Shown here piece by piece: positions 1 through 64,000 of a stretch of DNA of 64,000 nt (position 1 is its first letter; every line of letters begins with the position of its first letter). The DNA comes from Sphingomonas sp. TZW2008 (GTDB lineage Bacteria; Pseudomonadota; Alphaproteobacteria; Sphingomonadales; Sphingomonadaceae): assembly GCF_002117915.1 (NCBI RefSeq), contig NZ_BDJB01000008.1, forward strand, positions 248,001 through 312,000, written 5' to 3'. The translations under genes were made by a program, and so were the position numbers. Below the pieces are notes generated by a model that saw only the letters and a program-made list of their open reading frames with translations, ran no database searches and was not told the origin of the DNA.

Positions 1-101
1 CGATGAGCGATCTGATGAAGCGCCGGTCGGCGCTGACCGAGCGGATCGAGGCGGCCGAGGCGCGCTGGCTGGAGGCGACCGCCGCGCTTGAGGAAGCCTA
101 A
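1..101 (+). CDS. ABC-F type ATPase, C-terminal end (partial)
   Basis: The last 32 codons of a gene that enters from the left edge; the frame reads from base 3 and stops with TAA at 99-101. The residues (SDLMKRRSALTERIEAAEA, then RWLEATAALEEA) form a charged amphipathic helix that matches the C-terminal tail of ABC-F ATPases (Uup/EttA group), soluble translation-associated proteins with two ATPase domains and no membrane part. Only the tail is visible, so the assignment rests on the typical 'arginine-rich helix then W-L-E' ending and is tentative. Confidence 0.6.
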   Translation, partial: MSDLMKRRSALTERIEAAEARWLEATAALEEA

Positions 102-136
102 GGGCTCGCCGCCCGACCGGCGCCGGGCACAAGGCT

Positions 137-607
137 TCAGAACGCCATCGCGAGCCGCTGCATCATCTGCCGCGCCGGGCTCTCTTCCGGCGTGCCGAGC
201 ACCTGCGCCGCGTCGAGCCGCGCGACGCGGCGGTGGAGATCGATGCTCGCGGCGACCATCGCGCGCGCTTGTTCGGGCAGCTCGCGCACCGACGCCGCCT
301 CCGACACCGGCTGCTCGCCCAGCCGCCGCGAGGGATCGAGCGCGTCGCGCGGCCTAAGCTCACCCGCCAATACCGCGCGCTGCGTCAGCAGCCAGGCGAT
401 GACGTGCATCAGCCGCGTCGTGACCTTGAGCGACTCGCAGCTGAACGTCACACGCGCCATCGGCGCCAGCGCCTCGCGCTCGACGCGCCCGCCCTCGTCG
501 AAATAGCCGCGCGCGTCGTCCGCGAGCACCATCGCCTCGACGTACAGGGCGTCGATCAGGCGGCGGTGAACCGGCGAGTCAGCGAGCGGGCGCACAGGCA
601 TGGCCAT
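137..607 (-). CDS. rcdA: DUF1465 protein, RcdA-like cell-cycle adaptor
   Basis: A 156-residue, mostly helical, soluble protein without signal peptide. The sequence (RLIDALYVEAMVLADDARGY at 17-36; VTFSCESLKVTTRLMHVIAW near 53-72) fits DUF1465, the family of Caulobacter RcdA. Known for that family: RcdA is an adaptor that, with CpdR and PopA, helps ClpXP degrade the cell-cycle regulator CtrA; whether this ortholog does so is inference. It converges with the ABC-F gene and lies 75 bases downstream of a same-strand YdcH gene. A second in-frame ATG two codons in is equally usable as a start. Confidence 0.8.
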   Translation of the reverse strand: MAMPVRPLADSPVHRRLIDALYVEAMVLADDARGYFDEGGRVEREALAPMARVTFSCESLKVTTRLMHVIAWLLTQRAVLAGELRPRDALDPSRRLGEQPVSEAASVRELPEQARAMVAASIDLHRRVARLDAAQVLGTPEESPARQMMQRLAMAF

Positions 608-682
608 CGTGTTACACGCTTCCCCGATCGGCGCGACGGGTACAAAGCAGCACCGTAACCATGCCGCGTCCCAAAGCGATAC

Positions 683-880
683 TCACGCGATGATGTCCGG
701 GATCAGATGATCCTCGAGCGCGGCAATTTCGTCGCGCAGCCGCAGCTTGCGCTTCTTCAACCGGGCGAGCTGCATCTGGTCGCCCGCCGCCTCGCCGGCC
801 AGCGCTGCGATCGCCGAATCGAGATCGCGATGCTCTAGTCGCAGCGCAGCGAGCCGCGCGATGATCTGACTGTCGTCCAC
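683..880 (-). CDS. YdcH family (DUF465) small protein
   Basis: A 65-residue protein starting at a GTG (878-880) preceded by a GGGGGAG ribosome site; a longer in-frame extension upstream lacks this site and encodes an implausible GC-rich N-terminus. The chain is an alpha-helical hairpin: a first helix with LAALRLEHRDLDSAIAAL, then ARLKKRKLRLRDEIAALE, the Lys/Arg-rich second helix diagnostic of DUF465/YdcH. Molecular function of the family is not established. It lies upstream of rcdA on the same strand and is divergent from a second YdcH gene. Confidence 0.8.
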   Translation of the reverse strand: MDDSQIIARLAALRLEHRDLDSAIAALAGEAAGDQMQLARLKKRKLRLRDEIAALEDHLIPDIIA

Positions 881-1115
881 CGATGCTCCCCCGCAGCCCC
901 GTCCGGGCCCTCCCCAGGCCCCCGCGAAACCACCCGTTCTGCCCACGATCGCCAATAGCAGAACGACGAACCGCGCAAGGCGAAAAGTCGTTCCGCCTGC
1001 AAGACGTCTCATCCCGTCATCGACCGGTCGCAGGACGCGCAATTTCGATGAGGACTTTTACGTCCGGGCGTGTTGTAGTCCCTACCCCCGCAACAGGCAC
1101 ACGGAGACATCTGTT

Positions 1116-1274
1116 ATGCAGACCGCGCATCTTTCGGCACTCGAAGCCAAGCATGCCGTGCTCGATCAGCGCATCGCGGCCGAGAATCACCGGCCGCATC
1201 CCGACGACCTGCTGATCGCGGACCTTAAGAAGCAGAAGCTGCGCCTGAAGGAGGAAATCGCCGCGGCGCACTGA
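1116..1274 (+). CDS. YdcH family (DUF465) microprotein
   Basis: A 52-codon gene starting ATG 1116 with an upstream GGAG (1103-1106). The product begins MQTAHLSALEAKHAVLDQRI and ends LKKQKLRLKEEIAAAH, the same helical-hairpin pattern as the divergent YdcH gene 235 bases away but about ten residues shorter. The paralog pair transcribed away from each other next to rcdA looks like a conserved neighbourhood. The 881-1115 gap between them holds the two promoters; I see no strong hairpin there. Function unknown. Confidence 0.8.
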   Translation: MQTAHLSALEAKHAVLDQRIAAENHRPHPDDLLIADLKKQKLRLKEEIAAAH

Positions 1275-1339
1275 TCGCCTGCGGCGAAACGGGGCCGGCA
1301 CGGATCACGCCGCGCCGGGCCCGACCGCCGATCGACAGC

Positions 1340-2746
1340 CTAGCCGATCTGCCGCGCTACCGCCTTACGCGTCGCGGCGCCGTACGGCGGCTTCAATCCG
1401 GCGAGTTTGGCAACGTCGATCCGCGCCTGCTTGTACACCGCCTTCGCATGGCTGAACGTGCGGAAGCCGTCATAGCCATGATAGGCACCCATGCCCGATG
1501 GCCCGACGCCGCCGAACGGCAGATCCTCCATCGACACGTGGAACACGACATCGTCGAGCGTCACCCCGCCCGATATCGTCCGGTCGAGTACGCGGCGCCG
1601 TTCGCCCTCGTCGCTGCCGAAATAATAGAGGCCTAGTGGCCGATCGCGCCGATTGACCTCGGCGATTGCGCCGTCGATCCCGTCGTAGCACCGCACCGGC
1701 AGCACCGGGCCGAAGATCTCCTCCTGCATCAGCGTCATGTCGTCGGTCACGTCGCGCACGATATGCAGCGGCATCTTGCGGCTGTTGGTGCTGCTGAAAT
1801 CCTCGTTCGCCGGATTGACCACCTCGACCCGCGCGCCCTTCGCACGCGCATCCTCAATCCAGTCGTGGAGGCGCTGGAAATGCCGATCGTTGACCACGCT
1901 GGTATAGTCGGGGTTGGCCAGCAGCTTCGGATACATCGCGCTCGCCGCGGCCTTCAGCCCGTCGACGACCGCCTCCTCCTGCTCCGATGGCACCAGCACG
2001 TAATCGGGCGCGAGGCAGATCTGGCCGGCGTTGAGCATCTTGCCGATCGCTATGCGCTCGCTGGTCTGCTTCACGTCGGCGCCCTTACCGACGATCACCG
2101 GCGATTTGCCGCCGAGTTCCAACGTCACTGGCGTCAGATTGTCCGCCGCCGCGTGCAGGATGTGGCGGCCGATCCCGGTGGCACCCGTGAACAGCAGATG
2201 GTCGAACGGCAGCGCGGCGAACGCCTGCCCCACCTCCGGTCCGCCCGAAACGAAGGCAAGCTCGACCGGATCGAAGTACCGGCCGACGATCTCCTCGAAC
2301 AATGCGGCGGTCACCGGCGTATATTCGCTCGTCTTCACCATTGCGCGATTGCCCGCCGCGAACACGCCCGCGAGCGGCGACATGACGAGGTTCACCGGGA
2401 AGTTCCACGGCGCGATCACGCCGATCACGCCCTTCGGCTGATACTCGACCCACGCTTTGGCGCCGAGCAGCCCGAGCGGGAACTGCACCGATCGCTTCTC
2501 CGTCCGCGACCACCGGTCGAGGTTCTTCAGCGCATGATCGATCGGGCCGATCGACCCGGCGATATCGGTCATCATCGATTGCTCGCGGCTGCGATGCCCG
2601 AAATCCTCGCTCAGGGCGTCGCAGAAGCGATCGGCATGGTCGCGGATCATCGCGGCAGCGCGTTTCAGCCGATCCTTGCGCACCGACAATGGCTCGGGCA
2701 GCGCCGTCATGAAGTTCTCGCGCTGCGCCGCCAATACGTCCTTCAT
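1340..2746 (-). CDS. Coniferyl aldehyde dehydrogenase (ALDH superfamily)
   Basis: A 468-residue NAD(P)-dependent aldehyde dehydrogenase. Visible catalytic elements: APWNFPVN (Asn-115, oxyanion), FTGAT cofactor segment (186-190), LELGGKSP with Glu-210 as general base, and GQICLAPDYVL with Cys-244 as nucleophile. The 'C-L-A-P-D-Y' form and the length (shorter than the roughly 500 residues of classical ALDHs) are typical of the coniferyl-aldehyde dehydrogenase branch, which oxidises lignin-derived aldehydes to acids; other hydrophobic aldehydes are possible. Start ATG has a GGGGAG site. No other lignin genes adjoin, so the substrate is inferred from family only. Confidence 0.85.
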   Translation of the reverse strand: MKDVLAAQRENFMTALPEPLSVRKDRLKRAAAMIRDHADRFCDALSEDFGHRSREQSMMTDIAGSIGPIDHALKNLDRWSRTEKRSVQFPLGLLGAKAWVEYQPKGVIGVIAPWNFPVNLVMSPLAGVFAAGNRAMVKTSEYTPVTAALFEEIVGRYFDPVELAFVSGGPEVGQAFAALPFDHLLFTGATGIGRHILHAAADNLTPVTLELGGKSPVIVGKGADVKQTSERIAIGKMLNAGQICLAPDYVLVPSEQEEAVVDGLKAAASAMYPKLLANPDYTSVVNDRHFQRLHDWIEDARAKGARVEVVNPANEDFSSTNSRKMPLHIVRDVTDDMTLMQEEIFGPVLPVRCYDGIDGAIAEVNRRDRPLGLYYFGSDEGERRRVLDRTISGGVTLDDVVFHVSMEDLPFGGVGPSGMGAYHGYDGFRTFSHAKAVYKQARIDVAKLAGLKPPYGAATRKAVARQIG

Positions 2747-2777
2747 GCCGCCACTCCCCTCGTGTTCGTCGCCCCGC

Positions 2778-3212
2778 TCAGGCCGCGCAGCCGATCAGCC
2801 CCGCTACCGGCAGGACGATCGTGTCCTTGCCCGTCCGATCGATCCGCAACGTGCCCGCGTCGATCACCGCGCCCTGCGTCACGTCGCGCCGCGTCGCAAT
2901 CGTCAGGTCGAGCGTCGCAATCACGTCGCCGCCGCGATACTCGGTCGTCGTTCCGAAGCCGAAACCTGCCGCGCCGCGCTGCGTCGCCAGCGCGAAGCTC
3001 GTCGGCTTGCCGTCGAGCGCGAGTTGCAGCGATCCCGCCGCCGCGGTCGCCATCGCGACCAGCGAGCGCGTTGTCCCCGTGCTGAACAGATAGGCCGCGC
3101 ACCCGCTTGCCGGCAGCGCCTGGCGCGGCAGCGCGGCGATCGGCAGGCCGTCGATCGACGCCGGCGGCTTGGGCGGCTCAGGAGCCGCGAGCGCGAGAAG
3201 AAGCGCGATCAT
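2778..3212 (-). CDS. Hypothetical secreted protein
   Basis: A 144-residue protein starting MIALLLALAAPEPPKPP: a short hydrophobic segment followed by a Pro-rich linker, suggesting export, although the signal lacks an N-terminal positive charge. The remainder is rich in Ala, Gly, Thr and beta-type segments (GSLQLALDG, DVIATLDLTIATRRD). Its ATG overlaps the stop of the A24 peptidase gene by four bases (ATGA), so it is translationally coupled to it; an earlier in-frame start would lie deep in that gene. I do not recognise the family. Confidence 0.65.
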   Translation of the reverse strand: MIALLLALAAPEPPKPPASIDGLPIAALPRQALPASGCAAYLFSTGTTRSLVAMATAAAGSLQLALDGKPTSFALATQRGAAGFGFGTTTEYRGGDVIATLDLTIATRRDVTQGAVIDAGTLRIDRTGKDTIVLPVAGLIGCAA

Positions 3213-3958
3213 GCCCCCATTCCTATCACGAGCAGCAGCGCCGGGTAAGCCGCGAGTGCGAGGTACGCACCGAACGGCACGGCATCGTCGTGCGCGACCG
3301 ACCGCCCCGTCGCCGTCCGCCACGCGACGATCCCGAGCCCGATCAGCGCTGCGAAGAGCAGCACCGGCGGCAGCATCCGCCAGCCGAGCCACAGACCGAT
3401 GCCGCCGTACAACTTAGGATCGGCACCGCCCAGTCCTTCCTGCCCGCGCAGCCGCCGATAGGCGAAGCCGATTCCCCACAGCGCACCGAACCCGGCCGCG
3501 CCGCCGATCAATCGCTCACTCAGCGGCGGCGGCAGGATCGTCGCGGTGAGCACGCCGCTGATCGCGATCGCGCCGGTTAGCGCGTCTGGAATCCACATCT
3601 CGGTTGCGTCCAGCGCGACGACGAGCACGAGCAGCCAGCCGAACGCCGCCACCGCAAGTCCCGCCGGACCGGGTGTCACGAAGCCGGCGAGCATACCTGC
3701 CACCGCGCATCCGAGCTCCACCTGCCAGTGCAGGCCTGAGATCTTCGCACCGCAGCATGCTGCTCTGCCGCGAAGCAACATGCAACTGACCAAAGGGATT
3801 AGATGATACGTCGTAATTCCCTGTCCGCACGCGTCACACGCGGACCGCCCTCGCAGCGCGGAGCGGTTTGCCGGCCAGCGCAGCGCGACAGTCGCGAGAA
3901 AGCTGCCGACAATCGCACCCAGAAAGCCGAGAACGACGGGCCAGAAAAGATCAGACAC
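3209..3958 (-). CDS. A24 family prepilin peptidase-like membrane protein
   Basis: A 249-residue polytopic membrane protein. The N-terminus (LGAIVGSFLATVALRWP) matches the type IV prepilin peptidase start, followed by a cysteine region CDACG (40s) and ACCG (60s), and the aspartate motif ALDATEMWIPDALT. The second active-site motif reads GLGGADPKL, so the usual GxGD is GxAD here. The enzymes cleave leader peptides of type IV pilins or type II secretion pseudopilins at the inner membrane and N-methylate them. No pilin or secretion genes are nearby. GTG start overlaps the preceding gene by eight bases. Confidence 0.8.
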   Translation of the reverse strand: MSDLFWPVVLGFLGAIVGSFLATVALRWPANRSALRGRSACDACGQGITTYHLIPLVSCMLLRGRAACCGAKISGLHWQVELGCAVAGMLAGFVTPGPAGLAVAAFGWLLVLVVALDATEMWIPDALTGAIAISGVLTATILPPPLSERLIGGAAGFGALWGIGFAYRRLRGQEGLGGADPKLYGGIGLWLGWRMLPPVLLFAALIGLGIVAWRTATGRSVAHDDAVPFGAYLALAAYPALLLVIGMGA

Positions 3959-4202
3959 CCGTCTTTCGTATCAGATAGCGATATACGCCGAACAGGTTGA
4001 TCGCGAACAGCACGACATTCTGCGTGCCGAGCGCCCAGTCACCGGTCAGAGCCGCCCCGCTGATCCAGCAGATTGAGGATCCGACGAATAGGACGAAGCC
4101 CCACCCAGTCACGCGCCGCCCCAGATCGAGCGAAACCATGAATGCGGCGATCATGCCGCTGATCGAGGCGCTCCATTTCAGCACGTCGGTAAGGCTGTCC
4201 AT
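3951..4202 (-). CDS. Small membrane protein, unknown function
   Basis: An 83-residue protein with three predicted membrane helices: SISGMIAAFMVSLDLG, WGFVLFVGSSICWISGAAL and LGTQNVVLFAINLFGVYRYL, ending in a basic RKTGV tail. The W-G-F-V-L-F and N-L-F-G-V-Y-R-Y pattern recalls small three-helix half-transporter proteins (PnuC/SWEET-like logic), but the similarity is too weak to assign. Start ATG has an AGGAAAG site; the stop overlaps the start of the A24 peptidase, so the three genes 4202 to 2778 form one transcript. Confidence 0.7.
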   Translation of the reverse strand: MDSLTDVLKWSASISGMIAAFMVSLDLGRRVTGWGFVLFVGSSICWISGAALTGDWALGTQNVVLFAINLFGVYRYLIRKTGV

Positions 4203-4291
4203 TCACTTTCCTACACAGCGGCGCCACCTTTGTAATTGCGCCCGATCAGTCTTACACTCTGGCCATTAGATTTTTGCGGAGCAGCATTACA

Positions 4292-5476
4292 ATGGCCACC
4301 GATCCGGTCGTGATTCTTTCGTACGCGCGCACCCCGATGGGCGGGATGCAGGGCGCGCTCGCCGACGTTTCCGCGACCGATCTCGGCGCGACGGCGGTGA
4401 AGGCGGCGGTCGAGCGGGCGGGCGTCGACGGCAGCGATATCGAACGGATCTACATGGGCTGCGTGCTGCCCGCGGGGCTCGGCCAGGCCCCCGCGCGTCA
4501 AGCGGCGATCAAAGCCGGACTGCCCAAATCGGTACAGGCGACGACGGTCAACAAGGTTTGTGGGTCTGGCATGCAGACCGTCATCATGGGGGCCGAGGCG
4601 CTCGCCGCGGGATCGGTCGATATCGTCGTCGCCGGTGGGATGGAGAGCATGACCAACGCGCCGTACATCCTCAAGAAGCACCGCTCAGGCGCGCGGATCG
4701 GCCATGATACCGCCTACGATCATATGTTCCTCGACGGGCTCGAGGACGCGTACGAGGCTGGCCGCGCGATGGGCACCTTCGCGCAGGATACCGCCAACGA
4801 CTATCAGCTGACGCGGCAGGCGCAGGACGATTACTCGATCGAATCGCTGCGTCGCGCGCAGTCCGCGATCGCGTCGGGTGCCTTTGCCGGCGAGATCGTC
4901 CCTGTTACCGTCGCAACGCGTAAGGGCGACGTGGTGGTCGATACCGACGAGCAGCCCGGCCGCGGCATGCCCGACAAGATCCCGACGCTGAAGCCTGCGT
5001 TCGCCAAGGACGGCACCATCACCGCTGCGACCAGCTCGTCGATCTCCGACGGTGCCGCCGCGCTGGTATTGACGCGTGCCAGCATCGCCGAGGCGAAGGG
5101 GCAAACGCCCGTCGCTCGGATCGTCGCACACGCCGCCCACGCGCAGGAGCCCGCGGCCTTCACTACCGCCCCGGTCGGCGCGATCGAGAAGCTGCTGAAA
5201 AAGGCCGGCTGGTCGATCGACGATGTCGACCTGTTCGAAATCAACGAGGCGTTCGCCTGCGTCGCGATGTTCGCGATGCGCGATCTCGGCATCCCACACG
5301 ACAAGATCAACGTTCACGGCGGCGCGACCGCGCTCGGCCACCCGATCGGCGCGTCGGGCGCACGCATCATCACCACGCTCGTCGCCGCGCTGAAGACGCA
5401 CGGCAAGAAGCGCGGGGTCGCCAGCCTGTGCATCGGCGGCGGCGAGGCGACGGCGGTCGCGATCGAGCTGGTCTGA
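4292..5476 (+). CDS. Acetyl-CoA C-acyltransferase (thiolase)
   Basis: A 394-residue thiolase II. Catalytic residues are present: nucleophile Cys-90 in NKVCGSGMQ, the His of GGATALGHPIGASGA and the second Cys of SLCIGGGEA near the C-terminus, with NEAF in between. It condenses or cleaves acetoacetyl-CoA and related 3-ketoacyl-CoAs in the cytoplasm; in PHB-forming bacteria the same protein is PhaA. Start chosen at ATG 4292 behind GGAG; the longer TTG-initiated form adds six unlikely residues. The next gene, PPK2, starts four bases after the stop. Confidence 0.92.
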   Translation: MATDPVVILSYARTPMGGMQGALADVSATDLGATAVKAAVERAGVDGSDIERIYMGCVLPAGLGQAPARQAAIKAGLPKSVQATTVNKVCGSGMQTVIMGAEALAAGSVDIVVAGGMESMTNAPYILKKHRSGARIGHDTAYDHMFLDGLEDAYEAGRAMGTFAQDTANDYQLTRQAQDDYSIESLRRAQSAIASGAFAGEIVPVTVATRKGDVVVDTDEQPGRGMPDKIPTLKPAFAKDGTITAATSSSISDGAAALVLTRASIAEAKGQTPVARIVAHAAHAQEPAAFTTAPVGAIEKLLKKAGWSIDDVDLFEINEAFACVAMFAMRDLGIPHDKINVHGGATALGHPIGASGARIITTLVAALKTHGKKRGVASLCIGGGEATAVAIELV

Positions 5477-5480
5477 GCGG

Positions 5481-6236
5481 TTGGGCAAGGATCACGCCGA
5501 GGAGGATCACGACCTTCAGGTCGCGCTCGTCCGCTATCAGCAATGGTCGGCCGAGAGCGGCGAGCGCGCCGTCGTCGTACTCGAAGGGCGCGATACCGCG
5601 GGCAAGGACGGCGCGATCCGCACCCTCACCCGCCATTTAGCGGTCCGGCAAACGCGCGTCGTTGCGCTTCCCAAGCCAAGTGCGCACGAGCGGACGCAGT
5701 GGTACTTCCAGCGCTACGTCGCGCATCTGCCGTCGGCGGGCGAGCTCGTGGTCTTCAACCGTAGCTGGTACAATCGCGCCGGTGTCGAGGTGGTCAACGG
5801 CTTCTCGACGCCCGAGCAGCAGGAACGCTTCCTCGAAGACGTGCCCAGGTTCGAGGCGATGCTGGTGGGCGACGGCATCAAACTCGTGAAGCTGTGGCTC
5901 GACATCTCGCGGGGCGAGCAGGCCGACCGGCTCGAGTCGCGCCGCGACGATCCGCTCAAGGCGCTCAAGATCTCCGCGCTCGATGCCGTCGCGCAGGACA
6001 AGTGGGACGATTATACCGTCGCGCGCGACACGATGCTGACGCGGACGAGCACGCCGCAGGCGCCGTGGGTATGCGTGCGCGCCGACCACAAGAAGCGCGC
6101 GCGCCGCGCGATCATTCAGCATCTGCTTCATGAGCTTGCCCCCGCCAAGGTCGCGGGAGAGGTCGTCGTGCCCGATCCCGATACGCTGTTCGCGTTCGAA
6201 GCAAGCGCGATCGGCGACGGTCGGCTGGAGCGCTGA
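5481..6236 (+). CDS. ppk2: Polyphosphate kinase 2 family protein
   Basis: A 251-residue single-domain PPK2. Walker A reads EGRDTAGKDGAI (35-46); the following SAHERTQWYFQRYV and the lid region fit the family, which uses polyphosphate to phosphorylate nucleotides (or the reverse). Walker B is VFNRSWYNRAGVE (91-103): the usual FDRSWYNRAG Asp is Asn-93, a direct read of codon AAC at 5757-5759. Start is TTG 5481, four bases after the thiolase stop; no ATG or GTG precedes it in frame, so the N-terminus is uncertain. The AGKDG form of Walker A is more usual in class III enzymes. Confidence 0.88.
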   Translation: MGKDHAEEDHDLQVALVRYQQWSAESGERAVVVLEGRDTAGKDGAIRTLTRHLAVRQTRVVALPKPSAHERTQWYFQRYVAHLPSAGELVVFNRSWYNRAGVEVVNGFSTPEQQERFLEDVPRFEAMLVGDGIKLVKLWLDISRGEQADRLESRRDDPLKALKISALDAVAQDKWDDYTVARDTMLTRTSTPQAPWVCVRADHKKRARRAIIQHLLHELAPAKVAGEVVVPDPDTLFAFEASAIGDGRLER

Positions 6237-6300
6237 CCGCGGCGGGCGCGCTACTCTACGCAACTTTCGCTACCTCTCCGCCGGCGGCCGAGCCATAATG

Positions 6301-6319
6301 CGTTCCAAAGATAGGAACG
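6301..6319. promoter_or_regulatory. Inverted repeat overlapping the BVMO leader
   Basis: CGTTCC and GGAACG flank a 7-base spacer (AAAGATA), a perfect 6-bp inverted repeat ending 11 bases before the ATG at 6330 and abutting the GGAGAGG ribosome site. It could be a regulator operator or a small hairpin that affects initiation. No regulator gene is adjacent. Confidence 0.3.
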
Positions 6320-6329
6320 GAGAGGCAGG

Positions 6330-8150
6330 ATGACACTCGAGTCGCAGGGGGTGCACGACGCGCCCGACATGACGCTGGATTTCGATCCGGCAGCGCTCAA
6401 GGCCAAATATCTCGCCGAGCGCGACAAGCGGCTGCGCGCCGATGCGAACGAGCAGTATCTCGAGATGACGGGCAAGTTCGCCCATTATCTTGAGGACCCC
6501 TATCTCGAGCAACCGATCGATCGGACTCCGCTGGCGGACGAAAAGGACGTCGTGGTGATCGGCGGCGGGTTCGGCGGGCTGCTCGCCGGCGCTAAGCTGC
6601 GCGAGGCGGGCATCGCTGACGTGCGCATCATCGAGAAGGGCGGCGAGTTCGGCGGTACCTGGTATTGGAACCGCTATCCCGGTGCGGCGTGCGATATCGA
6701 GAGCTATGTCTATCTGCCGCTGCTCGAACAGACGGGTTTCGTTCCTGAGCGCAAGTACAGCCAAGGTCCCGAGATCCGCGCCTATTCGCGGCGCATCGCC
6801 GAGACCTACGATCTGTACCGCGACGTGCTGTTCCAGACCGAAGTCACCGACATGCGGTGGGACGAGGACAGCCGCCGCTGGACGATCTCGACCAATCGCG
6901 GCGATGCGATCCGCGCGCGCTTCGTCGTCATGGCGAACGGCCCGCTGCACCGCCCGAAGCTGCCCGGCATTCCGGGAATCGAACAGTTCGAGGGCCACAC
7001 CTTCCACACCAGCCGCTGGGATTACGACTATACCGGCGGTGATCAGAACGGCGGGCTCGACCGGCTCGGCGACAAGGTGGTCGGCATCATCGGCACCGGG
7101 GCGACCGCGGTGCAGTGCGTGCCGCATCTCGGCGCGGCGGCGAAGGAGCTGCTCGTCTTCCAGCGCACGCCTTCCTCGATCGACGTGCGCGGCGATCGGC
7201 CGACCGATCCGCAATGGGCGCAGGCGCTCACCCCCGGCTGGCACCAGCACCGGATGGAGAATTTCAACACGCTCGTCTCGGGCGGTTGGGCCGAGGAGGA
7301 TCTGGTCAACGACGGGTGGACCGACATCATCCGCAACCTAGGCATGATCGCGCGGATGAAGGCGGCGCGCAGCGGGGCGCAGAACCCCGACGAGCTCGTC
7401 CAGCTCGCCGATTTCCAGAAGATGGAATCGATCCGTGCGCGCGTCGACGAGGTCGTCACCGATAAGGCGACCGCTGACGCGCTCAAGCCGTGGTACAATC
7501 AGTTCTGCAAGCGCCCCTGCTTCCACGACGATTACCTGCCGACGTTCAATCGCCCCAACGTGTCGCTGGTCGACACCGGCGGTCAGGGTGTCGAGCGGAT
7601 CACGCGCGACGGCGTTGTCGTCGCGGGCAAGGAGTATAAGCTCGACTGCCTGATCTTCGCGACGGGCTTCGAAGTCGGAACGAGCTACGCGCGGCGAGCG
7701 GGCTACGACGTCCACGGCGTCGGCGGCCGGACGCTCGAGGAGAAATGGGCCGAAGGCGGCAAGACGCTGCACGGGATGACGGTCAACGGCTTTCCCAACA
7801 TGTTCATCTTCTCGGTCGTCCAGTCGGGCTTCACCGCCAATTACCCGCACGCGCTGCTCGAGCAGGCGGGCCATGCCGCACACATCATCGGCCACGCACT
7901 CGCCACGCAGAAATCGCGCGTCGAGCCGACGGAGGAAGCCGAGGAGGCGTGGACGCAGGAAATCCTATCCGCGGTGCTCGATCGCCGCAAGTTCCTCGAG
8001 GATTGCACGCCGGGTTATTACAACGGCGAGGGGCAGCTTAGCCCCAAGGCGGCGAGCTTCTCCAGCTACGGCAAGGGGCCCAACGCCTTCTTCGCGACGA
8101 TCAAGGCGTGGCGCGAGGCTGGTGACATGAAGGGGTTGATGCTCGCCTGA
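6330..8150 (+). CDS. Flavin-containing Baeyer-Villiger-type monooxygenase
   Basis: A 606-residue FAD/NADPH monooxygenase. First Rossmann motif VVIGGGFGGLLAG (75-87), the GGTWYWNRYPGAACDIES stretch characteristic of Baeyer-Villiger monooxygenases (108-125), the fingerprint FEGHTFHTSRWDY (220-232) and the second nucleotide motif GIIGTGATAVQ (252-262). These enzymes insert oxygen next to ketones to make esters or lactones. The roughly 65-residue N-terminal extension is seen in the cyclohexanone/steroid-type larger members. The substrate cannot be read. GGAGAGGCAGG precedes the ATG. The neighbouring quinone-oxidoreductase-like gene may act on the same compounds (inference). Confidence 0.9.
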   Translation: MTLESQGVHDAPDMTLDFDPAALKAKYLAERDKRLRADANEQYLEMTGKFAHYLEDPYLEQPIDRTPLADEKDVVVIGGGFGGLLAGAKLREAGIADVRIIEKGGEFGGTWYWNRYPGAACDIESYVYLPLLEQTGFVPERKYSQGPEIRAYSRRIAETYDLYRDVLFQTEVTDMRWDEDSRRWTISTNRGDAIRARFVVMANGPLHRPKLPGIPGIEQFEGHTFHTSRWDYDYTGGDQNGGLDRLGDKVVGIIGTGATAVQCVPHLGAAAKELLVFQRTPSSIDVRGDRPTDPQWAQALTPGWHQHRMENFNTLVSGGWAEEDLVNDGWTDIIRNLGMIARMKAARSGAQNPDELVQLADFQKMESIRARVDEVVTDKATADALKPWYNQFCKRPCFHDDYLPTFNRPNVSLVDTGGQGVERITRDGVVVAGKEYKLDCLIFATGFEVGTSYARRAGYDVHGVGGRTLEEKWAEGGKTLHGMTVNGFPNMFIFSVVQSGFTANYPHALLEQAGHAAHIIGHALATQKSRVEPTEEAEEAWTQEILSAVLDRRKFLEDCTPGYYNGEGQLSPKAASFSSYGKGPNAFFATIKAWREAGDMKGLMLA

Positions 8151-8197
8151 GCCCGCTCTGCCCCCATCGCATTCCGCCACAGCCTGCCCTTCGCACG

Positions 8198-8223
8198 CCC
8201 GTGTCGACATTGCTCGACACGGG
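8198..8223 (+). terminator. Strong hairpin after the monooxygenase gene
   Basis: A perfect 10-bp stem (CCCGTGTCGA with TCGACACGGG) and 6-base loop 48 bases after the monooxygenase stop and 44 bases before the next ATG. It lacks a U-tract, so it may be a weak terminator, a 3'-end stabiliser or an operator for the downstream dehydrogenase. Confidence 0.4.
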
Positions 8224-8266
8224 GCATGCGGTTGTGAACAAGGCATCACCGATCAAAGGAGCGACC

Positions 8267-9394
8267 ATGACCGATCTGCCCGCCACCCACCGCCGCCTCG
8301 TATCCACCGTGACGAAGGACGGTGAGGCTCGCCTGTCGATCCAGGACGTGCCGCTGCCCGTTCCCGGCGACGACGAGGTGCTCGTTCGCGTCGAGGCGAC
8401 ACCGATCAACCCGTCCGATCTCGCCGTGCTGCTCGCGCTCACCGACCCGGCGGGCTACACCCGGCAGGACGACGGCAGCACCGCCGCCCCGCTCGCCCCC
8501 GCGGTGCAGCGCGCGCTATCAGCACGTGCGGGGATCGACCTTCCCGTCGGTAACGAAGGCGCCGGCACCGTCGTCGCGGCGGGCTCGTCCGATGCCGCGC
8601 AGGCCCTGCTCGGCAAGACGGTCGCGCTCGCCGGCGGCGGCTTCTACGCGCAGTATCGCAAGGTGCCCGCCGCCGCGTGCATGATCGTGCCCGAGGGAAC
8701 CAGCGCGGAGGAAGGCGCCTCGTCCTACGTCAATCCGCTCACCGCGCTCGGCATGGTCGGCACGATGAAGCGCGAGGGCTATTCGGGCCTCGTCCACACC
8801 GCCGCCGCGTCGAACCTGGGGCAAATGCTCGTCAAGCTGTGCGCCGCGGATGGCGTGCCGCTGGTCAACATTGTGCGCAGCGAGGCGCAGGCGCAGATCC
8901 TGCGCGATCTCGGCGCCGAGCATGTCGTCGACATGACGGCGGACGATTTCATGGCCAAGCTGATCGACGCGATCGCGGCGACGGGTGCGTATCTCGCGTT
9001 CGACGCGGTCGGCGGTGGCAAGCTCGCGGGCCAGATCCTTGCGGCGATGGAGCAGGCGGCGCTGCGCTCGCAAAAGGCCGACGGCCCCTATGGCTCGCGC
9101 CAGATGAAGCAGGTCTACGTCTACGGCGGCCTCTCGACCGCGCCGACCGAACTGACGCGCAGCTTCGGCATGCGCTGGCGGATGGGCGGCTGGCTGCTGA
9201 CCTATTTCCTCGAAGATATCGGCGCAGCCGAGGCGGCGGGGCTGCGCGACCGCGTCGCACGCGAACTCAAGACCACCTTCGCCAGCAAGTACACGCAGCG
9301 CATCACCCTCGACCAGGCGATCGATCCCGCGATCATTGCCGCCTATGGTAAGCGTGCGACGGGCGAGAAGTACCTCATCACCCCGAACGCGTGA
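8267..9394 (+). CDS. Zinc-type alcohol dehydrogenase/quinone oxidoreductase-like protein
   Basis: A 375-residue MDR-superfamily oxidoreductase. The GroES-like N-terminal half shows PLPVPGDDEVLVRVEATPIN and PVGNEGAGTVVAAG; the cofactor half has HTAAASNLGQMLVKL in place of the usual GxGxxG and VYGGLSTAP later. No zinc-ligand Cys/His set is evident, so it resembles quinone oxidoreductases or trans-2-enoyl reductases more than zinc alcohol dehydrogenases. Start ATG 8267 has an excellent AAAGGAG site; the open frame continues upstream but across a hairpin without a ribosome site. Confidence 0.85.
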   Translation: MTDLPATHRRLVSTVTKDGEARLSIQDVPLPVPGDDEVLVRVEATPINPSDLAVLLALTDPAGYTRQDDGSTAAPLAPAVQRALSARAGIDLPVGNEGAGTVVAAGSSDAAQALLGKTVALAGGGFYAQYRKVPAAACMIVPEGTSAEEGASSYVNPLTALGMVGTMKREGYSGLVHTAAASNLGQMLVKLCAADGVPLVNIVRSEAQAQILRDLGAEHVVDMTADDFMAKLIDAIAATGAYLAFDAVGGGKLAGQILAAMEQAALRSQKADGPYGSRQMKQVYVYGGLSTAPTELTRSFGMRWRMGGWLLTYFLEDIGAAEAAGLRDRVARELKTTFASKYTQRITLDQAIDPAIIAAYGKRATGEKYLITPNA

Positions 9395-9412
9395 TCCGAT
9401 CCGGGCCGGGGA

Positions 9413-10069
9413 TCAGCGATAGCGTTCCTCGGCCCACGGATCGCCGCGCATGTGATAGCCGTTGACCTCCCAGAAGCCGGGCCGGTCGGCGCCGATGAAC
9501 TCGATGCCGCTGATCCACTTGGCGCTTTTCCAGAAATAGAGATGCGGGATCACCGCGCGCGCCGGCCCGCCATGGTCGGGCGTGATCGGCTTGCCCGCCC
9601 AGCGATGCGCGATCAGCGCGTCGGCCGCGGCGAAGTCGGCGAGCGGCACGTTCGTAGTATAGCCATCCGAACCGTGCAGCATGACGAACCGCGCCTCGTC
9701 GCGCGGCTCGACGAGATCGATCAGGTCGCGCGTCGTGACGCCCACCCACTCGTTGTCGTAGCGCGACCACGTCGTCACGCAGTGGATGTCGGACACGATG
9801 TGCGCCTGCGGCAGCGCGAGAAACGCCGCCCAGTCGAGCGTCACCGGCCGCGCGACCATGCCCTTGATCGTCAAACGCCAGCGCTCGACCGGCACGTCGG
9901 GCTTTCGCCCGAGATCGAGGATCGGCCAGTCCTTCACCAGATGCTGGCCTGGCGGCAGGCGCTCGTCGCCGGCGCGCGCAGGCGCGTCGGTGATGAACTT
10001 GCGCTCGCTCGCCCAGCGCTGCTTCGATCGCGTCAGCTTGCTGTCCGCCGGCGGCGTCTCGTCGTCCAT
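9413..10069 (-). CDS. Sulfite oxidase-like molybdopterin oxidoreductase
   Basis: A 218-residue cytoplasmic protein of the sulfite-oxidase/YedY molybdopterin fold. DIHCVTTWSRYDNEWVGV carries Cys-97, the expected molybdenum ligand; LDLGRKPDVPVERWRL and HGSDGYTTNVPLADF are other family segments. Unlike periplasmic MsrP it has no Tat signal and no dimerisation domain, so it is a short soluble member whose substrate is unknown. Start set at MDDETPP behind AGGA. It is divergent from the YdeP-like gene 148 bases away. Confidence 0.85.
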   Translation of the reverse strand: MDDETPPADSKLTRSKQRWASERKFITDAPARAGDERLPPGQHLVKDWPILDLGRKPDVPVERWRLTIKGMVARPVTLDWAAFLALPQAHIVSDIHCVTTWSRYDNEWVGVTTRDLIDLVEPRDEARFVMLHGSDGYTTNVPLADFAAADALIAHRWAGKPITPDHGGPARAVIPHLYFWKSAKWISGIEFIGADRPGFWEVNGYHMRGDPWAEERYR

Positions 10070-10217
10070 CGCTCGTCCTTTTCCTCGCCGCGTCGTCCGG
10101 CAGTGCCGCCAGCGTACCAAGCAATCCGACGATGATCCATTTGCGCGTCACGAGCGTTAGGCTGGCGGGGCGGTCTGCATGTCGGCGGATCACGGCCGGA
10201 AGCCAGAAGGAAAGCAC

Positions 10218-12494
10218 GTGACCGACGAGAGCGAAACCGTTCACTATTCCGGCTCGGCCGGCGGCTGGGGATCGATGCGCGGCATGGTGGAGACGTTCGC
10301 GCGTGAACGCCCCCGTCCGGCCGTGCTCGACACGCTGCGGCGCCAGAACAAGCCCGGCGGGTTCATGTGCGTATCATGTGCGTGGGGCAAACCGGCCAAG
10401 CCGCACGCGTTCGAATTTTGCGAGAACGGAGCGAAGGCAACGTTGTGGGAGAATACCACCAAGCGCTGCACGCCCGGATTCTTCGCCAAGCACACCGTCA
10501 CCGAGCTCAAGCAATGGCGCGACTATGATCTCGAACAGGAGGGGCGGCTAACCCATCCGATGCGCTACGATCCGGCGAGCGATCGCTACGTCGAATGCAG
10601 CTGGGACGAGGCGTTCACCGCGATCGGCGCGGAGCTGAAGGCGCTCGATCCGAAGTCGACCGTCTTCTACGCCTCGGGCCGCGCCAGCCTCGAGACGAGC
10701 TACCTATGGGCGCTCTACGCCCGCATGTACGGGCACAACAACCTGCCCGACAGTTCGAACATGTGCCACGAAACGACGTCGGTCGGGCTGAAAAAGGTGA
10801 TCGGCTCGCCCGTAGGCACCTGCGTCCTCGACGATTTCGAGCTGTGCGACGCGATCTTCTTCTTCGGGCACAACACCGGCACCAACGCGCCGCGCCTGCT
10901 CCACCCGCTGCAGGAAGCGGTGAAGCGCGGATGCAAGATCGTCACCTTCAACCCGATCCGCGAGACGGGGCTGGAGCGGTTCAAGAACCCGCAGAGCCCG
11001 GTCGAGATGCTGACGCCGAAGCACACCGACATTTCCTCACTGTACCTGCAGGTGAAGACCGGCGGCGATATCGCGGCGATCACCGGCATGGTGAAGCACG
11101 TCCTCGCGATGGAGGAACGCAGCTGGCGCGAGGAGAAGCGCCACATCCTCGACGTCGATTTCATTGCGCAGCACACCGCCGGCTTCGAAGCGGTCAAAGA
11201 GCACGCCGAAGCGCTGTCGTGGGACGAGATCGAGCGTGAGAGCGGGCTCGCGCGCGCGGACATCGAGCAGGCGGCGGACGTCTATATCGCCGCGCCACGC
11301 ACGATCTTCATGTACGGCATGGGGCTGACGCAGCACGTCCACGGGTTCGAGAACCTCGCGACGCTCGTCAATTTCGCACTGCTCAAGGGCAATATCGGGC
11401 GCGACGGCGCGGGCGTCTCGCCGATCCGCGGCCACTCCAACGTTCAGGGCCAGCGCACCGTCGGTATCTCGGAGAAGCCCGAGCTCGTTCCGCTCGACAA
11501 GTTCGCCGAGCAGTTCGGCTTCGAGCCGCCGCGCGAGGAGGGGCTGAACACCGTTGCGGCGTGCGAGAAGATCCTCTCGGGCGAGGTCAAGGCGTTCCTC
11601 AGCCTCGGCGGCAATTTCGTCCGCGCGATCCCAGAGACGGAGAAGATGGAGGCGGCGTGGACGCGGATGCGCCTCACCGTGCAGATCGCGACCAAGCTCA
11701 ATCGCAGCCATCTGATCAACGGCGAGGTCGCCTACCTCCTCCCCTGCCTCGGCCGGTCGGAGCAGGACATGCAGGTGACGGGCGCGCAGGCGGTGACGAT
11801 GGAGGATTCGCTGTCGTGCATCCACGGCTCGCTCGGCAACATCACGCCGGCGAGCGAGCATTTGAAATCCGAGATGGCAATCGTCTGCGGGCTCGCCAAG
11901 GCGACGCTGCCGCCCAATCCCAAGGCGAAGTGGGACGATTGGACTGCCGACTATGGCATCGTGCGCGATCTGATCGAGGAAACGTATCCAGAGCAGTTCC
12001 GCGATTTCAACGCGCGCGTCTTCACTCCCGGTGGTTTTTATCGCGGCAATTCGGCGCGCGAACGCGTATGGAAGACGCAGAGCGGCAAGGCCGACTTCAC
12101 CGTTCCCAAGACGCTGTCGGCGATGGGCATTGGCGATGCGCCGGGGCGCTGGCGGTTGATGACTTTACGCTCGAACGATCAGTTCAATACTACGATCTAC
12201 GGCTTCTCCGATCGCCTGCGCGGAATCGAGGGCACGCGCGACGTCGTGCTGATGAACCCCGAAGACATCGCCGCCGCAGGCCTCGCGGAGGGGCAGACGG
12301 TGACGCTCGCCAGCGATGCGGAGGATGGCGAGACGCGCCAGGTCGGCGGGCTCGTCATCACGCCCTATCTGCTGCCGCGCGGCTGCATCGGTGCTTACTA
12401 TCCGGAAACCAACCCGTTGATGCCCCTGTGGTACCACGACGAGGAATCGAAGACACCGGCGGCGAAGGGCGTGCCCGTCCGCATACTCGCCTGA
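10218..12494 (+). CDS. FdhF/YdeP family molybdopterin oxidoreductase
   Basis: A 758-residue large-subunit molybdoenzyme of the YdeP branch of formate-dehydrogenase-like proteins. N-terminal cysteines CVSC (51-54) and FEFC (68) could hold an iron-sulfur cluster; SSNMCHETTSVGLKKVIGSP is the Mo-cofactor ligand region; ISPIRGHSNVQGQRT-like and NVQGQRTVG segments and the C-terminal DPR domain (RSNDQFNTTIYG) follow. Substrate not established for the family. I chose GTG 10218, preceded by GAAGG; an ATG 13 codons upstream has no ribosome site. No fdhD or partner dehydrogenase subunit is nearby. Confidence 0.87.
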   Translation: MTDESETVHYSGSAGGWGSMRGMVETFARERPRPAVLDTLRRQNKPGGFMCVSCAWGKPAKPHAFEFCENGAKATLWENTTKRCTPGFFAKHTVTELKQWRDYDLEQEGRLTHPMRYDPASDRYVECSWDEAFTAIGAELKALDPKSTVFYASGRASLETSYLWALYARMYGHNNLPDSSNMCHETTSVGLKKVIGSPVGTCVLDDFELCDAIFFFGHNTGTNAPRLLHPLQEAVKRGCKIVTFNPIRETGLERFKNPQSPVEMLTPKHTDISSLYLQVKTGGDIAAITGMVKHVLAMEERSWREEKRHILDVDFIAQHTAGFEAVKEHAEALSWDEIERESGLARADIEQAADVYIAAPRTIFMYGMGLTQHVHGFENLATLVNFALLKGNIGRDGAGVSPIRGHSNVQGQRTVGISEKPELVPLDKFAEQFGFEPPREEGLNTVAACEKILSGEVKAFLSLGGNFVRAIPETEKMEAAWTRMRLTVQIATKLNRSHLINGEVAYLLPCLGRSEQDMQVTGAQAVTMEDSLSCIHGSLGNITPASEHLKSEMAIVCGLAKATLPPNPKAKWDDWTADYGIVRDLIEETYPEQFRDFNARVFTPGGFYRGNSARERVWKTQSGKADFTVPKTLSAMGIGDAPGRWRLMTLRSNDQFNTTIYGFSDRLRGIEGTRDVVLMNPEDIAAAGLAEGQTVTLASDAEDGETRQVGGLVITPYLLPRGCIGAYYPETNPLMPLWYHDEESKTPAAKGVPVRILA

Positions 12495-12509
12495 CGGTGC
12501 GGCTCGCGC

Positions 12510-12532
12510 GGTACGCTCGCGCCGCGCGTACC
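12510..12532. terminator. Hairpin between convergent genes
   Basis: GGTACGC and GCGTACC form a perfect 7-bp stem around a 9-base GC-rich loop in the 43-base gap between the YdeP-like gene and nnrD. No U-tract on either strand, but the position between convergent stops suggests bidirectional termination. Confidence 0.4.
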
Positions 12533-12537
12533 TGCTG

Positions 12538-13428
12538 CTATCGCTGCGATTGGGCCGCCATGATCGCGGGCACGAAGCCGGCAAGCTCGCGCGCGATGAA
12601 ACCGACCGGGCCAATCTGAGCCGCGGCGGCAGCGCCCGCCCGGCCATGCAACCACACGCCCCAACCGGCGGCGACGAGTGGCGCGGCACCGCGCGCGGCG
12701 AGCCCGCCGATGATGCCCGCCAGAACGTCGCCAGAGCCCGCGGTGCCTAGCCCCGGCGAATCGCTCCAATGATCGAGCTGTGCGTGCCCGTCAGCGGCGA
12801 GCACCGTGCGCGCCGCCTTCAGCACGACCGTTGCACCGAAGCGTGCGCTCGCGTCGGCCGCTGCGCCGACCGGATCGTCGGTAACAGCGTCCTTCGCCAC
12901 GCCGAGCAGCCCCGCTAGCTCGCCCGGGTGCGGCGTCAGAATCGCTCGACCACGCAGGCGCTTCACCGCCGCCGCCGCCTCGCCGACCACGCCAAGCATC
13001 CCCGCGTCGACTACCGCCACCGCCTGCTCGCCAAGCGACGCGAGCGACGCGGCGAGCAGCACGGCGACTTCGGGCCGGCGCCGCATACCGCACCCGATCA
13101 CCAGCGCGCGGCATCGCTCGATATGTGGGCGCAGCACGGTGGTGGCCGCCTCACCGATCTCGCCATCCTGCTCCGCAAGGGCGATCATCCCGGCTTCGGG
13201 CAGCGCGATGCCAACGCCCGCGGCGACGCTGGCGAGCGTGCCGATGCGCACCTTGCCCGATCCCGCACGAAACGCGGCCTCGGCGGTCAGCCGCGTCACG
13301 CCCGGCGTCAGCGCCGATCCGCCGACCACCAGCGTCAGGCCGCGTGCGTCCTTGTCGCTGCCACCGCCGATCGTCGGCAATGGATTCGCCTGCCGCCAGC
13401 GCGCGTCAATCGATTCCACGCGGCTCAT
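12538..13428 (-). CDS. nnrD: ADP-dependent NAD(P)H-hydrate dehydratase
   Basis: A 296-residue protein of the carbohydrate-kinase-like dehydratase family that repairs hydrated NADH/NADPH at the expense of ADP. Signature segments are GTLVVGGS-type start (LTLVVGGSALTPG), AILTPHPGELAGLLG and SPGLGTAGSGDVLAGIIGGL. It is the C-terminal domain only: the epimerase (NnrE) domain usually fused to it in bacteria is absent here. Its ATG overlaps the stop of the upstream histidine-phosphatase gene (ATGA), so the two are coupled. Confidence 0.9.
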   Translation of the reverse strand: MSRVESIDARWRQANPLPTIGGGSDKDARGLTLVVGGSALTPGVTRLTAEAAFRAGSGKVRIGTLASVAAGVGIALPEAGMIALAEQDGEIGEAATTVLRPHIERCRALVIGCGMRRRPEVAVLLAASLASLGEQAVAVVDAGMLGVVGEAAAAVKRLRGRAILTPHPGELAGLLGVAKDAVTDDPVGAAADASARFGATVVLKAARTVLAADGHAQLDHWSDSPGLGTAGSGDVLAGIIGGLAARGAAPLVAAGWGVWLHGRAGAAAAAQIGPVGFIARELAGFVPAIMAAQSQR

Positions 13429-14189
13429 CCGTGCACCGCAACCGGCGTATCGGGCGCGGCGGTCACCGGAACGCCCGCGCCGTCACCGGGAATGACGAAA
13501 TTGTAGCGCTGCAGCTTCAGCCCGCCGGTGTGGCGATCGGCGACGAAAGCGTAGTCGGTGACCGAACAATTGGCGACGTTACCCGCGCGATCGATCGCCA
13601 GGATCTCGCTCTCGTCGAGCTTCTCGAGAATGTACCGCAGGCACAGCACCACGACCTGATGCGCGACGATCAGCACCCGCCGCCCGGCATAGTGGAGCGC
13701 CACCGTGTCGATCACCGCGCGCAGCCGCAGGATCACGTCGCACCAGCTCTCGCCGCCCGGCGGGCGATGATAGAATTTGCCCAGCAGCCGCCGGAACTCG
13801 GCCTGATCGGGCATCAGGTTGCGGATGCCTTGCGTCGTCAGCCCGTCGAGGATGCCGAACTCCTTCTCGCGCAACCGCTCGTCGATGCACAGCGGCTCGT
13901 CCGCATCGACGCCGCCGGCCGACCGGATCAGCTCGGCAGTACGGATCGCGCGCGCATAGGGCGATACCAGCAGCGCGTCGGGCCGTTCGGCTTCCGGCAT
14001 CGCCGCAAACCACTGGCCGAGCGCGAGCGCCTGCCGCTCCCCCAATGTACTCAACGGCACATCGACATCGCGGCCGGTGAGGGCGATCCGGTCCAGCGCA
14101 TCGCGATCGGCCGCGTCGCGCGCGACATTGCCTGCGCTCTGGCCGTGCCGAACGATCCACAGCCGTGACGGCCATCGCCGGTTCGTCAC
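13425..14189 (-). CDS. Histidine phosphatase superfamily protein
   Basis: A 254-residue cytoplasmic phosphoglycerate-mutase-fold phosphatase. Active-site RHG motif with Arg-14 and His-15 (LWIVRHGQSAGN), DALLVSPYARAIRTAE, the acidic EKEFGILDG and the second catalytic His in VLIVAHQVVVLCLRY. The tail (residues about 205-254) is a family-specific extension of unknown role. First gene of a two-gene unit with nnrD; substrate cannot be read from sequence. The 186-base divergent gap to the pao operon holds both promoters. Confidence 0.85.
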   Translation of the reverse strand: MTNRRWPSRLWIVRHGQSAGNVARDAADRDALDRIALTGRDVDVPLSTLGERQALALGQWFAAMPEAERPDALLVSPYARAIRTAELIRSAGGVDADEPLCIDERLREKEFGILDGLTTQGIRNLMPDQAEFRRLLGKFYHRPPGGESWCDVILRLRAVIDTVALHYAGRRVLIVAHQVVVLCLRYILEKLDESEILAIDRAGNVANCSVTDYAFVADRHTGGLKLQRYNFVIPGDGAGVPVTAAPDTPVAVHG

Positions 14190-14375
14190 CGGCGCAACAT
14201 GCCCGATCTCTGGTCGATTCGCCGCATGTTCCTCGATCCTTCTAGCCTACGCGATGCTTCCTCCAACTCGCGCCCCGTTCTTTGGCTCCGGCGGCAGCCG
14301 TCGGGAACGTCGCCGGCGGACAACGGTTTGATCCTTCGAACCGCCTGCCGCCCGGGCATGAAGGAGATTCCCCCG

Positions 14376-14909
14376 ATGAACGAAGCTGTTACGCTCGAGC
14401 GCGCGGCCGCGGCCAGGGTCGCGGCAACGCCGATCGGCACGGTGCCGGTGACGCTGACGATCAATGGCGACCAGCGCGAGCTGACGATCGAGCCGTGGGT
14501 CACGCTGCTCGATCTGCTGCGCGACACGCTCGATCTCACCGGCAGCAAGAAGGGCTGCGATCACGGCCAGTGCGGCGCGTGCACCGTGCTGGTCGACGGC
14601 AACCGGATCAATGCGTGCCTCAAGCTCGCGGTCACGCTCGACGGCAGCAGCATCACGACGATCGAGGGGCTGGCGGACGGCGCCGATCTTCATCCGCTGC
14701 AACAGGCGTTCATCGATCACGACGCCTTCCAGTGCGGCTATTGCACGCCCGGCCAGATCTGCTCGGGCGTCGCGCTGATCAAGGAAGGACGCGCCACGAC
14801 GCGCGAGGAGGTACGCGAACAGATGAGCGGCAACATCTGTCGCTGCGGGGCCTACACAAATATCGCCGACGCAGTGCTCGACGTACTCGGCAAGGGTGAT
14901 GCACGATGA
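14376..14909 (+). CDS. paoA: Aldehyde oxidoreductase iron-sulfur subunit (PaoA/YagT-type)
   Basis: A 177-residue 2x[2Fe-2S] subunit of a xanthine-dehydrogenase-family enzyme. Plant-type cluster ligands Cys-61, 66, 69 and 81 (CDHGQCGACTVLVDG) and second-cluster ligands Cys-120, 123, 155 and 157 (CGYCTPGQ, CRCGAYTN) are all present. E. coli PaoA has a Tat signal; this protein begins MNEAVTLERAAAA with no twin arginine, which suggests a cytoplasmic enzyme. Start ATG behind AAGGAG. It overlaps the FAD subunit gene by ATGA. Confidence 0.9.
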   Translation: MNEAVTLERAAAARVAATPIGTVPVTLTINGDQRELTIEPWVTLLDLLRDTLDLTGSKKGCDHGQCGACTVLVDGNRINACLKLAVTLDGSSITTIEGLADGADLHPLQQAFIDHDAFQCGYCTPGQICSGVALIKEGRATTREEVREQMSGNICRCGAYTNIADAVLDVLGKGDAR

Positions 14910-15919
14910 TCCGCTTCGACTACAAGCGCCCCGACGCCATCGACGCCGCGGTCGCCGCGGGCAGTGAGCGCCACGCCGCCTTCCTTGCCGGCGGGACCAA
15001 CCTCGTCGATCTGATGAAGGAGAACGTCGCACGGCCGCTGGAGGTCGTCGACATCAACCGCCTGCCGCTGGGTGACATCACGGAGATCGATGGCGGCGGA
15101 CTGCGGCTCGGCGCGCTCGCGACGAACAATGACACAGCCTACCACCCGATCGTCCAGCAGCATTATCCGCTGCTCGCCTCCGCGATCCTCGCGGGTGCGT
15201 CGCCGCAGCTGCGCAACGCGGCCACCAACGGCGGCAACATCAACCAGCGCACGCGCTGCTATTATTTTTACGACGTCGACACGCCGTGCACGAAGCGCAA
15301 CCGCGAGGAGCGCTGCGGCGCGATCGGCGGCGTCAACCGGATCCACGCGATCCTCGGCGCGTCGGACAAGTGCATCGCCACGCACCCCTCGGACATGGCG
15401 GTGGCCCTCGCCGCGCTCGATGCCGAGGTGCGCGTTACCGGGATCGCGGGCGAACGCGTCATCCCGATAGGGGAATATCACCGGCTGCCTGGCGACGAGC
15501 CGTGGCGCGACAACACGCTCAAAACCGGCGAACTCGTCACCGCGATCGACCTGCCGGCCGAGCATTTCACCACCAATTATACCTACCTCAAAGTGCGTGA
15601 CCGGCTGTCCTACGCCTTCGCGCTTGTCTCGGTCGCGGTGGCGATGCGGCTGGAAGAGGGCAAGATCGCTGACGTACGCGTCGCGCTAGGCGGCGTTGCG
15701 CACAAGCCGTGGCGCAATGCACCGGCGGAGGATCTGCTGATCGGCGAGGCGCCCGGCGTCGAGGCGTTCGCGACCGCCGCGCGCGCGATCACCGAGGGCG
15801 CAGTCGGCCAGGGCGACAACGACTTCAAAATCCCGCTCGCCCGCAAGGCAATCGTCCGCGCGCTCGGCCAAGCCGCCGCGGGCACGCCGCAATCGCAGAC
15901 CGACAAGCGCATCGCCTGA
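14906..15919 (+). CDS. paoB: Aldehyde oxidoreductase FAD-binding subunit (PaoB/YagS-type)
   Basis: A 337-residue FAD subunit (CO-dehydrogenase medium-chain fold). FAD contacts are FLAGGTNLVDLMKENV (27-42) and the NAATNGGNINQRTRC stretch. Four cysteines in RCYYFYDVDTPC, RCGAIGG and KCIATHPSD match the extra [4Fe-4S] site known for E. coli PaoB. The C-terminal CO_deh_flav_C domain ends the protein. It passes electrons from the molybdenum subunit's clusters to FAD and then to an external acceptor. Confidence 0.9.
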   Translation: MIRFDYKRPDAIDAAVAAGSERHAAFLAGGTNLVDLMKENVARPLEVVDINRLPLGDITEIDGGGLRLGALATNNDTAYHPIVQQHYPLLASAILAGASPQLRNAATNGGNINQRTRCYYFYDVDTPCTKRNREERCGAIGGVNRIHAILGASDKCIATHPSDMAVALAALDAEVRVTGIAGERVIPIGEYHRLPGDEPWRDNTLKTGELVTAIDLPAEHFTTNYTYLKVRDRLSYAFALVSVAVAMRLEEGKIADVRVALGGVAHKPWRNAPAEDLLIGEAPGVEAFATAARAITEGAVGQGDNDFKIPLARKAIVRALGQAAAGTPQSQTDKRIA

Positions 15920-15930
15920 GGAGCCGCCCC

Positions 15931-18204
15931 ATGAACGCACCAGCAACGATCGGCACCAAGATCGGCATCGGCACCCCGCTCAGCCGTGTCGACGGCCCCG
16001 ACAAGGTCACCGGCCGCGCCAAATATGCCGCCGAATATCACGTTCCCGATCTGCTCTACGGCGTCGCAGTCGTCAGCCGCATCGCACGCGGCCGGATCAC
16101 CGCGATCGACGAGGACGAAGCGCGCAGCGTGCCCGGCGTCCTCGACATCGTCACCCACCGGAACCGCCCAAAGCAGGCGTGGCTCGATCGCAGCTGGCGT
16201 GACGAGCTCAGCATTCCCGGCGATCCGTTCCGCGCCTTCGCCGACGACGAGATCCAGTTCGCCGGCCAGCCCGTCGCGCTTGTCGTCGCGGAGACGTTCG
16301 AGGCCGCGCGCTTTGCCGCCGGTCTCGTGCGCGTCAGTTACGAGGAAAAGCCGCACAACATCGATTTCGAGACGTCGCTCGCCGAGCGGTTTCTTCCCTC
16401 GAAGCTCAATCGTCGCAACACCTTCCACCCGCCTAAGAACCGCGGCGACGCCGACGAGGCCTATGCGTCGGCGTCGAAGCGCACCGAGGGGCGCTACCAG
16501 CTCGCGCCCGAGCATCACAATCCGATGGAGATGCACGCCAGTACGGTCGAATGGCACGGCGACGGCACGATCACCGTGTACGACAAGGTTCAAGGGTCGC
16601 AGAATACGCAGGCCTATCTCGCCAGCGCGTTCAAGCTCGGCGAAAAGAATGTGCGCGTTGTCAACGCCTATGTCGGCGGCGGCTTCGGTTCGGGGCTGCG
16701 CCCGCAATGGCAGGTGCAGCTGGCCACGATGGCCGCGATCCATCTCGAACGCTCGGTACGTGTCGTGATGACGCGCCAGCAGATGTTCACCCACGGCCAT
16801 CGTCCCGAATGCGTCTACGATATCAAGCTTGGCGCGGAAGACGGCGGCCAGCTGACGGCGATGATCCACTCGGCCACCACCTCCACCTCGCGGTTCGAGA
16901 ACAACATGGAGGATATCGTCACCTGGGGCATGATGAACTACGCCTGCCCCAACGCCAGCGGCGAATATGCGATCGCCCCGCGCGACACCTATACGTCGGC
17001 GGACATGCGCGCGCCCGGCGCGGCGACGGGCATGGCGCTGTTCGAGATCGCGATCGACGAGATGGCCTATGCCGCAAACGTCGATCCGCTTGAGATGCGC
17101 CTCGTCAACTATTCCGACATCGATGCGATGAACGAGACGCCCTATACGTCGAAGGCGCTGCGCGAGGCGTATCACGAAGGCGCCGCGCGCTTCGGTTGGG
17201 ACAAGCGCTCGCCGGAGCCGCGCTCGATGAAGGAGGGGCGTGAGCTGATCGGCTGGGGCGTCGCCACCGGCATGTGGGACGCGCAATTCACCAAGCACAG
17301 TGCGTCGGCGAGGCTGACGCCCAATGGTAAGCTCGTCGTTTCCTGCGCCACGTCGGATATCGGCACCGGCACGTACACGATGATGACGCAGGTCGCCGCC
17401 GACACGCTGGGCATCCCAGTCGGTGATATCACCGCGCGGCTCGGCGATAGCGATCTGCCCGCTGCCCCGGTGCAGGGCGGCTCGTGGGTCGCGGCGTCGG
17501 CCGGCGCGGCGGTGCAGCTCGCCTGCCAGGGGGTCGCGAAGAAGCTGCTTGATGCGGCAAACAAGCTCGACGGCAAGCCGCTGCATGGCGCCAATTCGAT
17601 CGAGGATCTGATCTTCGAGGACGGCCGCATCGGGCTGAAGAACGATATCCACAGTAGCGTCGGCATCGCCGAGATAATGCAGGCGGCCGGCCTCGACGCG
17701 ATTGAAGTCGAGGAAACGGCGAAACCCGGCCTCTCCGACATGGCATCGATGATGCGCAAGTCGCGCAACACGCACAGCGCGGTCTTCGTCGAGGTGCGCG
17801 TCGACGAGGAGCTCGATCAGGTCCGCGTAACGCGCGTCGTCAACGCCGTCGCCGCGGGCCGGATCATCAATCCCAAGACGGCGCGCAGCCAGATCCTGGG
17901 CGGCGTCGTCATGGGGATCGGCATGGCGCTGCACGAGGAGACACTCGCCGACAAGACGCTCGGCAAGTGGATGAACCACAATCTCGCCGAATATCACGTG
18001 CCCGCGCACGCCGACATCGCGGACATCGACGTGATCTTCGTCAAGGAAGTCGACGAGGAAGTATCGCCGCTCGGCGTCAAGGGGCTGGGCGAGATCGGCA
18101 TCGTCGGCACCGCCGCCGCGGTCGCCAACGCCATCTATCATGCGACGGGCAAGCGCGTCCGCTCGCTGCCCGTCACGATAGACAAACTGCTCGCGCTAGA
18201 CTGA
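15931..18204 (+). CDS. paoC: Aldehyde oxidoreductase molybdenum subunit (PaoC/YagR-type)
   Basis: A 757-residue Mo-binding subunit. Starts MNAPATIGTKIGIG behind GAGGAG; the open frame upstream overlaps paoB and is not coding. Family segments: RVDGPDKVTGRAKYAAEY, QGSQNTQAYLASAF, YVGGGFGSGLRPQWQ, APGAATGMALFEIA, and the C-terminal GVKGLGEIGIVGT with the catalytic Glu. Orthologs oxidise a broad range of aromatic aldehydes to acids. No XdhC/PaoD chaperone gene follows, so cofactor insertion must be supplied from elsewhere. Confidence 0.92.
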   Translation: MNAPATIGTKIGIGTPLSRVDGPDKVTGRAKYAAEYHVPDLLYGVAVVSRIARGRITAIDEDEARSVPGVLDIVTHRNRPKQAWLDRSWRDELSIPGDPFRAFADDEIQFAGQPVALVVAETFEAARFAAGLVRVSYEEKPHNIDFETSLAERFLPSKLNRRNTFHPPKNRGDADEAYASASKRTEGRYQLAPEHHNPMEMHASTVEWHGDGTITVYDKVQGSQNTQAYLASAFKLGEKNVRVVNAYVGGGFGSGLRPQWQVQLATMAAIHLERSVRVVMTRQQMFTHGHRPECVYDIKLGAEDGGQLTAMIHSATTSTSRFENNMEDIVTWGMMNYACPNASGEYAIAPRDTYTSADMRAPGAATGMALFEIAIDEMAYAANVDPLEMRLVNYSDIDAMNETPYTSKALREAYHEGAARFGWDKRSPEPRSMKEGRELIGWGVATGMWDAQFTKHSASARLTPNGKLVVSCATSDIGTGTYTMMTQVAADTLGIPVGDITARLGDSDLPAAPVQGGSWVAASAGAAVQLACQGVAKKLLDAANKLDGKPLHGANSIEDLIFEDGRIGLKNDIHSSVGIAEIMQAAGLDAIEVEETAKPGLSDMASMMRKSRNTHSAVFVEVRVDEELDQVRVTRVVNAVAAGRIINPKTARSQILGGVVMGIGMALHEETLADKTLGKWMNHNLAEYHVPAHADIADIDVIFVKEVDEEVSPLGVKGLGEIGIVGTAAAVANAIYHATGKRVRSLPVTIDKLLALD

Positions 18205-18208
18205 TCGC

Positions 18209-18240
18209 CCGCCCCGGCGCGCCTCGACGCGCCGGGGCGG
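18209..18240. terminator. 13-bp hairpin between convergent genes
   Basis: A perfect 13-bp GC stem with loop CCTCGA sits in the 48-base gap between paoC and the convergent DUF885 gene. It has no U-tract on either strand; its stability and position make bidirectional termination the likely role. Confidence 0.5.
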
Positions 18241-18252
18241 CGGCTGCCGGCG

Positions 18253-20070
18253 TCAGCGCTGCGCCGCGGTCCAGTCGGCGAGCTTCTTCTCGAGCACCGG
18301 CATCGGCAGCGCGCCGGTATCGAGCACCGCGGCGTGGAAGGCACGCGGATCGAAGCGCGCCGCCAGCGTGTCGCGCGCCTGCTTCTTCAGCCGCAGGATC
18401 GTCAGCTGTCCGATCTTGTACGCCAGCGCTTGCCCGGGAATGGCGATGTAGCGCTCGACCTCGGCGGTCGCGTCGCTCTCCGGCATCGGCGAATTGTCGA
18501 GCATGTAGCGGATCGCCTGGTCGCGTCCCCACCCCTTGGCGTGAAGTCCGGTATCGACCACCAGCCGCATCGCGCGCAGCATCTCGTCGCTCAGCCCGCC
18601 CATCCGCTGATACGGATCGGTCTCGACGCCGAGCTCGGGATAGAGTGACTCGGCGTACAGCGCCCAGCCCTCGACGAAGGCGGTGTTGCCGCCGAAGCGC
18701 ATGAACGCGGGCAAGCTCTCGTTCTCCTGCGCCAGGCTGATCTGGAAGTGGTGCCCGGGCACCGCCTCGTGCAGGTACAGCGTCTCCATGCCCCACAGGT
18801 ACCGGTTCGGCAGGTCGTAGGTGTTGTAGTAGAACACGCCCGGCCGCGATCCGTCGGGTGTGCCCGACTGGTACGATCCAGCCGCGTCGGTCTTCTCCTT
18901 GAACGGCGGTACCGCACGGATCTCGAGCGGCGTCTTGGGGATCAGCGCGAACTGCTCGCGCACCCGCGCGTCGACGCGCTTGCCGATCGCCTGATAGCCC
19001 GCGGCGACTTCCGCTGCGGTCTTGGGCTGGAAGCGTTTGTCGGTGCGCAGATAGGTGAAGAACTCAGGCAGCGTGCCCTTGAAGCCGGCGCGCGTCTTCT
19101 GCGCCTCCATCTCGCCCAGGATGCGCTTGACTTCGGACAGGCCGAGCTGGTGCACCTCCTCCGCCTTCAGCGGCAGCGTCGTGCTCGCCTCGATCGCGTA
19201 ATCGTACAGCGCCGCCCCGCCCGGCAGCGCGGACAGCCCCACGGTGTCGCGCGCCTTCGGCAGATATTCGGTCTGCAGGAAATCGCGCAAACGGCGGTGC
19301 GCCGGATCAAGCACGTCGCGCACCTGCGCCGCATAGGCCGCGGTCAGCCGCGTGCGATCCGCCGCGGGCACGGCATCGGGGAACTTCAGCACCGGCGCGT
19401 AGAACAGCGATTTCTCGACCGGTTCGGCAAGCAGATGATCGAGCTGCCCGACGACGTTGCGCACCACCAGCTTGGGCGCGGTGATGCCCTGCGCCATGCC
19501 CTCGCGCGCGCGGGCGATCATGCGATCGACGACACGGCCGTATTCGACGTTGCGCTTCAGGTTGTTGTCATAGTCCGCCACCGTCTTGAACGGCGCCGCG
19601 CCCTGCCCCGAGGCGAATTCGGGATAGAAGGTCTGAAATCCCTGGAAGTGGTTGATCGGCAGCAGGTCGGCGATCCGCTTGATCGCGGGCGCATAGCCGC
19701 GCAGCTCGCGCTCATTGTCAGTCTTGAACACGTCATAAGCGATCTGGTCGACGGGCGACAGCTTGGCGCGATCGATGGTGCGAAGCGCGGCGAGATTGTC
19801 GACCAGCGCCTGCCGCTCGGCCGCGTCATATTCAGGCGTCAGATACGGGCTCAGTCGGTCGGCGTAGCGCAGGTCGCCGCGGAAGATCGCGTTGAGCGGA
19901 TTGCGCTTCAGCGACGCCTCGTCACTGTCGGCGAAGATCTTGCGCAGCTTCGCGCCTTCGGCGTTCGCCGGTACGGCAGGCTTGGCGACGGCCGGTGCCT
20001 GCGCGCCGGAGACGGGAACGGTGAGAGTTAGCGCGGGTACGGACAGAAGCAGAGCGATGGCGAGACGCAA
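18253..20070 (-). CDS. DUF885 family metallopeptidase-like protein, exported
   Basis: A 605-residue protein with a signal peptide (MRLAIALLLSVPALTLTVP..SGAQA) and a DUF885 body. The zinc-peptidase-like motif LHEAVPGHHFQ lies near residues 432-442 and is followed by NTAFVEGWALYAESL, as expected for an HExxH-type gluzincin relative. Members are probably periplasmic peptidases, but substrates are unknown. Monocistronic; convergent with paoC and 94 bases from uvsE. Confidence 0.85.
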   Translation of the reverse strand: MRLAIALLLSVPALTLTVPVSGAQAPAVAKPAVPANAEGAKLRKIFADSDEASLKRNPLNAIFRGDLRYADRLSPYLTPEYDAAERQALVDNLAALRTIDRAKLSPVDQIAYDVFKTDNERELRGYAPAIKRIADLLPINHFQGFQTFYPEFASGQGAAPFKTVADYDNNLKRNVEYGRVVDRMIARAREGMAQGITAPKLVVRNVVGQLDHLLAEPVEKSLFYAPVLKFPDAVPAADRTRLTAAYAAQVRDVLDPAHRRLRDFLQTEYLPKARDTVGLSALPGGAALYDYAIEASTTLPLKAEEVHQLGLSEVKRILGEMEAQKTRAGFKGTLPEFFTYLRTDKRFQPKTAAEVAAGYQAIGKRVDARVREQFALIPKTPLEIRAVPPFKEKTDAAGSYQSGTPDGSRPGVFYYNTYDLPNRYLWGMETLYLHEAVPGHHFQISLAQENESLPAFMRFGGNTAFVEGWALYAESLYPELGVETDPYQRMGGLSDEMLRAMRLVVDTGLHAKGWGRDQAIRYMLDNSPMPESDATAEVERYIAIPGQALAYKIGQLTILRLKKQARDTLAARFDPRAFHAAVLDTGALPMPVLEKKLADWTAAQR

Positions 20071-20164
20071 GTGGGCACCCTTTCGATCGATGGATGCGCC
20101 GCCCTACGCGATCGCGCGCCGTGCTGGCAATCGAGTGCCTTACAAATATGACACACCAGCCGCC

Positions 20165-21322
20165 TCATTCAGCGGCGAGCAGTCCCTCGTCGACATCGGG
20201 CTCGTCCTCCGCGTCCGCGCCATCCTCGAGCATCGCTTCGTCCGCGGCGAGCGCCGCCGCGTCCGCCGCGGTGATGCCGAAGCGCGCTGCGACGTCCGGC
20301 GCGAAGCGCAGCAGGTCGGGCCGCAGCCGCAGCAGGCTTAGATCCTTCGACTTGCCCTCCAGCATCACGTCGAAGAACAGCCCCTCCGCCATCCGCATGA
20401 AGGTCGCGAACTCGAACGGATTGGTGAAATCGGCGTGGCCGGTCCAGATCGGCGGGCGCAGCACGGTCTTGATCCGCGCCGCCGCCTTGACCGGTGCCTT
20501 CAGGATCTCATCGCTCTTGCGCGCTTTACCCGCCTTCGCCGCCGCGCGCTGCTTGGGCGTGATCTTCTGCTTCACTTCGCGTAATTCGGTGCGCGGCGAC
20601 GAGAAGTGGATTTTCGGCCGCACCCCCGCCGGCCACGTCGCCAGGAACCGCTCGAGCGTGTCGCGCATGTCGAGCCGCTCGGGGTTGAGGCACCAGAAAT
20701 GCTGGTAATCGAACACCAGCCGCACGCCGGTGCGCTCGTGGATCCACAGTGCGTCGGCGGCGGAGAACCGGATGTCGTCATTCTCCAGCACCAGCCGCCG
20801 CCGCACGTGCTCGGGGCACTGCTCCCACCCCTCGATCCAGCGCGCGCGGCTCGCCGCATGATCGTCGTACACCCCGCCGACGTGGGTGATCATCACCGCC
20901 TCGTCGTCGAGCTCCATCCGGTCGAGCATCTCCGCCTGGCTCGACAGATCCCAGATGCTCTTGCGCGTCAGCTCCGGATTGGGCGCGTTGAGCAGCACGT
21001 ACTGCGACGGGTGGAACGACAGGCGGATGTCGTATTCCTTCGCCTTCACACCGAAGGCGCGCAGCTCGGCGTCGCTTTCCGTCACCATATTGTGGAACTG
21101 CGGCATGTCGGGATGCGTCGCGTAAGGCGCGATGTCCGACGACAGGCGATACATGTCGAGCTTCTCGGCCCTGAGATAATCGAGCACCGCGTCGAGCAGC
21201 TCGAGCGAGCATTTGAGGTGCGGGTTCTTCTGCCAGCGGCGCGTGTCCTGCGATTTGAGATCGGGCCGGCCCATCACCTTCACGGGAAACCCGAGGCGAA
21301 GCGGGCGGCTGTTGTCGGTCAT
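20165..21322 (-). CDS. uvsE: UV damage endonuclease UvsE/UVDE
   Basis: A 385-residue TIM-barrel endonuclease that nicks DNA 5' of UV photoproducts. Family segments: LGFPVKVMGRPDLKSQD, LSFHPSQYVLLNAPNP, MITHVGGVYDD, LVLENDD, VRLVFDYQHFW and KIHFSSPRTELREV with metal ligands His, Glu and Asp. The C-terminus (about 90 residues) is an acidic Ala/Asp/Glu extension. Start chosen at MTDNSRP behind AAGGTG; the upstream extension is Cys/Arg-rich and implausible. I found no LexA-type box upstream. Confidence 0.9.
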   Translation of the reverse strand: MTDNSRPLRLGFPVKVMGRPDLKSQDTRRWQKNPHLKCSLELLDAVLDYLRAEKLDMYRLSSDIAPYATHPDMPQFHNMVTESDAELRAFGVKAKEYDIRLSFHPSQYVLLNAPNPELTRKSIWDLSSQAEMLDRMELDDEAVMITHVGGVYDDHAASRARWIEGWEQCPEHVRRRLVLENDDIRFSAADALWIHERTGVRLVFDYQHFWCLNPERLDMRDTLERFLATWPAGVRPKIHFSSPRTELREVKQKITPKQRAAAKAGKARKSDEILKAPVKAAARIKTVLRPPIWTGHADFTNPFEFATFMRMAEGLFFDVMLEGKSKDLSLLRLRPDLLRFAPDVAARFGITAADAAALAADEAMLEDGADAEDEPDVDEGLLAAE

Positions 21323-21398
21323 CGGGCGGCACCTTGCGTGGCGATCGCGGAACGCGATGCAATCGCAAAGGCAAACGTCCCGCCGCCGCACCGGCTCC

Positions 21399-23012
21399 CT
21401 AGCGCCGGCGCAGCCACCGCCGGATGCGTAAGCGATCGGCGAGGATCGCATGCGCGGCATTGTGGCCCGGCGCGCCCGTCACGCCGCCGCCCGGATGGGT
21501 GCCCGATCCGCACATGTACAGCCCGCGGATCGGCGATCGATAGTCGCCGTGCCCCAGCACCGGGCGCGCCGCCCATAATTGGTCGAGGCTCATCCGCCCA
21601 TGGAAGATGTCGCCGCCGACGAGCCCGAACTTGCGCTCGAGATCGAGCGGCGAGTGGATCTGCCGCGCGATCACGCTCGCCCAGAAATTGGGTGCGTGGT
21701 CGGTGACCGTGTCGATGATGAGGTCCGCCACCGCCTCGCGATGAACGTCCCAGCTACTTCCATCCGGCAGCTCGGGCGCGAACTGCTGGCAGAACAGGCT
21801 CGCGACGTGCATACCGCGCGGGGCTAGGCTGTCGTCCAGCGTTGAAGGGATCTTGATCTCGACGATTGGCTTGCGCGACCAGCCGTGGACGCGCGCGTCG
21901 TCATAGGCGCGATCGATATAGTCCATCCCCGGCGCGATCACGATGCCCGCGGTATGATGCCCAGCCAGCGCCTTGCCCGGCAGAACGGTAAAGTCGGGCA
22001 ACTCGCTCAGCGCGACGTTCATGCGGAACGTGCCCGATCCCGTCTTGTACCCGGCGATACGCCGCCGGAAATCGGCGTCGAGATCGCTCGGCTCCACCAT
22101 CTGGCGATAGAGCAATGCCGGCCCGACGTTCGCCGCGACGATACCGCCCGCGATCTCCTCACCGCTCTCCAGCCGTACCCCCGCCGCCCGCCCGCCGTCG
22201 ACCAGCACGCGCGCGACCGGCGCGTCGCACGTGATTTCGACGCCTTCCTCGACGCACGCAGCCGCCATCGCCTGCGTGATCGCGCCCATGCCGCCGATCG
22301 AATGGCCCCATGCGCCGTATTTGCCGTTCACCTCGCCGAACACGTGGTGCAGCAGAACGTACGCGCTGCCGGGAGTCGACACGCCCGCGTAATTTCCTAC
22401 CACCGCGTCGAACGCGAACGCCGCCTTGATACGATCGTCCTCGAACCATCCGTCGAGGAACTCGCGCGCCGATTTGGCGAAAAGGTCGATCACGTCGCGC
22501 TGCGTCTCGAGCGGCAGCTTGGCGATGAGGCGCCCCTGCCCCGCCGCGGCGATCAGCGCCGGCAACCCGCCGCCGGCATTGGGCGGCGCCTTCAGCGCGA
22601 GCGTGCGCATCACGCTCGCGACGCGCTCCAGCGCCGCCTCGTACGCCGGCAGCGCGGCGGCATCGCGGGCGTTGAACCGCGCGAACGCCGCCTGCGTGCG
22701 CCCTGCGCCGCCGCCGAGCATCAGATAATCGTCGGCGAAGGGGAGGAAGTTCGAGATCGTCCGCTCTACCACGCGATAGCCGCGCTCGTGCAGCCGCATG
22801 TCGGCAATCACCTTGGGGCGCAGCAGGCTGACGGTGTAGCTCGCGGTCGAATTGCGGAAGCCGGGGTGGAACGCCTCGGTCACCGCCGCGCCGCCTACGA
22901 CGTGCCGCCGCTCGAGCACGCGCACCGACAGGCCGGCACGCGCGAGATAAAAGGCGCAGACGAGTCCATTGTGCCCACCGCCGACGATGATCGCGTCATA
23001 TCTCTTCGTCAT
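21399..23012 (-). CDS. Phytoene desaturase-like FAD oxidoreductase (PYROXD2-type)
   Basis: A 537-residue NAD(P)/FAD amine-oxidase-fold protein. Dinucleotide motif AIIVGGGHNGLVCAFYLARAG follows the start, with RVLERRHVVGGAAVTE; the C-terminal FAD motif reads GLYMCGSGTHPGGGVTGAPG. This combination fits the CrtI/PYROXD2-like group rather than a dedicated carotenoid-pathway CrtI, and no other crt genes adjoin. It may act on carotenoids or other isoprenoids. Two adjacent ATGs (23015, 23012) exist; the second has better spacing from AGGGG. Confidence 0.8.
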   Translation of the reverse strand: MTKRYDAIIVGGGHNGLVCAFYLARAGLSVRVLERRHVVGGAAVTEAFHPGFRNSTASYTVSLLRPKVIADMRLHERGYRVVERTISNFLPFADDYLMLGGGAGRTQAAFARFNARDAAALPAYEAALERVASVMRTLALKAPPNAGGGLPALIAAAGQGRLIAKLPLETQRDVIDLFAKSAREFLDGWFEDDRIKAAFAFDAVVGNYAGVSTPGSAYVLLHHVFGEVNGKYGAWGHSIGGMGAITQAMAAACVEEGVEITCDAPVARVLVDGGRAAGVRLESGEEIAGGIVAANVGPALLYRQMVEPSDLDADFRRRIAGYKTGSGTFRMNVALSELPDFTVLPGKALAGHHTAGIVIAPGMDYIDRAYDDARVHGWSRKPIVEIKIPSTLDDSLAPRGMHVASLFCQQFAPELPDGSSWDVHREAVADLIIDTVTDHAPNFWASVIARQIHSPLDLERKFGLVGGDIFHGRMSLDQLWAARPVLGHGDYRSPIRGLYMCGSGTHPGGGVTGAPGHNAAHAILADRLRIRRWLRRR

Positions 23013-23040
23013 CATACCCCTGTCGCCCCCCCCGTCGCGT

Positions 23041-23063
23041 CGTCGCATACGACCGGTGCGACG
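23041..23063. promoter_or_regulatory. Inverted repeat in divergent promoter region
   Basis: CGTCGCA and TGCGACG, perfect 7-bp arms around a 9-base spacer, lie in the gap between the oxidoreductase (minus) and the glgX operon (plus). Size and symmetry fit a dimeric regulator operator; the regulator is unknown. Confidence 0.3.
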
Positions 23064-23113
23064 AAATCGATCGCCGCGAGTTAACCGCCTCGACTGCCAA
23101 GGGGGAAGCCGTC

Positions 23114-23154
23114 GTGAACGATCGTCATCGCTACCTGTTTGCCATGGATCAGGC

Positions 23155-23158
<4 letters not shown>
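23114..23158 (+). CDS. Leader ORF (14 residues) upstream of glgX
   Basis: GTG 23114 is preceded by a strong GGGGGAAG site and opens a 15-codon frame encoding MNDRHRYLFAMDQA, with TGA at 23156-23158. The stop overlaps the GTG start of glgX in a GTGA arrangement, which is the geometry of translational coupling. It may be a leader peptide that sets glgX translation, or a vestige of an N-terminus after a frameshift. It is too short for coding statistics. Confidence 0.45.
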
Positions 23159-25244
<2,086 letters not shown>

Positions 25245-25257
<13 letters not shown>

Positions 25258-26981
25258 ACGCCTGGGGCCCCGAGCCGCTAGAAGACGACACCATCCGCTT
25301 CAACCTCTGGGCGCCCAATGCGGATGCGGTGGCAATCGAGATCGACACCCCCAACCTGCATCCCGGCACAGGCCGGGGCACAGTGAATTATACGACCGCC
25401 CCACTAATCCCCACTGAAAACGGCTGGTGGCAAATCACCCTCCCGGTCGGACCGGGCACCCGCTACCGCTTCCGCATCGGCGACACCGCCGTCCCCGATC
25501 CAGCCTCGCGCCGCCAGCAAGGCGGGGTTCACGGCTGGAGCATCGTTTCCGACGACAACTATCAATGGCGCGCCCCCGACTGGCGCGGCCGCCCGTGGCA
25601 CGAGATGGTCATTATGGAGCTCCACGCCGGCACGCTCGGCGGCTTCAGCGGTATTACCCAGCGCCTTCCCGCCTTCGCCGCGTTAGGCGTCACCGCGATT
25701 GAACTCATGCCGATCAACGCCTTCGCCGGCGACCGCGGCTGGGGCTATGACGGCGTGCTCCCTTACGCCGTGCACGAGGCCTACGGCTCCCCCGACGAGC
25801 TGCGCGCCCTCATAGACGCCGCGCACGAGCTCGGCCTCAGCGTTTTCCTAGACGTGGTGTACAATCACTTCGGCCCCGACGGTAACTACCTCGGCCTTTA
25901 TGCCGACCGCTTCTTCCACCGCGATGTCGCCACCCCTTGGGGCGGCGCGGTCGCCGTCGACGAGCCCCCCGTCGCCCGCTTCTTCATCGACAACGCTCTG
26001 ATGTGGCTGCGCGACTACCGCTTCGACGGCCTCCGCTTCGACGCCGTCCACGCAATCAACAATCCCGCGTTCCTCGACACGATGGCCGCCGAAATCCGCG
26101 CCGCCCTCCCCGATCGCCACACCCACCTTGTCCTCGAAAACGAGGCGAACGACGCCAGCCGGCTCCGCCCCGACGCGTACGACGCGCAATGGAACGACGA
26201 CTTCCACAACGTCCTTCACGTTCTCCTCACCGGCGAGACCAACGCCTATTACGGCGACTTTGCCGACCGCCCTGCAGAGCGCCTCGCCCGCTGCCTGTCG
26301 CAGGGCTTCGTCTACCAGGGCGATCCCTCGCCCAACCACGACGGCAAGCCCCGCGGCACCCCAAGCGCGCACCTGCCGCCGACGCGCTTCGTCAGCTTCC
26401 TCCAGAACCACGACCAGGTCGGCAACCGGGCTTTAGGCGAGCGCCTAAAGCTGCTGACAGACCCCGCCAAACTCCGCGCCGCTACTGCGCTACTTCTGCT
26501 GAGCCCGCAGATCCCGCTGCTCTTCATGGGCGAGGAGGACGGCAGCGAAACGCCGTTTCTCTTCTTCACCGACTTCCACGACGATCTCGCCGACGCCGTT
26601 CGCGAAGGCCGTCGCCGCGAATTCGCCAAATTTGCTGCCTTCGCCGACGAGCAGGCGCGCGAGACGATCCCCGACCCGAACGACCTCGCGACGTTCGAGC
26701 AATCCCGTCCCCTGCCCGGCGCCGACGCGGAAAGCTGGCGCGCGCTCTATCGCAACCTGCTCGGCATCCGCCGAGACAGGATCGTCCCGCATCTTCGCGA
26801 CGTGCGCGCGATCGGCGCGGAAGCGACCGGCGACGCTTCGGTCGTCGCGCACTGGCGCCTGGGTAACGGCACTTTCCTAGGTATCGCGATCGACCTGTCC
26901 GACACGCCGACGCTGCCCGCGATCGAGGGCGAACTGATCTACACCGATGGCGCGCGCTTCGCCGCCTGGCTCGAATCGTGA
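25245..26981 (+). CDS. treZ: Malto-oligosyltrehalose trehalohydrolase TreZ
   Basis: About 578 residues, GH13. N-terminal domain with FNLWAPNADAVAIEI and VPDPASRRQQGGVHGWS, then barrel motifs LDVVYNHFGPDGNYL, FDGLRFDAVHAI with the nucleophile Asp, LVLENEANDA with the acid/base Glu, and FLQNHDQVGNRALGERL. It releases trehalose from maltooligosyl trehalose made by TreY. The start is uncertain: GTG 25245 lies inside the end of glgX (13-base overlap), with GTG 25233 as an alternative. The stop overlaps malQ by GTGA. Confidence 0.92.
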
Positions 26982-28849
26982 CCGCCCCCGCCGACACTGT
27001 GCAGGCGGTCGGCCTACAACGCGACTGGACCGATGCGAACGGCCGCGCCCACCGCGTCGACAATGAGGTCCTGGAGGCGATCGCCGCCTGTCTCGATCCG
27101 GCCCCGCCCGACCAGCCCTTCCTTTCCGCCGAGACGGGCAATGCCATGGCACTGCCCGCATGGGCATCAGGCAAGGCGGTCTTGCGCCTCGAAGCGGGAT
27201 CGACGCGCGAGCTGACGATCGACAACGCGTTGATGCCGCCGATCTCCGACACCGGCTACCATTGCCTTGAGATCGCCGGCCGAACGATGACGCTCGCGAT
27301 CGCGCCCCCCCGCTGTCCGCAACCGCCCGGCCGCGGCTGGGGCGTGGCCGTACAGATCCCCTCACTTCGAGGCGGCTCGCAAACGGCGTTCGGCGATTTC
27401 GGCACGCTCGGGGAGGCGGCATCGGCCTTCGCGTGTGCCGGCGCATCCGCAGTCGCAATCAGCCCGACGCACGCGATCCTCACCCACGGCAGCGGTGCGT
27501 ACAGCCCCTATTCGCCTTCCTCGCGCCTGTTCCACAACACGCTGTTCGCCGACGCGCCCCGCCTCGGCGCCGCACCGCCCGTCGATCACATCGATCCGCT
27601 GATCGACTGGCATCGGGCCATTCCCGATCGACTCGCCGATCTGCGCCGCGCGTTCGACACACGATCCGACGACGTTCGCACGGCGGTCGAGACCTATCGC
27701 ACGCCGCGCGCGACGGCACTCGATCGACACGCGCTGTTCGAGGCGCTCCACGCGCATTTCGGCGGCGGCTGGCGCGGCTGGCCGAGCGCCTACCACGATC
27801 CTGCTGGCCCGGCGGTCGCCGACTTCGCAGGCAGCCATCGCGACGCGATCGACTTTCACGCTTTTCTGCAGTGGCTCGCCGACGACGGCCTCGCCGAGGC
27901 GCAGCAGCGCGCGCTATCGGGCATGCCGATCGGCCTCATAGCCGATCTTGCCGTCGGCATGATCGCGGACGGCAGCCACGCCTGGTCTCGCCGCGACGAG
28001 TTGCTGTCGGGGCTGACGATCGGCGCGCCGCCCGATCCGCTCGGCCCGCAGGGGCAGAACTGGGGCATCACCGCGCTCGATCCCTTCGCGCTCGCGCGCA
28101 CCAGCTTCACCGCCTTCATCGAGACGATCCGTGCTACACTCGCGCACGCCGGCGGGATCCGTATCGATCACGCGCTCGGCCTCGATCGCCTGTGGGTCAT
28201 TCCCGAAGGCGTGACGGCGGCGGAAGGCGCCTATCTCACCATGCCCGGCGCGCATCTGAAGCGCATCGTCGCGATCGAGGCGCAGCGGGCGAACGCGATC
28301 GTCATTGCCGAGGATCTCGGCACGGTTCCGCCCGGCTTTCGCGCGGATCTCGCCCGGCGCGGGATGCTCGGCATGCGCGTCCTGCCGTTCGAGCGCGACG
28401 GCAAGGGCCATTTCGTCCCGCCACGCCGCTGGGACGCCGATGCCGTCGCAATGACCGGGACGCATGATACCCCGACGCTCGCCGGCTGGTGGACTGGCCG
28501 CGACATCGAATGGCGCCGCACGCTTGGACACGACGTGCTCCCGGACGCCGAAGCGACGCGGCAGGCCGAACGTATCGATCTTTGCGCCAGCCTCGAACTG
28601 CCCGTTGAGGGCGCCGATGACGCTGCGCCGATCGACGCGATCCTCAGCAGCGTAGCACAGGCGCCCGCACCGCTCGCGATCGTCCCGCTCGAGGATATGC
28701 TGGGTCTCGTCGAACAGCCCAACATCCCCGGCACGGTCACCGAACACCCCAATTGGCGCCGCCGCATGCCGGCGTCGACCGCGGCGCTGCTCGACGATCC
28801 TCCCGTCGCTGCGCGCGTCGCGCGGCTCACCAGCGAGAGACCCGGATGA
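26978..28849 (+). CDS. malQ: 4-alpha-glucanotransferase
   Basis: A 623-residue GH77 amylomaltase. Features: GRGWGVAVQIPSLRG entry, nucleophile Asp in GGIRIDHALGLDRLWVIPEG, acid/base Glu in IAEDLGTVPPG and the third carboxylate in GTHDTPTLAGWW. It lengthens and shuffles maltooligosaccharides so that short chains left by TreY/TreZ can be reused. GTG start within a GTGA overlap with treZ; the stop overlaps treY by ATGA. Residues 1-95 form a typical MalQ N-terminal extension. Confidence 0.93.
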   Translation: MTAPADTVQAVGLQRDWTDANGRAHRVDNEVLEAIAACLDPAPPDQPFLSAETGNAMALPAWASGKAVLRLEAGSTRELTIDNALMPPISDTGYHCLEIAGRTMTLAIAPPRCPQPPGRGWGVAVQIPSLRGGSQTAFGDFGTLGEAASAFACAGASAVAISPTHAILTHGSGAYSPYSPSSRLFHNTLFADAPRLGAAPPVDHIDPLIDWHRAIPDRLADLRRAFDTRSDDVRTAVETYRTPRATALDRHALFEALHAHFGGGWRGWPSAYHDPAGPAVADFAGSHRDAIDFHAFLQWLADDGLAEAQQRALSGMPIGLIADLAVGMIADGSHAWSRRDELLSGLTIGAPPDPLGPQGQNWGITALDPFALARTSFTAFIETIRATLAHAGGIRIDHALGLDRLWVIPEGVTAAEGAYLTMPGAHLKRIVAIEAQRANAIVIAEDLGTVPPGFRADLARRGMLGMRVLPFERDGKGHFVPPRRWDADAVAMTGTHDTPTLAGWWTGRDIEWRRTLGHDVLPDAEATRQAERIDLCASLELPVEGADDAAPIDAILSSVAQAPAPLAIVPLEDMLGLVEQPNIPGTVTEHPNWRRRMPASTAALLDDPPVAARVARLTSERPG

Positions 28850-31176
28850 TTCCGCGCGCCACCTACCGCTTGCAACTTCACGCCGGCTTCACTTTCGGAG
28901 ATGCGGAAGCGATCGTGCCCTATCTCGACCAGCTCGGGATTAGCCACATCTACGCCTCGCCCGTCACTACGGCAGCGCCGGGCTCGACGCACGGTTACGA
29001 CGTCGTCGATCCGACGACGATCAACCCGGAACTCGGCGGCGAAGACGGCTTCCGCCGCCTGGTCGCCGCGCTGGGCGCTCGCGGCATGGGGATCGTCATC
29101 GATATCGTGCCCAACCACATGGGCGTCGCCGGCGATACCAACGCTTGGTGGCGCGACGTCCTGCGCCGCGGCAAGGCGAGCGACTTCGCCGAGGTGTTCG
29201 ACATCGACTGGTCGTGCCCGATCATGCTGCCGATACTCGGCACGTCGCTGGACGAGGCGCTCGATCAAGGCGCGATCGGCGTGGCGCAGCACGCCGGGCG
29301 CTGGTGGATCACCGCCTATGACGAACACCGGTTCCCGATCCGTGATGAGGATCAGGACGTCGCAGAGCAGCTACCAATTACGACGCTACTCGCACGGCAG
29401 CATTATCGCCTAGCCTGGTGGCGCGCAGCGAACGATGAGCTCAACTGGCGCCGCTTCTTCGCGATCAACGAACTTGCCGGCGTGCGCGTCGAGGATCCAG
29501 CCGTGCTCGCGCGTACCCACGCACTGTACTTCCGGCTGCACGACGAGGGGCTGATCGACGGCGTGCGCATCGATCACGTCGACGGGCTGACCGATCCGGC
29601 GGGCTATTGCCGCCTGCTCCGCGAGCGGCTTGGCCCGAGTGCGTGGATCATCGTTGAGAAGATCCTTGCGCCTGAAGAGCAGCTCGCGCGCGACTGGGGC
29701 GTCGACGGGACGAGCGGCTACGACTTCATGGAACAGGTCACCGCGCTGATCCACGATCCTGCCGGCGCCGCGCCGCTCGGCGATCTGTGGCGAGACGTCA
29801 GCGGCCGCCCGGACGAGCTCGGTCCCGAGGAGCTGCTGGCGCGGCAGCAACTGCTCGCCTGGCAGTTCAGCGGCCAGCTGGAAGGCTGCACCGACGCGTT
29901 CGCCAGCCTCGCGCATAGCGCCGCAGCCACCGACGGACTTACGCGACAGATGCTTCGCCGCGCGATCGAACGCTTGCTGTGGGTGTTTCCGGTCTATCGC
30001 ACCTACGGTACCGGCGATGCCGCACCGGCAAGCGACGCCCGGATCCGCGCCACCGTGCGCAGCCGCGTCGCACCGCACGTTCCGCCGGGCGAAGCGACGG
30101 TCGTCGGTTACATCCTCGCGTGGCTCGCCGGCACCGGTCCCGGCGATCGTGGCCTCGCGACCGAGGCGGTCCGCCGCTTTCAGCAGCTCTCCGCACCGAT
30201 CGCCGCCAAGGCGCTCGAGGATACGGCGTTCTACCGCTACGGCCGCTTGCTGTCGCGCAACGATGTCGGGTTCGACGCTGCGCGCATGAGCCTGCCCGTC
30301 GCCGAATTCCACGCGATCATGATGGACCGGGCGGCGCACTGGCACAAAGCGATGCTGACCACCGCCACGCACGATCACAAGCGCGGCGAGGACAGTCGCG
30401 CCCGGCTTGCCGCGCTGAGTGCGAAGCCCGCGCAGTGGCGTGCCGCCGTCGAGCAGTTGGAAAGGGTCGCCGCGCCCTTCTCCGACGGGATCGATCGCGG
30501 GGATCGCTACCAGCTGTTCCAGGCACTGCTCGGCGCCTGGCCGGCGGGCGAGCCCGACGCTAGTTTCGCGGATCGGATCGCTGCGTGGCAGACCAAGGCG
30601 CTGCGCGAAGCCAAGCTGCGCTCGTCGTGGGAAGCGCCCGATGCCGAATACGAGGAACGCTGCAACAGCCTGGCCGCGACGCTTATCACCACGCCTGCTT
30701 TCGTCGCGGCCGTGAAAGCCTTCCTCAAGGAAATCGACTCGATCGCGCGCCGCAACATGCTGGTAACATCGGCGCTGCGCTACGTCGCGCCAGGCGTTCC
30801 CGATCTATATCAGGGCACCGAACTCGGCGACTTCAGCCTGGTTGATCCCGACAATCGAGCACCGGTCGATTATCATCGCCGCGCCTCAGCGATCGCTGCG
30901 CCGCCCGAGAAGTTGCGGCTGATCCTCGCGCTGCTCGATCTGCGCCGGGCTTATCAGCCGCTTTTCGCACACGGCACGTACGAGCCCGCGACGATCAATG
31001 ACGACAGCCGGATCGTCGCGTTCGAACGTCACCACGACGGAACAACGCTGCGCTTCGCCGCGACACTCGGCGACCATTCGCCGAGCACCCGGATCGCTTT
31101 TCCGTCCACCCGAGAAGAGGAAGCGGCGACGCTCTTCACGAGCGGCCCGGTCTGGTTCGAGGTTGTTTCGGCCTAA
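28846..31176 (+). CDS. treY: Malto-oligosyltrehalose synthase TreY
   Basis: A 776-residue GH13 isomerase that turns the reducing-end maltose of a maltodextrin into trehalose. Motifs: PRATYRLQLHAGFTFGDAEA start, DIVPNHMGVAG, GVRIDHVDGLTDPAGY with the nucleophile Asp, IIVEKILAPEE with the acid/base Glu, and TTATHDHKRGEDSRARL. ATG 28846 overlaps the malQ stop (ATGA). Last gene of the operon; its stop shares bases with the convergent DUF4336 gene, so no terminator space exists. Confidence 0.94.
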   Translation: MIPRATYRLQLHAGFTFGDAEAIVPYLDQLGISHIYASPVTTAAPGSTHGYDVVDPTTINPELGGEDGFRRLVAALGARGMGIVIDIVPNHMGVAGDTNAWWRDVLRRGKASDFAEVFDIDWSCPIMLPILGTSLDEALDQGAIGVAQHAGRWWITAYDEHRFPIRDEDQDVAEQLPITTLLARQHYRLAWWRAANDELNWRRFFAINELAGVRVEDPAVLARTHALYFRLHDEGLIDGVRIDHVDGLTDPAGYCRLLRERLGPSAWIIVEKILAPEEQLARDWGVDGTSGYDFMEQVTALIHDPAGAAPLGDLWRDVSGRPDELGPEELLARQQLLAWQFSGQLEGCTDAFASLAHSAAATDGLTRQMLRRAIERLLWVFPVYRTYGTGDAAPASDARIRATVRSRVAPHVPPGEATVVGYILAWLAGTGPGDRGLATEAVRRFQQLSAPIAAKALEDTAFYRYGRLLSRNDVGFDAARMSLPVAEFHAIMMDRAAHWHKAMLTTATHDHKRGEDSRARLAALSAKPAQWRAAVEQLERVAAPFSDGIDRGDRYQLFQALLGAWPAGEPDASFADRIAAWQTKALREAKLRSSWEAPDAEYEERCNSLAATLITTPAFVAAVKAFLKEIDSIARRNMLVTSALRYVAPGVPDLYQGTELGDFSLVDPDNRAPVDYHRRASAIAAPPEKLRLILALLDLRRAYQPLFAHGTYEPATINDDSRIVAFERHHDGTTLRFAATLGDHSPSTRIAFPSTREEEAATLFTSGPVWFEVVSA

Positions 31177-32000
31177 AGAAGCCAGTCGAACGCCTGCCGC
31201 ACCCTTGCCGCGCCGCGGCCGCGGAAGACGTCGCCATGCGCGAAGACGACGGTCTCCGGCTGGGTCGCGATCGCGGCGCTGATTGCCGCCGCGGCCTCCC
31301 CGCGGTTGAGCAGCAGGGCCGCGCGGGCGTGAATTGCGGAGGTGCCGCGCGTCGCCAGCGTCGCGCGCATCACCGCCGCGGCCGCGGGGCGCAGCTTGCC
31401 GGGATCGAGGTTTTCGATCAGGTCGGTCAGCACCAGCGTGCGGCTGGCGGCATGGAAGAACCACGCTTCCTCGAAGCCCGCGCCGCCGCGCACCAGCCCT
31501 TGGCGTATTTCGTCCGCCCAGTCCGCGGGCGCCGCCTCGCCGAGGTCGGCGTCGATCCGCAACCCGGCGTCGCGCACCGCACGCCGGTCACGCAGCCCCG
31601 GCACCGCCCAGCACGTCGCCGACGGATAGGCGCGCTGCCATTCCTCGACATAGGCCCAATGCGCGATCGTCGGCGCAACGATGTGGCGCACGGTTCCGAT
31701 CGCATCAAGCGCAGCGCCGAGCGCCGCGCTATGCCGTGTGGGCGAATGGAGGATCAGGCTGCCGTCGCGCAGCCGCATCACGGTCATGCGCACCGGTAAT
31801 TGGAAGCCGAGCGCGCTGATCGGCCCGCTGTCGACGATCCAGATGTTGTCGCCGAGCGGCTTGGGCGTGTCGAGCGGCGGGTAGACGATCGCCGCGTCAT
31901 CGCGCGCGGCGCCGCGCGCCAAGAACAGCGCGCCGCCGATCAATCCCAGCGCCGCGCCCGCACCCAGCAGCGTCGCTCGCTCGTTCGCCCGTTCCTTCAT
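31173..32000 (-). CDS. DUF4336 domain protein, membrane-anchored
   Basis: A 275-residue protein with one N-terminal membrane helix (LLGAGAALGLIGGALFLARG) and a DUF4336 body, a metallo-beta-lactamase-like fold without an evident complete metal site: PLGDNIWIVDSGP, HIVAPTIAHWAYVEEWQRAYP, LVLTDLIENLDPG. Family function is unknown. Start ATG has AAGGGAG eight bases upstream. Its TAG overlaps the TAA of treY, so the two are convergent and touching. Confidence 0.8.
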   Translation of the reverse strand: MKERANERATLLGAGAALGLIGGALFLARGAARDDAAIVYPPLDTPKPLGDNIWIVDSGPISALGFQLPVRMTVMRLRDGSLILHSPTRHSAALGAALDAIGTVRHIVAPTIAHWAYVEEWQRAYPSATCWAVPGLRDRRAVRDAGLRIDADLGEAAPADWADEIRQGLVRGGAGFEEAWFFHAASRTLVLTDLIENLDPGKLRPAAAAVMRATLATRGTSAIHARAALLLNRGEAAAAISAAIATQPETVVFAHGDVFRGRGAARVRQAFDWLL

Positions 32001-32025
32001 CGGACGCGCTCCCTTCTGCCCGGCG

Positions 32026-32265
32026 TTATTCGGAAGAGCCCGCGTTGGGCTGCTCAGCCGTCTTCTCCTCACCCAGGCGGCCGCTGCCATGATAGGCGCG
32101 CTCGGACTGGCCGCCGTCAAACCCGCCCGGCTTCTTGCCGCTATGCGGGTTGGGATAGGCGCCGCCCTGGCTCTCACCCTCGCCCTTGGGCTTACGCGAC
32201 TCCTGCGGATCGGCGGCATCACTCGTTCCAGCCCCGTCGGCTTGCATCGGCTGCTTGTCGGTCAT
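32026..32265 (-). CDS. Small hydrophilic protein, unknown function
   Basis: A 79-residue protein of very low complexity, rich in Gly, Ser, Glu, Lys, Asp and Gln and devoid of long hydrophobic stretches (ADPQESRKPKGEGESQGGAY; SGKKPGGFDGGQSERAYHG). Such composition indicates intrinsic disorder, as in small stress-related hydrophilins, but no family is assigned. The ATG follows GGAGAGAGACA, a good site. It lies 25 bases upstream of the DUF4336 gene on the same strand, so they likely share a transcript. Confidence 0.65.
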   Translation of the reverse strand: MTDKQPMQADGAGTSDAADPQESRKPKGEGESQGGAYPNPHSGKKPGGFDGGQSERAYHGSGRLGEEKTAEQPNAGSSE

Positions 32266-32444
32266 TGTCTCTCTCCACGTATGCGTTACGTGAACGCCCC
32301 GCTGCCGTGTTCGTGCCGTGCCGCCGCCGCATCGCTGGTCGGCGTTGCGCTAATCGAAACCCTTCGGTTCGATCCGTGGCCTTGCGACATGCCGCGCGAG
32401 CGCCAAGCTTTCCTGCAACAAATCATCGCATGGGAATGTGCGTC

Positions 32445-33479
32445 ATGAAAAAGATCGGCTTTCTGTCGTTCGGCCATTGGTCGTCCTCCCCGCACTCCGC
32501 GACGCGCTCGGCGGCGGACGTGCTGCTGCAATCGATCGACCTCGCGGTTTCCGCGGAGGAGCTTGGCGTCGACGGCGCTTATTTTCGCGTGCACCATTTC
32601 GCGCAGCAGCTCGCATCGCCCTTTCCGCTGCTTGCCGCGGTCGGCGCGCGAACGAAGCGGATTGAGATCGGCACCGGCGTCATCGACATGCGCTACGAGA
32701 ACCCGTTCTACATGGCGGAAGATGCGGGCGCCGCGGACCTAATCAGCGGCGGACGCCTGCAGCTGGGGCTCAGCCGCGGCTCGCCCGAGCAGGTCATCGA
32801 TGGCTGGCGCCACTTCGGCTATGCACCGGCGGAAGGCGAAAGCGATGCCGACATGGGCCGTCGCCATGCCGAAGTGTTTCTGGAACTGCTGGATGGCAAG
32901 GGCTTCGCGCGCCCTAATCCGCGGCCGATGTTCCCCAATCCGCCGGGGCTGCTGCGGCTTGAGCCGCATTCGCCGGGCTTGCGCGAGCGGATCTGGTGGG
33001 GCTCCGCCTCAAACGCGACCGCCGTGTGGGCCGCGCGGATGGGCATGAACCTGCAGAGTTCGACGCTGAAGGCCGACGAGACGGGCGAGCCGTTCCACGT
33101 CCAGCAGGCGCGGCAGATCCGCGCCTACCGCGATGCATGGAAGGACGCCGGCCACAGCCGAACGCCGCGCGTGTCGGTATCGCGGTCGATTTTCGCATTG
33201 GTCGACGATCGCGACCGGGCATATTTCGGGCGCGGCGCGGACAGCGACCAAATCGGCGTGATCGACAATATGCGCGCCGTCTTCGGCCGCAGCTACGCCG
33301 ACGAGCCCGACCGGCTGATCGAGCAGCTGCGCGGCGACGAGGCGATCGCCGAGGCCGACACGCTGCTCGTCACCGTCCCCAACCAACTCGGGGTGGCGTA
33401 CAACACGCACGTGCTCGAGGCGCTCATGACGCATGTCGCCCCAGCGCTGGGCTGGACGGACACGCGCCTCGCCGCCTGA
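32445..33479 (+). CDS. LLM class flavin-dependent oxidoreductase
   Basis: A 344-residue luciferase-like (TIM-barrel, FMN) oxidoreductase. Segments: MKKIGFLSFGHWSSS, SIDLAVSAEELGVDGAYFRV, KRIEIGTGVIDMRYENPFYM and GGRLQLGLSRGSPEQVIDG, typical of F420/FMN-binding luciferase-family enzymes. Substrate unknown. Of three nearby ATGs (32430, 32436, 32445) the last has GGGAA at correct spacing. A hairpin in the 179-base upstream region (near 32353-32373) may be regulatory. Confidence 0.85.
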   Translation: MKKIGFLSFGHWSSSPHSATRSAADVLLQSIDLAVSAEELGVDGAYFRVHHFAQQLASPFPLLAAVGARTKRIEIGTGVIDMRYENPFYMAEDAGAADLISGGRLQLGLSRGSPEQVIDGWRHFGYAPAEGESDADMGRRHAEVFLELLDGKGFARPNPRPMFPNPPGLLRLEPHSPGLRERIWWGSASNATAVWAARMGMNLQSSTLKADETGEPFHVQQARQIRAYRDAWKDAGHSRTPRVSVSRSIFALVDDRDRAYFGRGADSDQIGVIDNMRAVFGRSYADEPDRLIEQLRGDEAIAEADTLLVTVPNQLGVAYNTHVLEALMTHVAPALGWTDTRLAA

Positions 33480-33492
33480 TCGGGGATGGTCG

Positions 33493-33520
33493 TCGCCGGG
33501 CGCCGATGCGCGCCCGGCGA
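33493..33520. terminator. Hairpin between convergent genes
   Basis: TCGCCGGGCGC and GCGCCCGGCGA form a perfect 11-bp stem with a 6-base loop in the 45-base gap between the LLM oxidoreductase and the SWIB gene. No U-tract; placed as expected for a shared terminator. Confidence 0.5.
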
Positions 33521-33524
33521 TCGA

Positions 33525-33866
33525 TCAAGCCTTCGGCGTGCTCAGATGCGCGCTGAGGTGCTTGTTCATCTCGAACATGCTGACCGACTTTTTGCCGAAA
33601 ATCTTCGCCAACTTGTCGTCGCCGTTGATCTGCCGCCGATCCTTGGCGTCCTGCAGATCGTGCTTCTTGATATAGTCCCACACCTTTTTCACGACTTCGC
33701 TGCGCGGAAGATCGCCCTTGCCGACGATCTCGGCCAGATCGGCGGACGGCGTGACCGGCGCAGTGATCCCGCCACGTGCGCCGCCAGCGGACTTGCCGGT
33801 TGCCTTGACCTTCTTTTCCGCCGCCGCGGTCTCGTTCTTGCCGCGCTTCTCTGCCGAACGTGCCAT
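33525..33866 (-). CDS. SWIB/MDM2 domain protein
   Basis: A 113-residue basic protein. Residues 1-30 are a Lys/Ala-rich tail (KRGKNETAAAEKKVKATGKS) and the rest is a single SWIB/MDM2 domain: LAEIVGKGDLPRSEVVKKVW, DYIKKHDLQDAKDRRQINGD and KIFGKKSVSMFEMNKHLSAH. Stand-alone SWIB proteins occur in some bacteria; the basic tail suggests nucleic-acid binding, possibly nucleoid-associated (inference). Start ATG has GGAGAG. Monocistronic. Confidence 0.88.
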   Translation of the reverse strand: MARSAEKRGKNETAAAEKKVKATGKSAGGARGGITAPVTPSADLAEIVGKGDLPRSEVVKKVWDYIKKHDLQDAKDRRQINGDDKLAKIFGKKSVSMFEMNKHLSAHLSTPKA

Positions 33867-34069
33867 TTTTCTCTCCGGTCCTGCCCGCCCGATTCCGGGC
33901 GCAGCGAGTGGTGGGCGCGATTGTGTCGTACGAAAAGCGAAACATCGCAAGGCGCAACGCATTGGCCCGTCCGCCGACCGTGCGGCAGACGCCGCCGTTA
34001 CGGTCCCGTCGCTGTGCCTAGATGCCGCGTGGACGGTCGGCGACTTGCAGTTCGCGCGCCCGGCGCTAG

Positions 34070-34295
34070 GACGGTCCGGCGCCGTTCGACGGCGCATCAA
34101 GGCGTGCCGGTACCGGGAACGCAGTGCGCATGTTTCGGCATGTAATTCTGCGGCTGACCCTGCAACTGTGAGCGGCGAGTGCGATGTGCAGGCGGGGTGG
34201 CTTCATCCCGCAGTCACTGGAACGATCGGTTGCATCAAGCCGATCGTCTGGGAAGGCGCAGGTCGCGCGATGATCCGCAAGCCAGGAGACCGCTC
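34070..34295 (+). promoter_or_regulatory. Cobalamin (B12) riboswitch
   Basis: The 613-base gap 33867-34479 holds this element. Conserved pieces in order: P1 strand GGTC (34073-34077 region), ACCGGGAACGCAGTG (34112-34126), the core GCTGACCCTGCAACTGTGAG (34153-34172), the B12-box-like AGTCACTGG (34212-34220), GGGAAGGCGCAG (34250-34261) and CCGCAAGCCAGGAGACC ending near 34292, whose GACC pairs with the P1 strand. Binding of adenosylcobalamin to such RNAs represses downstream genes. A leader of about 185 bases separates it from the ATG at 34480; how it closes that start is not evident. Confidence 0.92.
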
Positions 34296-34479
34296 GGCGC
34301 GTGTCGCTCTTGTCCGGCTCATGGGACTGGCCGGGCGCGAAGCTCTTCGTCTGAGCGACGGAAATGCGGCCGGGGCCGCACCGGTGATGGCTGTCGGCGC
34401 GAACGCGCGCGTTGCGGCGATCGTCCGGCCGTTCGCACGGACGCCCCGGCATGGTCGCTCGACGCGTGGAGCCTGCCTC

Positions 34480-35022
34480 ATGATCCTCTCCCGTACCCCC
34501 GATGCCGGCATCGCCTGGCAACTCGCGCTCGCCGCCGTCGCCGTGCTTGGCACGCTGGCAATTGCCTGCATGATGCCGTTCGTCGCGCTTGCGGTCGCCG
34601 CCGCGCTCACCATGCCCCGCACGCGCGCCGCCGCAACGATCACCGCGATCTGGGCGACAAACCAGCTGCTCGGCTTCGGGCTGCTCGGCTACCCCCTCAC
34701 CGGCTACGCGCTGTCGTGGGGCGGCGCGCTGCTCGGCGCCAGTCTGGGTGCGATGCTGCTCGCGGCGCGGCTGTTCGACGCGCCCCGCCCGCTCAGTTAC
34801 GCCTTCCCGCTGGTCTTCCTCGCCGCCTTCGCCGCATTCGAAATCGCGCTGTTCGGCTTCGCGCTGCTCGTCGGCGGGACCGAGACGTTCACGCCGACGA
34901 TCGTGCTGCAACTGTTGACCAACGACGTGCTGTGGTTCGCTGGATTGCTTGCGCTCCACGGTGTGCTTACCCGCGCCGCTCCGCGGGTGTTCGGCCCGGG
35001 CCTCGCGCTGCGGGCGGCGTGA
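34480..35022 (+). CDS. B12-regulated membrane protein, candidate cobalamin transporter
   Basis: A 180-residue, highly hydrophobic protein with five or six membrane helices (WQLALAAVAVLGTLAIACMM, LLGFGLLGYPLTGYALSWGG, FPLVFLAAFAAFEIALFGF, LLTNDVLWFAGLLALHGVL). It is the first gene after the riboswitch and overlaps by one base the gene for a B12-binding protein, so a role in cobalamin or cobinamide uptake is likely. Size and topology recall ECF-type S components, but I cannot place the family. ATG is preceded by GTGGAG. Confidence 0.75.
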   Translation: MILSRTPDAGIAWQLALAAVAVLGTLAIACMMPFVALAVAAALTMPRTRAAATITAIWATNQLLGFGLLGYPLTGYALSWGGALLGASLGAMLLAARLFDAPRPLSYAFPLVFLAAFAAFEIALFGFALLVGGTETFTPTIVLQLLTNDVLWFAGLLALHGVLTRAAPRVFGPGLALRAA

Positions 35023-35936
35023 TGGCCCAGCCGCGCGTCGTCTCCCTGCTGCCCAGCGCGACCGAGATCGCCGTCGCCGTCGGCATGGAGCAGGAGATCG
35101 TCGGGCGGTCGCACGAATGCGACTTCCCTGCATTCATCAAGGCACTGCCGATCTGCACCGCGACCAAGCTCGAAAAGGGGCTGACGTCGCTGCAGATCGA
35201 CGATCGCGTGCAGGAGATCGTGCGCCAGGGCCTGTCGGTCTACGAGGTCGACGCCGCGCTGCTGCGATCGCTGCGCCCCGACGTGATCCTGACGCAGTCG
35301 CAGTGCGCCGTGTGCGCGGTTACGCCGCGCGATCTCGAAGAGGCGCTGTCGTCGTGGATCGGCACGCCGCCGACGCTGCTGTCGCTGGCGCCCGACAATC
35401 TTGACGACGTCTGGGGTGATCTGCGCCGCGTCGGTGAGGCAGTCGGCGCGCCCGCAGCCGCCGAAGCATCGATCACCACCCTTCAGGCACGGCTCGACAC
35501 ACTCCGCACGCGAGCGGCCAAGCGCGCGCATCGTCCGACGATCGCCGCGATCGAGTGGATCGATCCGCTGATGGCGGCGGGAAACTGGGTGCCTGAACTG
35601 ATCCAGATCGCGGGCGGGGAGCCGCTGTTCGCGACGCCCGGCCAGCATTCGCCATGGCTCGAATGGGACGCGCTGGTCGCGGCCGATCCCGACATCATCG
35701 TGCTGATGCCGTGCGGTTTCCAGATCCCGCAGACGATGGCTGATCTTGGTCCGCTCACCACGCGCGACGGGTGGAATCGGCTGGCCGCGGTGCGCGCCGG
35801 CCGGGTGTTCGTCGCCGACGGCCACCATTTCTTCAATCGCCCCGGCCCGCGGCTCGTCGAATCCGCGGCGATCATCGCCGAGACGATCGATGCCGGCCGC
35901 GGCGTGGACGCCGGCGCGGGGTGGCGCCGGCTATGA
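35022..35936 (+). CDS. Cobalamin-binding protein, BtuF-like, without signal peptide
   Basis: A 304-residue protein of the helical-backbone periplasmic-binding fold (BtuF/FecB, COG0614). Segments: RVVSLLPSATEIAVAVGMEQ, IVGRSHECDFP, LRPDVILTQSQCAVCAV, PTIAAIEWIDPLMAAGNWVP and GPRLVESAAIIAETI. It lacks a signal peptide or lipobox; ATG 35022 overlaps the previous stop as TGATG. Riboswitch control plus this family makes B12 or cobinamide the likely ligand. It would be cytoplasmic unless exported another way, which is odd for a transporter-binding protein. Confidence 0.85.
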   Translation: MAQPRVVSLLPSATEIAVAVGMEQEIVGRSHECDFPAFIKALPICTATKLEKGLTSLQIDDRVQEIVRQGLSVYEVDAALLRSLRPDVILTQSQCAVCAVTPRDLEEALSSWIGTPPTLLSLAPDNLDDVWGDLRRVGEAVGAPAAAEASITTLQARLDTLRTRAAKRAHRPTIAAIEWIDPLMAAGNWVPELIQIAGGEPLFATPGQHSPWLEWDALVAADPDIIVLMPCGFQIPQTMADLGPLTTRDGWNRLAAVRAGRVFVADGHHFFNRPGPRLVESAAIIAETIDAGRGVDAGAGWRRL

Positions 35937-35959
35937 CCGCGCGCCGCACCCGGTAAACC

Positions 35960-37018
35960 TCACCCGGTCAGCGCGTCGAGATCGAGCCGGTAGAAGCGCG
36001 CCGCCGAACCGGCGAATAGTTCGCGCTTCTCGGCCGCGCTCGCGCCCGCTGCGATACGCTTGAACGCGTTCCACAGCGTCGCGTAATCGGCGCCCCAGCG
36101 GTCGACCGGAAAATTGCTCTCAAACATCGCGCGCTCGGTGCCGAACGCCTCGATGCACGTCTCGACATACGGCCGGAACAGCTCGGCCAGCAGGTCGGAC
36201 GTCGGTCGCGCGTCGGGCCCGAGATTGCCCAGCGCGCAGAACGGCATCGCCAGCCCACCGAGCTTGACCGTCACGTTGGGGCATTGCGCAAGATCGCGGA
36301 TCGCCGCCGCCCAGCCATTGAACCGCTCGCGCTGCCGCCCGTCGTAGCTGCCGAGCCCGAGCGGCGTGCCGACGTGGTCGAGCACGATCGGCTGATCGGG
36401 AAAGGCGCGCGCCAGCGCCGCGACGTCGCCGATCTGCGGCTCCAGCACCCAGGCGTCGAACGTTAGGCCAAGCGGCCCGAGCCGGGCAAAGCCCGCGCGG
36501 AACGTCGCGTCGGCGTAGAGCCCGGCGGGTGCGTGGCCGAGCGGGCCGAGCACCACCGGATCAGCGTCCCACGCGGCGATATGGCGAATACCGCGAAACC
36601 GCCCGTTGCCCGCCGCGATCTCCGCCTCCAGCACCGCGGCGACGGCGTCGCCCAGCATCAGATCGGCCTGCCCCACGATCCCGGCGCACGCGCGAAACGG
36701 CCCGTAGATTCCGCTTGCCGACTGCGCCGCGACGCCGTTGACGAACTCCACCTCGCCCACCGGCTTCAGTTCCGCCGGTCCATCCGCACGATAGAAGGCG
36801 CCGCATTGCAGGAACACCGTGGCGACGACGTTGTGCCCGCTCCCGCGGCAATCGGCGTAGAGTTCGTCGAACAGGTAACGCGGCGACTGGCGCGATATCC
36901 GCCCGAACGGATGCGCGATCTCGGGCATCCGCGGCAGCACCGGCTGGAAATCCCACAAATGGTGGTGCGGATCGATGATCGGCAGGTCCGGCTCAATGAT
37001 CGGCTCGGCGTCGCGCAT
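35960..37018 (-). CDS. Amidohydrolase family protein
   Basis: A 352-residue TIM-barrel metal hydrolase of the Amidohydro_2 group (2-pyrone-4,6-dicarboxylate lactonase-like). DLPIIDPHHHLWDFQPVLP gives the metal-binding HHH motif, QPIVLDHVGTPLG and ERAMFESNFPVDRWGADY the later ligands. Members hydrolyse lactones or decarboxylate aromatic acids. Divergent from the enoyl-CoA hydratase, whose product may be in the same catabolic route (inference). The 138-base gap holds both promoters. Confidence 0.85.
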   Translation of the reverse strand: MRDAEPIIEPDLPIIDPHHHLWDFQPVLPRMPEIAHPFGRISRQSPRYLFDELYADCRGSGHNVVATVFLQCGAFYRADGPAELKPVGEVEFVNGVAAQSASGIYGPFRACAGIVGQADLMLGDAVAAVLEAEIAAGNGRFRGIRHIAAWDADPVVLGPLGHAPAGLYADATFRAGFARLGPLGLTFDAWVLEPQIGDVAALARAFPDQPIVLDHVGTPLGLGSYDGRQRERFNGWAAAIRDLAQCPNVTVKLGGLAMPFCALGNLGPDARPTSDLLAELFRPYVETCIEAFGTERAMFESNFPVDRWGADYATLWNAFKRIAAGASAAEKRELFAGSAARFYRLDLDALTG

Positions 37019-37156
37019 GCTGCCCTCTCCTTTTCGTGTCGTTGTTTGGCAGCAGCGTGCCGCACCGCGGCGGCGAAGTCGATGCCCGCTGCTTTACGCT
37101 ACGTCACCGCCCGGTCATACCGGAACGAGAACGACGAATAAGCATGGAGAGAGAAG

Positions 37157-37906
37157 ATGGGCGATCTGGTCATCCGCGACGATCGAGACGGCTGGGCGCT
37201 GCTGACGCTCAACCGCCCCGACAAGCTCAACGCCCTGACCGTCGGCGTCTTTCGCGAACTCCGTGCGCACATCGCAGACCTTCGTGACGATCGCTCGGCC
37301 GCCTGCGTCGTCCTGCGGGGGGCGGGCAAATGCTTTTCCGCCGGACACGACCTCGCCGATATCGCGAGCGGCGAGGACGTGCCCTCGCGCGGCTGGCATA
37401 GCGAGACGCTGCGGTTCCTGGAGAAGCTGCCGATGCCGGTGATCGCCGCCGTCCACGGCCACTGCTACACCGGCGCGCTCGAAGTCGCGCTCGCGTGTGA
37501 CTTCATCGTCGCGGCCGACAATGCGCGCTTCGGCGACACGCACGCCAAATGGGCGCTGACCCCGATCTGGGGAATGAGCCAGCGGCTGCCGCGGCGGGTC
37601 GGCATTGCCACTGCCAAGCGGCTGATGTTCACCGCCGACATGATCGATGCGGCCGAGGCGCACCGTATCGGGCTCGCCGAGCAGGTCGTCCCGCTCGACC
37701 GGTTCGACGACGAGATCGCCACGCTCGCCGGCCGGATCGCCGCCAATTCGGCGTTCAGCCACGCTGCCAACAAGCGGCTGCTCGACGTCACCGACGGGCA
37801 GGCGCTCGACGCCGGGCTGCAATATGAAGTGCTCGAGAACGAAGGCGTCGGGCCCGACATGCGCGATCGCATCGCGGCCTTCACCGGCAAGTCGGCAAAG
37901 GGCTGA
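37157..37906 (+). CDS. Enoyl-CoA hydratase/isomerase family protein
   Basis: A 249-residue crotonase-fold protein. The oxyanion segments GKCFSAGHDLADI and HGHCYTGALEVALACDF are present, the latter with the first crotonase Glu (in ALEVAL). The second catalytic Glu, expected in FG-x-PE, is replaced: the stretch reads ARFGDTHAKWALTP. Activity is therefore probably not simple hydration; isomerase or thioesterase-type chemistry is possible. GAGAGAAG precedes the ATG. Confidence 0.85.
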   Translation: MGDLVIRDDRDGWALLTLNRPDKLNALTVGVFRELRAHIADLRDDRSAACVVLRGAGKCFSAGHDLADIASGEDVPSRGWHSETLRFLEKLPMPVIAAVHGHCYTGALEVALACDFIVAADNARFGDTHAKWALTPIWGMSQRLPRRVGIATAKRLMFTADMIDAAEAHRIGLAEQVVPLDRFDDEIATLAGRIAANSAFSHAANKRLLDVTDGQALDAGLQYEVLENEGVGPDMRDRIAAFTGKSAKG

Positions 37907-37988
37907 TCGCTCGCCTCGCCGGCTTTGTCGCCCGGCGATGGAACGCGGCGTTCACCCGCGCTTTGAACCGGTAACGGCGCGCGGCCGC

Positions 37989-38027
37989 CTGCCGCGCCGC
38001 CTTATCGGCACAAGGACGGCGCGGCAG
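37989..38027 (+). promoter_or_regulatory. Hairpin that carries the RBS of the ABC1 kinase gene
   Basis: CTGCCGCGCCG (37989-37999) and CGGCGCGGCAG (38017-38027) are a perfect 11-bp inverted repeat. The 17-base loop contains the only plausible ribosome site, AAGGA (38012-38016), and the stem ends directly at ATG 38028. Folding would present or hide the site, so translational control is possible. Confidence 0.45.
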
Positions 38028-39356
38028 ATGGCGGAACAAGGTGGCGGCCGGGCCGTGCCGAGCGGACGAATGGCACGCTTCGGGCGCCTCGGGCGGCTGG
38101 CTGGCGGGGTCGCTGGCGGCATGCTCGCGGAGGGGACGCGCCGCATTGCCGCCGGCGAGCGCCCGCGCATGGGCGATCTGCTGCTGACGCCCGGCAACGC
38201 CGCGCGCGTCACCGATCAACTCGCGCATCTGCGCGGCGCGGCGATGAAGCTCGGGCAGATGATTTCGATGGATGCCGGCGACCTGCTCCCGCCCGAGCTT
38301 ACCGCGATCCTCGCCCGGCTGCGTGACAATGCGCATCACATGCCGCCCCCGCAGCTCGATCGCGTGCTGGTGCAGGAATGGGGTCGCGACTGGCGCCGGC
38401 GCTTCCGCCACTTCCAGGCGCATCCGATCGCCGCCGCCTCGATCGGGCAGGTGCATCGCGCGGAACTGCCCGACGGCCGCACGATCGCAATCAAGGTACA
38501 GTATCCCGGCGTCGCGGAGAGCATCGACGCAGACGTCGACAATGTCGCGACGCTGCTGCGCGTATCGGGCCTGCTGCCGCGCGAGCTCGACATCGCGACG
38601 CTGCTCGTCGAAGCCAAGCGCCAGCTGCACGAGGAAGCCGATTACCTGCGCGAGCGCGAGATGCTCGAGCGGTATCGCGAGCAGATCGGCGAGGATCCCG
38701 CTTATGTCGTCCCGGCCGCCGTGCCCGAACTCAGCACCGCGCGCGTGCTGGCGATGGAGTTCGTCGCCGGCAGCCCGATCGAGACGCTGGAGGACGCGCC
38801 GCAGGAGGTGCGCGATCGCGCCGCCACCGCGCTGGTGACTCTCGTGCTGCGCGAGCTGTTCGATTGGGGCCTGATGCAGACCGATCCCAATTTCGCCAAC
38901 TATCGCTGGCAGGCGGAAAGCGGGCGTCTCGTCCTACTCGATTTCGGCGCCGCGCGCCCGGTTCAGCCGCGGACGCAGGCCGGCTACCACCGCCTGCTGA
39001 TGGCCGGACTCGACGAGAATGCGGCCGAGATCCGCGCCGCGGCGATCGACGCGGGCTTCCTCGGCGACGCCGCCGCCGATCGCCACGGCGCGATCGTTGC
39101 GCGGATGATCGACGTCATCGTTGCCGAACTCCACCGTTCAGGTCCGTTCGATTTCGGCGACCGCGCCTTTGTCCAGGTGCTGCGCGAGGAGGCCATGGTG
39201 ATGGCGCAGGATCGCAGCACCTGGCATCTGCCGCCGATCGACACCCTCTTCGTCCAGCGTAAGGTGAGCGGCACCGCGCTGCTGTGCGCGCGACTGAAGG
39301 CCGAGGTCGACCTGCGCGGTCTGATCGGTGCGCATCGCGACGCAATTTTCGCCTGA
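38028..39356 (+). CDS. ABC1/UbiB-family atypical kinase
   Basis: A 442-residue protein of the ABC1 (ADCK/UbiB) atypical kinase family. Diagnostic elements: KxGQ motif in GAAMKLGQMISMDAGDLLPP, the Ala-rich loop PIAAASIGQVHRAELPDGR, TIAIKVQYPG with the kinase Lys, LMQTDPNFANY as the catalytic loop and LVLLDFGAAR as the DFG metal site. No C-terminal membrane helices are seen, unlike UbiB proper. The family supports ubiquinone synthesis or lipid homeostasis. ATG 38028 is preceded by a hairpin with the ribosome site; a later ATG (MARFGRLGR) is an alternative. Confidence 0.87.
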   Translation: MAEQGGGRAVPSGRMARFGRLGRLAGGVAGGMLAEGTRRIAAGERPRMGDLLLTPGNAARVTDQLAHLRGAAMKLGQMISMDAGDLLPPELTAILARLRDNAHHMPPPQLDRVLVQEWGRDWRRRFRHFQAHPIAAASIGQVHRAELPDGRTIAIKVQYPGVAESIDADVDNVATLLRVSGLLPRELDIATLLVEAKRQLHEEADYLREREMLERYREQIGEDPAYVVPAAVPELSTARVLAMEFVAGSPIETLEDAPQEVRDRAATALVTLVLRELFDWGLMQTDPNFANYRWQAESGRLVLLDFGAARPVQPRTQAGYHRLLMAGLDENAAEIRAAAIDAGFLGDAAADRHGAIVARMIDVIVAELHRSGPFDFGDRAFVQVLREEAMVMAQDRSTWHLPPIDTLFVQRKVSGTALLCARLKAEVDLRGLIGAHRDAIFA

Positions 39357-39425
39357 CCGCCGCTCGTTCCGGAACGCTTCGCGCATGCGCGCGTCGTCCC
39401 GGCTATACACTGAAAAGGCAGAACG

Positions 39426-39842
39426 ATGGCGATCTTCAACAAGGACATGGTCGAGCTCGCGACCCGCAACACGCTGTGGCAGAAGGAAGTCTATCGCGAT
39501 CGCAAGATTCAGATCGTGCTGATGAGCATTCCTGCCGGCGAGGAAATCGGCGCCGAGACGCACCCCGCAGATCAGACGACGTTCATCGTATCGGGTGACG
39601 CGAAGGTGGTGATCGACGGCCATACGACGTCGGCCGGCGCCAACCACCTCGTCATCGTGCCCAAAGGCGCCGAGCACAACATCGTTAACAAGGGCAGTGG
39701 CGAGCTCAAGCTATTCTCGGTTTACGCCCCGCCGGCCGAGCCGGAAGGCGCGGCGTTCAAGACCAAGGCCGAAGCGGAGGAAGCCGAGAAAGGCCTGCTC
39801 GCCAAGGCTGCCGACAAGGTGAAGGAAGCGCTGGGCGACTGA
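39426..39842 (+). CDS. Cupin domain protein with helical tail
   Basis: A 138-residue protein: cupin barrel over residues 15-105 (GAETHPADQTTFIVSGDAKV; NHLVIVPKGAEHNIVNKG), giving His and Glu/Asp metal candidates, then a charged helical tail (KTKAEAEEAEKGLLAKAADK VKEALGD) that resembles LEA/hydrophilin sequence. Ligand unknown. Promoter-side gap has a perfect CGTTCCGGAACG palindrome 49 bases upstream. A hairpin follows the stop. Confidence 0.85.
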   Translation: MAIFNKDMVELATRNTLWQKEVYRDRKIQIVLMSIPAGEEIGAETHPADQTTFIVSGDAKVVIDGHTTSAGANHLVIVPKGAEHNIVNKGSGELKLFSVYAPPAEPEGAAFKTKAEAEEAEKGLLAKAADKVKEALGD

Positions 39843-39854
39843 GTAGAAGACCAC

Positions 39855-39890
39855 CGACGCTGCGCTCCGGCTTCCGGGGTTGCAGCGTCG
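39855..39890 (+). terminator. Hairpin after the cupin gene
   Basis: CGACGCTGC and GCAGCGTCG form a 9-bp stem starting 13 bases after the stop, with an inner CCGG/CCGG pairing. No U-tract follows; likely a 3'-end structure or weak terminator. Confidence 0.4.
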
Positions 39891-39954
39891 ACCACGTATC
39901 AGGCCGAGCCCCAGTTGCATTGTCACGGCTCCCCCCCTCCGCTACGTTTCGGCA

Positions 39955-41814
39955 ATGATTGACGGCATGATCCCCTTCCGTGAGGCGGCTCGCCGTCCGG
40001 GTGCGAACAGCGCGGCGACCTGGCCGGCACGGGGCGAACCGAACCGGCTTGAGCCGGAATGCTGGCCCGTCCTTCGTCCCAGCTTCACCGTTGCGAAGGG
40101 GGCAACGGTCTTCACGATGGGCAGCTGCTTCGCGCGCAACATCGAGACGCATCTCGATCGGTTGGGCTTCGCCGTTCCTGCCGTCACGCTGACACGATCC
40201 AACAGCGCGCTCACCGCCGCCTATGGCGCGGAGATTTTCAATAAATATACGCCGACCTCGATTGCGCAGGAGCTCGAATGGGCGCGCACGATCTACGATC
40301 GCGACGATACGCTGACCGAGCAGGACGTGATGCCGCTGCTGCTGCAGCTCGGCGAGGATCGCTACGTCGATCTGCACGCGCGCGCCGATCCCGGCTTCGG
40401 GCTGCCGTTCGACGAGCAGATGGCGCGGCGTCGCCTGATTTACTCGTGGTTGCGCACGGCGTTCGACTGCGATCTCGCGGTCGTCACACTCGGCCTGATC
40501 GAAACGTGGTGGGATACGCGTGTCGACCAGTCGATCGAGATGCATCCGCGTGCGCTTCGCCACCCGGACGCCAAACATTTCGGATTCAAGCCGCTCGATT
40601 ATACTCGATCGCTGTCGGCGACGCGCCAGGCGCTCAGTGTATTGCTACGCAATCCGCGCACCAAAGTGCTCATCACCACCTCGCCGGTCCCGCTTGAAAC
40701 CACCTTCACCACCGACGACGTGATTATCGCCAACATGATGTCGAAGAGCATCCTGCGCGCGGTGGCGGGCACGGTCACGCAGGACAATGATCGCGTCGAT
40801 TATTTCCCGTCCTACGAGAGCGTGATGCTCACCAAACAGGCATCGGTGTGGATGAACGATCTCATCCATATCGAACAGGCATTCGTGGGACGCATCATGG
40901 CGCGTGTCGTCGAAGCCTATGTCGTCGATGCGGCGACCAGCCAGTACGAGCAGGCGATGGCGTTCAGCACCGCGGTGATGGGCGGTGCGATCGACGACGC
41001 CGCGCCGCTCTACGAGGTGCTGCGCGATGGCCCGGGTGATCCTGCGCTGCATGCGCTGCCGCTGGATCTGGCGCACTATGAAATCGCAGTCGGTGACGCG
41101 GAAACCGCACGCAAACGCCTGCGCGCCCTGCACGATTCGGGCGCAGAAACAGCGGAAGGGTTTCGGTTCGCCTGGCTGCTGCAATCGGTTGGCGAGGACG
41201 TCGCGGCGGAAGAGCAGCGGCAGCGCGCATTCGCGCAAATCGCCGGCAATTGGGCAATGCTCGAGGCGGTCATGGTTCAGATGCATCGCCAGGGCCGCGA
41301 CGATGAGCATCTTCGCTTGATGCAGAAGGCTGAAACGACCTTCATTGCCAATCCCGACGTTCTTGCGCGGCTCGCGCTGTTCTACCGTGATCGCGGCGAC
41401 GAGCCCAACCACCAGCGACTGCTACAGGCGGCGGCGCTGGCCGGGGGAACGCCTGAGCAGATTGCTTATTATGCGCAGCAGTTTCTCAGCGCGGGCAATC
41501 ATGATGCTGCGCACGCGATTGTCTCGTTACTCAAGTCGCCCGAGCACTCTCCCGAAGCCTCACGTCAGCTCGCAACGATCGCGTCCGGGCGGCAGCGTTT
41601 CGATGAGGCGGCGTCACATCTGAAGCGCCGGCTCGATGCGGCGCCAGACGACGTGATCGCCCTCGGCATGTACGCAGTTGCGCTTACCCAAGCCGGACGC
41701 GAGGTAGAGGCGCTGGTCGCCGGGCGGCGGGCGCTCTCGCTCGATTCGGATGACCCACGTATTCCAGACCTCGTGGCGCGCCTGGAGGCGCGCGGTGACG
41801 ACCTGCTCGCATGA
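39955..41814 (+). CDS. GSCFA domain protein with C-terminal helical repeats
   Basis: A 619-residue protein. Residues 50-330 are a GSCFA domain, a SGNH-hydrolase relative: FTMGSCFARNIETHLDRLG holds the motif (Ser-57, Cys-58), followed by VVTLGLIETWWD and HPDAKHFGFKPLDYTRS. From about residue 345 to the end the sequence is a run of paired helices (YEIAVGDAETARKRLRALHD; FDEAASHLKRRLDAAPDDVI) that read as TPR-like repeats. It probably modifies a glycan or other extracellular polymer, but no signal is visible and no polysaccharide genes adjoin. Start uncertain; ATG 39967 is an alternative. Confidence 0.82.
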   Translation: MIDGMIPFREAARRPGANSAATWPARGEPNRLEPECWPVLRPSFTVAKGATVFTMGSCFARNIETHLDRLGFAVPAVTLTRSNSALTAAYGAEIFNKYTPTSIAQELEWARTIYDRDDTLTEQDVMPLLLQLGEDRYVDLHARADPGFGLPFDEQMARRRLIYSWLRTAFDCDLAVVTLGLIETWWDTRVDQSIEMHPRALRHPDAKHFGFKPLDYTRSLSATRQALSVLLRNPRTKVLITTSPVPLETTFTTDDVIIANMMSKSILRAVAGTVTQDNDRVDYFPSYESVMLTKQASVWMNDLIHIEQAFVGRIMARVVEAYVVDAATSQYEQAMAFSTAVMGGAIDDAAPLYEVLRDGPGDPALHALPLDLAHYEIAVGDAETARKRLRALHDSGAETAEGFRFAWLLQSVGEDVAAEEQRQRAFAQIAGNWAMLEAVMVQMHRQGRDDEHLRLMQKAETTFIANPDVLARLALFYRDRGDEPNHQRLLQAAALAGGTPEQIAYYAQQFLSAGNHDAAHAIVSLLKSPEHSPEASRQLATIASGRQRFDEAASHLKRRLDAAPDDVIALGMYAVALTQAGREVEALVAGRRALSLDSDDPRIPDLVARLEARGDDLLA

Positions 41815-41930
41815 CGCTCAGGTCGCTCGAAACGCTACGCTCAACTGTGAAAGATTATTGCACGACAGGAACTTAGCAGGCGTCACTTAGCCAGCCTGCG
41901 GACCCGGCAATCAAATGACACCGCCTGCGA

Positions 41931-41947
41931 TTGCGAACGACTTGCAA
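41931..41947. promoter_or_regulatory. Candidate iron-regulator palindrome upstream of the siderophore receptor
   Basis: TTGCGA and TTGCAA flank ACGAC as an imperfect inverted repeat (5 of 6 positions) 52 bases before the receptor start. Position before a TonB siderophore receptor suggests a Fur-family operator; the match to a known consensus is partial. Confidence 0.35.
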
Positions 41948-41999
41948 TAGCAACGAGACGTAGCTAATCCGCCCTCGACCTTCGGGGGGAGTAGAGACG

Positions 42000-44153
42000 T
42001 TGACGACGATTTTCGCGCTGTTGGCTTCAGCAGCCGCTGTTACCACCGCACCGGCGGATGCCATTGAGCCGCAAAGCATAGACGACATCGTCGTTACCGG
42101 GCAGCGGACTGAAGGAACTGACGACTACACGATCCGCGGCGAGACGACCGCAACGCGCCTCAACCTGACGCAGCGCGAGACGCCGCAGTCGATCAGCGTC
42201 GTCACGCGCGCACAGATCGAGGACTTCCAGCTCAACGATGTCAACACGCTGCTGACGACGGTGCCGGGCGTCAACGTCCAGGCGAACGAGACCGATCGCG
42301 TCTATTTCTCCGCGCGCGGCTTCGACATTCAGACGTTCCAGATCGACGGCATCGGCGTGCCCTTCGCCTTTGGGATCCAGACCGGATCGATCGACACCGC
42401 CTTCTACGATCACATCGAGGTGCTGCGCGGCGCCCCCGGCCTGCTCTCGTCGACCGGCAACCCGTCGGCAGTGGTCAATTTCATCCGCAAGCGCCCGACG
42501 CGCGACACGCAGGTGCGCGCCTCGGCGCAGTACGGCTCGTTCGACAACGTCCGGCTCGAGGCCGACGTCAGCGTGCCCTTGACCAGCGACGGCAGCGTCC
42601 GCGCGCGCGCGGTCGGCGCCTTCACCGATACCGACAGCCATCTCGACCGCTACGGCCTGCGCCGCTGGGTCGGCTACGGCATCGTCGAGGCCGATATTGG
42701 GCCCAAAACCGTGATCAGCGCGGGCTATGGTCATCAGGATCACCAGAGCCGCGGGGCGATGTGGGGCGCACTGCCGCTCAACTACACTGATGGCACGCGG
42801 ATCGACTATGATCGCTCGGCCAACGTCGCGCCCGACTGGTCGAACTGGAACATCATCGATCGGCAGATCTTCGGCGACATCACGCACCGCTTCGACAATG
42901 GCTGGATCGCGCGGTTCAGCGCGGTCCGCCGCGCGACGAGCGAGGCCGACGAGCTGTTCTACGTCTACGATGCGCCCGTTCGCGGCGCACCGGGCGGCAT
43001 CGACCTGCGCGATCCGGCGAATCCGTTCGATGATCTTGGCATTAAAGCCTATCCCGGCGCCTTTCGCGCGCAGACGCGCAACCTGACGATGGAAGGCTAT
43101 ATCACCGGCCCGGTGACGCTGTTCGGCCGCCAGCATGACGTGAACATCGGCGTCAATCGCAGCGCACAGGATTACAAGCAATCGTCGAGCTACGACAATG
43201 CGCTGATCGGCCAGCTGCTGCCCTTCCCCGATCTGCTCGACGGCAATTTCCCGAAGCCGAACTTCCCGACCGAATTCTCTACCGCCTATGCATCGAGCCA
43301 GAACACGCAGACGCGACGCGAGACGGTCTATGGCCTCGTTCGGCTCAACCTCGCCGATCCGCTCAAGGTGATGCTCGGCGGCAACGTCACGCACGCCGTC
43401 AGCAAGGGCTTCTCCTACGGCGTCGACACCAATTTCGACAACACGCGCTTTCTGCCGTTCGCGGGCGCGACGTTCGACGTGACGCCGAACCTAAGCCTGT
43501 ACGCAAGCTACGCGACGATCTTCAATCCGCAAACCGCGATCGGCGCGGACTTCCGCATCCTTGATCCGATCCGCGGCAACAATCTCGAAGCCGGTATCAA
43601 GGGCGAATGGTTCGACGGAAGGCTCAACGCCACCGTCGCGCTGTTCCGCACGCGGCAGGACAATACTGCGGAGGCGATCGACTTCGTCGGCGGCCGCACG
43701 ATCTCGCGCGGCGTCGATGCGCGGTCGGAAGGCATCGAGATCGAGGTCGGCGGGCAGCTCGCGCCCGGGCTGCAGGCGACCGGCGGCTATACGCTGATGC
43801 GGATTGAGGATGAGAATGGCGACGCCGCGCGCCTGTTCGTGCCGCGCAACACCGGCCGACTGAATGTCAGCTACTCGCCCCCCGCCCTGCCACAGCTGAA
43901 GCTCGGCGCCTCGGGCCAGTATCAGAGCCGCATCTTCACACCGACGCGGACTGCGCGCCAGGGCAGCTACGCGCTGCTCGATCTGCTCGCCCGCTACGAA
44001 CTTACCCCAAATGTCGCCGCAGGTATCAACGTCCGCAACGTAACCAACGCCAAATATCTGACCGCGGTAAACTTCGACGGCGGCTATTTTGGCGCGCCGC
44101 GCACGGTGCTCGGCACGATCAGCGTGCGCTTCGGGCCCGGCATCGGCTTCTGA
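42000..44153 (+). CDS. TonB-dependent siderophore receptor
   Basis: A 717-residue outer-membrane receptor. N-terminal signal (TTIFALLASAAAVTTAPADA), a TonB-proximal plug (DDIVVTGQR; TPQSISVVTRAQIEDFQ; TTVPGVNVQANETDRVYFSA; YDHIEVLRGAPGLLSSTGNP) and a beta-barrel ending in the aromatic FGPGIGF. Plug wording matches FpvA/FecA-like siderophore receptors. The only in-frame start is TTG 42000 behind GGGGGAG, as an in-frame TAG lies at 41961; the signal lacks a basic N-terminus. Followed two bases later by a membrane protein and PepSY gene. Confidence 0.92.
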   Translation: MTTIFALLASAAAVTTAPADAIEPQSIDDIVVTGQRTEGTDDYTIRGETTATRLNLTQRETPQSISVVTRAQIEDFQLNDVNTLLTTVPGVNVQANETDRVYFSARGFDIQTFQIDGIGVPFAFGIQTGSIDTAFYDHIEVLRGAPGLLSSTGNPSAVVNFIRKRPTRDTQVRASAQYGSFDNVRLEADVSVPLTSDGSVRARAVGAFTDTDSHLDRYGLRRWVGYGIVEADIGPKTVISAGYGHQDHQSRGAMWGALPLNYTDGTRIDYDRSANVAPDWSNWNIIDRQIFGDITHRFDNGWIARFSAVRRATSEADELFYVYDAPVRGAPGGIDLRDPANPFDDLGIKAYPGAFRAQTRNLTMEGYITGPVTLFGRQHDVNIGVNRSAQDYKQSSSYDNALIGQLLPFPDLLDGNFPKPNFPTEFSTAYASSQNTQTRRETVYGLVRLNLADPLKVMLGGNVTHAVSKGFSYGVDTNFDNTRFLPFAGATFDVTPNLSLYASYATIFNPQTAIGADFRILDPIRGNNLEAGIKGEWFDGRLNATVALFRTRQDNTAEAIDFVGGRTISRGVDARSEGIEIEVGGQLAPGLQATGGYTLMRIEDENGDAARLFVPRNTGRLNVSYSPPALPQLKLGASGQYQSRIFTPTRTARQGSYALLDLLARYELTPNVAAGINVRNVTNAKYLTAVNFDGGYFGAPRTVLGTISVRFGPGIGF

Positions 44154-44154
44154 C

Positions 44155-44697
44155 GTGATCGCCGCCCCGCTCCTCGTCGTCGTCGCCGCGACGCTGCTGA
44201 TCCGCGCCGGATGGAGCGGCCGGCGCAGCCTCGGCGTGGTCGGCTGGGCGCTCGGCGGCGTCGCGCTCGGCTGGCTGGCGTGGGGGGACGGCGCGTGGGG
44301 CATCGCGCTCGGCACCGTCGCCGGGATCGCCGTCGCACTCGCGCTGGTCCTCTACGCCGGCGCCACCGCCCCCGCCCGCACGCGCCGCGCGCCGCGTGAG
44401 GCGCCCGCGATCGCGCTGCCCCGCAACGGTGGCGATTTCGGCCGCCGTGTCGCCGTCTTCCTCCTGGTCGTGCCGGTCGCATTCGTCGCCGCGCAATGGT
44501 GCGCCTATGGTGTCCAGGCGCTTGCCCGGCGCGCAGGCAGCGGGGAAGCGGACGCGATCGTCCTCACGCTTTTCCTGCAACCGATGATCTGGAGCGCGCT
44601 GATGATATGGCAGATGACCCGGCCTGGTCCGGTGCAGATGATCGCCCCCGCGGCGCTGACCGCGGTGTCCGGCACGCTGCTGTGGCTCGCCGCATGA
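44155..44697 (+). CDS. Uncharacterised membrane protein in siderophore operon
   Basis: A 180-residue protein with five or so membrane helices (APLLVVVAATLLIRAGW, VVGWALGGVALGWLAW, GIALGTVAGIAVALALVLY, VAVFLLVVPVAFVAAQW, ALTAVSGTLLWLA) and a basic cytoplasmic loop (ARTRRAPREAP). Encoded between the TonB receptor and the PepSY protein, two bases after the former and overlapping the latter by ATGA. The GTG start is supported by this spacing. It resembles small DUF3649/DUF3325-type partners of siderophore operons, but I do not claim a match. Confidence 0.7.
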   Translation: MIAAPLLVVVAATLLIRAGWSGRRSLGVVGWALGGVALGWLAWGDGAWGIALGTVAGIAVALALVLYAGATAPARTRRAPREAPAIALPRNGGDFGRRVAVFLLVVPVAFVAAQWCAYGVQALARRAGSGEADAIVLTLFLQPMIWSALMIWQMTRPGPVQMIAPAALTAVSGTLLWLAA

Positions 44698-46181
44698 GCG
44701 CGCCGCAGCGTCATACGCTGGTGCAACGCGCGCTGGGGGGGCATGCCGCGCTCGGCCTGCTCGCCAGTGCGCTGATCTACATCATCGCGCTGACCGGCTC
44801 GATCATCGTCATCCACGATCGCTGGCAGCGGTGGGAGGAGCCCAGTGTCGCGGAGAGCGCGGTGCTCTCCCCCGCTGCGGCGCAGGCCGCGATGACGGCG
44901 GTTGTCGCTGGTGAGGCTGGCAAGCCACCCACGACGCATCTCTACATCCGCATGCCGACGCCCGATCTGCCCCGCGCCGTCGTGACCACTGATCATGCCG
45001 CCTGGTACGTGGACGGCGCCGGCCGCATCGTCGCGCCCGAAGCGCATAGCTGGACCGAGTTCCTCATCGGGCTGCACGAATATCTGCACCTGCCGACGAC
45101 ATGGGGGATGATCCTCGTTGGCGCGCTCGGCGTCGCGCTCGCCGCGCTTGTCGTCACCGGCGTACTCGCGCACCCGCGCATCGTGCGCGACGCCTTTCTG
45201 CTGCGCACCCGCCACGATCCGCCGATCGCGCGCGCCGATTGGCACAACCGGTTGGGCGTATGGACGCTGCCCTTCGCGCTCGCCGTCACGCTGACGGGCG
45301 CGTTTATCGGGCTCGGCAGCGTCGGCGTCAGCGCACTCGCGCGCGGCTATACCGGCGGCGATCTCGAGAAGGTCTACGCGCCTGTGTTCGGTGACGAGCC
45401 GCCGCCTGAGGCCGCGCGCGGGCCGCTGCCGAACGTCGCGGCGGCGCTTCACGCGGTGCACACGCGCGTACCGCAGGCGTCGCCGACCTACGTCATCGTC
45501 CACGATCCCGGCACGCGCGGGCAGCACGTCCAGGTAATCGCCGAACATCCCCGGCGGCTGATCTACGGCGAGACGTATCGCTTCGACGGCGCCGGCCGCT
45601 GGCACGGGCCGGTCGGCCTGTCGGACGGCGCACTCGGGCAGCAGGCCGCCGCTTCAGCGTACAATCTCCATTTCGGCAATTACGCCGGCCTGCCGGTCGA
45701 GATCGCCTATATCCTGCTGGGCTTGGCGCTGTGCATCGTCACCGCGACTGGCACCACTCTGTGGCTCGGCAAGCGCCGCCGCCGCGGCCATGGCAGCGAC
45801 CGGCTCGAAGCGAGCTGGACAGTGATCGTCTGGGGCACGCCGCTGGGGCTGATCCTCACCTATTGGCTGCGCGCGACCGTCGGCCCGCAGGCGCAGCTCG
45901 TCGCGGGCTTTTGGTTGTTCCTCGCCGCGCTGCTGCTTGCCGCCGGTGCACGGTCCGCGCTCATCACCGCGCTGCGATTGCGGACGGTAACGGTGGGCGC
46001 GCTTGGTGTGACTGCATTCAGCCACGCCGCCGCGAGCTATCCCGGCCCGACCGAAAACCTCGCGCTCGACGCCGCGATCCTGGCGATGGCGGGGCTGATC
46101 TGGGCAGTGGGTCGCCGCTCGTCGGCTGCGGCGCCGGCGGCTGGTGCCGAGCGAGCGCGGATGGCTGCCGCGCAGCATTGA
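44694..46181 (+). CDS. PepSY-associated membrane protein, ferric reductase-like
   Basis: A 495-residue inner-membrane protein of the PepSY_TM group. First helix ALGLLASALIYIIALTGSII, PepSY-type periplasmic loop, paired helix motifs with His (FLIGLHEYLHLPTTWGMILV; RADWHNRLGVWTLPFALAVT; SAYNLHFGNYAGLPVEIAYI), and extra helices at the C-terminus (about residues 385-480). Family members coupled to TonB receptors are thought to reduce or release iron from siderophores. Ends ten bases before a convergent gene. Confidence 0.88.
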   Translation: MSAPQRHTLVQRALGGHAALGLLASALIYIIALTGSIIVIHDRWQRWEEPSVAESAVLSPAAAQAAMTAVVAGEAGKPPTTHLYIRMPTPDLPRAVVTTDHAAWYVDGAGRIVAPEAHSWTEFLIGLHEYLHLPTTWGMILVGALGVALAALVVTGVLAHPRIVRDAFLLRTRHDPPIARADWHNRLGVWTLPFALAVTLTGAFIGLGSVGVSALARGYTGGDLEKVYAPVFGDEPPPEAARGPLPNVAAALHAVHTRVPQASPTYVIVHDPGTRGQHVQVIAEHPRRLIYGETYRFDGAGRWHGPVGLSDGALGQQAAASAYNLHFGNYAGLPVEIAYILLGLALCIVTATGTTLWLGKRRRRGHGSDRLEASWTVIVWGTPLGLILTYWLRATVGPQAQLVAGFWLFLAALLLAAGARSALITALRLRTVTVGALGVTAFSHAAASYPGPTENLALDAAILAMAGLIWAVGRRSSAAAPAAGAERARMAAAQH

Positions 46182-46191
46182 AGCGTGCAGG

Positions 46192-46701
46192 TCAGCCGCG
46201 CGAGGTGCCGGGATAGGTCTTCTGCTGCGCCCATGCGGCGATGCCGAGCCGTTCGGGCAGGGTCCGCAGCACGGCCTCCAGCGCTGCACCCTCGCCGTCC
46301 CGGCACCCGCCGGCGGCGTGGATCGCGCGCCCCGCGCCGGCTGCGCCGATCCACGTCACGTCGTACGATGCCTGATCGCTCACCTTCACCCGGCACGCGA
46401 CCTCGCGCTGCTCCTTGGCTTGCGGTCGAAACCGGGCAAGCTCGGCAGCAACGGCGCGGTAGACCGCCGCATCAATCTTCCGACGGCGCTCGCCCAGCGT
46501 CGCCGTATGTCGTGCTCCCTTGAACACCACCTCGCCGTCCGCGGCCATGCTGACGGTATAGGCCGGGCAGAAGCCGAAACATGGGCCAACTGAAACCATG
46601 ATCGTCTCCGCGGTCGCGGTTGAGGAATGCGGCGCGGGAAGATTACCCGCGCATCCTGCCAGTGCAGTGCTCATCGCAAGCAGTTCTACCCGCCCGATCA
46701 T
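46192..46701 (-). CDS. DUF6438 lipoprotein
   Basis: A 169-residue exported lipoprotein: signal and lipobox in LLAMSTALAGCAGN (Cys-17), then the DUF6438 segment IMVSVGPCFGFCPAYTVSMA with two conserved Cys, VVFKGARHTATLG and further Cys at 103 and 133. Function unknown. Its ATG overlaps the stop of the upstream secreted-protein gene (ATGA), making a two-gene unit. Confidence 0.75.
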   Translation of the reverse strand: MIGRVELLAMSTALAGCAGNLPAPHSSTATAETIMVSVGPCFGFCPAYTVSMAADGEVVFKGARHTATLGERRRKIDAAVYRAVAAELARFRPQAKEQREVACRVKVSDQASYDVTWIGAAGAGRAIHAAGGCRDGEGAALEAVLRTLPERLGIAAWAQQKTYPGTSRG

Positions 46702-47129
46702 CGTGCATACTCGCGCAGATCGACGGGCAGTTGCGCGATCGAACAATAGCGAAAGGTCGAAGCCGCCGCACCGCGACGCAGCGTGAAGGTCGTCGCGTCG
46801 CGTACCGTCACCACCTGCCGCTCGCTCGATCGCGGCGCGGGCCCGGCGCCGGCATCGATGCAACTTTGCGACACGCTGTATCGATTGCCCCGGCGCGACA
46901 GCACCGTGACCCGGCAGGCGCGCGAATGGGCCCCGCTGATCCCCTGACCGTCGTAGCGCCGGATCGATGCGTTGGGTGGCGCGGCACAGCCGATCCCCTG
47001 CTCGACGTAGATCCCCGGCGTCAGCCGATAGACCCCGCGCGGTTCGGGCAAGCGGGCGACCTGCGCTGCCGCTGAGATCGTTGCGCCCAGCCCGCACAGC
47101 GCGGCCAACCACTTCACTCGAACAGCCAC
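46698..47129 (-). CDS. Secreted protein of unknown function
   Basis: A 143-residue protein with signal peptide (VRVKWLAALCGLGATISAAAQ) and a cysteine-rich, probably disulfide-linked body (IYVEQGIGCAAPPNASIRRY; RACRVTVLSRRGNRYSVSQS C; FRYCSIAQL). GTG start behind AGGAAGG. Coupled by ATGA to the DUF6438 lipoprotein. The four-plus Cys and 'GIYV-x-Q-G' recall small periplasmic sphingomonad proteins; no function assigned. Confidence 0.7.
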   Translation of the reverse strand: MAVRVKWLAALCGLGATISAAAQVARLPEPRGVYRLTPGIYVEQGIGCAAPPNASIRRYDGQGISGAHSRACRVTVLSRRGNRYSVSQSCIDAGAGPAPRSSERQVVTVRDATTFTLRRGAAASTFRYCSIAQLPVDLREYAR

Positions 47130-47272
47130 CTGATCGCCTTCCTCGCCATGGTTCGTCGCATTTCGCTAAACCGCCCAAGCTGAACCGGTGCTGCGATGTC
47201 GACGCCCAACGCGCTCCCGGCGCACCGTACCGCCCCTGTACGCCCGGCATCCGGCCATGATATGTTCCGCTG

Positions 47273-48175
47273 ATGATCGTTCCGGCCGCCGCGCCCGCCT
47301 TCTCATCCGATCCCGCCGCGCCCGATTTCGTGGTCGTCGACGTGGAGACCGCCTGCGCGCGCGTCAGCAGTATCTGCCAGATCGGTATCGTCGGGTATCG
47401 CGCCGGTCGCGAAGTCTTCGCGTACGAATCGCTCGTCGATCCATGCGACGAATTCTCGCCCTTCAACACGCGAATTCACGGCCTGTGCGAAGATCACGTG
47501 ATGAACCAGCCGACCTTTGCCGGCATCCATGCCGCGGTCGACGGCCACCTCGGCGGTCGCATCACCGTTGCGCACTCGCTATTCGACAAGAGCGCGCTCG
47601 CCGCTGCATGCCGCGTGCACGAGAAGCCTATGATTGATGCGACCTGGCTCGACAGCGTGCGGGTCGCGCAGCGCGCCTGGCCCGATTTGCCGAGCCACCG
47701 CCTCAGCGCGCTCGCTAAGTTCCTTGGCCTCCGCCACAAGCACCACGACGCGCTCAGCGACGCCCGCGCGGCCGGCATGGTGATCGTCCGTGCGATCGAG
47801 CACACGGGGATCGATCTGGCGGCATGGCTAAAGCCCGCCGCCACCCGCGCCTCCCCCGTGCCACGGCCGGCCGCTGATGGGCCGTTGAAGGGTGAGCGGA
47901 TCGCCTTGCTCGGCGCGAAGCGCAACGGCGCCTTGGCACTGACACTTGCGCAGGCCGGTGCCCGCGTCGTCGCCTCGGTCGGCCCGACGACCACGATGCT
48001 CGTCGTCGCCAACGACCAGCCGTACGGCCGTTTCTTTCATGCCAGCCCCGCCCACCGCCGGGCGGACGAGCTTCGCGCCGCCGGTTCCCCGATCGCGATC
48101 GTGCGCGAAGACGACCTACTACAGCGTATCGCATCAACCGCGCCATCAGCAGGTGAGGCGCGCGCCAGCGCATGA
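47273..48175 (+). CDS. DEDDh 3'-5' exonuclease with C-terminal BRCT domain
   Basis: A 300-residue protein. Exonuclease domain (18-180) has the DEDDh set: Asp-23 and Glu-25 (FVVVDVETA), Asp-105 (AHSLFDKSAL), His-158 and Asp-163 (HHDALSDARAAG), as in DNA polymerase III epsilon. Residues about 205-290 (LKGERIALLGAKRNGALALT; TMLVVANDQPYG) fit a BRCT domain. It may proofread or process nicked DNA. Monocistronic; start ATG lies in a TGATGATCG context with no strong ribosome site. Confidence 0.85.
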   Translation: MIVPAAAPAFSSDPAAPDFVVVDVETACARVSSICQIGIVGYRAGREVFAYESLVDPCDEFSPFNTRIHGLCEDHVMNQPTFAGIHAAVDGHLGGRITVAHSLFDKSALAAACRVHEKPMIDATWLDSVRVAQRAWPDLPSHRLSALAKFLGLRHKHHDALSDARAAGMVIVRAIEHTGIDLAAWLKPAATRASPVPRPAADGPLKGERIALLGAKRNGALALTLAQAGARVVASVGPTTTMLVVANDQPYGRFFHASPAHRRADELRAAGSPIAIVREDDLLQRIASTAPSAGEARASA

Positions 48176-48272
48176 TGCCGCCGAGTGACGCCGCTGCGCA
48201 ATCGCGCTTGCCTAGCGCGCGGACGATGGCCACCCCCGGGCGACGTAGTTCACTCGCAACAAGGCCCCTTCT

Positions 48273-49439
48273 GTGACCCATATCGCCAAGATCATGCTGC
48301 TCGGATCGGGGGAACTCGGCCGCGAATTCACCATCTCGGCTAAGCGCCTTGGCGCCTATGTCGTCGCTTGCGACAGCTACGCCCACGCCCCGGCAATGCA
48401 GATGGCCGACGAAGCCGACATCTTCTCGATGCTCGATCCCGACCTGCTGCGCGCCGCGATAGCGCGCCATCGCCCCGACTATATCGTCCCCGAGGTGGAA
48501 GCGATCCGCACCGAGATCCTCGCCGAAGTCGAGGCGCAAGGCATCACCGTCGTGCCTTCAGCGCGCGCCACGCAGCTGACGATGAACCGCGATGCGATCC
48601 GCGACGTCGCCGCGCGCGATCTGGGCCTCGTTACATCGCGCTACGACTATGCGGAGAGCCTGGCCGAAGCGCGCGCAGCTGCGGCGACGGTGGGCTTCCC
48701 GTGCGTTGTCAAACCCGTGATGTCCTCGTCGGGCAAGGGGCAGAGCCTCGTCCACAGCGCCAACGAGCTCGAACGCGCTTGGACTTACGCGGTCGAAAAC
48801 ATGCGCGGAGATCGGCGGCGCATCATCGTCGAGCAGTTCATCGACTTCGATTACGAGATCACGCTCCTGACGGTGCGGACGCGCGACGGTGTGCGCTTCT
48901 GCCCGCCGATCGGCCACCGTCAGGAACGCGGCGACTATCGCGAATCGTGGCAGCCCGCCGCGATGTCCGCCGCGGCGCTCGCCGCCGCGCAGGACATGGC
49001 GCGCCTCATCGTCGACGATCTTGGCGGCTACGGGCTGTTCGGGGTCGAGTTTTTCGTTGCGGGCGACCGCGTCATCTTCTCCGAGCTTTCGCCCCGCCCG
49101 CACGACACCGGTATGGTGACGCTGATCTCGCAGACGTTGAGCGAGTTCGATTTGCACGCGCGCGCGATCCTTGGCCTGCCCATTCCCGACGTGGCACTGG
49201 TCGGTCCCGCCGCCTCCGCCGTGATCCTCGCCGATCGCGACGCGGCGCGCTTCAGCTATCGCGGGCTGGCAGAGGCACTGGCAACGGCAGCAGAGGCGGT
49301 GGACGTGCGGCTGTTCGGCAAGCCCGTAACACGACCCTATCGCCGGATGGGTGTCGCGCTCGCCCGCGCTTCGGATGTCGGCGAGGCACGTGCCGCCGCG
49401 CGCACCGCCGCCGACGCAATCGTTATCGTTTACGAATGA
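48273..49439 (+). CDS. purT: Formate-dependent phosphoribosylglycinamide formyltransferase
   Basis: A 388-residue ATP-grasp enzyme for the third step of purine synthesis, using formate and ATP. N-terminal IMLLGSGELGREFTISAKRL, IVPEVEAIRTE, the ATP-grasp core PCVVKPVMSSSGKGQSL and EQFIDFDYEITLLTVR, GVEFFVAGDRVIFSELSPRP with metal-binding Glu, and RRMGVALA near the end. Start GTG 48273 matches the family N-terminus; the 97-base gap upstream shows no purine riboswitch. Confidence 0.93.
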   Translation: MTHIAKIMLLGSGELGREFTISAKRLGAYVVACDSYAHAPAMQMADEADIFSMLDPDLLRAAIARHRPDYIVPEVEAIRTEILAEVEAQGITVVPSARATQLTMNRDAIRDVAARDLGLVTSRYDYAESLAEARAAAATVGFPCVVKPVMSSSGKGQSLVHSANELERAWTYAVENMRGDRRRIIVEQFIDFDYEITLLTVRTRDGVRFCPPIGHRQERGDYRESWQPAAMSAAALAAAQDMARLIVDDLGGYGLFGVEFFVAGDRVIFSELSPRPHDTGMVTLISQTLSEFDLHARAILGLPIPDVALVGPAASAVILADRDAARFSYRGLAEALATAAEAVDVRLFGKPVTRPYRRMGVALARASDVGEARAAARTAADAIVIVYE

Positions 49440-49465
49440 ACTGCCGCACGGCGTTTGCCGACGGC

Positions 49466-49494
49466 AAAGAAAAAGGGGCGGCTTTCGCCGCCCC
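49466..49494 (-). terminator. Intrinsic terminator of tRNA-Arg
   Basis: Read on the minus strand: GGGGCGGC, GAAA tetraloop, GCCGCCCC, then TTTTTCTTT. A textbook 8-bp stem with T-tract 29 bases past the tRNA 3' end, active only in the tRNA direction. It also lies just after purT on the opposite strand. Confidence 0.9.
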
Positions 49495-49522
49495 TGTATC
49501 CTCCACTGCTTCCGAAGAAGAA

Positions 49523-49599
49523 TGGCGCGCCCGGAACGATTCGAACGTCCGACCCTCAGATTCGTAGTCTGATGCTCTATCCAGCTGAGCTACGGGCGC
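49523..49599 (-). tRNA. tRNA-Arg (anticodon ACG)
   Basis: Minus strand begins GCGCCCGTAGCTCAGCTGG; acceptor GCGCCCG pairs with CGGGCGC. Anticodon stem TCAGA/TCTGA encloses CTACGAA, giving anticodon ACG (wobble inosine expected). T-loop TTCGAAT is present. The CCA end is encoded (TGG on the plus strand at 49523-49525). 77 bases. Confidence 0.95.
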
Positions 49600-49683
49600 C
49601 CGGTGGAGGCGCGCTAATATAAGCGGGTTCGGGATTGCGCAAGGGCGTTGCGCCACTCTTTTTCGCTCCGTAAGCAAAGACGC

Positions 49684-50190
49684 ATGTCACCGCGCAGCCC
49701 GCTCCTGCCCCTGATGCTCGGCGTCGCGCTTGCCGGGTGCAGCGCGACGGGCCGATCCTACCCCTCTCTGCTTCCCCGCGCGGCGGAGCAGCAGAGCTTC
49801 GCCGAGCCGGCCACGCCGCCTCCGGCGCCCGCGGCGCCCGATCCCGCACTCGATGCCCGGATCGCTGCGACCACCGCTACGCTTAACGCGCGCGTGAAGG
49901 CGTTCGAGACGGCCAGCGCGACCGCGCGGCAGAAAGTGGCATCGGCCGGGCGCGCGCCCGCGGGCAGCGAGGCGTGGCTCGATGCGCAGGTGACCTTGGC
50001 GGAGCTCGATTCGCTGCGCTCGGCGACGCTTGAGGTGGTCACCGATCTCGAGACGATCGCGGGCGAGCGCGCGGCCGATCTCGCGGCGGACTATGGCCCC
50101 CTGGACGCGGCGGTCTCGCAAGCCCGCGCTGCAGCGGCGAAGCAAGCAGCAACGATCGCCGAGCTGCAGGGCCGACTGTCGCCCGCCTGA
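49684..50190 (+). CDS. Ala-rich lipoprotein, coiled-coil type
   Basis: A 168-residue exported lipoprotein with lipobox LGVALAGCSATG (Cys about 19), a Pro/Ala-rich linker (EPATPPPAPAAPDPA), and a long helical region (RIAATTATLNARVKAFETAS; TLAELDSLRSATLEVVTDLE) likely a coiled coil. No family recognised. Start ATG 49684 behind AAAGACGC is weak. Located between tRNA-Arg and a convergent exported protein. Confidence 0.65.
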   Translation: MSPRSPLLPLMLGVALAGCSATGRSYPSLLPRAAEQQSFAEPATPPPAPAAPDPALDARIAATTATLNARVKAFETASATARQKVASAGRAPAGSEAWLDAQVTLAELDSLRSATLEVVTDLETIAGERAADLAADYGPLDAAVSQARAAAAKQAATIAELQGRLSPA

Positions 50191-50215
50191 CAGGTTTCGC
50201 CCGGCGCGATCGGGA

Positions 50216-50752
50216 TCAGCGCGCCGCCGCTGGACGAAGCGCGCCGCCGCTCAGGTACATCGCGGTAATCGTGATCTCCGTCACGCCGCGTCCGACGGTG
50301 ACCGCGGTAACTTTGGGCGACGGCTTGCGACCGAACACGAAGTCGAGCAGCGTCACGCGCGGATTGCCCGACGCGCCGCCACCATCGCTGCGATCGGTGT
50401 TGCCATTGCCATTGACGTCGTGGCGCAGATCGACGGCGTAGCTGCCCGGCGCCGGCACGGGCATGCAGATGCGGATCGGCCCTGTGGCCGGGGTCGGTAA
50501 CTCGACACGATCAATCCAGCTCTTCTTGTCGAACCATTTGGACGGCGCGCCGCCGAAGGTCCGCACGCGGATCATGCCGGTGCGGCTCTTGAGCCCCACG
50601 ACGGAGACGAGGATCGCGGGGCCGCTGCCGGAGCAGCGAGCGGCGTGCGGGCCAAGGACGCCACCGCCCTGCGCCGTGCCGGAAGTCGCGGCGAGCATCG
50701 CGGCGCTCAGCGCGAATGAGCCAAGTAGCGAACGATATGGAACAAACTTCAT
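50216..50752 (-). CDS. DUF2141 domain exported protein
   Basis: A 178-residue protein with signal peptide (SLLGSFALSAAMLAATSGTAQ) and a DUF2141 body: GPAILVSVVGLKSRTGMIRV, DLRHDVNGNGNTDRSDGG and FGRKPSPKVTAVTV. The DVNGNGNTD stretch with many Asp/Asn is a Ca-binding-like loop. Family function unknown; commonly periplasmic. ATG 50752 preferred to GTG 50755. Divergent from nothing: tRNA-Val lies upstream on the same strand. Confidence 0.8.
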   Translation of the reverse strand: MKFVPYRSLLGSFALSAAMLAATSGTAQGGGVLGPHAARCSGSGPAILVSVVGLKSRTGMIRVRTFGGAPSKWFDKKSWIDRVELPTPATGPIRICMPVPAPGSYAVDLRHDVNGNGNTDRSDGGGASGNPRVTLLDFVFGRKPSPKVTAVTVGRGVTEITITAMYLSGGALRPAAAR

Positions 50753-50835
50753 CACAGCTTGTGTCGCATCTAGTCGTGGCGCGATCGTGGCGCGGCAGCG
50801 TCAAAGATATGAATCGTCGCGGACAAAATTCGCGA

Positions 50836-50911
50836 TGGTGGGCGCTGACGGGTTCGAACCGCCGACCTACTCGGTGTAAACGAGCCGCTCTACCAGCTGA
50901 GCTAAGCGCCC
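50836..50911 (-). tRNA. tRNA-Val (anticodon UAC)
   Basis: Minus strand begins GGGCGCTTAGCTCAGCTGG; acceptor GGGCGCT pairs with AGCGCCC. Anticodon arm GCTCG, loop TTTACAC, CGAGT gives anticodon TAC. T-arm GGCGG/TTCGAAC and encoded CCA (TGG at 50836-50838) are present. 76 bases. No T-rich terminator is visible downstream. Confidence 0.95.
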
Positions 50912-50966
50912 CCTCGCGGGAGAAGCGGCGGTGTAGCGCGGTTTGCGCGCGGCACAAGACCGATCG

Positions 50967-51893
50967 TCAGACCAGTGGCAGCCCCATCGCGCGGAGTGAC
51001 GCGATATAGCGACGCATGCCCTCCAGCCCGCGCGGCGTCAGGAACATGAAGGCGCGGCGGCGATCGAACGGGTCGGGCTCCCGCCGGAAGATACCCGCGT
51101 CGGTCATTCGCGCGATCCAACGCAGCGCCGTCGTCGGCGCCACCGCGGCCGCGATGCACAGGCTGGATACCGAAACCTGCGCGCGCTCGAGATGCGCCGC
51201 ATACAGGTCGAGCATCATGTCCCAGCCGGGATCCTCGAAAAGCCCCGGCCCGAGATGCCGATCGCGCTGTCGGCGCGCACGGACGATCTGGCGGATCTCG
51301 CTGGACGATCCGGCATCCTCCGCCGCCGAGGCGAAATCGTCGCTGCGATCGATCGGCACCGCCTGTGATGCCGCCTCGCGCGTCGATAGTCGGGCGAGCA
51401 CGTCGGCAATCCGCGCCACTTCGGCGTTCAGCCGCGCGAGCCGCGCCGCCTCATTCTCGCGTACGGTTTCACCCAAACTGAAGCGGTCCGACAGGCCGCA
51501 GGCCGCGATCGCCGCGATCCAGTCCATCGCCGATGGATCGCACACGATTTCGTGTCGCGCAGCGACGAGCGAAGCGGCGATGACGTCGATTCGCGCCATG
51601 TCGGTGCCGATCACCAGCGGCAGCCCGCGCCCCGCGGCCTCGTGATCGATCGCCGGAAGCATGGCGGCGATGGCGTCCTCGGCTATGCCGCGGGCGTCGA
51701 GTACAACCACCGGTACGGCTGACAAAGCCTGCAGCCGTTCGAGCGCGCCGTCCCACGATACGCCCGGCAACACACGCCCCCCAGCCTGCGCGATCACGGC
51801 CGATACGGTGTCGGCGGCATCGTCGCTGCCGACGATCAGTGCGTCGAACCGCCCCCGCGCGTTGGAGTCATAGTCCCAGTTGGTTCCCAGCAT
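50967..51893 (-). CDS. MarR-type regulator with N-terminal receiver-like domain
   Basis: A 308-residue protein. Residues 15-125 look like a degenerate receiver fold: FDALIVGSDDAADTVSAVIA and VPVVVLDARGIAEDAI have the beta-alpha pattern. Residues 145-175 (ENEAARLARLNAEVARIADV) are a helical linker. Residues 215-308 form a MarR-like winged helix: LYAAHLERAQVSVSSLCIAA, AVAPTTALRWIARMTDAGIF and RREPDPFDRRRAFMFLTPRG, the typical wing. Ligand or signal unknown. No adjacent target gene; the pnt operon ends 126 bases upstream. Confidence 0.75.
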   Translation of the reverse strand: MLGTNWDYDSNARGRFDALIVGSDDAADTVSAVIAQAGGRVLPGVSWDGALERLQALSAVPVVVLDARGIAEDAIAAMLPAIDHEAAGRGLPLVIGTDMARIDVIAASLVAARHEIVCDPSAMDWIAAIAACGLSDRFSLGETVRENEAARLARLNAEVARIADVLARLSTREAASQAVPIDRSDDFASAAEDAGSSSEIRQIVRARRQRDRHLGPGLFEDPGWDMMLDLYAAHLERAQVSVSSLCIAAAVAPTTALRWIARMTDAGIFRREPDPFDRRRAFMFLTPRGLEGMRRYIASLRAMGLPLV

Positions 51894-52018
51894 ATCCCAC
51901 CCTGAACCGGATCAGAACATGTCGTCTAACCCATTGAGGTCAGGCAACGATCAACCTCCGGAACGGCGCAGCGTATCCGTGATTGAGTTATAAGAACCTC
52001 CGCTTCGGATGATTCACA

Positions 52019-53527
52019 TCACTCAATTGCCTTAACGATTTCCTCGACCATCTTCTTCGCGTCGGCCAGCAGCATCATCGTGTTGTCCATGTAGAAGACG
52101 TCGTTGTCGACGCCGGCATAGCCGACACCGCCCATCGATCGCTTCACGAACAGCACCGTCTTGGCCTTTTCGACGTCGAGGATCGGCATGCCGTAGATCG
52201 GCGACGTCTTGTCAGTCTTCGCCGCCGGATTGGTCACGTCGTTCGCGCCGATCACGAACGCGACGTCGGTCTGCGCGAATTCCGAATTGATGTCCTCTAA
52301 CTCGAACACCTCGTCGTACGGCACGTTGGCCTCCGCGAGCAGCACGTTCATGTGGCCGGGCATGCGGCCGGCGACCGGGTGAATCGCGTATTTCACGCGC
52401 ACGCCGGCCTCCTTCAGCTTGTCCGCCATCTCGCGCAGGACGTGCTGTGCCTGCGCCACCGCCATGCCATAGCCCGGCACGATGATGACCTGTTCGGCCT
52501 GCGTCATCAGGAACGCGGCGTCCTCCGCCGAGCCGCGCTTCCACGGGCGTTGCTCCTTCGCCGCACCGTCGCCGGCGCCGCCGCTCTCCGCCCCGAAGCC
52601 GCCCGCGATCACGCTGATGAAGCTGCGGTTCATCGCGCGGCACATGATGTAGCTGAGGATCGCGCCCGACGATCCAACCAGCGCGCCGGTGATAATCATC
52701 GCGCTGTTGTGGAGCGTGAACCCCATCGCCGCCGCCGCCCAGCCCGAATAGCTGTTGAGCATGCTGACGACGACCGGCATGTCCGCCCCGCCGATCGGCA
52801 CGATCAGCAGGAAACCGATCGCGAACGACAGCGCGACGACGATCCAGAAATTGGCAGGCGCCTCGGTCAGCCAGAAGGCGAACGCGAAATAGGCGATCAT
52901 CAGCGCGACGCCGAGGTTGATCGCGTGGCGCATCGGCAGCAGGATCGGCGCGCCGCCCATGTTGCCGTTGAGCTTGAGGAACGCGATTACCGATCCGGAA
53001 AAGGTTATCGCGCCGATCGCGACGCCCAGGATCATCTCGACCCGGCTGACGGGATGGATCGTCGCGAACGGCTGGCCGATCAGCGGGGTAACGACGTCCG
53101 CAATGCCGAAGGCGACCGGGTTGAGATAAGCGGCGACCGCCACGAGCACCGCGGCGAGCCCGACCAGGCTATGGAAGGCGGCGACGAGCTGCGGCATCGC
53201 CGTCATCGCGATGCGCCTTGCGGTGACGATCCCAATCACCGCGCCGACCCCGATCGCCACGAGGATCTCGATCACCGCCAGCGTATCGACGCGCTGCAGC
53301 AGTGCGGCGTAGTCGTAGCCGCCGACCTCGCCCAGCGCGACGACGGGCATCGTCGGCACGTGCGTCAGCAGCGTCGTCACCACCGCGATCGTCATGCCGA
53401 TCATGCCGAAGCGATTGCCGCGCTGGCTCGATGCCGGGCTCGACAGCCCGCGCAGCGCGAGGATGAAGCAGACCCCCGCCACAAGGTAGGCGAGCGCCGC
53501 CCAGGGATTGTCCGCGACCTGTTCCAC
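52019..53527 (-). CDS. pntB: NAD(P) transhydrogenase subunit beta
   Basis: A 502-residue inner-membrane protein. About nine membrane helices in residues 1-290 (GNRFGMIGMTIAVVTTLLTH; FAFAFWLTEAPANFWIVV), then the cytoplasmic NADP-binding domain: VIIVPGYGMAVAQAQHVLRE, VKYAIHPVAGRMPGHMNVLL, FVIGANDVTNPAA. It couples proton entry to NADPH formation with PntA. GTG start behind GAGGG. Last gene of the operon; slightly longer than the common size of about 460. Confidence 0.93.
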   Translation of the reverse strand: MEQVADNPWAALAYLVAGVCFILALRGLSSPASSQRGNRFGMIGMTIAVVTTLLTHVPTMPVVALGEVGGYDYAALLQRVDTLAVIEILVAIGVGAVIGIVTARRIAMTAMPQLVAAFHSLVGLAAVLVAVAAYLNPVAFGIADVVTPLIGQPFATIHPVSRVEMILGVAIGAITFSGSVIAFLKLNGNMGGAPILLPMRHAINLGVALMIAYFAFAFWLTEAPANFWIVVALSFAIGFLLIVPIGGADMPVVVSMLNSYSGWAAAAMGFTLHNSAMIITGALVGSSGAILSYIMCRAMNRSFISVIAGGFGAESGGAGDGAAKEQRPWKRGSAEDAAFLMTQAEQVIIVPGYGMAVAQAQHVLREMADKLKEAGVRVKYAIHPVAGRMPGHMNVLLAEANVPYDEVFELEDINSEFAQTDVAFVIGANDVTNPAAKTDKTSPIYGMPILDVEKAKTVLFVKRSMGGVGYAGVDNDVFYMDNTMMLLADAKKMVEEIVKAIE

Positions 53528-53584
53528 TACCCTCGATCCCCCCGGTTCATATGTGTCCGGCGGCGCGCGCCGCCGGTGTGCCGA

Positions 53585-53884
53585 TCAGTGCTTCGCAGCC
53601 GCCGGCCGATCCTTCTTCTTGTACATCGCGAGCATACGCTGCGTGACGGCGAAGCCGCCGAAGATGTTGATGCTGGCCAGCACGACGCCGAGTAGCCCCA
53701 GCCATTTGGCACTCGGGCTGCCGCTCGCCGCCGCGGCGATCAGCGCGCCGACAATGATGACGGAGGAGATCGCGTTGGTCACCGCCATCAGCGGCGTGTG
53801 CAGCGCCGGCGTCACCGACCAGACGACGAAATAGCCGACGAAGCACGCCAATACGAAGATCGACAGGATCGCGATGAAGCTCAA
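53585..53884 (-). CDS. pntAB: NAD(P) transhydrogenase subunit alpha, membrane part
   Basis: A 99-residue protein with three membrane helices: AILSIFVLACFVGYFVVWSV, LMAVTNAISSVIIVGALIAA and GLLGVVLASINIFGGFAVTQ. In alphaproteobacteria the PntA chain is split and this is its separate transmembrane piece. Start is TTG 53884, preceded by a strong GAGGAGGGGAAG. A charged KKKDRPAAAKH tail faces the cytoplasm. Lies between the soluble alpha subunit and pntB. Confidence 0.92.
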   Translation of the reverse strand: MSFIAILSIFVLACFVGYFVVWSVTPALHTPLMAVTNAISSVIIVGALIAAAASGSPSAKWLGLLGVVLASINIFGGFAVTQRMLAMYKKKDRPAAAKH

Positions 53885-53994
53885 CTTCCCCTCCTCACCC
53901 GGCGCGCACGATACGATCGTCGAGACCGCGGCACGCCTGTTCGAAACGTCTTAACGCTGCTTGCACCGGTTCATAAAGGTGCCGAGCGCGGGCA

Positions 53995-55119
53995 TTAGGC
54001 GCCCAGCAGCCGTTCGTTGACGACCTTACCGCCCTGAGTCAGTCGCACCGCGTCGCCGATCTCCGCATCGAGCACCGGCCGCCCAGCCTCCTTGTCCCAG
54101 AAGGCGGACAGGAAGTTGAACAGGTTGCGCGCGAACAGCGCCGAGGCGTCCGCCGCGAGCCGCGACGGCACGTTGCGATGCCCGACGATCTTGACGCCAT
54201 GCCGCTCGATCACTTGGCCGGCGACCGCACCCTCGACGTTCCCGCCCTGCTCGACGGCGAGGTCGACGATTACGCTGCCCGCGCGCATCGTCGCGATCTG
54301 CGCGTCGCTGATCAGCCGCGGCGCCGGGCGTCCCGGGATCAGCGCGGTGGTGATGACGATGTCCTGCTTGGCGATGTGCGACGATACCAGCTCGGCCTGC
54401 GCCGCCTGATATTCGGCGCTCATCTCGGTCGCGTAGCCGCCCGAGCCCTCGCCCTCGATGCCCTTCACATTCTCGACGAAGATCGGCTTCGCGCCGAGCG
54501 ACTGGATCTGTTCCTTGGTCGCGGATCGCACGTCGGTCGCCGATACCTGTGCGCCGAGCCGGCGCGCGGTGGCGATCGCCTGCAGACCGGCGACGCCGAC
54601 GCCCATCACGAAGACCTTGGCGGCCGACACCGTACCGGCGGCGGTCATCATCATCGGAAAGGCGCGGCCATATTCGCCCGCCGCGTCGAGCACCGCCTTG
54701 TACCCCGACAGGTTCGACTGCGAAGACAGGATGTCCATCGACTGCGCGCGGGTGATGCGCGGCATGAACTCCATCGCCAGCGCCTCGATCCCCGCCGCGG
54801 CATAGCCGTCGACGCGCGCGCGCTCACCAAAGGGATTGAGCCCGGCGACGAGCCATGCGCCCGGCTTCATGCCGGCAAGCGACGCAGGCTCGGGGCCCTG
54901 CACGCCCAGAACGATCTCCGCGCCCGCCAGGACTGCGGCACGATCCGCCACCGTCGCCCCGGCATCAGCATAGGCTTGATCAGTGATCGACGCCGCAGCA
55001 CCGGCGCCCGTCTCGACGGCCAGATCGGCACCGAGCGCTGTGAACTTCTTCACCGTCTCCGGTGTCGCCGCCACCCGCCGTTCGCCGTCCGCCCCCTCCT
55101 TGAGGACAGCGATCTTCAT
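53995..55119 (-). CDS. pntA: NAD(P) transhydrogenase subunit alpha, NAD-binding part
   Basis: A 374-residue soluble protein, the domain I piece of a split PntA. MKIAVLKEGADGERRVAATP start, alanine-dehydrogenase-like fold with FVMGVGVAGLQAIATARRLG (NAD site), VVITTALIPGRPAPRLI and SVIVDLAVEQGGNVEGAV. It feeds hydride from NADH to the membrane part. ATG lies three bases after the stop of the aa3-oxidase subunit IV microprotein, so they share a transcript. Confidence 0.93.
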   Translation of the reverse strand: MKIAVLKEGADGERRVAATPETVKKFTALGADLAVETGAGAAASITDQAYADAGATVADRAAVLAGAEIVLGVQGPEPASLAGMKPGAWLVAGLNPFGERARVDGYAAAGIEALAMEFMPRITRAQSMDILSSQSNLSGYKAVLDAAGEYGRAFPMMMTAAGTVSAAKVFVMGVGVAGLQAIATARRLGAQVSATDVRSATKEQIQSLGAKPIFVENVKGIEGEGSGGYATEMSAEYQAAQAELVSSHIAKQDIVITTALIPGRPAPRLISDAQIATMRAGSVIVDLAVEQGGNVEGAVAGQVIERHGVKIVGHRNVPSRLAADASALFARNLFNFLSAFWDKEAGRPVLDAEIGDAVRLTQGGKVVNERLLGA

Positions 55120-55122
55120 CGG

Positions 55123-55257
55123 TTAGGCGATCAGCCAGACCACGAACGCAGCGACGATGACGCAGGCGACCGTGCCCCACTTCATCAGCCCCATGACGCC
55201 CTCGTAGGTCGCGGCATGCGCCTTGATGTCGTTGGACTGCGCACCGTGATCGGCCAT
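55123..55257 (-). CDS. aa3-type cytochrome c oxidase subunit IV microprotein
   Basis: A 44-residue protein: MADHGAQSNDIKAHAATYEG, then VMGLMKWGTVACVIVAAFVV and WLIA, one C-terminal membrane helix. The M-x-x-H...Y-x-G-F/V-M pattern is the bacterial COX4_pro_2 family, a fourth subunit of aa3 oxidases. ATG follows GAGGGTG. It is the first gene of the pnt operon here, and its link to transhydrogenase genes is common in sphingomonads. Confidence 0.8.
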   Translation of the reverse strand: MADHGAQSNDIKAHAATYEGVMGLMKWGTVACVIVAAFVVWLIA

Positions 55258-55381
55258 GGTCACCCTCTTGTTCCACACTTGTATGCCCCGCTCTTATCCG
55301 GGGGCCCTGCCCGCCTCAACCCTGCTTAAGCGAGCTTTTACTTCGGCGTCCTAAAGCCGGTCGGATGAGGCGGGACGACAG

Positions 55382-56803
55382 ATGACGCGCAACGGCCAGC
55401 GCATGCTGATGCTGATCGACGACGAGCCTGCGCAGCGGCGGCTGGTGGCGGCGCTTGCCGCCCGCGGCGGCTGGCGCACGCTATTCGCTGGCGATTCCGA
55501 TACGGCGATCGCGATGCTTGGCACGCAGGACGGGATGCAGCTCGATGCGATCCTGTTCGATCACTGGGGCGAGGATGACGACGCCTCCGCCCTGATCGCG
55601 GAGCTGCGCGCGCGCCGGCCTGCGCTTCCGATCCTGGTGCTCACCGCCAACGGCTCCGTCAGCCACGCGGTGAACGCGATGCGCGCAGGGGCTACGGACT
55701 TCCTCGTCAAGCCGCTCGCCCCCGAACGGATGCTGCGCGCGCTGGACGCAGCGGTCGCGGGAACACAGGCCGGCGAGCTGCGGCCGCTGACCGAGAAGAT
55801 TCCGGCGATGCTCGGCTTCGACGAGATCGTCGGATCGGCACCGCAATTCCGCGCCGCGTTGGCGATCGCGGCGAAGGCGGCGCGCGCACGCGTCGCGGTT
55901 CTGATCGAGGGCGAGAGCGGCGTCGGCAAGGAAGTCGTCGCGGAAGCGGTGCACGCCGCCAGCCCGCGCGCCAAGAAGCCGATGGTGACCGTCAACTGCG
56001 GCGCGCTGCCGGCGAATCAGATCGAGAGCGAGCTGTTCGGCCACGAACCCGGCGCATTCACTGGTGCGTTCGAGCGCAAGATCGGCAAGTTCGTCGAAGC
56101 CGATGGCGGCACGATCTTCCTCGATGAGGTAGGCGAGATGCCGCTCGAGGCACAGGCGCGACTGCTGCGCGTGCTGCAAGCGGGCGAGATCCACCCGCTC
56201 GGCGCGCGCCACCCGCGCGAGGTCGACGTCCGGATCATCGCGGCGACCAACAAACGTCTCGCCGATGAGGTGGAGGCCGGGACCTTCCGCGAGGATCTCT
56301 ACTATCGGCTCAACCTGGTGCAGGTCCCGATCCCGCCGCTGCGCGAGCGCGCGCAGGATATTCCCGCGCTGGCCCGCCACCTGCTGGCGCGGATCGCGCA
56401 GCAGCCAGGGCTCAAGGAGCTAGGCATTACCGACGACGCGCTGGCGCTGCTCGTCGACTATGAATGGCCCGGCAACGTCCGCCAGTTGCAGAACGCGCTC
56501 TTCCGCGCTGCGGTGTTGTGCGAGGGCGATGCGCTGACCCGCGCCGATTTCCCACAGATCGCGACCTACAGCGCGCGCCGCAGCCGTGCGCCGCAGCTAC
56601 AGCAGATGGCGACATCGGGCGGTGTCACGCTGTTCCGTGCCGACGGCAATCTGCGCGCGCTCGAAGAGATCGAGGCCGACGTTATCCGTCTGGCGATCGG
56701 CCACTACCGCGGCCGCATGACCGAAGTGGCGCGGCGGCTGGGGATCGGGCGCTCGACGCTCTACCGCAAACTCAGCGAACTCGGCATCGAGAACGCCGCC
56801 TGA
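55382..56803 (+). CDS. Sigma-54-dependent response regulator, NtrC-type
   Basis: A 473-residue three-domain regulator. Receiver 8-125 with Asp-13/14 (LIDDE), phosphoacceptor Asp-60 (ILFDHWG), Thr and Lys (VLTANGS; FLVKPLA). AAA+ domain about 145-385 with Walker [11 protein letters not shown], the sigma-54 contact GAFTGAF and Walker [14 protein letters not shown]-terminal Fis-type HTH ([20 protein letters not shown]). No sensor kinase is encoded nearby. Divergent from the pnt operon (124-base gap). The receiver's HWGEDDD loop has extra acids. Confidence 0.9.
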
Positions 56804-57499
56804 TCAGTCGATCCTCGCGATCCATTCTGGCAGCTCGGCGAGGCTGGTAAGCTGGCGGAACCGCGCGGCGTCGACCGGCGGCGGCGCAGCCTCGTGGCTC
56901 CAGCCGCCGTCCTGCGGCACATAGGCGGCCCACGCCCCGGCAGCGAGCGCGGGCAGCACGTCCGAGCGCATCGAATCGCCCGCCATCACCGCCCGCTCCG
57001 GCGCGACGCCGTGGCGCGCGAACAGACGCATGAAGGTCGCCGGCTGCTTGTCGCTGACGATCTCGATGCCGGCGAAACGCTCGCCGAGCCCGGAGGCGGC
57101 AAGCTTCATCTCCTGGTGCAGCAGATCGCCCTTGGTCACCAGTACCAGTCGCCCGAGCGCTGCGAGCCGATCGAGCGTGTCCTCGATCCCGTCGAGCAGT
57201 TCCACCGGATGCGCCAGCAGCGTCCGCCCGGCGTCGAGGATCTGGCGCACCGCCTTCGCGGGCAATGCTGCACCGCCAAGCTCAAGCGCGGTCTCGATCA
57301 TCGACAGCGTGAAGCTCTTCGCGCCGTAGCCGTACAGCGGCAGGTTGCGCACCTCGACTTCTGCGAGCGTGTCGCGTGCGATGCCCGCTTCCGCAAACGG
57401 CGCCAGCATCGCGACGAACGCCTCTTCCGCCGCGGCGAAGAAACGCATGTTGTGCCACAGCGTGTCGTCGGCATCGAGGCAGATGAGGTCGATCGGCAT
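56804..57499 (-). CDS. HAD-superfamily hydrolase
   Basis: A 231-residue HAD phosphatase. Motif I LICLDADDTLWHN (Asp-9, Asp-11), motif II LVLVTKGD, the lysine segment VSDKQPATFM and motif IV GVAPERAVMAGDSMRSDVLP. A helical cap lies between motifs I and II. Substrate unknown. The stop meets that of the sigma-54 regulator head-on with no gap; the gene is divergent from coq4. Confidence 0.87.
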   Translation of the reverse strand: MPIDLICLDADDTLWHNMRFFAAAEEAFVAMLAPFAEAGIARDTLAEVEVRNLPLYGYGAKSFTLSMIETALELGGAALPAKAVRQILDAGRTLLAHPVELLDGIEDTLDRLAALGRLVLVTKGDLLHQEMKLAASGLGERFAGIEIVSDKQPATFMRLFARHGVAPERAVMAGDSMRSDVLPALAAGAWAAYVPQDGGWSHEAAPPPVDAARFRQLTSLAELPEWIARID

Positions 57500-57548
57500 A
57501 CGGCGCCTGATATCTCCGGCTTCAGCGGCGCGAAAGCATCACGGAGCC

Positions 57549-57592
57549 TTGACGAAAACGTCAACCGCAATTACTGACACACCTGTCAATAA
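57549..57592 (+). promoter_or_regulatory. coq4 promoter with overlapping palindromes
   Basis: TTGACG (57549-57554), a 17-base spacer and TACTGA (57572-57577) make a plausible sigma-70 promoter. TTGACGAAAACGTCAA is a perfect inverted repeat, and TTACTGACA with TGTCAATAA (57571-57592) is a near-perfect 22-bp palindrome, TTAnTGACAn4TGTCAnTAA, over the -10. The AAGGAG site starts one base later. Confidence 0.5.
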
Positions 57593-57604
57593 GGAGCAGT
57601 ATCG

Positions 57605-58399
57605 ATGGCCGCCAAGCTTCCCCCCTTCCCCGGCACGACGGGCAAGCGCGACTGGCGCACCGCCTTCGACGCGATCAAGAAGCTGCTGAATAATGGCGAC
57701 GATACGGTGCAGGTGTTCCGCATCATGCGCGCGCTCAACACCGGCAGCACCGAATGGGGCTATGCCAAGCTGCTCGAGACCGAGAATGGCGGCCGCATCG
57801 CGCTGGAGCAGGCCAATCTCGCCGAGCGTTTCTCCGATCGGTCGTGGGTGGATACCTTTGCTCCCGGCACCGTCGGCGCCGCCTATCGCGACTTCCTCGA
57901 CAGCACGGGCTATTCGGCCGACGGCCTCGTCGAGGTCAGCAAGGTCGGCAACGACAATGCCGAGATCGAACATCCCTACGCCTGGTTCGGCCGCCGTACG
58001 CGCGACATGCACGATATCTGGCACGTGCTGACCGGCTATAAGGCGGACGAGAGCCTGGGCGAGGCGGCGCTGGTCGCGTTCAGCTACGCGCAGGTCGGCG
58101 GGCTTGGCTGGGCGTTTATCGGCAGCGCGGCGGCGCTCAAGAGCTTTGGCGTCACCAAGAACACGCTCTTCGCGCGCGCGGTCGCCGAAGGGTACAAGCG
58201 CGGCAAGCAAGCTAAGTGGCTCGCCGGCGAGGACGTGCTGCAGCTGATGCACGAGCCGCTCGGCGCCGCGCGCAAGCGCCTCGGCCTCACCGAGCCGGTG
58301 ATGTACAAGCGCGCACAGCGCGAACTTGGCGAGGAAATGGCTTCGTACCTCAGCGCGCGTCGCGAAGAGGCGGCGGAGCCCGAGCGGCTCGCCGCCTAA
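57605..58399 (+). CDS. coq4: Ubiquinone biosynthesis protein Coq4
   Basis: A 264-residue Coq4-family protein. The zinc-like HDIWHVLTGY (His-136, Asp-137, His-140) with Glu-153 follows HPYAWFGRRTRDM. Eukaryotic COQ4 organises the ubiquinone synthesis complex and can act in ring C1 decarboxylation-hydroxylation; alphaproteobacterial Coq4 has a comparable role. The N-terminal 55 residues contain LLNNGDDTVQVFRIMRAL. AAGGAG precedes the ATG, directly under a palindromic operator. Confidence 0.9.
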   Translation: MAAKLPPFPGTTGKRDWRTAFDAIKKLLNNGDDTVQVFRIMRALNTGSTEWGYAKLLETENGGRIALEQANLAERFSDRSWVDTFAPGTVGAAYRDFLDSTGYSADGLVEVSKVGNDNAEIEHPYAWFGRRTRDMHDIWHVLTGYKADESLGEAALVAFSYAQVGGLGWAFIGSAAALKSFGVTKNTLFARAVAEGYKRGKQAKWLAGEDVLQLMHEPLGAARKRLGLTEPVMYKRAQRELGEEMASYLSARREEAAEPERLAA

Positions 58400-58408
58400 C
58401 ATCGCCGC

Positions 58409-58437
58409 GGCGCCGCCTGATCTGCTCGGGCGGCGCC
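58409..58437 (+). terminator. Hairpin after coq4
   Basis: GGCGCCGCC and GGCGGCGCC pair as a 9-bp stem around an 11-base loop ten bases after the coq4 stop. No U-tract. Same class as the other GC hairpins at gene ends in this window. Confidence 0.35.
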
Positions 58438-58480
58438 GGCGGATTGCCTATTGCGCGCGCGCCCGCCACATGCCGGCCGG

Positions 58481-59524
58481 ATGCTTCGCCGGCTCGTTCT
58501 CACCGATACGCGCAATCACGCGGCGCTCGCGCTCGAGCCGGGCGGCGGCTTCGTCGTCCTCACCGGCCCGAACGGCGCCGGGAAGACGAATGTACTCGAG
58601 GCGGTATCGCTGCTGTCTCCCGGACGGGGACTGCGCCGCGCGATGCTGGGCGATGTTGCGCGCCGCGACGGGCCCGGCGGGTTCGGCATCGCCGCCACGC
58701 TCGACGATACGACGCAGATCGCCACCGGCACGCTCGCCTCCGCGCCCGAGCGCCGCGTAGTGCGGATCAACGGTGCGACCGCCGCGGCGAATGCGCTCGC
58801 CGAGTGGCTCTCGATCCTGTGGCTTACGCCCGCGATGGACCGGCTGTTCGTCGAGCCGGCGGGCGAACGGCGGCGCTTCCTCGATCGCCTGACGCTCGCG
58901 CTCGCGCCGTCTCACGCGCACGAGGCGACGCGCTACGATGCGGCGATGCGCGCGCGCAACAAGCTGCTTGCCGACGAAGCGCCCGATCGCGGTTGGCTGT
59001 CGGCGCTCGAGGTGCAGATGGCGCAGCACGGCGCCGCGATCGATGCCGCGCGCCGCGAGACCGTAGCGGCCGTTTCGACGCGGCTTGCTGACCAGGCCGC
59101 CGCCGATTTCCCGCGCGCGACGCTCGCGCTCGATGGATGGACGGGGGACGAGGCGGCGCTGCTCCATGCGCTGCGTGACGGCCGCGCGCGCGACGCGGCG
59201 GCAGGGCGCACCCTCACCGGCCCGCACCGCGCCGATCTCACTGTCATGCATTGCGACAAGGCGATTCCTGCCGCACAGGCCTCGACCGGGGAACAGAAGG
59301 CGCTGCTGCTCGGCATCGTCCTTGCCCACGCCGATCTGGTCGGCGCGCGGCGCGGGCAGCCGCCGATCCTGCTGCTCGACGAGATTGCCGCACATCTCGA
59401 TCCGGCACGCCGCGCGGCGCTGTTCGCGCGCTTGGCCGGGCACGCGCAGGTGTGGATGACCGGCACGGAGCCGCAATTGTTCGACGCGATCGGCGCGGAC
59501 GCGACGCGCATCGCGCTCGGCTGA
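58481..59524 (+). CDS. recF: DNA replication/repair protein RecF
   Basis: A 347-residue SMC-like ATPase. Walker [21 protein letters not shown] (28-47), [31 protein letters not shown], signature [20 protein letters not shown] and Walker [21 protein letters not shown]. It loads RecA at single-strand gaps with RecO and RecR. Start [12 protein letters not shown] at 58481 matches family starts. RecF usually adjoins dnaN and gyrB; here ompA and an MFS gene separate it from gyrB. Confidence 0.92.
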
Positions 59525-59611
59525 ATGCCGGCTGTCGATCGGTCTCAGGCAGGGTTCAAGCACGGGCGCGCAGTGACGCCGTCGTAGCGGGGGCTACGAT
59601 GGAGGAATGTG

Positions 59612-60388
59612 ATGCGTACCCTTATCCTCGCCACGCTGGGCTTTGCCGCGATGACCGGTGCCGCGCCAGCCGAAGCGCAACGCAGCTGGGACTGGAGTGG
59701 CGGGCGCCCGGGCAGCGGTGCGTGGCGGCTCGTCGGCCCGGGCGTGCCGATGCTGATCCCCGAGCTGCGCGCCTCGGTCCGTGGCCGGGCTTTCGTGATG
59801 CGCAACTTCGATCTCAATGGCGATCGCGTGATCGGCCGTCGCGAGGCAGCGCTTGCCAACCGTACCTTTATCCAGATTGCCGGCGCCGATCGTCCGCGCT
59901 TCAACTGGGACCGTCGCGATTCGACCTATGTGGTCGCCGTCGAGGAACCGGCACGCGGCCCGATCGCCTGGGATCGCCGCGCGATGCGCGACTACGGCTT
60001 TCGCCAAACGCCACGCGGCGCGACGATGACGCTGAGCGAGCAGGTGCTGTTCGACACCGACAGCGCGACGCTGCGCCCGGGCGCGATTGCCCGGCTGCGT
60101 CCGCTCGCCGCCTATCTGCGCGCCAATCCGGGCGTGCGCGTGGCGATCGATGGCCATACCGATTCGCGCGCGTCCGACGCGTACAACAAGTCGCTGTCGC
60201 TGCGTCGTGCCGATGCAGTGCGGGGCGCATTCGACGATCTCGGCGTCACGCGCGCGCGCTTCTCGGTCGAAGGCTTCGGTGAGAGCCAGCCGGTTGCCAG
60301 CAACGCGACGCCGCAGGGCATGCAACGCAATCGCCGCGTCGAGGTGACGTTGCTCGGCCAGCGCGCCGACCGTCTGGCTGGCGAATGA
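59612..60388 (+). CDS. OmpA-family protein with an EF-hand loop
   Basis: A 258-residue exported protein: signal MRTLILATLGFAAMTGAAPA EA, then residues 24-130 with an EF-hand-like loop at 67-78 (DLNGDRVIGRRE: Asp-67, Asn-69, Asp-71, Glu-78), then an OmpA peptidoglycan-binding domain about 142-250 (EQVLFDTDSATLRPGAIARL; IDGHTDSRASDAYNKSLSLR; GFGESQPVASNATPQGMQRN RRVEV). GGAGGA precedes ATG 59612. Likely an outer-membrane/peptidoglycan anchor whose N-terminal part may bind Ca. Confidence 0.85.
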   Translation: MRTLILATLGFAAMTGAAPAEAQRSWDWSGGRPGSGAWRLVGPGVPMLIPELRASVRGRAFVMRNFDLNGDRVIGRREAALANRTFIQIAGADRPRFNWDRRDSTYVVAVEEPARGPIAWDRRAMRDYGFRQTPRGATMTLSEQVLFDTDSATLRPGAIARLRPLAAYLRANPGVRVAIDGHTDSRASDAYNKSLSLRRADAVRGAFDDLGVTRARFSVEGFGESQPVASNATPQGMQRNRRVEVTLLGQRADRLAGE

Positions 60389-60395
60389 CGCACCA

Positions 60396-60432
60396 CCGGC
60401 GTCCGCCCCGCCCGTCAAGGGGTGGACGCCGG
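60396..60432 (+). terminator. 14-bp hairpin after the OmpA gene
   Basis: CCGGCGTCCGCCCC and GGGGTGGACGCCGG pair over 14 positions (one G-U) starting eight bases after the stop. No U-tract follows. Strongest gene-end hairpin of its type here. Confidence 0.5.
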
Positions 60433-60456
60433 CAAGCGCGGCGCTACGGTCGCGTG

Positions 60457-64000
<3,544 letters not shown>

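What the first reader, a model, noticed from the sequence alone, without database searches (positions are those of the whole stretch)
34070..35936. Cobalamin riboswitch controlling an orphan membrane protein and a signal-less B12-binding protein
The RNA has the conserved core (GCTGACCCTGCAACTGTGAG), a B12-box variant and the closing GCCAGGAGACC, so B12 control is well supported. The genes are unusual: a 180-residue polytopic protein I cannot place, fused by a one-base overlap to a BtuF-like protein lacking any export signal, with no btuB, btuC or btuD nearby. This could be a compact uptake, salvage or sensing module in which the binding protein works in the cytoplasm.
Basis: partly seen in the sequence, partly recalled or inferred. 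Interest (0 to 1): 0.6.

Follow-up and report, generated by a model that had tools for sequence, protein, structure and literature searches.

The report
B12-switched membrane protein and partner
A vitamin B12-sensing RNA in a Sphingomonas-type bacterium sits above two overlapping genes: a small membrane protein of an undescribed family that looks like a vitamin-transporter subunit, and a B12-binding-type protein that appears to stay inside the cell, together suggesting an unusual way of taking up vitamin B12.

Summary
Rfam finds a cobalamin riboswitch at 34066-34312 (74.6 bits). Downstream lie a 180-aa membrane protein (34480-35022) and, overlapping by one base, a 304-aa BtuF-fold protein without an evident export signal (35022-35936).

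The membrane protein can be placed. Its family has no Pfam or NCBIfam model. The AlphaFold model has six helices, and its best structural matches are ECF S-components (top Z 11.4). Members share a cysteine in the first predicted periplasmic loop. In an alphaproteobacterial sample, 12 of 16 other members sit behind a cobalamin riboswitch, 9 of them with a TonB/BtuB-type receptor between. Of 36 genomes with the family, 35 show no EcfT and 34 no corrin-ring enzyme CbiC, so corrinoid rather than cobalt import is likely.

A second signal-less binding-protein subfamily follows the membrane gene in other lineages; in others DUF6580 replaces the membrane protein.

Best reading: a solitary S-component-like corrinoid importer, working like BtuM but with its cysteine elsewhere, coupled to a cytoplasmic binder. 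Against a strict module: the home genome has BtuBCDF-type genes elsewhere, and most class-wide relatives of the second gene that I viewed stand alone. Transport and binding are untested.

The parts
34066..34312 (+). Cobalamin riboswitch aptamer (RF00174, full length)
   Evidence: 74.6 bits, E 1.5e-16; one of two in the genome
34313..34479 (+). Leader between aptamer and first gene; GGAG at 34468-34471. No terminator-like site on this strand and no unusual folding energy (z -0.15 for 34300-34500), so the expression platform is not identified
34480..35022 (+). Six-helix membrane protein (P0001, 180 aa) of an undescribed family with an S-component-like model; proposed corrinoid importer
34567..34569 (+). 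Codon of the conserved Cys30, in predicted periplasmic loop 1 (ACxxP)
35022..35936 (+). BtuF-fold, signal-less Peripla_BP_2 protein (P0002, 304 aa); proposed cytoplasmic corrinoid binder

Best explanation
When cobalamin is scarce the riboswitch allows expression of two overlapping, probably translationally coupled genes. The first encodes a solitary S-component-like inner-membrane protein that takes a corrinoid from the periplasm, where a BtuB-type receptor has delivered it, and lets it cross without an ECF motor. Its conserved Cys30 lies in a predicted periplasmic loop and may ligate the corrin cobalt, as Cys80 does in BtuM. The second protein, a BtuF fold kept in the cytoplasm, receives or traps the corrinoid and so makes facilitated diffusion productive, or hands it on to salvage enzymes. 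Shown by computation: the riboswitch, the gene overlap, the family and its genomic link to riboswitches and TonB/BtuB-type receptors, the predicted fold, the conserved cysteine, the lack of an evident signal peptide, and the lack of EcfT and CbiC matches in nearly all of 36 genomes. Inferred: substrate, direction, mechanism, cobalt ligation, and the acceptor role of the second protein.
For: Family linkage: of 16 non-own members in a class-wide sample of 385 genomes, 12, from 8 families, have an Rfam cobalamin riboswitch upstream on the same strand, with a TonB/BtuB-type receptor between in 9 (in L228 with a further 202-aa gene) and nothing between in 3; 4 do not. Random placement would give far less than one (rough estimate that ignores relatedness). 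Fold: AlphaFold pLDDT 86.1, pTM 0.82, six long helices; VIA-align 2: S-component 3p5n Z 11.4 (3.4 A over 150), thiamin S-component 3rlb Z 9.0, S-component 5edl Z 8.1, MreD 9dvb Z 9.0, next row 5.9. Topology N-in by the charges of the loops; loops 1 and 3 are the most conserved of the seven non-helical segments. Cys30: 20 of 20, 22 of 22 and 17 of 17 rows that cover the column in three searches, the home protein being in each. EcfT: no match in 35 of 36 genomes; CbiC: none in 34 of 36. Pairing: 8 of 9 same-genus genomes with a strong P0002 orthologue have it next to the membrane gene. A different signal-less PF01497-type subfamily follows the membrane gene in Parvibaculum, Zavarzinia, Methylobacterium and Ferrovibrio, overlapping it in 3 of 7 loci and 3 to 10 bases away in 4. 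In other Sphingomonadales a DUF6580 gene sits between a BtuB-like gene and the P0002 relative. P0002 model: BtuF 1n2z Z 23.8, 3.0 A over 241. No FecCD match in some genomes whose family member follows a TonB receptor: G055, G064, G080 and Enhydrobacter, L080.
Against: No binding or transport data. Foldseek alone gave no significant match (3p5n at rank 18, E 9.2), and the aligner's note warns that Z below about 13 can be common for helical bundles. The home genome has btuBCDF-type genes elsewhere, so the pair is not the only route. Of the 17 genus genomes with the membrane family only 8 have the P0002 partner. Class-wide, 6 genomes hold both genes, but in the 5 other than the home genome they lie on different contigs, and of 29 non-own P0002 relatives viewed only about five lie near a B12-type gene or riboswitch-like motif. 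Four class-wide members and several others such as the Acetobacteraceae copies (L053, L054, L058, crude motif search only) show no riboswitch. FecCD absence is not enriched with the family. The annotation name BtuN could refer to this family; I could not check.
Confidence: 0.6

Rival explanations
1. The membrane protein imports a B12 building block rather than a corrinoid: the lower-ligand base or its riboside (CblT is named an alpha-ribazole transporter in PMC8123684, passage), or cobalt.
For: In one large branch the gene is followed by DUF1636, CobT, CobC and CobS, and once it lies directly between a riboswitch and CobT (L230). Cobalamin riboswitches also control cobalt transporters (PMC3766115, passages).
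Against: 34 of 36 genomes show no CbiC, so cobalt for ring synthesis should not be needed. 9 of the 12 riboswitch-linked class-wide members follow a TonB/BtuB-type receptor. In the window's branch the partner is a BtuF fold, not CobT.
Confidence: 0.13
2. The second protein is a corrinoid chaperone or a salvage/remodelling factor acting with DUF71-type ATPases, and the membrane protein is a corrinoid-processing (for example ligand-removing) protein rather than a transporter.
For: DUF71 follows the pair in L025 and L026 and lies divergently beside it in L069 and L097. Most P0002 relatives viewed stand alone. DUF71 is proposed for B12 salvage (PMC3541065, passages). P0002 has H31, C33, C95, C98 and C231 invariant in 11 sequences.
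Against: The S-component-like model and the position directly after an outer-membrane receptor favour transport; some genomes with receptor-linked members show no FecCD.
Confidence: 0.15
3. The second protein is exported by an unusual route and serves the BtuCD encoded elsewhere as an extra binding protein; the membrane protein is accessory.
For: The genome has btuCD-type genes, and all 8 same-genus genomes with the pair have FecCD.
Against: No signal-like stretch in the 18 proteins examined, 7 of which have no in-frame upstream start before a stop. The genome already has a PF01497 protein beside btuCD.
Confidence: 0.07
4. A sensing pair: the membrane protein reports external B12 to the cytoplasmic binding protein.
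For: Small membrane protein overlapping a binding-fold gene, under B12 control; nothing found excludes it.
Against: I recognised no recurring regulatory or signalling gene beside it in the loci listed, most of whose other genes were not annotated.
Confidence: 0.05

Closest known systems
BtuM (Thiobacillus denitrificans), solitary S-component-like B12 transporter
   Same: Small six-helix S-component-like protein, genomes without an ECF module, genomic link to btuB, an invariant cysteine near the periplasmic side (BtuM side: PMC6072759, abstract and passages)
   Different: Cysteine in loop 1 here, in L3 in BtuM; no match of the family profile to any PDB chain; neighbours are a signal-less BtuF fold or cobT genes, where BtuM mostly lies with btuR
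ECF S-components (3p5n, 3rlb, 5edl; by recall RibU, ThiT, YkoE; CbrT for B12)
   Same: Predicted fold and N-in, six-helix topology
   Different: 35 of 36 genomes show no EcfT; CbrT alone did not support uptake without its ECF module (PMC5997447, passages)
BtuF, periplasmic B12-binding protein
   Same: PF01497 fold, Z 23.8 to 1n2z
   Different: No evident export signal; invariant SHECD and QCAVC motifs, the former but for its variable neighbours, in 11 relatives; not beside btuCD
DUF6580 (PF20221) membrane family
   Same: Occupies the place between a BtuB-like gene and a P0002 relative in three loci of other Sphingomonadales
   Different: No significant profile similarity to the P0001 family, tested with only three DUF6580 sequences
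DUF71/COG2102 (PF01902), B12-salvage branch
   Same: Found next to the pair in some relatives
   Different: Not beside the window's own pair

Membership tests
Cobalamin riboswitch (RF00174) | Covariance-model match above the curated gathering score | tested here: met
   74.6 bits against 31.5
ECF S-component fold | Six-helix S-component fold | tested here: met
   3p5n Z 11.4 over 150 residues, three of the top four rows S-components; with the aligner's caveat on helical bundles and no significant Foldseek hit
ECF transporter | EcfT (CbiQ, PF02361) in the genome | tested here: not met
   none in the home genome; 1 of 36 family-bearing genomes; control rings in 10 of 14
BtuM family | Invariant cysteine in loop 3 | tested here: not met
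   the only invariant cysteine is in loop 1
BtuM family | Sequence similarity to BtuM | tested here: inconclusive
   family profile matches no PDB chain up to E 10; no BtuM sequence was compared directly
BtuM family | Solitary B12 uptake and corrinoid binding | not testable with these tools
   needs growth and binding assays
BtuF substrate-binding protein | Peripla_BP_2 / BtuF fold | tested here: met
BtuF substrate-binding protein | Export signal | tested here: not met
   (crude hydropathy check): absent in P0002 and 17 relatives; present in 8 of 8 BtuF controls
BtuF substrate-binding protein | Cobalamin binding | not testable with these tools
   binding assay needed
BtuN (annotation name) | Identity of the family so named | not tested
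   name seen in passages of two papers; no sequence available; the source paper I suspected is not held

The most novel reading that the evidence does not exclude
A motor-less, two-part vitamin uptake design: a solitary S-component-like pore with a cobalt-ligating cysteine passes corrinoid straight to a cytoplasmic BtuF-fold acceptor. The design has been put together more than once, with different membrane parts (P0001 family or DUF6580) and different signal-less binding-protein subfamilies, so a classic periplasmic protein has become an inside trap.
Probability: 0.35. Interest if true: 0.78.

Novelty: new variant of a known kind. Interest (0 to 1): 0.6.

Why it matters
[quoted passage not shown] This gives a testable candidate family, absent from Pfam and NCBIfam, in organisms that mostly show no corrin-ring synthesis gene. 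It also raises a clear mechanistic question: can a substrate-binding protein without a signal peptide act as an inside acceptor that makes facilitated diffusion of a vitamin productive?

Tried and rejected
Tried without result: Pfam, NCBIfam and PDB sequence searches for the membrane protein (the scattered weak hits differ from member to member and were dismissed); Foldseek alone (nothing at E 0.001 or better); BtuM not among the structural rows, which excludes nothing because only 81 chains were aligned; expression platform of the riboswitch; literature for DUF6580 (0 papers), for the family by context terms and for BtuN (5 papers, 2 on bacterial genomes, read by passages).

Rejected: FecCD absence as support in the genus (p 0.36). 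Cobalt transport as leading reading. Homology of the P0001 family with DUF6580 by profile (probability 1.4%, with only three DUF6580 sequences). Cysteine conservation in the 72 genome-collection loci was not counted as evidence, because the search pattern contained the cysteine; some searches were used instead, though their queries also carried it throughout.

Rows dropped or faulty: alignment A3 holds a meaningless one-residue row by my mistake and was not used further; L217 was left out of the tree because my coordinates ran through a stop; 3 fragment rows do not cover the cysteine column; two of the 36 genomes carry only a broken or split copy (G224, G237). Riboswitch calls are from a crude two-motif pattern of mine, not Rfam; counts quoted as riboswitch linkage come from Rfam. 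L040-L042 were not searched with Rfam over the btuB distance. Gene calls in loci come from a simple codon-usage script of mine, and receptor, Cob and DUF71 labels mostly from BLAST against a few reference proteins; Pfam was run on only some. Samples overlap: class-wide and collection loci share genomes (for example L216 and L061), and two of the 10 FecCD-less collection genomes are G064 and G080 again. Completeness of the 39 collection genomes is not given.

Full report
What is there. The window lies in a 3.5-Mb genome of 23 contigs; one same-genus genome (G064) shares a contig length with Sphingomonas desiccabilis. Rfam places a full-length cobalamin riboswitch at 34066-34312. The first gene starts at 34480 behind GGAG; homologues start at about the same place. 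The second gene's ATG shares one base with the first gene's stop codon. The genes on either side run on the opposite strand: a SWIB-domain protein upstream, an amidohydrolase downstream. The unit is therefore riboswitch plus two genes.

The genome around it. The genome has two cobalamin riboswitches. The second, on another contig, precedes a TonB receptor; btuC- and btuD-type genes lie upstream of it on the same strand and a PF01497 gene is divergent. PF01497 matches only two proteins in the genome, that one and P0002. The genome has no CbiC and no EcfT match.

The membrane protein. It has no match in Pfam, NCBIfam or, by sequence, the PDB (one PDB row at E 0.67 dismissed), and no family matches consistently across 20 relatives. 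Relatives: 17 of 150 near genomes, 22 of 296 in the order, 17 of 385 in the class, each figure including the home genome; and 72 loci in named records from a pattern scan, whose names are alphaproteobacterial as far as I know, except three labelled only Proteobacteria or Pseudomonadota. The predicted structure has six long helices with good confidence. The structural aligner puts three ECF S-components and MreD on top, well clear of the next row; that MreD shares the S-component fold is recalled, not tested. Foldseek by itself was not significant. Positive charges prevail in loops 2 and 4 and the C-terminus (the N-terminus is mixed), so loops 1, 3 and 5 are predicted periplasmic, as in S-components; loops 1 and 3 are the most conserved segments outside the helices. 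Cys30 and Pro33 in loop 1 are invariant in every covering row of three searches that did not select for them by pattern.

Its genomic company. In the genus, 13 of the 17 copies tested over a sufficient distance have an Rfam cobalamin riboswitch upstream (the home copy included); L029, L031, L032 and L033 do not, and three more copies (L040-L042) were not tested that far. In the class-wide sample, 12 of 16 other members do: L216, L217 and L230 directly, and L219, L221, L222, L224, L226, L227, L228, L229, L231 through a TonB/BtuB-type receptor gene (in L228 with one more gene); L218, L220, L223 and L225 do not. Seven receptors of the home genome and relatives, three of these nine among them, were checked by Pfam and match TonB_dep_Rec and Plug; that they are BtuB in function rests on the riboswitch. 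In one branch the gene is part of a riboswitch-btuB-X-DUF1636-CobT-CobC-CobS operon.

The second protein. It is a BtuF fold that begins where mature BtuF begins. P0002 and 17 relatives lack the hydrophobic N-terminal stretch that 8 of 8 BtuF controls show. The nearest upstream alternative start of real length (30 residues) would add only an arginine-rich stretch. Of the positions reported to take part in B12 binding in E. coli BtuF (Y50, W66, F162, F168, W196; PMC5662663, passages), Y50 and W66 fall one column from H31 and Y74 of P0002, F162 and W196 two columns from W179 and W212, and F168 on L183 (my reading of an alignment at about 20% identity).

How tight is the pair? In the genus 8 of the 9 genomes with a strong P0002 orthologue (E below 1e-100) have it next to the membrane gene. 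The exception, G087, has P0002 without the membrane family, lying between genes that look like ruvX and aspartate carbamoyltransferase, with one unrelated small gene beside it (L148); the same two neighbours enclose a membrane-family copy without P0002 in L031-L033. This suggests, by eye, that both once stood there together and one or the other was lost. In the collection loci 15 of 72 have a signal-less PF01497-type gene directly downstream: 8 of the P0002 type and 7 of a second type (Pfam checked for L073 and L085); the same second type follows in 3 of 16 class-wide loci (L216, L217, L219). On a tree of the membrane family the P0002-paired members form one group (99/89) and the second type lies elsewhere, so either pairing arose more than once or the partner was exchanged. 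In other Sphingomonadales a P0002 relative follows a BtuB-like gene and a DUF6580 membrane gene (L152, L154, L155). Against a strict unit: class-wide, 40 of 385 genomes have a P0002 relative at E 1e-30 or better and 17 have the membrane family; 6 have both (p 0.005 with, 0.016 without the home genome), but in the 5 other genomes the two genes lie on different contigs. Most of the 29 non-own P0002 loci viewed (L187-L215, of 39 genomes) stand among other genes; exceptions are L191 (DUF71), L213 and L214 (CobC relatives), L215 (TonB receptor), and L197, which shows only a riboswitch-like motif.

Is BtuCD dispensable? FecCD, the BtuC family, has no match in 11 of 150 relatives. Three of these, G055, G064 and G080, carry two copies of the membrane family, one of them behind a BtuB-like gene in the cobT operon. 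Of 39 genomes behind collection loci (39 of the 72 loci were given to the search) 10 have no FecCD match, two of them G064 and G080 again; another is Enhydrobacter aerosaccus, where the gene follows a TonB receptor. So the family can occur where BtuC seems missing, but this is not a significant trend in the genus (3 of 17 against 6 of 74), and all 8 same-genus genomes with the pair have FecCD.

Mechanism. The most economical reading is corrinoid import by a solitary S-component-like protein, as in BtuM, with a cytoplasmic acceptor. Of the 36 positives show no CbiC, so cobalt import for ring synthesis is unlikely there; class-wide genomes were not tested for it. Import of lower-ligand bases remains possible for the CobT-linked branch. 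The idea that Cys30 ligates cobalt is by analogy with BtuM's Cys80 (PMC6072759, passages) and is not tested; its place in loop 1 instead of loop 3 argues against simple membership of the BtuM family.

Novelty. DUF6580 occurs in no paper of the held library, and context searches found no description of this family. Two papers mention a transporter annotated BtuN without sequence (passages); if that is this family, the transporter prediction is not new, though the S-component fold, the cysteine and the signal-less partner would still be additions. I rate it a new variant of a known kind.

Noticed in passing
L152, L154, L155 (other Sphingomonadales genomes): DUF6580 membrane gene between a BtuB-like gene and a signal-less BtuF-like gene: a second candidate for the same role.
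   Followed up: partly
L148 1480-2415 and L031 8761-9309: P0002 without the membrane gene, and the membrane gene without P0002, at the same place between ruvX-like and aspartate-carbamoyltransferase-like genes (names by eye): a likely ancestral pair with losses.
   Followed up: partly
L053 5902-6477, L054 5956-6537, L058: Acetobacteraceae copies of the membrane family lie behind a CoA-transferase-like and an enoyl-CoA-hydratase-like gene (by eye), without a riboswitch-like motif, in genomes without a FecCD match.
   Followed up: no
L060 / L218: A family member lies near a B12-independent methionine synthase (MetE-like, by eye) gene, without an Rfam riboswitch nearby.
   Followed up: no
L034 8386-8793 and many relatives: DUF1636 protein regularly placed between the membrane gene and CobT; function unknown.
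   Followed up: no
window 42000-46181: TonB receptor, small membrane protein and a further membrane protein in a row, perhaps an iron-siderophore uptake group unrelated to B12 (only the receptor was checked by Pfam).
   Followed up: no
window 33525-33866 (-): Small SWIB-domain protein next to the riboswitch on the opposite strand.
   Followed up: no
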